This document shows, one piece after another, positions 1 to 34,428 of a DNA stretch of 34,428 bases (position 1 is its first letter; the number at the start of each line of letters is the position of its first letter). Under the pieces are notes generated by a model, which saw nothing but the letters and a program-made list of their open reading frames with translations, did not search any database and was not told the origin of the DNA. The stretch is taken from the NCBI GenBank assembly GCA_031279825.1, contig JAITHT010000030.1:1-34428 (forward strand), in the 5' to 3' direction. Origin of the DNA: Desulfovibrio sp. Lineage in GTDB: Bacteria; Desulfobacterota; Desulfovibrionia; Desulfovibrionales; Desulfovibrionaceae. Position numbers and translations under genes: made by a program.

Positions 1-200
1 AGGTAGCGAAGCCCTTCAGGGCTTCGCGTCTTGCGCTTGGGAGGGGTTTGGACCCCTCCCAAGCTTCCGCCCCGGAAAGAAACCCCGCCCTTCAGGGCGG
101 GGTCGGGGCTATATCCGGCCTGAAGGCCGGGGTTTCAGACCACAAAGGAAGTTCTGATGAGGTAGCGAAGCCCTGAAGGGCTTCGCTACCTCATTTGGAT
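1..200 (+). repeat. Hairpin-rich interspersed repeat, copy A, with inverted ends
   Basis: This is the most complete copy in the window; its left edge is cut by the window start. In order it holds four hairpins: GCGAAGCCC/GGGCTTCGC around TTCA, a long GCTTGGGAGGGG/CCCCTCCCAAGC stem, CCCCGCCC/GGGCGGGG around TTCA, and CCGGCC/GGCCGG around TGAA. These are followed by a conserved tail ending CCACAAAGGAAG at about 140-151. Positions 158-193 are a perfect 16-bp inverted repeat with a 4-nt loop. Read from 200 backwards, this right end repeats the left-end sequence of the unit (ATCCAAATGAGG then AGCGAAGCCC), so the element appears to have terminal inverted repeats like a MITE. It lies past the 3' end of the S1-domain gene. 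Confidence 0.85.
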
Positions 201-226
201 CGCGCCGGGGCGGGCGGTTACGCCGT

Positions 227-1837
227 TTATTTTTTCTTTTTCATGGCCGCCCGCAGGGCGAGACCCAGAGGCCCCACGACCGGAGCGGGGGCGGTTTTCG
301 GCGCGTGTCGCTTCCAGTCTTTTTCCTCGGCCGCCGGATTCTCTTCGCCTGCCGGGGCCAGAGAGACGCGTCGCTTGCCTTCGTCGATCTCTTTGACCCG
401 CACGGCGACGGCGTCGCCCGTTTTCAGTTTTTCCAGAGTCTTGCGGCAAGGGGAGGCGTGGATGACGGAGTTCGGCAACAGGCCCGTAACGCCGGGAGAG
501 AGGTTGACGAACAGTCCGAACGGCGTGTGTTTCTCGACGGTTCCCGTAAGTTCCGCATCCACGGCCAGGGTCCGGCCGATAGTGCCCCACGGGTCTCCCT
601 CCACGTCGCGCATACTGAGGGAGATGCGTTTTTTGGCCGTATCCAGCTCTTTGATCCTGACGCTGACGGTATCGCCCGGCGCGACCACTTCGTCCGCCTT
701 GATCACGCGTTTTTCATAGGAAAATTCAGACAGGTGCACCAGCCCTTCAATACCGGGAGCGATTTCCACAAAAGCGCCGAAAGGGGCGTTGCGCGTCACC
801 CTGCCCGAGAGGATGTCGCCGGCGGCGAAGCGGCCTTCAACCTCCTTCCACGGATCGCCGGCAGTCTGTTTGATGGAGAGGGATATGCGCGCGCCCTTGT
901 CTTCTTTGGCGATACCGAGGATTTTGACGCGCACGGCATCGCCCGCGCTGACCGCTTCATCGGCGCGCGCCACCCGGCTCCAGGAGAGTTCCGACAGGTG
1001 AATCAGCCCTTCCACGCCGGGAGCGAGTTCCACAAAAGCGCCAAAGGGAGTGAGGCGGCTGACGACGGCTTCGCGCACGTCCCCTTCTTTGATTTCTTCC
1101 AGCAGAGCGTCCCGATTTTCCCGCTGCTCCCGCTCCAGAAGGGAGCGCCGCGATACCACGATGTTCCGTCCGTTTTTTTCCAGCCTGGTGATGAGAAACG
1201 GGTATATTTTACCCACCGGCGTTTCCGGATCGCCGAGAGGGCGCAAATCAATCTGGCTTGACGGGCAAAAGGCCCGGCGTTTCATGATATCCACGGCGTA
1301 TCCGCCCTTGATCTGCCCGATGACTTTGCCTTCGACGGGCAAGCCGGCCTCTTTGGCTTCTTCCAGGGCGGTCAGACTGCCGGCGCCTCGCAGAATGCGC
1401 GAAAGTTTGACTTCCTGGGGGCTGACCGTCACCACGTACAGATCGAGCATATCGCCTTCCCGGCGTGATAATTGGCCGTCTTCCTCCAGTTCTTCCCTGT
1501 CGACTATGCCGTCCACTTTTGATCCGGTGCTGACGAATATGGTGTCCGCCGTCACGGCGACGATGCGCGCGCTTACCCGTTGACCGGGAGCAAGGCGGGA
1601 TTGGGGAGCTTCCTCACGTTCATGCCGGGCGAGCATTTCCGCGAAAGAAGCGTCATCCGGGGTTTCGCCGGATTCCACCGCGCCGGATTCCACCGCGCCG
1701 GATTCCGTCGCGGCGGCGGCGTTTTCCGCCCCGGCGGCAAGACGGGAGAGGGAATCGTCGGCGGAAGGAGAGCGCGGACAGGGCTCCGCCCCGGCGGAAG
1801 ATGCTTGTTCTTTTTGGATGGTGGCCTCTGCGCTCAT
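227..1837 (-). CDS. S1 RNA-binding domain protein, ribosomal protein S1-like
   Basis: A 536-aa protein with five S1 (OB-fold) RNA-binding repeats at about residues 83-147, 166-231, 250-323, 338-409 and 424-494. The last three carry the typical PFGAFVE/PFGLFVN and EGLIHLSE-type motifs. The family binds single-stranded RNA and, as ribosomal protein S1, brings mRNA to the 30S subunit. The first 80 residues are acidic, low-complexity and contain a short repeated ESGAV unit; the C-terminus is lysine-rich and ends in KKKK. The six-domain E. coli S1 is about 557 aa, so this could be the main S1 or a paralogue; the genome would have to be checked for another. It lies 203 bp downstream of recJ on the same strand. 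The start is the ATG at 1837, preceded by a purine-rich AGGAGTTCC-like site. Confidence 0.85.
   Translation of the reverse strand: MSAEATIQKEQASSAGAEPCPRSPSADDSLSRLAAGAENAAAATESGAVESGAVESGETPDDASFAEMLARHEREEAPQSRLAPGQRVSARIVAVTADTIFVSTGSKVDGIVDREELEEDGQLSRREGDMLDLYVVTVSPQEVKLSRILRGAGSLTALEEAKEAGLPVEGKVIGQIKGGYAVDIMKRRAFCPSSQIDLRPLGDPETPVGKIYPFLITRLEKNGRNIVVSRRSLLEREQRENRDALLEEIKEGDVREAVVSRLTPFGAFVELAPGVEGLIHLSELSWSRVARADEAVSAGDAVRVKILGIAKEDKGARISLSIKQTAGDPWKEVEGRFAAGDILSGRVTRNAPFGAFVEIAPGIEGLVHLSEFSYEKRVIKADEVVAPGDTVSVRIKELDTAKKRISLSMRDVEGDPWGTIGRTLAVDAELTGTVEKHTPFGLFVNLSPGVTGLLPNSVIHASPCRKTLEKLKTGDAVAVRVKEIDEGKRRVSLAPAGEENPAAEEKDWKRHAPKTAPAPVVGPLGLALRAAMKKKK
1671..1715 (-). repeat. 15-bp tandem repeat inside the S1-domain gene
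   Basis: Two identical 15-bp units (GATTCCACCGCGCCG on the plus strand, 1671-1700) and a third diverged unit to 1715. They encode the repeated ESGAV residues in the acidic N-terminal tail. The unit length is a multiple of three, so copy-number changes would keep the frame. Confidence 0.8.
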
Positions 1838-2040
1838 GGGGAACTCCTGAAGCGGATTAACTTTGAAACGTTGCGCTCGTCGCCCTCGGCGAAAACACGT
1901 TTCGCCTGCGCCTCGCGGGAGCCGGCTGCGTACAGGGGTAAATCCATACCAGCCGAAGCCCGGGTAGGCAAGGAAAAAGTGGACCCGCCACGGGGAGGGA
2001 AAAAGGCGCGTCTCCCGGCGGGATCGCGTCCGTCGCGCGA

Positions 2041-3747
2041 TCAGGCCTCTTTCCAGTCTTTTATCCGCAGTTCAATGGATGCCGCGCCGTTATAGCGGTC
2101 GATGCGGGGGGTATAGGCGATACGGATATATTTGCCCTGAATGTCGGCGGGCATGTCGGCAAGGTTGCGCCATGCCTTGGCGGCCAGCGTAAGCCCGCTC
2201 GTTTCGTCTTCAAGCGCCAGAACCGTGAATCCGGGCCGTCCGCGCACGTTTTTTACCCGTACGGGAGGAGAGGCGAAGACAGGCTCGGCATTGCCCATGC
2301 CGAAGGGTTGGAGCATTTCCAGTTCTTTAAGCAAATCGAAATCGGCCTGGGAGAAGTTCAATTCGCAATCGATGCGGCATTCCGCCTCCAGGGGGTCGCC
2401 GCCCAGACCGCCGGCGACCAGAGAGTCGAAGCGGCTCCGGAAGGTTTCAAGGTGTTCCTGGGGCAAGCTGAGGCCCGCCGCCATCCGGTGACCGCCGAAA
2501 CTGAGAAAGAGCTCCGAGCAGCGGCTGAACGCCGCGTGCATGTCGAATCCGGTCACGCTTCGTCCGGAACCTTTGAGAAAACTGTCCACAGTGGACAGCA
2601 CCACTGTGGGCCTGTTCAGATATTCCACCACTCGCGAGGCCACGATGCCGATGATGCCGGGATGCCAGTCGGGCGAGTGCAGCACCAGACCGAGACTGCC
2701 TTCTTCAGCCTGTTTTTCCGCTTGCCGCAAGGCTTCTTGCAAAATACGCTCCTCTTCGTCCCGGCGTTCGGCATTGAGGCGGGACAGTTCGGTGGCCAGT
2801 TCGGCGGCCTGCTTGCGGGAATTCGTGAGCATCAGTTGCAGGGCGACCTCGCAGGAACCGAGGCGGCCGGCCGCGTTGATGCGCGGAGCCAGGGTGAATA
2901 CGATTTGTCCGGCTCCGAGGGATGCCGTGGGTGAAAAGTTACATGCCGATTTGAGAGCGGCAATGCCCACGCGCTGTCCTTCGGCGATTGTAAGCATGCC
3001 GTTTTTTACCAGAATCCGGTTCTGGCCGCTTAATTCCACCACATCGGCGAGCGTGCCGAGGGCGACGAGGTCGAGCAGCGCGCGCACGTCCACCTTTTGC
3101 CTGCCGGCGGCATGCAGTTCGTTGTTTGTGGCCGCCATAAGCAGAAAGGCGACGCCGACGCCGGCGAGATCAGGACAGGGGCAGGAATGCAGACGGGGAT
3201 TGACGAGGCCGTCCGCGGCGGGTATTTCTTCGGCCGGCAGGTGATGATCGGTAAGGATCACCGTCATGCCCAGCGAACGCGCGTAGGCGACGGCTTCTAT
3301 GTCGGAAATGCCGCAGTCCACGGTGAGCAGCACGTTTACGCCCTCGTCCGCCAGGCGTTTGATGACCTCGCGATCCAGGCCGTATCCTTCCGTCAGGCGG
3401 TTGGGAATATAGTGGCGCGCCGTAAAGCGGTGGCGAGCGAGAAAATCCAGCACTAAAGCGGTGGAGGTGATGCCGTCCACGTCATAATCCCCCCACACGC
3501 AGAGCTGTTTGCCCTCCAGAAGAGCTCCGGCGAGAATCGCGGCGGCGGGACGCAGGCCGGGCCAGGCGTCCAGGGGGGCCAGACCGCGCAGGGAAGGATT
3601 AAGAAAAATTTTCATGGAATCCAGGTCGCGCAGGCCGCGTTGCCATAAAAAACGGGCAAGCCTGTCGGATATTTCCAGTTGCCTGGCCCAGATTGCAATC
3701 ATTTTCGGCGGCGGAGGGGAGAGATCACCGCGAAAGAACCATCGCAC
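2041..3747 (-). CDS. recJ: Single-stranded-DNA-specific exonuclease RecJ
   Basis: A 568-aa DHH-family 5'-3' exonuclease that degrades single-stranded DNA in RecF-pathway recombination and in base-excision and mismatch repair. The metal-binding motifs are visible: GDYDVDG at 86-92, DCG at 144-146 and DHH at 167-169. RINAAGRLG follows at about 289-297, and the DHHA1 motif GGHRMAAG lies at 418-425. A C-terminal OB-like domain follows. The length matches the family (about 560-580 aa). The start is a GTG at 3747, only 4 nt after the stop of the HDOD gene, which implies co-transcription and probably translational coupling. All expected catalytic motifs are intact. Confidence 0.95.
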   Translation of the reverse strand: MRWFFRGDLSPPPPKMIAIWARQLEISDRLARFLWQRGLRDLDSMKIFLNPSLRGLAPLDAWPGLRPAAAILAGALLEGKQLCVWGDYDVDGITSTALVLDFLARHRFTARHYIPNRLTEGYGLDREVIKRLADEGVNVLLTVDCGISDIEAVAYARSLGMTVILTDHHLPAEEIPAADGLVNPRLHSCPCPDLAGVGVAFLLMAATNNELHAAGRQKVDVRALLDLVALGTLADVVELSGQNRILVKNGMLTIAEGQRVGIAALKSACNFSPTASLGAGQIVFTLAPRINAAGRLGSCEVALQLMLTNSRKQAAELATELSRLNAERRDEEERILQEALRQAEKQAEEGSLGLVLHSPDWHPGIIGIVASRVVEYLNRPTVVLSTVDSFLKGSGRSVTGFDMHAAFSRCSELFLSFGGHRMAAGLSLPQEHLETFRSRFDSLVAGGLGGDPLEAECRIDCELNFSQADFDLLKELEMLQPFGMGNAEPVFASPPVRVKNVRGRPGFTVLALEDETSGLTLAAKAWRNLADMPADIQGKYIRIAYTPRIDRYNGAASIELRIKDWKEA

Positions 3748-3751
3748 GGGA

Positions 3752-4660
3752 TTATTCCGCCATTCCCGTCATCGCGTCAATGGGGCTTTCGGCAAGAACC
3801 CTTTTCACCTCCTGGCCGAGGAGGAGGACGTCGGCTTTTTCAGGCATAAGCGCCGCCGCCTGTTCGGGCAGTTCTCCATTGCCGCCGAGACCATGGTGGG
3901 CGATATGGTCGGCCGCGCTCAAGAGCTTTGCCTCGGCCGTGAAGCTGGGGGAGAGGATAGCGGCGTGATGCCAGTTGATGGGATCCGTGAGCAGGCGGGG
4001 CAGTTTCCACTGGCTGAGCACCTGCGCGCCTATCACAGCGTGATCCATGCCCCAGTAAGCGTCTTCGGCCTCGACGAAAGCGATGTTTTCTTTGACGCGC
4101 ATGTCTTCAATGGCCTGCCAGACTTTCGGCCGGCCGGCGGCCAGAAAAGCCATGCCGATATCGTGCAGCAGGCCGGCGGCATAGGCTTCGTCCGGGGCGA
4201 TGAGCAGACGATCCTCCTGGGGAAGTTCTTTCGTGGCCGCCTCTTTGATCAGGGCGGCGGCCAGAGTCTTGGCTATAAGGGCGGCGCGCAGTTGGTGCTT
4301 CCACAGCCTTACGCTGTCAAAGGCCGCGGGCAGCGCGGGAGACTTGATGGCGGAAAGCGTGCTTATCATGATGATTATGCTCCGAACTTCCCGCAGCCCT
4401 AAAAGGGCCACCGCCCGCTGCAGGGACGTGACGGTGGATTCAAGGGCGTATACCGCCGAATTGGCGATGGAAAGCACTTTGGTGGCCAGCTTCTGGCTGC
4501 GTTCGATCAGGGCGGTCAAATCGCCCAAAGAGGCGCTGGAACCTTCGCGGGTGGCGGCGAACAGTTGCGGGAGAAGGGTGGCCTCATAGGGAAGCTGGGG
4601 CGGTTTTTCCACCAGTTCTCGAAAAAAAAGGCGGGCTTCTTTCAGGCGTTCTGCGTTCAT
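3752..4660 (-). CDS. HDOD-domain protein
   Basis: A 302-aa protein. Residues about 20-215 match an HDOD domain: a helical region with NSAVYAL and a LLGLREVRSIIIM segment, then AAGLLHDIGMAFLA around residues 161-173. HDOD proteins are HD-related and usually act in signalling rather than as hydrolases. An HD pair is present at 166-167, but whether a metal site is complete cannot be judged here. No receiver, GGDEF or EAL domain is attached. Its ATG overlaps the stop of the upstream TPR gene by 4 bp and recJ follows after 4 nt, so it sits inside the operon. Its role is not known from sequence. Confidence 0.85.
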   Translation of the reverse strand: MNAERLKEARLFFRELVEKPPQLPYEATLLPQLFAATREGSSASLGDLTALIERSQKLATKVLSIANSAVYALESTVTSLQRAVALLGLREVRSIIIMISTLSAIKSPALPAAFDSVRLWKHQLRAALIAKTLAAALIKEAATKELPQEDRLLIAPDEAYAAGLLHDIGMAFLAAGRPKVWQAIEDMRVKENIAFVEAEDAYWGMDHAVIGAQVLSQWKLPRLLTDPINWHHAAILSPSFTAEAKLLSAADHIAHHGLGGNGELPEQAAALMPEKADVLLLGQEVKRVLAESPIDAMTGMAE

Positions 4661-5517
4661 GCAAGGATTTCCTCACCGTTTGCACCGGAGGCCGATGGCG
4701 CGCCGTCCGTCCGCTGTTTTTTGATTGTTTGCAGCATGGCGTCCGTCGCGTTTTTATAGTCGGCCGGAATGAGATTTTTGCCCGCCATCCAGAGGAGAAA
4801 CTTGCCGGAAGATTCCAGAGCGGGATTTAATTCAAGGGATTTGAGCAGATAGTCAAGGGAGCGTTTGACATCCTTTTTTTCCAGATAGGCCCTGGCCAGA
4901 TTGTGGTAGAGATGTTCGTCCTGGATTTCCAGTTCCATCGCCCGGTTATAATACGCCACCGCCTGGTCCAGCATGCCGTTTTTTCGCAGGTTGATGCCGA
5001 ATTCGTTGAACAGGTGCTTATGTTCTTTTTCAAAGGCCGCGTCCAGCTTGACCAGGCGCTCGAAGATGCTGTCGGCCTTGTTCGTTTCGCCGCGTTCGAG
5101 ATAGGTGATGCCGAGGCCGAAATTGGCGCGCACGTTGTCTTCATCCACCTTCAGAGCCGAGTTATATTCCATTTCGGCGCTGTAATACTCTTTGTGCTGT
5201 CTGTATCTCTCCGCCCTGGCGACGGTTTTGTTGAGTTCCCTCATTTTGGGGTAGACGCTGCTGACGTACAGTTCCGGCTCAGGCGCGAAGTGCGTCAGAA
5301 AATATTCCCTTTCCACCTGTTTTTTAGGGCCGGAGGGCACATAGTTGGGATTAAGCGGCTGTACTTCAATGGATTTGTCTTCCTGCTCCGCGCAGAACCA
5401 GAATGTTTTCTGAATGCTTTTACGCGTCGTCGTGCCCGTGCCGACCTTTTTTACCTCCTGTGAGGAAAAAACGCCGTTGATGGGTTCGCGTTTTTCGGAT
5501 GATTCCTGATTCGTCAT
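4657..5517 (-). CDS. TPR-repeat protein
   Basis: A 286-aa soluble protein. The first 95 residues are not recognisable and include FWFCAEQ and REYFLTHF segments. From about residue 105 there are helical TPR units, for example AEMEYNSALKVDEDNVRANF, AVAYYNRAMELEIQDEHLYH and SLDYLLKSLELNPALES. TPRs mediate protein-protein contacts; the partner is unknown. No signal peptide or membrane segment is seen. It is flanked by 4-bp ATGA overlaps with pyrF upstream and the HDOD gene downstream, so its expression is tied to both. From memory, a TPR gene beside pyrF is common in Desulfovibrio. Confidence 0.85.
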   Translation of the reverse strand: MTNQESSEKREPINGVFSSQEVKKVGTGTTTRKSIQKTFWFCAEQEDKSIEVQPLNPNYVPSGPKKQVEREYFLTHFAPEPELYVSSVYPKMRELNKTVARAERYRQHKEYYSAEMEYNSALKVDEDNVRANFGLGITYLERGETNKADSIFERLVKLDAAFEKEHKHLFNEFGINLRKNGMLDQAVAYYNRAMELEIQDEHLYHNLARAYLEKKDVKRSLDYLLKSLELNPALESSGKFLLWMAGKNLIPADYKNATDAMLQTIKKQRTDGAPSASGANGEEILA

Positions 5518-6341
5518 AAGAAAGTCGCTTGGCTGGAATGTTGTCTTTCACGAGATGCCCGCTCTATGCCGTCAAGAGCCGCCCGCACGGCGGCGGCGGG
5601 GCGTCGCGCGTCAAGCACGGGACGGCCCATGACAAGAAAATCGGCTCCGGCCAGAGCCGCCTGATACGGCGAACATACCCTTGCCTGATCATCTCGCGGC
5701 GCGGCATCCGGGAAACGGATGCCCGGGCAAAGGCAGAAAAAATCCTTGCCGCAGGCGGCTTTGACGGCGGACGCTTCCCGCCCTGAACAGACGACGCCGT
5801 CAAGGCCCCACGTTTTGGCGGTCAAGGCGCGTTCGATAACCGTGTCCCGGATGTCGCTCTCCCGGCCGGCTTCGCTGGTCAGCACCGTTATGCCCATAAG
5901 CAGGGGCGTTGTATCCGGCGGAAGCTTTCCCGGATATGCCGTTTCCGGACGCAGGGCCCTTCCCCGGCGTCTGCCCTCCACCGCCGCCCGGCACATGGCC
6001 TCTCCGCCGCAAAGATGCACGGTGGTCATATGCGCGCCAAGGGCGGTCACGCGACATGTCGCCCTTTGTACCGTATTGGGTATATCATGAAATTTCAGAT
6101 CAAGAAACAGCATAAATGACTCATCCAGCAATCGTCTTACCAGAACAGGCCCTTCAGCGGTAAAAAGTTCGAGGCCCACCTTTACCCATAAGGGGAACGG
6201 CTTGAGGCTTCCGGCCAGCCTCAGCGCCTGATCGGCGTCAGGCAGATCAAGGGCCACGACAAGGCTGGGAAGGGCGTCCGTCCTGTCCGCGCGATCGCTT
6301 TTCGCGGCCGGGGTTCGCATACCGGCGTCAGGCATTGTCAT
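5514..6341 (-). CDS. pyrF: Orotidine 5'-phosphate decarboxylase
   Basis: Converts OMP to UMP, the last step of de novo pyrimidine synthesis. The family's catalytic lysine and aspartates are visible in DLKFHDIPNT, about residues 81-90 from the chosen start. The N-terminal VVALDLPD and KVGLELF segments and a C-terminal CPGIRFPDA phosphate-loop segment are also present. The open frame extends to 6452, but that extension lies inside gmk and is unlike the family. I place the start at the ATG at 6341 (275 aa), overlapping the gmk stop; the ATG at 6335 is equally possible. It ends with a 4-bp overlap into the TPR gene. Confidence 0.93.
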   Translation of the reverse strand: MTMPDAGMRTPAAKSDRADRTDALPSLVVALDLPDADQALRLAGSLKPFPLWVKVGLELFTAEGPVLVRRLLDESFMLFLDLKFHDIPNTVQRATCRVTALGAHMTTVHLCGGEAMCRAAVEGRRRGRALRPETAYPGKLPPDTTPLLMGITVLTSEAGRESDIRDTVIERALTAKTWGLDGVVCSGREASAVKAACGKDFFCLCPGIRFPDAAPRDDQARVCSPYQAALAGADFLVMGRPVLDARRPAAAVRAALDGIERASRERQHSSQATFL

Positions 6342-6963
6342 CGGCCCATTCTTCAAGCAGGCTGTTGACAAAAGCCGGACGGAGCGACGGAGACAGGGAG
6401 GCGGCGATATATTCGGCCCGCAACTCCTCCCAGGCGCGCTCCAGATCGTCATTGACGATCCACGTGTTGAACCAGTACGCCTGCATCATTTCCGTACCGG
6501 CGGTGATCAGTCTTTGACGCAGGCTTTCCGGAGTTTCCGTCCGGCGTTCTTTCAGACGGCGCTCGAGTTCCCGGCGTGACGGCGGCAGAATAAAGATGAG
6601 TCGCGCCCCGGGAATAGTGCGCCGAAGCTGGGAGGCGCCTTGCACGTCTATGTCGAAGAGCACGTCCCGGCCTTGGGATAACAGGGCGCGGGTGGCTTCC
6701 AGCGGCGTTCCGTAAAAATGGCCGTGCACCTCCGCCCATTCGGCGAAATATCCGGCGTCGCGGCGCCATGAGAATTCTTTTTTCGTAATGAAATCATAGT
6801 CGATGTCCTGTTCTTCATTGGACCTCGGCTTGCGCGTGGTGCAGGACACGGAAAAGGAAAAGCGGGGAAATTCCTTTATCAGGCGCTTGATGAGAGTGGT
6901 TTTTCCCGCTCCGGAGGGGGCGCAGATAACCAGAGCAATGCCGGATCGCTGTTGAGAGCTCAC
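6328..6963 (-). CDS. gmk: Guanylate kinase
   Basis: A 211-aa GMP kinase (ATP + GMP to ADP + GDP). The Walker A loop APSGAGKTT lies at residues 15-23, followed by [10 protein letters not shown], the conserved [10 protein letters not shown] segment and the [10 protein letters not shown] Walker B region. The FILPPS segment and the lid-region arginines are intact. The length is normal for the family. The start ATG overlaps the remA stop by 4 bp. The yicC-remA-gmk order is widely conserved in bacteria, which supports all three calls. Confidence 0.95.
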
Positions 6964-7217
6964 TCGTCGTCCTCCTGGAAACGTTGACGCATGGTTTCCG
7001 CCTGGACGGCGGAAAGGATGACGTGATTGGAATCGGTAATGATCAGGGAGCGGGTTTTGCGTCCCTGGGTGGCGTCTATAAGTCTTCCCCCCTGCCTCGC
7101 GTCTTCGCGCAGACGGCGCATGGGGGACGACGCGGCGTTGACGACGGCCACCACTCGCGCGGCAATCGCGAAGTTGCCGAATCCAAGGTTGAGCAGGCGC
7201 TGTCCCGAATCATGCAT
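6960..7217 (-). CDS. remA: RemA/DUF370-family regulatory protein
   Basis: An 85-aa member of the DUF370/RemA family. It shows the family signatures LLNLGFGNF near the N-terminus, [35 protein letters not shown] and a QAETMRQRF tail. In Bacillus, RemA is a DNA-binding activator of matrix genes; in Gram-negative bacteria its role is largely unexplored. The start is the ATG at 7217. The best Shine-Dalgarno (AAAAGGAA on the minus strand, plus-strand 7226-7233, 8 nt upstream) is the terminal part of repeat copy D. The gene overlaps gmk by 4 bp. Confidence 0.9.
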
Positions 7218-7225
7218 CCGCCAGG

Positions 7226-7362
7226 TTCCTTTTGTGGTTTGAAACTCCGGCCTTTAAGCCGGATATGGCCCGGCTTAAGCCCTGAAGGGCATCCCGCCGG
7301 GGGAAGCTTGGGAGGGGAATCCCCGCTCAAGCGCGAAACGCATGGGCCTTCATGCCCATGCC
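7226..7362 (-). repeat. Hairpin-rich interspersed repeat, copy D, abutting remA
   Basis: A diverged copy on the minus strand between yicC and remA. The tail (ATATCCGGC, GGCCGGAG, TTTCAAACCACAAAAGGAA) and the middle segment CCTCCCAAGCTTCC match copies A-C closely. The first hairpin has an entirely different stem sequence (GCATGGGC/GCCCATGC, 7340-7361) in the same place as GCGAAGCCC/GGGCTTCGC of copy A. The end of the element sits 8 nt from the remA start codon and supplies its ribosome binding site. Confidence 0.75.
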
Positions 7363-7379
7363 GTCTTATTGACGACAGT

Positions 7380-8261
7380 TTACTCCAGGTTCTGGATTTG
7401 TTCCCGGCATTTTTCCAGCTCGTTTTTCACGTCCACCACCAGGCGGGAAACCTGGACATCCTGAATTTTATTGCCGCAGGTGCTTATTTCCCGAAAGCAT
7501 TCCTGCAAAGTAAAGTCAAGCTTGCGGCCGGCATCCCTGCCGGAATGCAGCAATTCCCGCAGCCGCTCGAAATGCGCGGCGAGACGGGTCAATTCTTCGC
7601 TCACGTCGAGTTTGTCGGCCAGCAAGACAATTTCCTGAAGAAAGCGGGTTTCTTCCAATTCCTGATTGCAGCGCTCCAGCGCTTCCGAAACGCGTTCGCG
7701 CACAAGGGCGAAGCGTTCTTCTTTAACCGCCGGGGCGCGTTCGCGGATGCGCTGCGCCCACTCTTCCATATGCAGCAGGCGGGTAAGGAGATCTTTCTCC
7801 AGGGCGCGCGCTTCCGACGCGCGCGCTTCGTCCCAGTCTTCAAGGGCCATGCCGAGTCCGCGTTCAAGGCTCTGATACAGGGTATCGTCCGGTTCGGGCG
7901 GTCCTTCCTCCCAAAGAAAGGAGAGCGCCGCCAGGTGATTGTAATCAGGCACAAAGTCGTCGCCGCGCGACGAAGAGAACGCGGACAGAGCCTCAAGCAT
8001 GGCATCGGCCAGATCTTCGTTAAAGGCCGCCGGCCGCGCATCCTGACGGCGCATTTGCAGATAGAGGGACAACTCCAGCCTGCCGCGGCCCGCGCGGCGC
8101 TTTACCAGCCGCTCGAGGGCCGGTTCCAGAGGGCGGATATGCGGGGGCAAACGCCAGCGGATATCAAGATGCCGCCCGTTCACGCTGCGTATTTCCCAAA
8201 CCTGGGTCCAGTCTTCTTCTTCCAGAAAACAGCGGCCAAAGCCGGTCATACTGCGTAACAT
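7380..8261 (-). CDS. yicC: YicC-family protein (endoribonuclease)
   Basis: A 293-aa protein starting MLRSMTGFGR, the hallmark N-terminus of the YicC family. It continues with a WEIRSVNGRHLDIRWRLP segment and ends with the conserved C-terminal DUF1732 region (DFTLQECFREISTCGNKI then VVDVKNELEKCREQIQNLE). E. coli YicC is an endoribonuclease implicated in small-RNA turnover. It is the first gene of the remA-gmk-pyrF run and is separated from remA by 162 bp occupied by repeat copy D. That insertion may partly uncouple yicC from the genes downstream. Confidence 0.93.
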   Translation of the reverse strand: MLRSMTGFGRCFLEEEDWTQVWEIRSVNGRHLDIRWRLPPHIRPLEPALERLVKRRAGRGRLELSLYLQMRRQDARPAAFNEDLADAMLEALSAFSSSRGDDFVPDYNHLAALSFLWEEGPPEPDDTLYQSLERGLGMALEDWDEARASEARALEKDLLTRLLHMEEWAQRIRERAPAVKEERFALVRERVSEALERCNQELEETRFLQEIVLLADKLDVSEELTRLAAHFERLRELLHSGRDAGRKLDFTLQECFREISTCGNKIQDVQVSRLVVDVKNELEKCREQIQNLE

Positions 8262-8391
8262 GTCTTCTCCGGAGTTCTGCGACGGATTCGGGGGCGAGTC
8301 TCACACCGCGGGGAAATGCGGGAGGGTATGGAATCGTTCGCCGATGCGTATGAAAATACGCTATTCATGACTGTTGCACAATGCGCGCTTA

Positions 8392-8432
8392 AGAAAAAAA
8401 TGCACGCGGAGCCTTTTATCTTCCGCCGCATG
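8392..8432 (-). terminator. Rho-independent terminator of aroK-aroC
   Basis: On the minus strand just past the aroC stop, an imperfect stem (ATGC and GCGGA pairing with TCCGC and GCAT) is followed by seven T residues (plus-strand A-run 8394-8400). It has the position and form of an intrinsic terminator. The rest of the 187-bp aroC-yicC gap shows no gene; the 73-residue open frame at 8246-8467 has no family signature and spans the terminator. Confidence 0.7.
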
Positions 8433-8448
8433 AAAGGTGATTCCTTTT

Positions 8449-9597
8449 TCACCGTATCCGGGCGCAACGTTGCAGCAGGACATAATCGGCTATGGTAAGG
8501 GCCGCCATGGCCTTGATCACGGGGACAATGCGCGGGATGGCCGAAATGTCGTGCCTGCCGCCTATGGCGATATCGACCGGTCTGCCTTCAGGAGTGATGG
8601 TGGACTGCTTCATGGCGATGGAAGAAATGGGCTTGACGGCGACGGTCATCGCGAGGGGCGCGCCGTTGCTCAGACCGCCGAGCACTCCGCCGGCTTTATT
8701 GTCGGCAAAGACGTAACCCGCGCCGCCGGGCAGGACGCCCGAGGCGGGGATAAGAGCGGAGGCGCCCGGAGAGGCGGCGCCCGGCGGTGTAAAGGGCAGG
8801 CAGGCGTCGTTATTGATGCTGCCGGTCAGACGGGCCGAGGCGAAACCGTATCCGGCCTCTACGCCTTTAACCGCGCCGATTCCCATGAAAGCGTACGCCA
8901 ACCGGGCGTCAAGCTTGTCAAAGACGGGTTCGCCGAGGCCCGCGGGCAGGCCGAAAGCCATGATCCGCACAAGGCCGCCCAGCGTGTCGCCGGCTTTTTT
9001 CACCGTATTGACCCTCTTTTCCCACAGCGGAACAGTGGCTTCGTCCGGACAAAAAAAGGGACGAAGCGCCGCCCCGGGCACGTCCGTCAAAGGAGCGGGG
9101 ATGCCCCCCAGTTCGCAGGCGCAGGCCAGAATACTGATTCCCCGCGTTTCCAGAAATTTCAGGGCGATGGCTCCGCCGGCCACCCGGCTGAGGGTTTCCC
9201 TGCCCGATGAGCGGCCGCCGCCGCGATGATCCCGCATGCCGTACTTAACGAGAAAACCGAGATCCGCATGGCCGGGGCGCAGCACATCAGCCAGAGCGTC
9301 GTAATCGGCGGAACGCTGATTCGTGTTCTCCACATGAAAGGCGATCGGCGTGCCGCTTGTCTTGCCCGCGAAGACGCCGGAAAGCAGGCGAATCCTGTCG
9401 GGCTCGTTGCGGGCGGTATCCGCGCCGCCGCCCTTTTCGCCGCCGCCCGGCCGGCGAAGATCCAGTTCTTTCTGTATATCCTCCTCGCTGAGTTCAAGCC
9501 CCGCGGGGCAGCCGTCCACAACGCCGCCAAGGCCCGGTCCGTGGGATTCTCCGTAGGTGGTCAGGCGGAAGACGCGCCCGAAAGTATTGCCGCTCAT
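8449..9597 (-). CDS. aroC: Chorismate synthase
   Basis: A 382-aa enzyme converting 5-enolpyruvylshikimate-3-phosphate to chorismate with reduced FMN. Signatures are clear: GNTFGRVFRLTTYGESHG at the N-terminus, RPGHAD, and RDHRGGGRSSGRET with the conserved arginines and serines. Further on come GVEAGYGFASARLTGS and a C-terminal RHDISAIPRIVPV segment. There is one long insertion-like alanine/glycine/proline-rich stretch near residues 268-290 (PPGAASPGASALIPASGVLP), where the family normally has a shorter loop. The ATG overlaps the stop of aroK by 4 bp, so the two are coupled in one operon. Confidence 0.96.
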   Translation of the reverse strand: MSGNTFGRVFRLTTYGESHGPGLGGVVDGCPAGLELSEEDIQKELDLRRPGGGEKGGGADTARNEPDRIRLLSGVFAGKTSGTPIAFHVENTNQRSADYDALADVLRPGHADLGFLVKYGMRDHRGGGRSSGRETLSRVAGGAIALKFLETRGISILACACELGGIPAPLTDVPGAALRPFFCPDEATVPLWEKRVNTVKKAGDTLGGLVRIMAFGLPAGLGEPVFDKLDARLAYAFMGIGAVKGVEAGYGFASARLTGSINNDACLPFTPPGAASPGASALIPASGVLPGGAGYVFADNKAGGVLGGLSNGAPLAMTVAVKPISSIAMKQSTITPEGRPVDIAIGGRHDISAIPRIVPVIKAMAALTIADYVLLQRCARIR

Positions 9598-10235
9598 GAG
9601 GCTTCCTTATGTATCGCGCCCGACAGACGCATAATGCTCCGCGCCACGGCGTCGGGCGGCGGCGCGGCGTCTATGCTGTGGTGGGCGGTTTGCCTGTAAA
9701 GGAGTTCGCGTTCTTCAAGGATTTGGGAAATTTCCTCCAAAAGAGAGGCGCCGGTCAGGGAAGGACGCCGCCGCGAGTCGCGTCGGCGTTTCAGGCGGGC
9801 ATACAGGCGGTCAATCGGGGTGGAGAGGTGGATGACGGTGCCCGCGGCGCGCATATATACCCGATTGGCTTCGGCCAGAATTATGCCGCCGCCCGTGGAG
9901 ATAACGCCGCCGTTCGTTCCGGTGGGGCCGTGACGGCGCGTCATGTCGGCGGCATCGGGAGCTCCTTGTATCGCGGCGGCGGGGGGGGCCTCGTCCGGCG
10001 CATGCCGCCCGGCTCGGAACACGGCTTCGGCCAGGGCGCGGGATTCGCGCGCCCGAAACGCCGCCCAGCCCTCATCGTCGACGATGTCGGCGATGGAGCG
10101 TCCCGCTTCGGCCGTAACCATATCGTCGGTATCGTAAAAGGGCAGGTTCAGGCTTCGGGCCACTAATGATCCGACCGTGCTTTTACCCGATCCGCGCGGG
10201 CCGATCAAAAAAAGCGTCAACGTTTCCTGGCGCAT
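9594..10235 (-). CDS. aroK: Shikimate kinase with internal insertion
   Basis: Phosphorylates shikimate to shikimate-3-phosphate. The Walker A GPRGSGKST lies at residues 12-20. The shikimate-binding FYDTDD segment follows, then STGGGII and a LID-region RRRDSRRRPSL. The frame opens at 10340, but the ATG at 10235 fits the family N-terminus (MRQETLTLFLIG). The protein is 213 aa, against about 170 usually. The excess is mostly one stretch of roughly 33 residues (from RHAPDEAPP to TGTNGG) placed just before STGGGII. All catalytic motifs survive, so the enzyme is probably active. It is translated as a pair with aroC. Confidence 0.93.
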   Translation of the reverse strand: MRQETLTLFLIGPRGSGKSTVGSLVARSLNLPFYDTDDMVTAEAGRSIADIVDDEGWAAFRARESRALAEAVFRAGRHAPDEAPPAAAIQGAPDAADMTRRHGPTGTNGGVISTGGGIILAEANRVYMRAAGTVIHLSTPIDRLYARLKRRRDSRRRPSLTGASLLEEISQILEERELLYRQTAHHSIDAAPPPDAVARSIMRLSGAIHKEAS

Positions 10236-10373
10236 GGGACTCCATTGCCGTAAAGGAGGCTGAGCGGAAAACGGTTCCCCGCGGCCGGCGATGCAAGGGG
10301 AGCGGCGCGGGCGGCCGGCACGGTCCCCTGTCGGCGGCAATGCTCATTTACAAAAAACCTGTCGGATAATTTC

Positions 10374-10402
10374 TTTACATCAACCGGGAGGAAATATAGA
10401 AT
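10374..10402 (+). promoter_or_regulatory. Putative sigma-70 promoter of hom
   Basis: TTTACA (10374-10379), a 17-nt spacer and TAGAAT (10397-10402), five of six matches at each hexamer, in an AT-rich patch about 130 nt upstream of the hom start. Predicted by eye only. Confidence 0.45.
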
Positions 10403-10421
10403 AAATATTTTTATTAGGCAA
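10393..10421 (-). promoter_or_regulatory. Putative sigma-70 promoter of aroK-aroC
   Basis: On the minus strand, TTGCCT (plus 10416-10421), a 17-nt spacer and TATATT (plus 10393-10398). It overlaps the divergent hom promoter candidate, so the two could not be occupied by RNA polymerase at once. Predicted by eye only. Confidence 0.4.
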
Positions 10422-10532
10422 AAGGTAACTTGGGGTATTTTCGATAAACACTTGTTCCGCGCAGCGCGCGCCGAAAAAACGGGACTTTCGGCGTCTCATG
10501 CGCGGCGGCGGATTCACTGTAAGGCAGGCGGT

Positions 10533-11897
10533 ATGGCAGAACCCTCTCTTGCTCCCCTTATGCTCGGTATCGCCGGATTCGGCACGGTGGCTTCCGGCCT
10601 TGTGCGCATCCTCACGGAAAACAGGGAGGCGATTTTTGCCCGCGCCGGCCGCGATATTCGCGTCAAGCGCATTCTGGTGCGCGACCCCGGCCGTCAGCGC
10701 GCCGTGTCTGTTCCTGAAGGCGCCGCTTTGACCACGCGTATGGAAGATTTGTTCGAGGACGCGGATATCGACGTGGTGGTCGAACTTATGGGCGGCGTGG
10801 ATATTCCTCTGCTCCTGCTCGAGCGTTCCCTTGGCGCGGGCAAGCATGTGGTCACGGCGAACAAGGCTCTGCTGGCGGAAACCGGCAACCGGCTTTTTGC
10901 CCTGGCGGCGGAAAAAAACCTTCATCTGGCTTATGAGGCCGGCGTATGCGGCGGCATCCCCATTGTTCAGACCCTGCGCGACGGCCTCACGGCCAACCGT
11001 ATTCAGACGCTGGTAGGCATACTTAACGGCACGAGCAATTATATTCTCTCGGAAATGAGCACCAAAGGCATGGCCTTTGATCAGGCCCTGAAGCAAGCCC
11101 AGGCGCTCGGCTATGCCGAGGCGGATCCGACCCTGGATATAGAGGGGATTGACGCCGCCCATAAACTGGCTCTGCTTATCCGTTTGGCCTGGGGCGTGGA
11201 TTATCCCTGTTCGCGCTTGTCCGTGCGGGGCATCTCCGGAGTGAGCCCGCTTGATATTGCCCATGCCCGCGAATTCGGCTACCGGATCAAGCTGTTGGGC
11301 CATGCCCGGCTTGTGGGGGATTGCGCTCGGGACAGCGGCATTGAGGCCGGAGTCCGTCCTACTCTGGTACATGAATCCCTGCTGCTGGCCAGAGTGGGCG
11401 GAGCTTACAACGCCGTGCGCGTGGAGGGCGACGCCGTCGGTTCCGTTTTCCTGCACGGCCGGGGAGCGGGCGATATGCCCACAGGCAGCGCCGTAGCCGC
11501 CGATATTGTGAGCATCGCCAGGGGGGCCGGGCCCAACAACACCGGATTCGTCCGCCCGGCTCTTCCCGGGCCGGCCCGAATCATCCCGCCTCTTGAAACG
11601 TACAGCCGTTTTTATATACGCCTGATGGTGTCCGACACTCCCGGGGTTTTGCGGGATATCGCCGCCGTTATGGCCGAAAACGGCATTTCCATCGCCCAGG
11701 TGATCCAAAAGGATCAGGCGGGCGGCTCATACGGCGGGGAGGCCGGAGACGGGCGGGCGGCGCCTGGGGTGCCTCTTATCATCATGACTCATGAAGCCTA
11801 TGCCGCCGGCGTATACAAGGCTCTGCGGACCCTGACGGACTCGGTCGTGGTGCATGAGCCTCCCGTGCACTATCCGGTGCTGGTCAAACGAAGTTGA
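10533..11897 (+). CDS. hom: Homoserine dehydrogenase
   Basis: A 454-aa enzyme reducing aspartate semialdehyde to homoserine, the branch to threonine and methionine. It has an N-terminal NAD(P)-binding fold (LGIAGFGTVASGLV), VTANKALLA, and the catalytic-domain signature GILNGTSNYILSEM. YAEADPTLDIEGIDAAHKLALL follows. The C-terminal ACT domain begins near FYIRLMVSDTPGVLRDIAAVMAENGISI and usually mediates feedback control by threonine. A glycine-rich insert (GGSYGGEAGDGRAAPG) interrupts the ACT domain. I chose the ATG at 10533 because AAGGCAGGCGG precedes it and the family N-terminus begins there; the frame is open from 10452. It is transcribed divergently from aroK. Confidence 0.96.
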   Translation: MAEPSLAPLMLGIAGFGTVASGLVRILTENREAIFARAGRDIRVKRILVRDPGRQRAVSVPEGAALTTRMEDLFEDADIDVVVELMGGVDIPLLLLERSLGAGKHVVTANKALLAETGNRLFALAAEKNLHLAYEAGVCGGIPIVQTLRDGLTANRIQTLVGILNGTSNYILSEMSTKGMAFDQALKQAQALGYAEADPTLDIEGIDAAHKLALLIRLAWGVDYPCSRLSVRGISGVSPLDIAHAREFGYRIKLLGHARLVGDCARDSGIEAGVRPTLVHESLLLARVGGAYNAVRVEGDAVGSVFLHGRGAGDMPTGSAVAADIVSIARGAGPNNTGFVRPALPGPARIIPPLETYSRFYIRLMVSDTPGVLRDIAAVMAENGISIAQVIQKDQAGGSYGGEAGDGRAAPGVPLIIMTHEAYAAGVYKALRTLTDSVVVHEPPVHYPVLVKRS

Positions 11898-11978
11898 AAA
11901 GAGTTTTTCGTACCGTGTGACGGTTACATGTATGCCTCCGGCGGCCGGGGGTTCCGTGCCTGGAGCCGGCCGGGGGAA

Positions 11979-12135
11979 ATCCAAGTGAGGTAGCGAAGCC
12001 CTTCAGGGCTTCGCGTCTTGCGCTTGGGAGGGGTCCCAACCCCTCCCAAGCTTCCGCCCCGGAAAGAAACCCCGCCCTTCAGGGCGGGGTCGGGGCTATA
12101 TGGCCTTGCGGCCGGGGTTTCAGACCACAAAGGAA
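11979..12135 (+). repeat. Hairpin-rich interspersed repeat, copy B
   Basis: Nearly identical to copy A over its length: GTAGCGAAGCCC/GGGCTTCGC, GCTTGGGAGGGG/CCCCTCCCAAGC with a different loop (TCCCAA), CCCCGCCC/GGGCGGGG, then GGCC/GGCC with loop TTGC, ending CAGACCACAAAGGAA. It occupies most of the 362-bp gap between the convergent ends of hom and lpxI. The rest of that gap holds a CCGGCC-type imperfect hairpin at about 11940-11972 and a CTCCGTACGTACGGGAG palindrome near 12233-12251, but no gene. No inverted right end follows this copy. Confidence 0.85.
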
Positions 12136-12259
12136 ATGAGGGAATACTCTTACGGTATTTGACCGGGATGCCGGACACACTCCGACGCGGCCGGAGGGCA
12201 AAAAGGCGTAGGGTTACCATGCCCTGAGGATGCCTCCGTACGTACGGGAGCCCTGGCGG

Positions 12260-13099
12260 TCACGACGGGGGCATTTCCGGAAAATCGCCGTTGTCGGCGG
12301 GGAGGCCGACAACGGCGATGGAGTGTTCGCAGGCGGTGTCGAGGGCGGCCTGCCGATCGAAAAAGAGGGTTTTCTCCGCTTCAAAGGCCAGACAGGCGTA
12401 GCGGTATCCGGCGAGCAGCGCGATGGTGCCGGCGCCGATGCTCGGCAGATCGAGGCGATCGTCCTGGCCGGGCTTGAGGACTTTGACGGCGGTACAGCCG
12501 GAACCGCCGAGTTCCCCGCCGCGGATCAGCGTGGCGTCGGTGCCTTCCATGGCTTCCACCGCGACGACGATGCCGCTGCGCACCACCACGCACTGGCCGA
12601 TATCCAGCGCGCCGAGGCTTTTGGCGATGTTCCAGCCGAAGCGGATATCCCGCCAGGTGTCGGGCCGGGGTCTGTGTTTGCCGAGGACGCCGACGGGGCC
12701 GCGCAGATTCGGCACAAGGCGTTCGGGCCGCACCACGGTGATGCCTTCGCTGTGCAGTTCGTCCGCCACGGCGCGCAGGACGGCGTCGTCCCCCTTGTTC
12801 CTTTTGAGTTGAAAAAGCAGCCTGGCCGCGCGCATGTCCGGGCGCAGATCGAGGGCCTTGGGCTTGCTGACGGCTCCGGCCATGCAGACGGATCGCGCGT
12901 GGTGCCGCTTGAAGAAGGCGATGAGCGCGCCGAGTTGTCCCAGATGGAGCATGGTAAAGGCGTCGGCTTCGGCGGCGAGGGCGTCGTCGGTATTGCCGTG
13001 AAAGCCGCAGATGACGACGCGCAGGCCGTCGCGTTTCGCCCCCCGGGCCACGAGAAAGGGAAACTGGCCGGAACCGGCGATGATGCCGATGGTGTCCAT
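12260..13099 (-). CDS. lpxI: UDP-2,3-diacylglucosamine pyrophosphatase LpxI
   Basis: A 279-aa member of the LpxI (DUF1009) family. It hydrolyses UDP-2,3-diacylglucosamine to lipid X in lipid A synthesis, replacing LpxH. Signatures are IGIIAGSGQFPFLVA at the N-terminus, HLGQLGALIAFFKRH and AGAVSKPKAL. Downstream are GWNIAKSLGALDIGQCVVV and the C-terminal KPGQDDRLDLPSIGAGTI and LAFEAEKTLFFD. I chose the ATG at 13099 because AAGGAAACC lies just upstream; two earlier in-frame ATGs (13120, 13132) lack this. It is last in the skp-lpxD-fabZ-lpxA-lpxI series. Confidence 0.94.
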   Translation of the reverse strand: MDTIGIIAGSGQFPFLVARGAKRDGLRVVICGFHGNTDDALAAEADAFTMLHLGQLGALIAFFKRHHARSVCMAGAVSKPKALDLRPDMRAARLLFQLKRNKGDDAVLRAVADELHSEGITVVRPERLVPNLRGPVGVLGKHRPRPDTWRDIRFGWNIAKSLGALDIGQCVVVRSGIVVAVEAMEGTDATLIRGGELGGSGCTAVKVLKPGQDDRLDLPSIGAGTIALLAGYRYACLAFEAEKTLFFDRQAALDTACEHSIAVVGLPADNGDFPEMPPS

Positions 13100-13198
13100 A
13101 TAAGGTTTCCTTGACGCCATACCGCGCCGCACGGCGGGGAATCCTGCATGCGTAACGGGCTTTGCGGCCGAAGCGGGCGCGTCACCCCGGCGGCGCGT

Positions 13199-14005
13199 TT
13201 ATTCCTTGACGTCCGGGGAACGGGCGACGGGCAGCACGCCGCGGGGACTTTCCCGGATAAAGGCGATCAGTTCCATGACCTCGGGCACATGGGCGAAATC
13301 CCGCGATGCCTTGTCCAGCGCCTCCTGCCGGGACAATTCGGACAGCCAGACAAGGCGGAAGGCGGAGCGGACGGCCGTGATCACGGCCGAATCCAACTTG
13401 AGGCGGCGCAATCCCACGAGATTGGGCCCGTGTACGCCGGCGCGGCTGCCCACCGCCAGCATGTAGGGCGGCAGATCCAGACTTATGCCGGTCATGCCGC
13501 CGATAAAGGCGTGTCGGCCGATGCGGCAGAACTGGTGTACGGCCGAAAGGCCGCCGACGACGGCCCCGTCGAAAAGGGTGACGTGTCCGGCGAGGGTGGC
13601 GGCATTGGACATGATAATGCGGTTATGCAGGATGCAGTCGTGGGCTATGTGGCAATAGGCCATGATCAGGTTGTGGCTGCCCACCCGCGTGACGCCGCCG
13701 CCGCCGTCGGTCCCCCTGTGCAGGGAGGCGAATTCGCGGATGGTGTTGTTGTCGCCTATTTCAAGGCGCGAAACCTCGCCCGCGAACTTGAGATCCTGGG
13801 GAAGGCCGCCGACCACGGCGTGCGAATGGACGGTATTGCCGCTTCCCATGGACGTGTAGCGTTTGATGGAGGCGAAGGCGTGGATGGCGCAGCCGTCGCC
13901 GATGACGACGTCGTCTTCGATAAGGGCGCAGGGGCCGACGCTGACGTCGCGGCCAAGCTCGGCCTTTGGGGAAACAAAGGCGGAAGGATGGATGGAGGCC
14001 GTCAT
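13199..14005 (-). CDS. lpxA: UDP-N-acetylglucosamine acyltransferase LpxA
   Basis: Adds a 3-hydroxyacyl chain from ACP to UDP-GlcNAc, the first step of lipid A synthesis, in the cytoplasm. It is a 268-aa left-handed beta-helix protein. Hexapeptide repeats run from IHPSAFVSPKAELGRDVSV onward. The catalytic-histidine region is NLIMAYCHIAHDCILHN and the GGLSAVHQFCRIG motif is typical of LpxA. A C-terminal helical domain carries GLRRLKLD. The start at 14005 overlaps the fabZ stop by 4 bp (ATGA). The frame opens upstream at 14125 but that lies inside fabZ. Confidence 0.95.
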   Translation of the reverse strand: MTASIHPSAFVSPKAELGRDVSVGPCALIEDDVVIGDGCAIHAFASIKRYTSMGSGNTVHSHAVVGGLPQDLKFAGEVSRLEIGDNNTIREFASLHRGTDGGGGVTRVGSHNLIMAYCHIAHDCILHNRIIMSNAATLAGHVTLFDGAVVGGLSAVHQFCRIGRHAFIGGMTGISLDLPPYMLAVGSRAGVHGPNLVGLRRLKLDSAVITAVRSAFRLVWLSELSRQEALDKASRDFAHVPEVMELIAFIRESPRGVLPVARSPDVKE

Positions 14006-14487
14006 TGCAGACTTTCCCTGGAGACCACGGCGGCGGTGAGTTCCGCTTCGGCGGCGAGGGATTCGCCCACGCGCGCCGAGCAGCGGACCTTGTAGACGTT
14101 GAGTTTCCGGCGGAGAAGCTCGCAATGCAAATCGAGCCTGTCGCCGGGGATCACGGGCTTGCGGAAGCGCGCGTTCTCAATGCCGGCGAAAAGAAACAGC
14201 GAGGAGGCGGGCATGTCTCCTCCTTCTCCCGACAGCACGAGCAGGGCGCTCGCCTGGGCCATGGCTTCGACGATAAGGACGCCGGGCATGACCGGTTGTT
14301 CGGGAAAATGGCCATGGAAAAAGGGTTCGTTGACGCTTACGCACTTATAGGCGTCAATGTGCCGCAGGGGCTCGAAAGCCACCACCCGGTCCACCAGCAG
14401 AAAGGGGTAACGGTGCGGCAGAAAGGAGAGGATGCGCTGAATGTTCATGACGGCGCAGAGCGCTTCCGCCGTTTGCCGATCGCTCAT
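14002..14487 (-). CDS. fabZ: 3-hydroxyacyl-ACP dehydratase FabZ
   Basis: A 161-aa hot-dog-fold dehydratase of fatty acid elongation. The signature HRYPFLLVDRV is followed by FFHGHFPEQPVMPGVLIVEAMAQ, which contains the catalytic histidine and glutamate. Its length is typical (about 150-160 aa). It overlaps lpxD upstream and lpxA downstream by 4 bp each. The enzyme competes with LpxA and LpxD for 3-hydroxyacyl-ACP, so coupling of the three probably balances phospholipid and lipid A supply. Confidence 0.96.
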   Translation of the reverse strand: MSDRQTAEALCAVMNIQRILSFLPHRYPFLLVDRVVAFEPLRHIDAYKCVSVNEPFFHGHFPEQPVMPGVLIVEAMAQASALLVLSGEGGDMPASSLFLFAGIENARFRKPVIPGDRLDLHCELLRRKLNVYKVRCSARVGESLAAEAELTAAVVSRESLQ

Positions 14488-15551
14488 GGCGTTTCCTCGT
14501 CGCTGGTTGGTGCGGTATCCGGGAAGCGGGCCAGCAGTTGTTCCATCCCGGCCAGTTTTTTTTCAAGCCGCCGTATCCGTTTGTCAAGTTCCGGCAATTT
14601 GGGCAGCAGGACGGCGGCGCGCATGAACGTGCCGCTTTCCATAAAGGGGCTGCCGCTGCCGCTGACGCCTTGAGGGATGTCCTTGGGCACTCCGGCCTGC
14701 GGGCCGACGGTAACGTCGTCGCCGATGGAGAGGTGCCCGGCGATGCCGGCCTGTCCGGCCATGGTGACGCGGTCGCCTACCTTGGTGCTGCCGGCTATGC
14801 CCACTTGCGAGATGATCAGACAGTGTTCGCCGAGACTGACGTTGTGGCCGATCTGCACCAGATTGTCCAGCTTGCTCTCCTTGCCGATGCGGGTGGCGCC
14901 CAGTGTGGAGCGGTCAACGCAGGTATTGGCGCCGATATCGACGCCGTCCGCCAGAACGACCGTGCCTATTTGCGGAATTTTCCGCATGGCGCCGTCCGCG
15001 CGCACGAATCCGAAACCTTCGGTGCCGATAACCGCGCCGGCATTGATCACGCATGCCGCCCCCAGGGTTACGCCGGCCAGAATGACGGCATTGGGGTACA
15101 GCACGCAGTCCGGCCCGATCGCGCAGTCTTCGCCCACATAGACGCCGGGGTAGAGCACGCAGCCGGGAGAGAGGGAACTGCGCGCGCCCACGTGGGCGTG
15201 CGGATGGATGGCGCAGCCCTTGCCGACCTCAGCCGTTGGGTGGACCACGGCCAGCTCGCTGACGCCCGTAAAGGGCTCGGGCTTGCGGACGAAGAAAGAA
15301 GCGGCCCTGGCAAAGTCCAGATACGGATTGGCGCTGATCAGGGCCGTGCGCGCCATGTGGGCGAATTCTTCCGCGATGATCACGGCGCAGGCTTTTGTCC
15401 CGGCGAGAAAAGGCGCGTACCTGGGGTTGGACAGAAAGCTGACGTCGCTCTCCCCGGCCTCCTCAAGGGTTTGCAGGCCGCTGAATTCCCTGTCTTCTCC
15501 CCTCAGGCGCATACCGAGACGCCCGGCCAGTTCGGAAAGTCGCAATGCCAT
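14484..15551 (-). CDS. lpxD: UDP-3-O-(3-hydroxyacyl)glucosamine N-acyltransferase LpxD
   Basis: A 355-aa enzyme adding the N-linked acyl chain in lipid A synthesis. The N-terminal LpxD domain (LSELAGRLGMRLRGED, SDVSFLSNPRYAPFL) precedes a long hexapeptide-repeat beta-helix (HPTAEVGKGCAIHPHAHVGA onward). The DNLVQIGHNVSLGEHCLI segment contains the catalytic-histidine region. A C-terminal helix (LPELDKRIRRLEKKLAGMEQ) is usual for LpxD trimers. It follows skp by 11 bp and overlaps fabZ by 4 bp. Confidence 0.96.
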   Translation of the reverse strand: MALRLSELAGRLGMRLRGEDREFSGLQTLEEAGESDVSFLSNPRYAPFLAGTKACAVIIAEEFAHMARTALISANPYLDFARAASFFVRKPEPFTGVSELAVVHPTAEVGKGCAIHPHAHVGARSSLSPGCVLYPGVYVGEDCAIGPDCVLYPNAVILAGVTLGAACVINAGAVIGTEGFGFVRADGAMRKIPQIGTVVLADGVDIGANTCVDRSTLGATRIGKESKLDNLVQIGHNVSLGEHCLIISQVGIAGSTKVGDRVTMAGQAGIAGHLSIGDDVTVGPQAGVPKDIPQGVSGSGSPFMESGTFMRAAVLLPKLPELDKRIRRLEKKLAGMEQLLARFPDTAPTSDEETP

Positions 15552-15562
15552 GTTCGCCGCCG

Positions 15563-16117
15563 TTATTTGCCGGCAGGGGAAGCCTCGCCCTTAGCGGCGT
15601 CCTTGGCGTCCGCGGGGGTGGCTTTGGCCTTTTTCCATTGTTCATTGGTTTCGGCCAGCATCGCGGCGGTGACGTCGATCGCGGTGTCCGCGTAAACGGT
15701 CGCCGAGCTGTCGAAAACGGCGAGGTAGCCCCGTTTGAGGGAGAGTTCTTTGGCCGCGGCGGTGACGACGGCGTCAATCTCCGTGCGCAGGCGCGCTTCG
15801 TCGGCCTGGAACACACGCACGAAGGCCTGCGCCTTTTCCGTATATTCCCGGTTCATCTTGTTGAGTTCCGCCTGCTGTTTCTCAGTGGCCTTGCCTTTTA
15901 TCGACGCTATTTTCTTTTCAAGGGTCTCGCGCTGTTTTTCGAGGGAGGTCTTTTGCTCCCCGAATTTTTTTTCCATGGAGATTTTGGCTTCCCGCAGGGC
16001 GTCGCATTCCGTGACGACCTTCTGGACGTTGAAAACGGCGATGCCCGCCGGTTCCGCATGGGCGGCGGCGGCGAAAAACAGGGCATAACACAGGGTCACG
16101 GAGGCGAGCGTACGCAT
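15563..16117 (-). CDS. skp: Periplasmic chaperone, OmpH/Skp family
   Basis: A 184-aa exported protein. It has a signal peptide (residues 1 to about 21, ending AAHA) followed by IAVFNVQKVV. A long charged coiled coil (EKKFGEQKTSLEKQRETLEKK onward) comes next, then the conserved YLAVFDSSATVYADTAIDVT segment. Skp trimers hold unfolded outer-membrane proteins in the periplasm on their way to the Bam complex. An alanine/lysine-rich tail ends the protein. It lies directly upstream of lpxD, a standard arrangement; bamA, its usual upstream neighbour, is absent and amiC is there instead. Confidence 0.92.
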   Translation of the reverse strand: MRTLASVTLCYALFFAAAAHAEPAGIAVFNVQKVVTECDALREAKISMEKKFGEQKTSLEKQRETLEKKIASIKGKATEKQQAELNKMNREYTEKAQAFVRVFQADEARLRTEIDAVVTAAAKELSLKRGYLAVFDSSATVYADTAIDVTAAMLAETNEQWKKAKATPADAKDAAKGEASPAGK

Positions 16118-16285
16118 GGAGCATCTCCTTTGGGAGCGATGTTTATGGTGTTTCGGTCCACAGCCGGATCTATCCGCCGGCTGACTCCGTCCCGGCTTCT
16201 CCGCGCCGGGCGGATCGCCTCCTCCCTGAAGGAAAGGCTTACCGGAAAGGCAGGCACGATCATCGCGGCTGTTCCGGGTGCGAGT

Positions 16286-16314
16286 GACATAGCCTTATGC
16301 GCCGGCGGAGTCAA
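16286..16314 (-). promoter_or_regulatory. Weak promoter candidate for skp-lpx genes
   Basis: On the minus strand, TTGACT (plus 16309-16314), 17 nt and TATGTC (plus 16286-16291) in the 222-bp gap between amiC and skp. The -35 is good and the -10 poor. The gap shows no gene. Confidence 0.25.
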
Positions 16315-16339
16315 GATTGCCCCGAACGCCGCTCAAGGT

Positions 16340-18088
16340 TCAGCGGCCCGTAAGTCTGGCCAACTTGGCTTTATAGGCCGTTATGCCGTCGATCAGGCCC
16401 TCCGCCTGGCTTTGCAAAAATTTTTCGGAGCGCAGGTCCCGGGCGTCCTCCTCGTTGCTGGCATAGCCGCATTCGACGAGAATGGCGGGCATGCGCGCGC
16501 CCATCAGCACGTAAAAGGGGGCGGAGCGCACGCCGTTGTCCTGCGCCTTGAAGCCGGCCCGGCGCACCCTGTTCAGTATGCCGTTGTGAACGAGGAGGGC
16601 CAGCGCGCGCGATTCCTCCAACTTGGAACTGAGCACGAGATCGCTCAGAATGACCTGCAAATCGCTGATGTTTTTGACGGAAACGGCGTTTTCCCGCGCG
16701 GCCACAAGAGTGGCGTTCCGGGTTTTGGCCATGTCCAGGTAGTAGACCTCAAGGCCGCGGACGTCCGGATTGGGGTTGGCGTTGAGGTGAATGGAAATGA
16801 AGAGATCCGCCTTTTTCCGGTTGGCGATATCCGGCCTGTCCTGGAGCGTAAGGTACTTGTCGCCGGCGCGCGTATACAGAACGGTGAAGCCTTTCGCCTG
16901 CAGCAGAGCGCCCAGCCGTCTGGCCATGGCAAGGGTGAATTCCCGTTCGACAAAGCCCCCGGTCATGGCTCCGGGGTCCTTGCCGCCGTGCCCGGCGTCA
17001 ATCATGATGGTCTGCACGGTGAGGCCGAGCTGATCCATCAGGGCATTACCCTTCGGGGCGTTCTTCTCGCCGCCCCCCTGCTTCCCGCGTCGGCCGCTCC
17101 CGCCGTCGGGGGCGCTGTCCTGTTCCACCTTTGTGCCGCCCGTAATGTCCGCTTTGTCGCTGACCTCCACCCGGATGGTATGCGGCGCCTTTTTCGGCGC
17201 GCGCACGGCAAAGGCGCGCACCCCGTCGCAATCGAGCATGACGCGCGTTCCCTTACTCGACTGGGAGAGGCGGATGCGCGAAACCGGCAGGTCAGGGGGC
17301 GTTATGCTCGGCATAAGCTTCTGCGAGGGAAAGGCTCCCGGAATATCGATATAAATGCGGGCCGGCGTTGTGGTGGAGGCGTTCGGCGGGATGTATTCGT
17401 ATTCGTACCGGGCTGGGCCGTCCAGTTCCAGGGTGATGCGCCCCCGTTGCTTCTTGCCCGTCCAGAGGATGTTTTTGATGGTGAGCGACGGGGCGGGAGC
17501 GGTTTGTCCGGCAAAAGGCCGCGCCCCGCTCGGGGCGTCCTTTTTGAGTTCGGCAAGCAGTTTCGCGGCTTTCGGCGCTTCCTCCGCTTGCGGGTAACGC
17601 GTCAGCAGGGTTTCCAGCAGAGCGGCCGCCTCGGCGGGTTTTTCCAGAAACGCGCGCAACAGTTCCGCCTGCCGGTAAAGGGCTTTGGGAGCGAGAGGGG
17701 AGGCGGCATGGCGCTTCGCCGTCTCCGCGTAAAGAGCGACGGCCTCGCGGCGATCGGAGGGGAGAAAGGAGCGGAGGCTGAGTTCCTCCCGGGCACGGGC
17801 GGCATAGTAGGCTCCCTTGGCCGCGTTTTCGCCGCTGCCCGTGCGCCGGAGGGCGATACCTCTTTCTTCCAGGTCGATCCAGAGATCCCGGCGTCCGGAA
17901 CGGCTCCTGTCCCGCTTCAGGTCGTCGAATTCCTTGATCAGCGTCTGCGCCGAAGCGCCCTGCCCCGCGGCGGGAGGCGCTGAAGAACGGACCGCCGGCG
18001 CGGCGGCTTGAAGCGGCGCGGCGGCGAACAGCAGGCCGGCCATGACGGCCGGCAACAGGATAAGGGTCTGGAAAACGCGCATGAGCAC
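16340..18088 (-). CDS. amiC: N-acetylmuramoyl-L-alanine amidase (Amidase_3)
   Basis: A 582-aa exported zinc amidase that cleaves the peptide side chain from glycan strands in the periplasm, usually during daughter-cell separation. A signal peptide covers about residues 1-28. A helical, TPR-like region follows (AVALYAETAKRHAAS, AAALLETLLTRYPQAEEAP). Next is an AMIN-type beta domain (about 190-310), then a charged glycine-rich linker. The catalytic domain runs from TIMIDAGHGGKDPG (about 360) to the end. Zinc-site residues are visible as H367, E381 and H434, and the catalytic glutamate as E549 in LVECG. The TPR-AMIN-amidase layout is longer than E. coli AmiC. Confidence 0.93.
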   Translation of the reverse strand: MLMRVFQTLILLPAVMAGLLFAAAPLQAAAPAVRSSAPPAAGQGASAQTLIKEFDDLKRDRSRSGRRDLWIDLEERGIALRRTGSGENAAKGAYYAARAREELSLRSFLPSDRREAVALYAETAKRHAASPLAPKALYRQAELLRAFLEKPAEAAALLETLLTRYPQAEEAPKAAKLLAELKKDAPSGARPFAGQTAPAPSLTIKNILWTGKKQRGRITLELDGPARYEYEYIPPNASTTTPARIYIDIPGAFPSQKLMPSITPPDLPVSRIRLSQSSKGTRVMLDCDGVRAFAVRAPKKAPHTIRVEVSDKADITGGTKVEQDSAPDGGSGRRGKQGGGEKNAPKGNALMDQLGLTVQTIMIDAGHGGKDPGAMTGGFVEREFTLAMARRLGALLQAKGFTVLYTRAGDKYLTLQDRPDIANRKKADLFISIHLNANPNPDVRGLEVYYLDMAKTRNATLVAARENAVSVKNISDLQVILSDLVLSSKLEESRALALLVHNGILNRVRRAGFKAQDNGVRSAPFYVLMGARMPAILVECGYASNEEDARDLRSEKFLQSQAEGLIDGITAYKAKLARLTGR

Positions 18089-18239
18089 CGCTTGCCGGTA
18101 AAAATGTCGCCGGGAGGGGCGATACGGGTGAAATCGCCGCCGGCCCTTTTCGTTTTCCCGAAAGGGCCGATAAGAAACACACGGGGAAAACGCGGCATGC
18201 GCCGGTACGCGGACGCGGACGCCGCGCCTTCCCGCCGGG

Positions 18240-18269
18240 AAAATAACCCCTGAAGCCGCTCTTTGTCAA
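18240..18269 (-). promoter_or_regulatory. Putative promoter of amiC
   Basis: On the minus strand, a perfect TTGACA (plus 18264-18269), an 18-nt spacer and TATTTT (plus 18240-18245), about 150 nt upstream of the amiC start. Predicted by eye. The 335-bp gap between amiC and the divergent small gene at 18424 shows no coding sequence. Confidence 0.4.
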
Positions 18270-18423
18270 AACCCGGGTTCGGTTCCGGCGTGTCAGGGTC
18301 GTATAAAGGGCCTCATCAACGTATTGTGATTGTTGACGGCGCTCCGTAAAGGGTCGCGTCAGGTTTTCCCGAGAAAGCTCCGCGCGAAAAAACGTAAGTC
18401 GCGCGCCGGATGACGAGGTTGCC

Positions 18424-18948
18424 ATGTCCTGCCGATTCGCCCGCGTTCTGGAGCGGGAACTCAAGGCCGCCGGTCTGCCCCCCTCCGTCCCTGCTTCATG
18501 CGGGGGCGCTTCTTCGGCCCGCGTCCCCGCGTTTTGCCCGGACGCCCCCGGCGCCCCCGCTTCGCCGCCCTTTCGGGACACGAGCAATTTTTCCGCCAGG
18601 GCCGTGCGCTTGTCCCGGTCGCTACGGCACTACGCCGAGGACGGCCGCCGTCCGGAACGGCGGGACCCGTCGCTGGTTACGGGCTGGAACGAAGCCGGCT
18701 ACCTGCGTGACGAGGGCGGGGGACTCGGCGGTGAAATCCGTTTTGCGACCGCCTCGGGAACAGTGGTCAGCGTAAAGGCCGAATCCTGTCCCGAGCGGGG
18801 GACGCAGGTTACGGTGCGGGCGGTCGGGAACGGCGTCGAACACGAGTTTTCTCTGGACGATTTTTCCGAATGCCGCCGGGATCGCCGGGCCGGCCCGGCG
18901 CGGGTTACGGCATACGCCCTCGCTCCCGGCAAAGGACCGGGAATGTAG
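18424..18948 (+). CDS. Hypothetical protein
   Basis: A 174-aa frame that I do not recognise. ACGAGG lies 5 nt before the ATG. The first 60 residues are alanine/proline/serine-rich with no signal peptide. The second half (GGEIRFATASGTVVSVKAESCPERGTQVTVRAVGNGVEHEFSLDDFSE) alternates strand-like segments and looks like a real small beta domain. The tail is basic. It is divergent from amiC and alone on its strand until 19354. GC is very high, so a chance open frame is possible; competing frames on both strands look less protein-like. Confidence 0.5.
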   Translation: MSCRFARVLERELKAAGLPPSVPASCGGASSARVPAFCPDAPGAPASPPFRDTSNFSARAVRLSRSLRHYAEDGRRPERRDPSLVTGWNEAGYLRDEGGGLGGEIRFATASGTVVSVKAESCPERGTQVTVRAVGNGVEHEFSLDDFSECRRDRRAGPARVTAYALAPGKGPGM

Positions 18949-18989
18949 CATGGAGGGAGAGCCATGCGTCTTGCGCCCGGATTCGCGCG

Positions 18990-19295
18990 CTAGCCGTTCG
19001 TCCTCTCTATCTTGCGCAGGTGCAGGGAGGGCAGGCCTCGTTTGGCGGCGGCATCAATCAGTTTGCGGTTTAACGCCTCAGGCAGCGCGGCGGAAAGGGA
19101 CAGTTCCGCGCGGTAGAAACCGGGAAGATTGTCGTCGTCGGAGGCGTCACAGGGCGGTTGCGGTCCCGCGATGACGCGAAGACGAAAGTCCGGAACGGGT
19201 CCGGCATGGGCCGCCAGCAATTCGTCCACGGCGTTTTCAATGGATTCGACGGCGAGCAGGGCCTCTTTGTAGCATATATTGCCTGCCGGAAGCAA
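18990..19295 (-). CDS. Small hypothetical protein
   Basis: A 101-aa frame opening with TTG at 19295; a GTG start within NAVDELL is an alternative. The sequence looks protein-like: an amphipathic helix (EALLAVESIENAVDELLAAH), a strand-like FRLRVIAGP, an acidic loop (DASDDDN) and a second helix (PEALNRKLIDAAAKRG). I recognise no family. There is no good ribosome binding site before the TTG. It lies divergent to the GNAT-like gene and tail-to-tail with the hypothetical gene at 18424. Confidence 0.5.
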   Translation of the reverse strand: MLPAGNICYKEALLAVESIENAVDELLAAHAGPVPDFRLRVIAGPQPPCDASDDDNLPGFYRAELSLSAALPEALNRKLIDAAAKRGLPSLHLRKIERTNG

Positions 19296-19353
19296 TGTGA
19301 TTCGTCGCGCAATCCCGGTAACTGGCGGTCGCCGCGCCGCCGCAGGACAGCCG

Positions 19354-20475
19354 ATGAGCGTTTCCCCTTACCAGTGTCGTTTCGGCTCGTACAGCCTGGC
19401 CGCTTCGCAGGATCGCGAAGCCGTGTCCGCGTTATTGCGGGTATCGCCCGATCAGGGCGACATGCGGCTGGCGCTTCAGCCGGGGTCCGATTTCTTCACC
19501 GACCGGGACCTTTTGGGCAGGCGCGCCGTGATCCTGGGACGCAGCCCGCATGGTTCGCCGATTTTTCTTTGCGAGATGAGAGAGTATCCGGTCTACCTGG
19601 CGGGCAAGGCGGGCAAGGCCGTATATTTCGGCCTGCTGCGGGCGGGCGGGCCGTATCGCCGCCAACTCGGGGTGCTGGAACACGGGTTTCTCGCCCTGCG
19701 CTATTTCGCCCGCCGACTGGAATTCGCCGACGAGTTTTTTACCGCCGTCCCCCACGACAATACCCTGCTTAAGGCCGTTGCGGAGGCGCGTCTGTCGAGG
19801 CTTCCGCAGCATATCATGCTGGGCGACGTGCAGAGCCTGTTCCTGCCCGCGCAAAGCGGCCTTGCCGAAGAGGAGCTTCCGGCGGGTTATTCCGTTGATC
19901 CCGCCACTGCCGACGACGCGAAGGAACTGGAAGGGCTGCTGGCCGCCTCAGGGTCAAGCTGGAGCTACGCTCCGGCGCCCTCCGCCGATGACTTCGCGTT
20001 CCTGTTGGCCGGCAACTCCTTTTTTTCCCGCACAATGCTGGCGCTGCGGCATGGAGGATTGATTGTCGGCTGCGCGGGCGTATGGGATCAGCGCGCCCAG
20101 AGGCAGGTGCTGGTTGAGGGCTACAGCCTGGGCACAAACCTGCTGCGCTTCGTACGCGGCCTGACGGCGCGCGACCTGCCCGCGCTGCCCGCGCCGGGCG
20201 GCAGTCTCGAACTGATAGGGCTGCCCTTTTTCAGCATTCGCCATAGCCACATCGCAGCGGGAAGGGCGCTGCTGGACAGGGCCGTACGGCACGCCGGGAC
20301 CTTGGGCGGACAGACCTGCGCCCTGTGCCTGTCCATGCAGAATCCCCTGCGCCGCAAGCTGGGACTCGAAGGCGTGCCCCGCTATATCAGAATATACCGG
20401 GTGCTTTTTCCCGGCGCGGGCACGGCCGTGGAAGGCAAATTTTTCGCCCCGCAGCCGGATTTCTCCCTGCTGTGA
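19354..20475 (+). CDS. Two-lobed GNAT-like acyltransferase-fold protein
   Basis: A 373-aa protein with two regions that resemble GNAT folds. The first (about 20-165) has VYFGLLRAGGPYRRQLGVLEHGFLALRYFARR, like the acetyl-CoA pyrophosphate-loop region, then FFTAVPHDNTLLKAVAEARL. The second (about 185-360) has MLALRHGGLIVGCAGVWDQ, then LELIGLPFFSIRHSHIAAGRALLDRAVRHA and QNPLRRKLGLEG. Tandem-GNAT proteins transfer acyl groups from acyl-CoA; the substrate here cannot be told. The ATG at 19354 has AGGACAG upstream. No signal peptide or membrane segment is seen. Confidence 0.7.
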   Translation: MSVSPYQCRFGSYSLAASQDREAVSALLRVSPDQGDMRLALQPGSDFFTDRDLLGRRAVILGRSPHGSPIFLCEMREYPVYLAGKAGKAVYFGLLRAGGPYRRQLGVLEHGFLALRYFARRLEFADEFFTAVPHDNTLLKAVAEARLSRLPQHIMLGDVQSLFLPAQSGLAEEELPAGYSVDPATADDAKELEGLLAASGSSWSYAPAPSADDFAFLLAGNSFFSRTMLALRHGGLIVGCAGVWDQRAQRQVLVEGYSLGTNLLRFVRGLTARDLPALPAPGGSLELIGLPFFSIRHSHIAAGRALLDRAVRHAGTLGGQTCALCLSMQNPLRRKLGLEGVPRYIRIYRVLFPGAGTAVEGKFFAPQPDFSLL

Positions 20476-20501
20476 CCGGCCTCCGTCAAGAGGGGCGACG
20501 C

Positions 20502-20590
20502 CATAACGGCGTCAAAAAAGAGATTAGCCGTAAGAAGGGGATCCGGGGGAATTATTCCCCCCGGCGGGGTTCGGGGCGGAGCCCCGAAAA
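20502..20590. terminator. Hairpin cluster between convergent genes
   Basis: In the 165-bp gap between the ends of the GNAT-like gene and mltG there are three inverted repeats. They are GACGCC/GGCGTC near 20505-20520, CCGGGGGAAT/ATTCCCCCCGG (20543-20564) and TCGGGGC/GCCCCGA (20571-20587). T-runs do not directly follow a stem on either strand, so intrinsic termination is uncertain; they may be REP-like elements. Confidence 0.45.
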
Positions 20591-20640
20591 ATCACAAAAG
20601 AGCGCGGGGGCATGAGAGAAGGCGCCTTTCGCGCGCCGCC

Positions 20641-21765
20641 TTACAGGCCGTCCCCTTTTTCCTTTCTGTAGGCGTCAACGTCCCTGTTGTGCTCCGTAAG
20701 CGTTTTGTTGAAGTTGTGGCCGCCCCCTTCTCCCTTGGCCACGAAGTAGAAAAAATCATGCCGTTCCGGCATGGCCGCCGCCTTGAGGGCATCCATGCCG
20801 GGGGAGCAGATGGGACCGGGCGGAAGTCCGCCGTGCCGGTAGGTATTGTAGGGGTTTGAGGCGTCGTTGAGCTGCGATTTGAGAATGCTGCCGGTAAAGC
20901 GTTCGCCCAGGCCGTAAATAATGGTCGGGTCGCACTGGAGGAGCATATTGACGCGCAGGCGGTTGGCATAGACGCCGGCCACGCGGGCGCGCTCTTCCGG
21001 AAGCGATGTTTCCTTTTCCACCAGGGAGGCAAGGATCAGCAGACGCCGCAATGCCTCCGGGTCGCACTCCTCCGGGCTCGCGAGGACGGCGGATCGCGCG
21101 TCCCGCGCCGGGGCGCCGGGAGAATGCGCTGCGGAGTGGCGAGAGGGAAGCCGCTCCCAGAGGGGCCGGGTTTTCGCCCAGAACATCTTCACCATGGCGG
21201 AGGCCACTTCGCGCGCCTGGGCCTTGTCCGCCTTGTCCTCCTTGTTGATGGCGCGCGGCTTGCTCCGCATGTAGGTTTCCGGAAAGAGAAAACCCTCGGC
21301 GTTGGCAAAGGGAATATGGTGCTCGCGGAGAAAGACGGGATCATGAACGGTCTCCCTGAAATCCTCGTAGCGGGCGAAACCCTGGGCTTCCACCTCCCTG
21401 GCCGTTTCCCACCAGGTGAGTCCTTCCCTGACGAACAGGCGATAGAGCAGGGACTGGCCCCGGGTGATGTGCCAAAGCACCTGTTCGGGGAGCATGCCGG
21501 TGTTGATCAGGTATTCCCCCGCCTTGATTGCGCCGGTTGCCTCTTTGCCGTAAGCCAGCAGGCGGAAGCGAAAGACGTCCGAGACAACGCCGGCCTGCTT
21601 AAGGTCCCGCGCCACCTGATCAAAACGGGAACCCGGGGCGATGGTGATGAGGACGTCCCGCGCCGCGTCCGAACCGGGCGTGTGTAAAAAGCGGTAAGCC
21701 TCATAGGCGAGGCAGGCGCCGCCGAGCAGGAGTACCCAGAAGAAGAAGCTTATGAGGCGAGCCAT
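20641..21765 (-). CDS. mltG: Endolytic murein transglycosylase MltG
   Basis: A 374-aa inner-membrane lytic transglycosylase (YceG family) that cuts nascent glycan strands and ends their elongation. It has one N-terminal membrane helix (ISFFFWVLLLGGACLAY), a LysM-like segment around ITIAPGSRFDQVARDL, and the catalytic VEKETSLPEE, whose glutamate is the active-site acid. LLQCDPTIIYGLG, NTYRHGGLPPGPICSPGMDAL and a C-terminal FFYFVAKGEGGGHNFNKTLTEHN follow. A loop of about 25 residues (PSRHSAAHSPGAPARDAR) before the catalytic motif is longer than usual. The ATG at 21765 was chosen because the membrane helix starts there; the frame opens at 21873. Confidence 0.93.
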   Translation of the reverse strand: MARLISFFFWVLLLGGACLAYEAYRFLHTPGSDAARDVLITIAPGSRFDQVARDLKQAGVVSDVFRFRLLAYGKEATGAIKAGEYLINTGMLPEQVLWHITRGQSLLYRLFVREGLTWWETAREVEAQGFARYEDFRETVHDPVFLREHHIPFANAEGFLFPETYMRSKPRAINKEDKADKAQAREVASAMVKMFWAKTRPLWERLPSRHSAAHSPGAPARDARSAVLASPEECDPEALRRLLILASLVEKETSLPEERARVAGVYANRLRVNMLLQCDPTIIYGLGERFTGSILKSQLNDASNPYNTYRHGGLPPGPICSPGMDALKAAAMPERHDFFYFVAKGEGGGHNFNKTLTEHNRDVDAYRKEKGDGL

Positions 21766-21828
21766 GCCGGACTGTGTTCCTGTGGCGTTACGCTTGTAAA
21801 AGGGTTTATCCGGCGCGCGGGCGGAGCG

Positions 21829-21855
21829 CGTTTTCGCCCCGTGCGGGCGAAAACG
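21829..21855. terminator. Perfect 11-bp hairpin between cysA and mltG
   Basis: CGTTTTCGCCC pairs exactly with GGGCGAAAACG around a 5-nt loop, in the 216-bp gap between the cysA stop and the mltG start. There is no T-run next to it, so it may be a Rho-dependent site, an operator or a processing signal rather than an intrinsic terminator. Confidence 0.4.
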
Positions 21856-21981
21856 GACGGCGCCGCCCGCCATTTTCCTTCAGACGCGACTATAGCCTGA
21901 AAAGGGCGCGGGGGGAAGAGAAAAAGGATGGCCATGGGCACTTAAGGCATGTGCCGAATCGCGTTCCTTGCGCGCCGGCGC

Positions 21982-23046
21982 TCAGATGGAATAGGCGTAG
22001 TCCGAATTCATGCCCCGCAGCCCGGCGTTTTGCCGCAAGATCACCCTTTCCCCGACAAAGGCGTAAAGGCGGTAAATCATGACCCTGACGGCGTCGCCCA
22101 CCGTCAGGGGAGGATCTTCCAGCGGATAGCGGGCAGGCAGAGAGATGCCTCCCACCGCGAGCCTGACCTCCAACCAGGCTCCCCTGAAGAGTATGCCTTC
22201 GACCACCGCCTCTTCCAGGCAGTTCGGGTATTGCCCCACCTCGCCCGGGGGCAGTATTCTGATGAACTCCGGGCGCACGGCCCCGGGCGCGGCCTCGCCC
22301 TCAAAACCCTTCAGCGCGGTCACATCGTCCAGGGGGGTGGAATCGCCGATAAAGCCGGCCACAAAGGGCGTCGCCGGGTCTTTGTAGAGTTCGGCAGGCC
22401 GTCCCAATTGCTCGACGACGCCCTGATTGGTGACGATGATGGTATCGGCCGCCTCCACGGCCTCGTCTTGATCGTGGGTGACAAAGATGCTGGTTACGCC
22501 GAGTCTGCCCACCATTTCCCGCAGCCAGAGGCGCAGCTCGCGGCGGACCTTGGCGTCCACGGCGGCAAAAGGCTCGTCCAGGAGCAGCAGACTGGGATTG
22601 GGGGCGAGAGCGCGGGCAAAGGCCACGCGCTGCTTCTGCCCGCCGGAAAGCTGGGCGGGATAGCGCCGCTCGAAACCCTCCAGCCCGATGAGGGCCAGAA
22701 GTTCGCTCACCCGATCGCGCACGGCGGCGCGGGGGATTTTTCTGACCTCCAGCCCGAAGGCGATGTTGTCGAACACGGTCATGTAGCGGAACAGGGCATA
22801 GTTCTGAAACACGAAGCCTATGCCCCTGCGGCTTGGCGGCATATCGTTCACCCTGAGCCCGTCGATGAGGATGTCGCCGTAATCCGGATTCTGCAGCCCG
22901 GCGATCATGCGCAAAATAGTGGTCTTGCCGCTGCCGCTCGGACCCAGCAGGGCCGCCAGCGCCCCCTTGTCCACGCCGAAACTCACATCCCGCGCGGCGC
23001 GCACCGCATCAAAACTTTTGTGAATATGCCGCAATTCAACGTACAT
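21982..23046 (-). CDS. cysA: Sulfate/thiosulfate ABC transporter ATPase CysA
   Basis: A 354-aa ABC ATPase that powers sulfate/thiosulfate import from the cytoplasmic face. It has Walker A GPSGSGKT at 35-42, the Q-loop in FVFQNYALF, signature LSGGQKQR at 133-140, and Walker B LLLLDEP at 153-159. The H-loop is in FVTHDQDEAVEAAD, and a C-terminal TOBE-like region follows. PAELYKDPATPFVAGFIGD is typical of CysA. The ATG at 23046 overlaps the end of cysW by 11 bp; the frame is open upstream within cysW. The permease partner CysT and the sulfate-binding protein are not encoded in the window. Confidence 0.92.
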   Translation of the reverse strand: MYVELRHIHKSFDAVRAARDVSFGVDKGALAALLGPSGSGKTTILRMIAGLQNPDYGDILIDGLRVNDMPPSRRGIGFVFQNYALFRYMTVFDNIAFGLEVRKIPRAAVRDRVSELLALIGLEGFERRYPAQLSGGQKQRVAFARALAPNPSLLLLDEPFAAVDAKVRRELRLWLREMVGRLGVTSIFVTHDQDEAVEAADTIIVTNQGVVEQLGRPAELYKDPATPFVAGFIGDSTPLDDVTALKGFEGEAAPGAVRPEFIRILPPGEVGQYPNCLEEAVVEGILFRGAWLEVRLAVGGISLPARYPLEDPPLTVGDAVRVMIYRLYAFVGERVILRQNAGLRGMNSDYAYSI

Positions 23047-23971
23047 GGCCGGAGTCCTCTCCGCCCGCCCGACGGGATCGCCACTCCACAGCGACACGCG
23101 CCGCCAGGATGAACAGAGCGGCTGTGGCGAGTAACGAGGCCACGGCGAAGGCGGCGGTAAATTTATATTCGTTGTAGAGAATTTCAACGTGCAGGGGCAG
23201 GGTATTGGTCTTGCCGCGCAAGCGGCCCGATACCACGGACACGGCCCCGAATTCGCCGAGGGCCCTGGCCGAACAGAGTATCACGCCGTATATCAGGGCC
23301 CAGCGGATATGCGGCAAGGTCACGCGGCGAAAAATAGTCAAAAATCCCGCCCCCATGAGAGCGGCGGCCTGCTCCTCGTCCGTGCCCCTGGCCTCCAGGG
23401 TCGGGATAAGCTCGCGGGCCACAAAGGGCATGGTGACGAAAATGGTGGCCAGTATAATGCCCGGCGTATCGAAAACAATGCTGATCCCGAATGCGTCAAG
23501 CCAGGGATGCAGCCAGCTCATGCGCCCGAAGGTCAGGATGAAAATAAGCCCGGCTATCACCGGCGAGACGGAAAAGGGAATATCAATGACCGTGATGAGC
23601 AGGCTCTTGCCTTTGAACGCATACCGGGTAACGGCCCAGGCCGCCGTCAGGCCGAACAGCGTGTTGACGGCTATGGCCAGGGAGGCGGCCTTGAGGGTCA
23701 GAACAAGGGCGCGCAGAGCATACTCATCGGACACGGCGTCGAGATAGACGGAAACGCCGGCGCTGAACGCCTCCACCAGCACCACGGCCAGGGGGGCAAT
23801 GAGCATGATCAGGATAAAGGCGAGGCTTACGGCTATAAGCGGCCCGTTTACCCACGGATTGCCGCGAGCGCCGCGTTCCCGGCGCGGTGCCGCCTCTCCC
23901 GGCCGAAAGGGAAGGCTCCGGCCGCATTCTTCGTCAGAACTTCCTTTGTGGTCTGAGACCCCGGCCTTCAT
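23036..23971 (-). CDS. cysW: Sulfate ABC transporter permease CysW, start unclear
   Basis: A membrane permease with about six helices. The CysW signature regions are plain: IDIPFSVSPVIAGLIFIL, GIILATIFVTMPFVARELIP, and ARALGEFGAVSVVSG followed by TLPLHVEILYNEY. The core from NPWVNGPLIAVSLAF onward is intact. The N-terminus is a problem. The only nearby in-frame ATG is at 23971, inside repeat copy C, which gives 311 aa beginning MKAGVSDHKGSS. No in-frame start lies between the repeat and the first helix. A better-placed ATG at 23927, 13 nt after the repeat's AAAGGAAG, is out of frame by one base, so a recent frameshift is possible. cysT would normally lie upstream but is missing. Confidence 0.75.
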   Translation of the reverse strand: MKAGVSDHKGSSDEECGRSLPFRPGEAAPRRERGARGNPWVNGPLIAVSLAFILIMLIAPLAVVLVEAFSAGVSVYLDAVSDEYALRALVLTLKAASLAIAVNTLFGLTAAWAVTRYAFKGKSLLITVIDIPFSVSPVIAGLIFILTFGRMSWLHPWLDAFGISIVFDTPGIILATIFVTMPFVARELIPTLEARGTDEEQAAALMGAGFLTIFRRVTLPHIRWALIYGVILCSARALGEFGAVSVVSGRLRGKTNTLPLHVEILYNEYKFTAAFAVASLLATAALFILAARVAVEWRSRRAGGEDSGHVR

Positions 23972-24096
23972 GCCGGATATAGCCCCGACCCCGCCCTGAT
24001 GGGGGGGGCTTTCCGGGGAGGAAGCTTGGGAGGGGTTGGGACCCATCCCAAGCGCGAGACGCGAAGCCATGAAGGGCTTCGCTGCCTCATTTGGAT
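23931..24096 (-). repeat. Hairpin-rich interspersed repeat, copy C, at the cysW start
   Basis: Minus-strand copy, closely matching copy A, including the left end ATCCAAATGAGG and the tail CAGACCACAAAGGAAGTTCTGA. Stems are slightly degraded (AGCGAAGCC/GGCTTCGC, GCTTGGGATGGG/CCCCTCCCAAGC). It lies at the junction between cysW and the divergent ridA, and overlaps the 5' end of the cysW reading frame. Confidence 0.85.
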
Positions 24097-24261
24097 AAAA
24101 TTCATAATCTGCACGCATATTTTTCGTATATGACTGATTTTGGAGAAGAACGCAACCGGGCAGATTTTGCGGGGCGGGCGAGGCCTCTTGGATATTAATT
24201 TGCATGAAAATTCTTTATATTGTTTTTGTCAATACCACACTATCAATATAAGGAGAATCCC

Positions 24262-24633
24262 ATGAGCATCATAGCCACTCCCAAGGCTCCGGCGGCGATC
24301 GGCCCATATTCCCAGGGAATTGTTGCCGGTTCTTTAATTTTTGTTTCCGGGCAACTCCCGTTGCATCCTGTCAGCGGGGCCATGTCTGCCGACCCGGCTT
24401 CCCAGGCCAGGCAATCCATGGAAAATGTGAAAGCCGTGCTTGAAGGAGCCGGTTCCGGCTTGGACAAGGTTGTGAAAGTGACGATTTTTCTGCGGGATTT
24501 GGAGCATTTCGCCGTTGTTAACGAAGTTTACGCCGGTTTTTTCCCCGGCTCTTTCCCCGCGCGCAGTTGCGTACAGGCGGCTCGTCTTCCCAAGGACGCC
24601 CTGCTGGAAATTGAAGCCATCGCCGCTATATAA
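24262..24633 (+). CDS. ridA: RidA-family enamine/imine deaminase
   Basis: A 123-aa RidA (YjgF) family protein that hydrolyses reactive 2-aminoacrylate-type enamines formed by PLP enzymes. It contains APAAIGPYSQGI, the conserved GQLPLHPVSG segment, NVKAVLEGAGSGLDKVVKVTIFL and the C-terminal signature PARSCVQAARLPKDALLEIEAIA. The arginine in PARS and the terminal glutamate match the active site. AAGGAG lies 6 nt before the ATG at 24262. The upstream region (24097-24240) is AT-rich and a likely promoter, but no clear hexamer pair was found. It is the first gene of the ridA-mqnD-paaK-ACT series. Confidence 0.94.
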   Translation: MSIIATPKAPAAIGPYSQGIVAGSLIFVSGQLPLHPVSGAMSADPASQARQSMENVKAVLEGAGSGLDKVVKVTIFLRDLEHFAVVNEVYAGFFPGSFPARSCVQAARLPKDALLEIEAIAAI

Positions 24634-24649
24634 GAAAGCGGAGAATGCC

Positions 24650-25516
24650 GTGTCTCTTCCCTCTTACAGCCTCGCCATTTCTCCTTGTCCTAATGATACC
24701 TATATTTTTGAGGCGCTGCTGCATGGTCGTTCCCCCGCTTCTTTTGAGCCGCAGCCGTATATGGCGGATGTGGAGGCGCTTAACGAAGCGGCCCGCGAAG
24801 GGCGTTTCGTCATTACCAAACTTTCTTTGGCTGCCGCCGCGCATGTGCTGGATAAATACGTTTTGCTCAATGCCGGGGCTGCCCTCGGCAGAAATTGCGG
24901 CCCCCTTGTCGTGTCGCGTGGCGCGTTGACGGCCGAGGAATGCCGCAGCGCGCGCATTGCCCTCCCCGGCAGGATGACTACGGCTAATCTTTTGCTGTCA
25001 TTGACCGGGTTATTTGCCGGACCCCGCGACGACATGATTTTTCACCAGGTCATGCCCGCCGTGGAAGAAGGAAGAGCGGCGCTTGGCGTCATTATCCATG
25101 AGGGCCGTTTTACCTACGCCGAAAGAGGATTGTCTCTGGTGCTGGATCTCGGGCAGTGGTGGGAGGAGACGGTCCGCATGCCCCTGCCTCTCGGCGTGAT
25201 TGCCGTTCGCCGGGATATCGGCGCAAAGGCCGTCTTGCAGGTGGAAGAGGCAGTCAGGCGAAGTCTTCTTTACGCCCGCGCGCATCCCGAAGCGGGTAGG
25301 GCGTTTATTCGGGCTCACGCACGGGAAATGGACGAGGGAGTTATGGCCAGTCATATCGCCACCTTCGTCAATGACTTCAGTCTGGAACTCGGAGAAGAAG
25401 GAAGGCAGGCCGTTAAGGTGCTGCTCCGGGCGGCGGCGAAAGAATCGGGGAGACGGTTGCCGCCGCTTCCCGTCTTTGCCGGAAAAAAATCAAGACAGGG
25501 AGATATCCTGGCCTGA
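24650..25516 (+). CDS. mqnD: 1,4-dihydroxy-6-naphthoate synthase (futalosine pathway)
   Basis: A 288-aa MqnA/MqnD-fold protein. ISPCPNDTYIFEALLHG near the N-terminus is characteristic of MqnD, which cleaves cyclic dehypoxanthinyl futalosine to 1,4-dihydroxy-6-naphthoate on the way to menaquinone. The VITKLSLAAAAHVLDKYVLLNAGAALGRNCGP segment, IIHEGRFTYAERGLSLVLDLGQWWEE and PLPLGVIAVRRDI all fit the family. I chose the GTG at 24650 because GGAG lies 6 nt upstream and the family N-terminus starts there; the frame is open earlier inside ridA. The other mqn genes are not in the window. Confidence 0.9.
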   Translation: MSLPSYSLAISPCPNDTYIFEALLHGRSPASFEPQPYMADVEALNEAAREGRFVITKLSLAAAAHVLDKYVLLNAGAALGRNCGPLVVSRGALTAEECRSARIALPGRMTTANLLLSLTGLFAGPRDDMIFHQVMPAVEEGRAALGVIIHEGRFTYAERGLSLVLDLGQWWEETVRMPLPLGVIAVRRDIGAKAVLQVEEAVRRSLLYARAHPEAGRAFIRAHAREMDEGVMASHIATFVNDFSLELGEEGRQAVKVLLRAAAKESGRRLPPLPVFAGKKSRQGDILA

Positions 25517-25622
25517 TGGTATGATTTTTTCACATTTCGCTGATATCGCCGGTGCCTCGTATATTCTGGACGCCGGGTAAGGCGTGTGTTACTACGGCGG
25601 GCAGTCGGTTCGGATTTAATGA

Positions 25623-25695
25623 TGCGTATGGAGGGGCTGGTCTCTCCCGATTCCTCCCGGCGGGGGAGGAGTCTTGAAGCCGTGCACTATACGCA
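25623..25695 (+). promoter_or_regulatory. Possible structured leader upstream of paaK
   Basis: A closing helix TGCGTAT (25623-25629) with ATACGCA (25689-25695) encloses a GGAG/CTCC stem (25630-25633 with 25644-25647) and a TCCTCCC/GGGAGGA hairpin (25652-25658 with 25664-25670), giving a three-way-junction shape. It ends 44 nt before the paaK start. No known riboswitch class was recognised. The region also stays open in frame with paaK from 25586. Confidence 0.35.
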
Positions 25696-25738
25696 GGGTA
25701 ATCTTTGGAAAAATGCCCTTTTTGGATATGGAGAAGCA

Positions 25739-27034
25739 ATGAAATATTTTCAGCCTGATAGGGAATGCGCGTCTTACGACGCCATGCGTCAACTCCAATC
25801 GGAACGTTTTGTGAAGACAGTCCGGCATGCTTATGACGCTGTGCCTTTTTATCGGGAGAGCATGGCGAAAAAAGGCCTGACGCCCGAGGATATTCGTTCT
25901 CTTGACGATTTGTCGAAACTGCCTTTTCTGAGCAAGGACGATCTTCGGGAAAGCTATCCCTACGGATTGCTTGCTGTACCACGTTCCAGAGTCGTACGCA
26001 TTCAGTCGACCAGCGGCACTACCGGCAAGCGGGTAGTCGCTTTTTACACGCAAACGGATATAGAAAGATGGGATGAATGCTGCGCCAGGGCCATTGTGGC
26101 CGCCGGCGGCAGCAGGGACGACGTAGTGCATGTCTCTTACGGATACGGTCTTTTTACCGGTGGTCCGGGGCTCAACGGAGGCTCTCATAAACTCGGCTCA
26201 ATGACGCTGCCCATGTCGTCAGGCAATACGGAGCGGCAGATTCAGTTCATGTGCGATCTCGGCTCCACTATTCTCTGCTGTACGCCGTCTTATGCCGCTT
26301 ATCTGGCGGAATCCGTCATGCAGCAGGGGGTGCGGGATAAGATTGCGCTAAAGGCGGGTATTTTCGGGGCGGAGGCTTGGAGTGAAGAAATGCGGCGGGA
26401 TATTGAGGACAAACTCGGCATCAAAGCCTACGATATTTATGGATTGACGGAAATCTCAGGGCCGGGAGTTTCCTTTGAGTGCTCCGAGCAAACCGGTATG
26501 CATATCAATGAAGATTATTTTGCCGCCGAAATCATCGACCCGCATACAGGGGAAGTCCTGCCCGACGGCTCCAAAGGGGAACTTGTTCTCACCACCATCG
26601 CCAAAGAGGCTTTTCCCATCCTTCGCTACAGAACCCGGGATATCTGCGTTTTGAGCCGCAAGCCATGTTCCTGCGGCCGAACTCTGCTGAAGATGGGCAG
26701 ACTCATGGGGCGTACGGATGACATGCTCATCATCCGCGGCGTCAACGTCTTTCCGTCCCAGATTGAAACAGTGCTGCTTAAGGGCGGGTATTCGCCGAAT
26801 TACCTGATTATTGTAGACAGGGTGAATCATAGCGATACCTTTGAGGTGCAGGTTGAACTGACGCCGGAAATGTTTTCCGACACGGTCCGGAAAATTGCCG
26901 CGCGCGAGAGTGAATTGCTGGCTTCCATGCGTTCCATGCTGGGCATTTCGCCCAAGGTCACGCTCGTCGCGCCGCGTTCCATCGCCAGGAGCGAAGGCAA
27001 GGCGGTGCGCGTCATTGACAAGCGAAAAATCTAA
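25739..27034 (+). CDS. paaK: Phenylacetate-CoA ligase family protein
   Basis: A 431-aa adenylate-forming ligase (aryl acid + ATP + CoA to aryl-CoA + AMP + PPi). It has the P-loop STSGTTGKR at 90-98, YGYGLFTGGPG, the adenine-binding DIYGLTEISGPGV, YRTRDIC and CSCGRT. The hinge region GRTDDMLIIRGVNVFPSQIE and a C-terminal lysine-containing GKAVRVIDKRKI complete it. GGAG lies 5 nt before the ATG at 25739, and the resulting length is standard for PaaK; an earlier in-frame ATG (25586) would add 51 unlike residues. In anaerobes these ligases often act on arylacetates from amino-acid fermentation. An ACT-domain gene follows after 13 nt, a common pairing. Confidence 0.92.
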   Translation: MKYFQPDRECASYDAMRQLQSERFVKTVRHAYDAVPFYRESMAKKGLTPEDIRSLDDLSKLPFLSKDDLRESYPYGLLAVPRSRVVRIQSTSGTTGKRVVAFYTQTDIERWDECCARAIVAAGGSRDDVVHVSYGYGLFTGGPGLNGGSHKLGSMTLPMSSGNTERQIQFMCDLGSTILCCTPSYAAYLAESVMQQGVRDKIALKAGIFGAEAWSEEMRRDIEDKLGIKAYDIYGLTEISGPGVSFECSEQTGMHINEDYFAAEIIDPHTGEVLPDGSKGELVLTTIAKEAFPILRYRTRDICVLSRKPCSCGRTLLKMGRLMGRTDDMLIIRGVNVFPSQIETVLLKGGYSPNYLIIVDRVNHSDTFEVQVELTPEMFSDTVRKIAARESELLASMRSMLGISPKVTLVAPRSIARSEGKAVRVIDKRKI

Positions 27035-27047
27035 AGGAGGAGAGGCC

Positions 27048-27485
27048 ATGACTATTGAGCAAATCTCCGTCTTTGTGGAAAATGCTCCCGGTCGTCTTTT
27101 GGAAATTATGGAAACGCTGGGGAACGCGGGCATTGATCTGCGCGCCCTGTCCATAGGCGACACGGCGCGCTTCGGGGTTCTGCGTCTTATCGTCAAAGAT
27201 CCGCAAAAGGCGGTTACCGTCTTGCGCGCGGCCGACTACGTGATCTCCGTCACTCCGGTGCTGGCCGTCAGTCTGGAAGATACGCCGGGGAGTCTGGTTA
27301 AGATATTGCGTCTCCTTTCCGATGCGGCGATTACGGTTGAGTATCTGTATGCCTTTGCCGCGCGAAAGAAAAACAGCGCTTATGTGGTCTTTCGCGTCGA
27401 GGACAACGCCCTTGCCTCGGCTGTTTTGGAAAGCGGCGGAGTCAAGGTCGCCGGCGCGGCGGAAATTTACGACGCTCTTAGCTGA
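27048..27485 (+). CDS. Tandem ACT-domain protein
   Basis: A 145-aa protein with two ACT domains. The first runs from IEQISVFVENAPGRLLEIMETLGNAGIDLRAL (residues 2-70). The second runs from PVLAVSLEDTPGSLVKILRLLSDAAITVEYLY (about 71-143). ACT domains bind amino acids or related ligands; there is no catalytic domain, so this is probably a ligand-sensing partner. AAAGGAGGAG precedes the ATG, one of the strongest ribosome binding sites in the window, and the gene follows paaK by 13 nt. Pairs of PaaK-type ligase and ACT protein are usual beside indolepyruvate:ferredoxin oxidoreductase genes, which are not in this window. Confidence 0.92.
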   Translation: MTIEQISVFVENAPGRLLEIMETLGNAGIDLRALSIGDTARFGVLRLIVKDPQKAVTVLRAADYVISVTPVLAVSLEDTPGSLVKILRLLSDAAITVEYLYAFAARKKNSAYVVFRVEDNALASAVLESGGVKVAGAAEIYDALS

Positions 27486-27674
27486 TATTCCCTTATGAGC
27501 CGCCCTGGCATCTAGTGTGGTGTCCTTGAAATAAATACATATAATGGACTCCAGACAAGGAGTTTGTTATGCGGCCATGTATCCGAGTTGCATTGACCAA
27601 CTCATGTGACACAAATCGTGGAAAGCCGTTTGAGGTTTCAACTTGTCGTGACTCATAATCATGCACGGAATCAG
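27486..27674 (+). other. Non-coding gap with a possible insertion-element 5' relic
   Basis: Most of the gap between the ACT gene and miaA. It holds TAGTGTGGTGTCC (from 27513), a perfect TATAAT (27540-27545), AAGGAG (27557-27562) and an ATG at 27569. This opens a 29-codon frame (MRPCIRVALTNSC, stop 27656-27658). The MRPCIRVALT start resembles IS630-type transposase N-termini, from memory, so this may be the left end of a decayed element. The rest shows no gene. Confidence 0.3.
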
Positions 27675-27720
27675 AAAAAAGAATCCCGGCGAAGCCCTGT
27701 CAGAAAAGGCTCAGCCGGGG
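27675..27720 (-). terminator. Rho-independent terminator of the miaA operon
   Basis: On the minus strand a CCCGGC/GCCGGG stem with inner GAGCC/GGCTTC-like pairing is followed by ATTC and six T residues (plus-strand A-run 27675-27680). It is about 85 bp past the miaA stop. Confidence 0.65.
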
Positions 27721-27804
27721 TTCTGTCTATCCCAGATTATCCCGTTTCTTCTCGTCTTAAATCATCTGTCTGACAGCAGCTCCGCCGCAAAACGCGGTTT
27801 TCGG

Positions 27805-28794
27805 CTACGCAAGGCCGCCTGGGCACGAGATCCCGGCATATTCCCGCCGCATACGGACCAGATGCCGGACGAGTTCTTCCGGGCGGTCGGGGCGAAAGCG
27901 GACCAACTCCTTGTCGGCCCGAAACCAGGTGAGTTGGCGTTTGGCGTAGGCTCGGGTATTTTTGAGCCACAGATTTTTGCAGTCCGTTAAAGAAAGGGAG
28001 CCTTCCACATAGGCGCGCAGTTCGCCGCAGCCGACCCCCGACCAGCCGGGAGCCTCCGGATCCGGGCAGCGACGCAGGGCCTCTCGCGCTTCGTCTTCCG
28101 CTCCGTTCCGCAGCATGCCTTCCATGCGTTTTTGCAACAGCGGCTCAAGCTCCGCCAGAGGCAGTTCCAGGCTGATTTTGGCGACCCTGTAGGGAGCGGG
28201 CGGCAAGGGTCCGGCATGCCAGCAGGAGAGGTTTTTGCCGGTGGCCTGCCATACTTCCAGAGCGCGGGTGATGCGCTGGCGGTCGTGGGGATGGATTTTG
28301 GAGGCATAAGCGGGATCTTTTCCGGCGAGAAAGGCGTGCAGGGCGGGGCCGCCTTCTTCGGCATAGCGCCGCTGCCAGAGGGTGCGAATGTCCGGTGCCA
28401 CCTCCGGGATGGGGGCCATGCCCTCAATCAGAGCTTTGACATACAGGCCGGTTCCGCCGACGAGCGCGGGCAGTCGGCCCCGGGCGGTCTCGCTGTTGAC
28501 GGCTGACGCGGCCAAGCGGGAGTATTCGCCGGCCCCCAGTTTTTCCCGCGTGGGCAGAAAGCCGTAGAGCAGGTGAGGGCAACGCGCGCGCTCCCCGGCG
28601 GAAGGCTGGGCCGTGATGATGGGAAAATCCCGGTAAATCTGGCGCGAATCGGCATTAATCACGCTTATGGGCAGAACTTCGGCCAGGGCCAGGGCGGCGG
28701 CGGTTTTGCCCGCCCCGGTGGGGCCGACGATGCAGAGGATAAAGGGCAAAGGCCCGGAGGGTGCCGGCGCGGGCGGCGTAAGGGGGAAGCTCAT
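27805..28794 (-). CDS. miaA: tRNA dimethylallyltransferase MiaA
   Basis: A 329-aa enzyme that puts a dimethylallyl group on A37 of tRNAs reading codons that start with U. The P-loop GPTGAGKT is at 24-31, and INADSRQIYRDFPIITAQPS at about 46-65 matches the family DSRQxY motif. LVGGTGLYVKALIEG and DRQRITRALEVWQATGK follow. The KNTRAYAKRQLTWFR signature lies near the C-terminus. The ATG at 28794 overlaps the coaD stop by 4 bp; the frame opens at 28941 but that lies inside coaD. It is the last gene before a terminator. Confidence 0.95.
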   Translation of the reverse strand: MSFPLTPPAPAPSGPLPFILCIVGPTGAGKTAAALALAEVLPISVINADSRQIYRDFPIITAQPSAGERARCPHLLYGFLPTREKLGAGEYSRLAASAVNSETARGRLPALVGGTGLYVKALIEGMAPIPEVAPDIRTLWQRRYAEEGGPALHAFLAGKDPAYASKIHPHDRQRITRALEVWQATGKNLSCWHAGPLPPAPYRVAKISLELPLAELEPLLQKRMEGMLRNGAEDEAREALRRCPDPEAPGWSGVGCGELRAYVEGSLSLTDCKNLWLKNTRAYAKRQLTWFRADKELVRFRPDRPEELVRHLVRMRREYAGISCPGGLA

Positions 28795-29318
28795 GCCCTG
28801 TGCGCGGAAGGAGCGGCGGGGTAAGGCGGAAGGCCGTATTTTTCCCGCAGGCGGTCCGCCACGGACCCGGGCGTCAGTTCCCGTACGTCGCCGCCGAGCC
28901 GGGCGGTGGTCTTGATGATGGTCGAACTGATGTAGAGCCATTGGTAGTCGGTCATGAGAAAGAGGGTCTGGATGCGGTTGTTGAGTTTGCGATTCATAAG
29001 GGCGAGCTGGAATTCGTACTCGAAGTCGGAAACGGCCCGCAGGCCGCGCAGGATGCTTCTGGCCCCGTGTTGTTCCACATAATCCACCAGCAGGCCGTCG
29101 AATGTCTCCACCCGTACTTTGGGGTTGTCCGCAAAGACCTCACTGGCCATATGCACCCGTTCTTCCAGCGTGAACAGGGGTTCTTTGGGCGTATCGGCGG
29201 CCACGGCCACCAGCACCTGATCGAATATGCCGCAGGCCCGGCGGATAAGGCTGATATGACCGTTGGTCAGGGGGTCGAAGGTGCCGGGATAAATGGTGAC
29301 GTTCAGTTCGCGTTCCAT
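28791..29318 (-). CDS. coaD: Phosphopantetheine adenylyltransferase
   Basis: A 175-aa enzyme making dephospho-CoA from 4'-phosphopantetheine and ATP. YPGTFDPLTNGHISLIRRA contains the TxGH nucleotidyltransferase motif (TNGH, residues 18-21). ILRGLRAVSDFEYEFQLALMNRKL and the C-terminal WLYISSTIIKTTARLGGDV match the family. The family usually has ISSS here; ISST is a mild change. The start ATG at 29318 lies within the last codons of rsmD (16-nt overlap), with AAGGG upstream. The rsmD-coaD pairing is common across bacteria. Confidence 0.96.
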   Translation of the reverse strand: MERELNVTIYPGTFDPLTNGHISLIRRACGIFDQVLVAVAADTPKEPLFTLEERVHMASEVFADNPKVRVETFDGLLVDYVEQHGARSILRGLRAVSDFEYEFQLALMNRKLNNRIQTLFLMTDYQWLYISSTIIKTTARLGGDVRELTPGSVADRLREKYGLPPYPAAPSAHRA

Positions 29319-29866
29319 ATGAGAACCCTTGTTTGTCCGTATGTTCTGTCTGCCGTGAGGTTGAGTCCGGCGGGGGCCGCGTCCGGAGCGAAGCGCGAGC
29401 GTTTTTCCACTTCGGCGTTGATAATGCCGTCTGGCGAAATCCAGCCGTTTTTCAGCAGAGCGGCGAGGGTGGCGCCAAGGGAATCCAGGGCATAGGGGGG
29501 GTCGATAAAGACGAGGGAAAAAGGCAGGGCGGGCCGTCTCGCCAGAAACCTGGAGACATCTTCCTGCCGGATGTCGCAACGTTGCGGCGCGATGGCCAGA
29601 AGTTCGGCGTTGGCGGCAATCACCTTGGCCGCATAGCTTTCGGATTCCACAAAACAGACAAAGGCGGCACCCCGGCTGAGTGATTCGAAGCCGAGACTGC
29701 CGCTGCCGGCGTAAAGGTCCAGCACCCTGACCCGCGGCCAGTCAGGTTCTTTGGCCTCAAGCATGGAAAACAGCGCCTCGCGCACCTTGCCCATGGCTGG
29801 CCGGAAACCCGGTCCCTCGGCGCTCCTGAGCGTCCGCCCCCGGTAGGCGCCTGTTATGATGCGCAT
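29303..29866 (-). CDS. rsmD: 16S rRNA (guanine966-N2)-methyltransferase RsmD
   Basis: A 187-aa SAM-dependent methyltransferase acting on 16S rRNA G966 during 30S assembly. It begins MRIITGAYRGRTLRS, typical of the family, followed by RPAMGKVREALFSML. The SAM-binding DLYAGSGSLGFESLSRGA and the catalytic DPPY motif (in LVFIDPPYALDS) follow. It overlaps coaD by 16 nt, so the two are likely co-translated. It is 78 bp downstream of the beta-CASP gene. Confidence 0.95.
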   Translation of the reverse strand: MRIITGAYRGRTLRSAEGPGFRPAMGKVREALFSMLEAKEPDWPRVRVLDLYAGSGSLGFESLSRGAAFVCFVESESYAAKVIAANAELLAIAPQRCDIRQEDVSRFLARRPALPFSLVFIDPPYALDSLGATLAALLKNGWISPDGIINAEVEKRSRFAPDAAPAGLNLTADRTYGQTRVLIWNAN

Positions 29867-29944
29867 GGGCGCGTTCCTTTCGTTGTCGCCGGCGGCACCG
29901 GATGGCGCGTGTCGAATACGAAATGCTTTAAGGCGGCAAAGCGT

Positions 29945-31558
29945 CTACAGGTTGGAGATAACATACATGAAGCGTTTGTTGAGTTCCAGAATCTGTTCCT
30001 GAATCTCGGCCTGCTCCTCCCGGGGGCGGTCGTGCGCATCCGCGAGGCTTGCGCGCAACTGGGCGAGTTTGCCTTCGGTTTCCGCGAGCAGCAGGGTCCA
30101 GTTGATCTTTCCGGAGGCGAGCCGTCTGTCCGCGCGCACCACGGGTTCTTTGCCGGGGGCGAGGGTGAGTTCTTCAAGGTAGGCGGGTGCGCTCACCCTC
30201 ACCTGAAAGCGCTCGCGCAGCAAATCGGCCAGAATTCGCTGGGCCTTGCTTTCGCCGTGGAGCAGAAAAACGGTCAGTTCCGGCCGGACGAAGCGGCTGA
30301 CCCATTCCAGGAGCTGGCTTTGCCCGGCATGGGCGGAAAATCCGCCGATGGTGAAGATTTTCGCGGCCACGGCTATGTCTTCGCCCAGGATGGAAATGCT
30401 TTTGGCTCCGTCGATGATTTTGCGGCCCGGCGTGCCCACGGACTGATAACCGACAAAGACGATGCTGGCGTCGGGCCGCCAGAGATTGTGGCGCAGGTGG
30501 TGCTTGATGCGTCCGGCGTTGCACATGCCGCTGGCCGAAATGATGATGGCCGGCCCCTGTCGGGCGTTGATGGCCTGGGAAGCCCCGGCGTCAAGGGTAT
30601 ACTGCAGGCCGGGCAGAGAGAGAGGATCGTCTCCGGAGGCGATGTAGTCTCCGGTCTGCCGATCGAGAAAGTCGCCGTGCTTGCGGAAAATTTTTGTGGC
30701 CTTGATGGCCATGGGGCTGTCCACATAGACGGGAATGCCCTCGGGAAGGCTGCCTTCCTTATGGAGCAGAAACAGGGAGTGGAGAATTTCCTGGGTGCGT
30801 TCCACGGCAAAGGCGGGGATAATGGTCTTGCCGCCCCGGCTGGAGGCGTGGCGGATGGCGTCGGCCAGTTCGTCGCGGCTGCTGTCCTCGTTTCTGTGGT
30901 TCCGATCGCCGTAGGTGGATTCCATGAATAGATAATCGACGGGCATAGCCGGTTGCGCGGGCGCGTTCATGAGCAGGGCACCCGGCCTGCCGAGATCGCC
31001 GGAAAACAGCAGGCGGGTGAGCGCGCCGTTTTCAGAGATCTCTATTTCCAGAAAGGAGGAACCGAGAATATGGCCGGCGTCGCGGTAGCATACGCGCACG
31101 CCCGGAGCGGGCTCGAAGGCTTCCCCGTAACGCGTCGGACGTAGCCTGCTGAGAACAGCCCTGGCTTCCTCAAGGGTATAGAGCGCTTCGACGGGGTCTT
31201 CCTTGCCGCGGCGGGCGCGTTTGCGGTTGGCCCATTCCGCTTCCATCTCCTGGATATAGGCGCTGTCTTCCAGCATGAGGGAGACAAGATCGACGGTCGG
31301 TTCGGTACAGTAGACCAGACCGTCGAAGTTTTCCCGCATCATGCGGGGCAGCAGCCCGCTGTGATCGATATGGGCGTGGGTAAGCAGGATGAAATCCAGC
31401 TTCGCCGCCTGATAAACCCGGGTGTTGCAGTTGCGTTTCTCAATCTCCGCGTTGCCCTGGTGCATGCCGCAGTCAACGGCGAAACGGGCGTGTTCGGTTT
31501 CCAGGATGCAGCAGGAACCGGTAACGGTCTGGGCGGCGCCCAGCAACTGGACTTTCAT
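29945..31558 (-). CDS. Beta-CASP metallo-beta-lactamase-fold RNase
   Basis: A 537-aa protein of the metallo-beta-lactamase/beta-CASP class with an RMMBL domain, related to CPSF-73-like exonucleases. LTHAHIDHSG gives the zinc motif HxHxDH at 61-66. Further metal ligands appear in YRDAGHILGSSFLE and LLFSGDLGRPG. The beta-CASP region includes TIIPAFAVERTQEIL and AIIISASGMCNAGRIKHHL, and GGFSAHAGQSQLLEW plus VFLLHGESKAQ form the RMMBL part. A charged helical extension of about 80 residues follows. The ATG at 31558 has AAAGGAAAG upstream; an in-frame ATG at 31591 is less likely. The role is probably RNA processing or turnover. Confidence 0.9.
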   Translation of the reverse strand: MKVQLLGAAQTVTGSCCILETEHARFAVDCGMHQGNAEIEKRNCNTRVYQAAKLDFILLTHAHIDHSGLLPRMMRENFDGLVYCTEPTVDLVSLMLEDSAYIQEMEAEWANRKRARRGKEDPVEALYTLEEARAVLSRLRPTRYGEAFEPAPGVRVCYRDAGHILGSSFLEIEISENGALTRLLFSGDLGRPGALLMNAPAQPAMPVDYLFMESTYGDRNHRNEDSSRDELADAIRHASSRGGKTIIPAFAVERTQEILHSLFLLHKEGSLPEGIPVYVDSPMAIKATKIFRKHGDFLDRQTGDYIASGDDPLSLPGLQYTLDAGASQAINARQGPAIIISASGMCNAGRIKHHLRHNLWRPDASIVFVGYQSVGTPGRKIIDGAKSISILGEDIAVAAKIFTIGGFSAHAGQSQLLEWVSRFVRPELTVFLLHGESKAQRILADLLRERFQVRVSAPAYLEELTLAPGKEPVVRADRRLASGKINWTLLLAETEGKLAQLRASLADAHDRPREEQAEIQEQILELNKRFMYVISNL

Positions 31559-31925
31559 CAAACTTTCCTTTGTGGCATCGGGCAACTCCATAAAAGACGA
31601 GATTTCGCGTGGCGCCCTGACGGCAAAAGACCGACGGCATCGTCATCGGCGGATTGATGACAATGCCTTGCAGGGGGATGCCTTGCCTCCTGTGTTCGCA
31701 GGCTAGGGCCATCCTGCGAAACAGCGATGCCACTGTAAATCTTTTGCTTTGCGACATCAATGCCTTTGCCGGGAGAAAAGCGTATTTTACCCGTTATACA
31801 GTGCGAATGCTTCGGATTCTTCCGGCTGGATTCTTGCGGAGATTTGCGTTATGGTTCGTTTCGTTGCGGCGCGGGAAAAAAGCGCGGGTCGGGACGGATG
31901 TCGTTTTGAGGAGACTGTCAGGAAC
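31559..31925. other. Divergent intergenic region, no gene seen
   Basis: Lies between the beta-CASP gene (minus) and the adhesin-like gene (plus). No RNA gene, repeat copy or convincing promoter pair was recognised. A GTTATACAG box near 31795 is a possible -10 for the plus-strand gene. If that gene starts at the ATG at 31851 instead of 31926, the region is shorter. Confidence 0.4.
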
Positions 31926-32669
31926 ATGGCGAAAAATGGGGCGGCGGGCAAGGTACAACTGCACAAGCCACCTGACGGGGAAACCATCCAGGTGGCCATA
32001 CGGCCGGGTTGCGTCTATCTTCTTGATTTTGAACCGGGCGAAAGCCTCTGGGAGAAAAAGGAGAACGACGCTCTGCTCAGCTTTGACGGCGTTTCCGGCG
32101 TTGTGGTGTTGCGCGGTTTTTTTTCCGAGATCGCTGAGACCGAGGATTTTTTTTTGGAATTGCGGGATGGTACGATGCTGTCCGGCAGAGATCTCGTCCT
32201 CGGTATGACGCAGGATTTCCAGACGAATGGAGCGGGCCTTGTTTCCGGCGCTGGCCAGGGTGAACTGCTGTCCGTGCTTTTCGACGAGCGGGAGCCGCTT
32301 TTTTTCGCGCTTGCCGGGCATGACGGCGCCGGGCACAAGCCGGGCACCGTTGTTCACACCGCCCTTCATGGGGGAGCCGCCGGATTTTCCCGCGACGGGA
32401 GCGCCGGGTATGACGGGGAGGGCATCAACCAGATCGTCGCCGCCGGAAAGTTGCCGCCGCTCGGCGATATGCTGGACTGCTCTCTGCCTTCGCTCTTTGG
32501 AGGCGATGCCGCTTTAGGAGAGCTTGATCTCCTGCTGCCGCCGAGGTCCGTCGGCGGCGAAGGGGCCGCGCTTTCCGCCCGCGTCTCTGTTTTCTCCTCC
32601 TTTGTCGATTTTTCGGATGACTGTCCGGACGAGCAGCTTCTGGCCCGGCTCTTCCTGCTGTCGCTGTGA
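31926..32669 (+). CDS. Short protein resembling adhesin N-terminal module
   Basis: A 247-aa protein. Residues about 5-80 (GKVQLHKPPDGETIQVAIRPGCVYLLDF, then LLSFDGVSGVVVLRGFF and LRDGTMLSGRDLVLGM) resemble, from memory, the N-terminal retention module of LapA-type adhesins in Desulfovibrio. Those are normally thousands of residues long with Ig or VCBS repeats and a type I secretion signal. Here the repeats and RTX signal are absent. A glycine/aspartate-rich middle and a hydrophobic leucine-rich tail (QLLARLFLLSL) follow. So it is either a truncated adhesin or a small stand-alone protein. The ATG at 31926 has AGGA only 2-3 nt away; 31851, with GGAG upstream, is the alternative. Confidence 0.55.
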   Translation: MAKNGAAGKVQLHKPPDGETIQVAIRPGCVYLLDFEPGESLWEKKENDALLSFDGVSGVVVLRGFFSEIAETEDFFLELRDGTMLSGRDLVLGMTQDFQTNGAGLVSGAGQGELLSVLFDEREPLFFALAGHDGAGHKPGTVVHTALHGGAAGFSRDGSAGYDGEGINQIVAAGKLPPLGDMLDCSLPSLFGGDAALGELDLLLPPRSVGGEGAALSARVSVFSSFVDFSDDCPDEQLLARLFLLSL

Positions 32670-32740
32670 AGGGGATTGTTCCGACGGCGGAGTGTCTCAA
32701 GGGTGAAATCTTATTGTATTACAGAGAAGGAGCATCCTCC

Positions 32741-33334
32741 GTGTCTTCCGAATTTAGCCCCCACATGACGCCGGATGAAATCTCCCTGTTATCCTATACC
32801 CTTCATGAACATTGCCGCGTCCTTGAGTTCGGCTGCGGCGGCAGTACGCAGCTATTTTTTGAAAAGGGCGCGAAAAAGCTGATAAGCATAGACTCGGATG
32901 CGCTATGGCTGGTGAATCTTTTGAAAAATCCCCTTGTCAACATTTCCCGCAAGTACGGCAAATGGACTCCCCTGCATGCGGATATAGGAGAAATCGGGCC
33001 TTGGGGATTCCCCGCAGCCGAAGAACCCCGGATACGCTGGTTGCGATATCATCAGGATTGTTGGGATTACTTCCCTGAGAGGACTTTTGAGTGTATTCTC
33101 GTGGATGGAAGATTCAGAGTCGCTTGCGTCTGTCAGTCTCTTTTACGGTGTGATACGGAAGCTACGCGTTTCGCGATTCATGATTTCTGGAACCGCCCTG
33201 AGTATCATGTCGTGCTGGATTTTCTCGATTCCGTCGATAGAAAAGATTCCCTGGGCATATTCAGGGCAAAATCGGACATTGACTGGCGTTCGTTAAGCCT
33301 TGTTTTACAACAACACCAGTTTGATGCGAGATAG
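32741..33334 (+). CDS. Class I SAM-methyltransferase-like protein
   Basis: A 197-aa protein with a Rossmann-type SAM motif (RVLEFGCGGSTQLFFEKGAKKLISIDSD, the glycine-rich loop followed by the acidic ribose-binding end of strand 2). ECILVDGRFRVACVCQSLL comes later and resembles the DGRxR motif of small methyltransferases often found near surface-polysaccharide genes. The substrate is unknown. I chose the GTG at 32741 because AAGGAG lies 8 nt upstream; a GTG at 32666 overlapping the previous stop is possible. GC is clearly lower and codon use more AT-rich than in neighbouring genes, which may indicate acquisition by transfer. Confidence 0.72.
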   Translation: MSSEFSPHMTPDEISLLSYTLHEHCRVLEFGCGGSTQLFFEKGAKKLISIDSDALWLVNLLKNPLVNISRKYGKWTPLHADIGEIGPWGFPAAEEPRIRWLRYHQDCWDYFPERTFECILVDGRFRVACVCQSLLRCDTEATRFAIHDFWNRPEYHVVLDFLDSVDRKDSLGIFRAKSDIDWRSLSLVLQQHQFDAR

Positions 33335-33357
33335 GCCCATGCCCCGTAAAACCGGTG

Positions 33358-33394
33358 CGCCGCCAAGGGCATGAATGCCCTTGCCCCTTGCGGC
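33358..33394. terminator. Nested hairpin between convergent genes
   Basis: GCCGC/GCGGC encloses AAGGGCAT/ATGCCCTT in the 61-bp gap between the methyltransferase-like gene and the minus-strand hypothetical. It is suitably placed to act in both directions, though no T-run follows. Confidence 0.4.
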
Positions 33395-33395
33395 G

Positions 33396-33878
33396 TTACA
33401 GGTAATCGCCGCGGTTGAATTTGAAGGTTTCCGCGCTGACGAGCACGTCGAGTTCGTTGAATATGGCGGCCAGTTTCGGTTGCGTGGCGCGTATGTCGGG
33501 AAAGCGCGAAGCGAAGCCCGATATGCTGCTGTTCATTCCTTCCAGCAGGCTGTACGCCCGGCGCAGATCCGCCTTGTCGTCGCGGGCCAGTTCGCCGGCA
33601 TAGCGCTCAAAGGTGCCGAGCATGTCCTCCATCCGGCCGGCGGCTTCTTTTTTCAGAGAGTCCGCGGAAGAGGCGGAATTGTCTTCAATGCCGGCAAAAC
33701 GCAAGCTTAGCAGGCCCGGCGTCGGCGTTGCGGCATATTCCGGCGCGGCGTCCCGGATCTGTTCGCTGTCAAGCTGACGGGTGAACAGAGCGCCGAACGC
33801 TTCGCCCTCATCGGGCTTCCTGGCGTGGCGGGTTTCGGCCTCCCGTAGCGCGCGCAGCTGTTCGTTGTGTATTTTCAT
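33396..33878 (-). CDS. Helical hypothetical protein, Desulfovibrio type
   Basis: A 160-aa protein, mostly alpha-helical and charged, without signal peptide or membrane segments. The N-terminus is MKIHNEQLRALREAETRHARK. A helical core (LKKEAAGRMEDMLGTFERYAGELARDD, then LRRAYSLLEGMNSSISGFASRFPDI) follows. The C-terminus ELDVLVSAETFKFNRGDYL recalls a conserved hypothetical of Desulfovibrio ending in a similar FNRGDY motif, from memory. No function is assigned. The ATG at 33878 fits that family start; an in-frame ATG at 33923 is less likely. The ribosome binding site is weak (a G-run). Confidence 0.7.
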   Translation of the reverse strand: MKIHNEQLRALREAETRHARKPDEGEAFGALFTRQLDSEQIRDAAPEYAATPTPGLLSLRFAGIEDNSASSADSLKKEAAGRMEDMLGTFERYAGELARDDKADLRRAYSLLEGMNSSISGFASRFPDIRATQPKLAAIFNELDVLVSAETFKFNRGDYL

Positions 33879-34018
33879 GGCGCCCCCCCGAAGGTTGCGG
33901 TGTTTTTTCCCTTGCGCATGCAATATACTTGCCAGAGAAGAGGCGATACGAGGCTCTTGTATTTTTAAGCTCTTTTACGCCATATGCCGCCGCCGGTCCA
34001 GGCATTTTTTGCCGGAGA

Positions 34019-34063
34019 GGCAAAGCTTGCCTTTCCGCGCACCGGCAAAGCTTGCCTTTCCGC
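34019..34063 (+). repeat. Duplicated 20-bp palindromic unit
   Basis: GGCAAAGCTTGCCTTTCCGC occurs perfectly at 34019-34038 and 34044-34063. Each unit contains a GGCAA/TTGCC inverted repeat around AGC. It lies between the helical hypothetical gene and the IS5-type relic. Confidence 0.85.
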
Positions 34064-34090
34064 ACGCCCGCCGGGACGGACGCATCTCAA

Positions 34091-34300
34091 AAGTCTGTAA
34101 CGGTTATCTCTCCCCGTAAGGGCCGCAAAGCGCCTCGGGATTACAACAAGTATCTCTATCGCCTTCGACACTTGGTAGAGAACGCGTTTCTGGAGTTAAA
34201 TCGTTGGCGAGGCATCTCCACAAGATATGCCAAGAACACGTCATCATTCTTGGCTGCTGTGCGTATCAGGCGCATCGCTATTTGGGCAAAAATTAATTGA
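34091..34300 (+). pseudogene. IS5-family transposase, C-terminal fragment
   Basis: The last 68 or so codons of an IS5-type DDE transposase: KAPRDYNKYLYRLRHLVENAF, then LNRWRGISTRYAKNTSSFLAAVRIRRIAIW. The RHLVENAF region carries the family's catalytic glutamate, and RGISTRYAK is the usual following motif. The frame stays open upstream to 33929, but that part is not transposase-like, so the N-terminal two-thirds are missing. Just after the TGA, GACGACACTATCTAG may be the right terminal repeat of the element. It cannot be active on its own. The last 128 bp of the window show nothing else. Confidence 0.85.
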
Positions 34301-34428
34301 CGACACTATCTAGTCGTCCCTTAAAAAACAGATTTACGTTGCTGAAAGAGCAAGGCCTTCTCCCCGGCGTGAGGTTGCCCGAAGTGAAATGAGGGCAAAA
34401 AATAGCGTGGCGATCAGCGCCCGCATCC

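Follow-up and report, generated by a model that had tools for sequence, protein, structure and literature searches.

The classical MITEs, such as Correia/NEMIS and ERIC, have terminal inverted repeats and duplications. IS91 has one-sided targets, HEARO inserts before ATGA or GTGA, and the REP2 repeat has, at its end beside start codons, a sequence like a ribosome-binding site. The Neisseria REP2 family comprises stem-loop repeats of 59–154 bp in 26 copies, according to the available part of its description (PMC2267715). The available parts of two sources on IS200/IS605 (PMC7290912, PMC6006769) describe elements that lack terminal inverted repeats, cause no duplication and insert 3' of a tetra- or pentanucleotide, with a hairpin needed at each end and a preference for the lagging-strand template. 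Background on RAYT genes and REPINs is given in excerpts of PMC3733652 and PMC3116915.

We analysed a stretch of 34,428 nucleotides from Desulfovibrio sp. (the window), which is the whole of contig 87 in a draft genome of 2.23 Mb (94 contigs, 83% complete). An earlier note had described four copies of a multi-hairpin repeat with MITE-like ends in this DNA. Our analysis supports the hairpin-rich repeat as an interspersed, non-autonomous mobile family that occurs in both orientations and at non-orthologous positions too.

Results

A hairpin-rich repeat with two unrelated ends

All four copies lie where the earlier note had placed them and in the same orientations (Table 1), and the alignment agrees with the common order of four hairpins that it had proposed; one copy (L073) was also folded. 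Further copies in the genome bear out an interspersed family in both orientations, and placement at orthologous positions only, which was checked, is not the case. Copies A, B and C adjoin predicted gene ends, as claimed for all four, but D sits within an open frame (23036-24205), in its 5' region. Copies B to D had also been said to lack the right end. However, this end extends beyond CCACAAAGGAA to GTTCTG, immediately before ATGA, and thus D is not truncated, C is short of GTTCTG only, and B is decayed. The decayed right end of copy B, CCACAAAAGGAACCTGGCGG, stands directly before the ATG (7217) of a RemA-like gene, whose putative Shine-Dalgarno sequence, AAAAGGA, is a relic of this copy. At the fifth, relic copy, the ATG at 31558 opens 537 codons of a frame with a beta-CASP metallo-beta-lactamase fold (ORF 29945-31591).

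Table 1. Repeat copies and adjoining features in the window, with covariance-model scores in bits where given.
Feature	Position	Strand	Remarks
Copy A, standard element	1..156	+	191.8 bits; left (5') end cut off by contig end; right end ...AAAGGAAGTTCTG at 156; target ATGA 157-160
Remainder of a 50-bp palindrome made of two left ends, apparent insertion site of copy A	157..200	-	presumed nesting
RemA-like gene, 85 aa	6960..7217	-	PF04025, E 1.4e-31
Copy B, diverged full-length, between yicC and the RemA-like gene	7218..7375	-	74.7 bits
yicC, beside copy B	7380-8261	-	
Copy C, standard element minus last 6 nt (GTTCTG)	11979..12135	+	203.6 bits; target ATGA 12136-12139
Right half of another repeat, 3' of copy C	12136..12219	+	86% to L107, 89% to L109
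Copy D, complete element	23935..24096	-	174.2 bits; target now ACGA (23931-23934)
Fifth copy, right-end-only relic CCACAAAGGAAAGTTTG followed by ATGA	31555..31575	-	

The left end of the family is ATCCAAATGAGGTAG followed by a hairpin and the right end is CCACAAAGGAAGTTCTG; the two are unrelated. In the alignment, the consensus runs from ATCCAAATGAGGTAG through hairpin 1 (CGAAGCCC-TTCA-GGGCTTCG), hairpin 2 (GCTTGGGAGGGG/CCCCTCCCAAGC), a forked hairpin 3 and hairpin 4 (CCGGCC/GGCCGG) to GGTTTCAGACCACAAAGGAAGTTCTG. A hairpin thus lies near each end, as seen in the alignment of 38 copies and in the folds of one, and GTAG stands at the foot of the left hairpin in most aligned copies. L073, the copy folded, is far more stable than its shuffles as RNA (z -5.5), and its complement gave z -7.1 as single-stranded DNA. 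The covariance model was built from 38 rows, copies C and D among them. Within the genome, the covariation score was 0.031 against 0.023 in shuffles (8/500 shuffles), and the two pairs with compensatory double changes were no excess over shuffles (350/500). No match at gathering score to Rfam was found in the window, and none of the 13 sub-threshold matches in six loci (E up to 10) was to HEARO; we therefore rejected a known RNA family as the identity of the repeat.

Searches of the genome for the ends gave 67 exact copies of CCACAAAGGAA, and 74 right and 70 left ends at up to 3 mismatches, with none for the reversed-pattern control in either case. Pairing of the two different end patterns selected 57 matches, which became 56 two-ended copies on removal of one 10-nt pairing artefact. 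Including ATGA, 36 of these measure 166-170 bp, 13 measure 89-95 bp, five measure 233-238 bp, and there is one each of 155 and 63 bp. The short class (89-95 bp) is as expected if hairpins 1 and 3 had fused at the GCCCTTCAGGGC common to both, and the long one bears an additional module. Two palindromes of 50 bp consist of two left ends only (G000:C7:37644-37693 and C78:16453-16502). The window and 52 further stretches hold 85 placements, a count in which halves at contig edges, and the two halves of one palindrome, enter separately; as some placements are halves at contig ends, we give the family size as roughly 80, and not the hundreds that the earlier note had extrapolated. Fifteen contig ends fall within a copy, nine of them 117-119 nt in, as expected where a repeat breaks the assembly.

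The terminal inverted repeats suggested for the family turned out to be peculiar to copy A, which has a perfect inverted repeat of 27 nt. This apparent repeat starts exactly at the target ATGA, and what follows GTTCTG is the 50-bp left-end palindrome less its first six letters. Most simply, copy A would have inserted into a palindrome of two left ends, between ATCCAA and ATGAGGTAG...CTACCTCATTTGGAT; we infer the nesting, since the contig breaks off before the left junction. In the set of 56 two-ended copies, an inverted left end never occurs within 80 nt of the right end, and inverted left ends were seen at copy A and in the two 50-bp palindromes, so we discarded terminal inverted repeats as a trait of the family. 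Elsewhere, L103 (G000:C54:15913-18415) carries ATCCAA twice over, the second time as part of ATCCAAATGAGG, the type of trace left by insertion between ATCCAA and ATGA. The same locus has a pair of left ends that point the same way, spaced about 480 bp and without right ends, one of them directly after ATCCAA.

Insertion next to ATGA

Directly after GTTCTG, the 74 right ends read A in 74, T in 72, G in 68 and A in 69 cases. When right ends with less than 320 nt of flank were dropped, 72 were kept, and the tetranucleotide was ATGA in 60, ATGC in five, ATCA in three, ATAA in two, and ACAA and ACGA in one each. The left flanks (n=71) have nothing conserved, the top base reaching at most 29/71 at any of 15 positions.

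Uninterrupted counterparts were sought in sampled genome sequence by joining the flanks of the 56 two-ended copies (up to 5/32 mismatches). They were found for two, and both join exactly at the insertion point. The joined flanks of L107 equal L109 over 32/32 bases, and the match goes on for 51 bases to the left (92%) and 86 to the right (94%) with no gap. Those of L121 match a palindromic repeat, with one mismatch to L076 and two each to L040, L081 and L106. At these two sites, insertion of the window's subfamily entailed neither target duplication nor loss, and the target-site duplications that had been anticipated were not found. With family-wide terminal inverted repeats (0/56) and target duplication (two empty sites) both lacking, the identification as a MITE was rejected.

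A further comparison comes from an HflX-type GTPase gene, at whose 3' border this genome has a sense element. We read nine congener loci and dropped one with another upstream gene (L342); of the eight with the GTPase upstream, five are empty and three have an antisense element of another subfamily. The uninterrupted sites and the empty hflX loci show the family to be mobile, and its mobility with the ATGA target we regard as nearly certain.

Several other repeats came to light at these places. One of about 140 bp is uninterrupted in L109 (L109:353-495); in L107 the element splits it at the same point as at copy C, next to which the right half is found. A palindromic family, GAAGTCATTTCATAATTCACTATGAAATGACTTC, which acted as an insertion target, occurs in the same genome at L076:258-300, L081:3996-4040, L106, L091 and L121, and in several places adjoins a CGCCGGAC.../GTCCGGCG hairpin. 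Yet another interspersed repeat, a palindrome around GAGCATTTTCACTTTGAAAATGCTC, is found in the right flank of L107 and in L131, L124, L081, L122 and L128.

Candidate mechanism and mobiliser

Insertion would take place directly 5' of ATGA, with nothing duplicated or removed. Viewed on the complement strand it would be 3' of TCAT, as for IS200/IS605 elements, and the hairpin near each end would serve a single-strand HUH transposase of the Y1 type supplied in trans. We give a little better than an even chance to the reading that these are non-autonomous, site- and orientation-specific elements, mobilised in trans by such an HUH (Y1-type) enzyme and with ends that spare translation; single-strand transposition in trans, taken by itself, we put at about even. 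The TCAT strand is the G-rich strand in 55/85 placements (p 0.009). In overlapping subsets of these the proportions are 49/77 (p 0.022), 30/46 at stronger skew (p 0.054) and 26/41 for the right ends there (p 0.12), and a short-flank test gave 46/72 (p 0.024) and, at stronger skew, 15/25 (p 0.42). This weak, subset-dependent bias agrees in direction with a lagging-strand preference.

Mobilisation in trans, as proposed in the earlier note, is likely, but the transposase with the same ends that it had envisaged was not found in the 83%-complete draft, and neither was a copy enclosing a gene. The draft has a single long, intact Y1 frame, a gene of REP type that is RAYT-like (L145, G000:C53:15692-16015; 77.7 bits, cut-off 80), and this has other flanking motifs. 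A broken second copy lies at L146 (C80:40031-40225); with a GGGGACATAATACT-like sequence at L145, the gene resembles the TIR-flanked Y1 genes in the available part of PMC3733652. Among 11 family-bearing genomes of the genus, the present one counted, four had no Y1 match, one of these four being 92% complete, and Y1 matches were present in 3/4 genomes without the family. As partner, the Y1 genes seen in this draft were set aside, L145 having other flanks and Y1 not tracking the family in the genus. No transposase with the same ends was found either, and so the HUH enzyme, like the strand that moves, is our inference.

The RAYT-like gene could also be read the other way, as the agent of a REP/REPIN-like family in which the left-end GTAG and its hairpin are the recognised part. 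The left end, GGTAG-CGAAGCCC-TTCA-GGGCTTCG, does resemble the REP hairpins with a GT[AG]G foot in the available part of PMC6006769, and inverted doublets of 50 bp are present. We nevertheless consider movement by a RAYT unlikely, because the repeat does not flank the gene, 4/11 family-bearing genomes gave no Y1 match, and no GTAG was seen at the left end of a second subfamily (below) that has the same right end and target.

A one-sided target without duplication could equally belong to a relative of another class, either Y2/IS91 or the RNA-guided elements linked to IscB/IsrB. For the latter, the available part of PMC9581776 gives NTGA as the target-adjacent motif of IsrB; IsrB is of the same superfamily as the HUH elements, and its motif counts for that reading too. 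Matches to RRXRR and Y2 were absent from all 15 genomes, although the control genomes were silent too in both searches, and neither the gathering-score Rfam search of the window nor the six sub-threshold loci pointed to HEARO. On this evidence we hold such a relationship to be improbable, and continue to favour a Y1-type HUH enzyme.

Candidate translation signals at the two ends

The AAAGGA of the right end lies 7 nt 5' of the target ATG, so that a gene starting at ATGA keeps its start codon and gains a possible new ribosome-binding site. In this genome, the frame of the target ATG stays open over 100 codons or more at 19/72 right ends (ATG in 18, ATC in one), against 2 and 14 for the remaining frames; the third frame is therefore often open as well. 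In a congener sample of 27 right ends, from loci chosen for few mismatches, the ATG frame is long in 18 and the others in 0 and 7; among 24 right ends of Cand. Mailhella excrementigallinarum the corresponding numbers are 13, 0 and 0. Use of the supplied AAAGGA by ribosomes would be a plausible consequence.

At the other side, the left end ATCCAAATGA remakes a TGA stop in frame for an upstream gene ending in the same ATGA: a gene once ending xxA TGA now reads xxA TCC AAA TGA. Among 20 copies reached by at least 100 open codons, 13 use the stop-restoring frame and four and three the others. Not every open left frame is a gene, and at L073 it is a different frame, one that stops before reaching the element, that looks like the gene. 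The stop is restored in frame at three Pfam-confirmed genes, phoU, aroA and hflX, of which phoU stands before a response regulator and aroA before a prephenate dehydrogenase-like gene. Landing next to ATGA and a right end resembling a ribosome-binding site together mean that the repeat can enter between genes at little cost.

These features might suggest that the repeat is mainly a cis-regulatory leader, a portable 5'-UTR spread by recombination instead of transposition. Stable hairpins directly 5' of a Shine-Dalgarno-like sequence would suit such a role, as would the 18/27 congener loci (the sample chosen for few mismatches) where the target ATG opens a long frame, and the available parts of two sources link Neisseria REP2/CREN to contact induction (PMC9031163, PMC3898611). 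Yet the insertion junctions are exact, inside other repeats as well, 54/72 right ends of this genome have no long ATG frame, and the two compensatory pairs do not exceed the shuffles. We regard a leader spread in this way as quite improbable and retain transposition. Right ends are perfect in 38/54 cases away from gene starts and in 16/18 at gene starts; being nearly as intact off gene starts, their conservation is sufficiently explained by transposition or youth, without selection for ribosome binding. We dropped displaced native Shine-Dalgarno sites as proof of insertion, because a loose motif left of the element is as common elsewhere (11/44 other copies) as at gene starts (3/12).

Relatives of the family and a second subfamily

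Under a strict search (1 mismatch), the right end occurs in 6/40 related genomes, this one included, all within the genus. A looser right-end motif occurs in 11/15 genomes of the genus, 2 to 101 times each (control 0). The named motif-bearing relatives are, by the record titles among the matches listed, largely termite-gut Desulfovibrio assemblies; we take the sample codes of those Desulfovibrio to mean termite gut. Counts of the looser motif, again among the matches listed, are 127 in Cand. Mailhella excrementigallinarum, 45 in another Mailhella, 39 in a rumen Desulfovibrio, 24 in a Desulfovibrionaceae assembly, 10 in D. piger, 13 in Moraxella sp. and nine in Neisseria elongata, and the matches in Psychrobacter (1), Treponema (1) and Anaerofustis (2) seem fortuitous. 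The same plan was seen in 3/3 Moraxella and 2/3 N. elongata places examined at full length. In the two from N. elongata (L307, L314) it runs ATGTTTCAA...hairpins...GGTTTCAACC..TTAAGGAAATTTTG up to ATGA, before open frames.

Many of the relatives' copies examined form a second subfamily, which has ATGTTTCAATCCAC as its left end, other hairpins and the same kind of right end. One genome (G009) carries both subfamilies (L160, L171), and some of its targets are GTGA. In the second subfamily, the left ATG remains ATG in 3/3 copies with an ACGA target and in L330 (GTGA), and L326 has GTG on both sides. A 3-bp RTG duplication is thus ambiguous there, and we confine the claim of no duplication to the window's subfamily. 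At L163, L171, L293, L307 and L314, the second subfamily's left end ATGTTTCAA... could also be translated as the beginning of a small ORF (MFQST... or MFQHT...), perhaps for a leader peptide. In L337 (G042) and L334 (G009), the right end of one copy is followed at once by another element, so that right-end motifs are nested.

The plasmids searched had no match to the window's subfamily, and the viral contigs no exact right-end motif. For a D. piger copy, plasmids gave one match of 47 bp, in Polaromonas, and phages gave none. With this single match, carriage by plasmids, phages or viruses was rejected. A full-text literature search for the end sequences returned nothing relevant, which does not prove that the family is undescribed.

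Discussion

Taken more widely, the relatives might belong to a broad, undescribed superfamily of translation-sparing mobile cassettes that extends from gut Desulfovibrionaceae to Moraxella and Neisseria, with REP2 as its known member. Such cassettes would move by single-strand transposition into RTGA, have a right end that supplies a start and, in the window's subfamily, a left end that restores a stop, be nearly silent at the stop/start overlap of operons, and turn with age into ribosome-binding sites of the host. We put this forward tentatively, as possible but well short of an even chance.

The ATGA stop/start overlap of operons is the tightest part of bacterial genomes, and our data suggest that transposable elements can adapt to it by bringing replacement translation signals. 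Repeats with ribosome-binding sites, REP2 among them, may have arisen in this way, which may also be a route by which host genes gain new translation signals.

Among known systems, the classical MITEs (Correia/NEMIS, ERIC) are likewise short, non-coding and interspersed, but the present family has neither terminal inverted repeats nor target duplications. With the OMEGA systems IscB/IsrB and with HEARO it shares a multi-hairpin element and an NTGA-type motif on one side; it differs in having no Rfam match and no nuclease gene found, in a search where the control was silent too. The GTAG that most aligned copies of the window's subfamily have at the left hairpin foot and the roughly 80 interspersed copies recall GTAG REPs and REPINs, although this family is asymmetric, longer and site-specific, with no link to a RAYT here. 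The likeness to REP2 lies in the end resembling a ribosome-binding site before predicted start codons (18/72 right ends here) and, for REP2/CREN, in the plan of N. elongata L307 and L314, REP2 being compared by description only; the window's subfamily differs from those REP2-like copies in its left end and interior. IS200/IS605 elements share the lack of terminal inverted repeats and of target duplication, the oriented insertion by a fixed tetranucleotide and the hairpin near each end. In contrast to them, the family was found without tnpA or tnpB bearing these ends, and it is set apart by its target ATGA (TCAT on the complement), its extra internal hairpins and its ribosome-binding-site-like right end.
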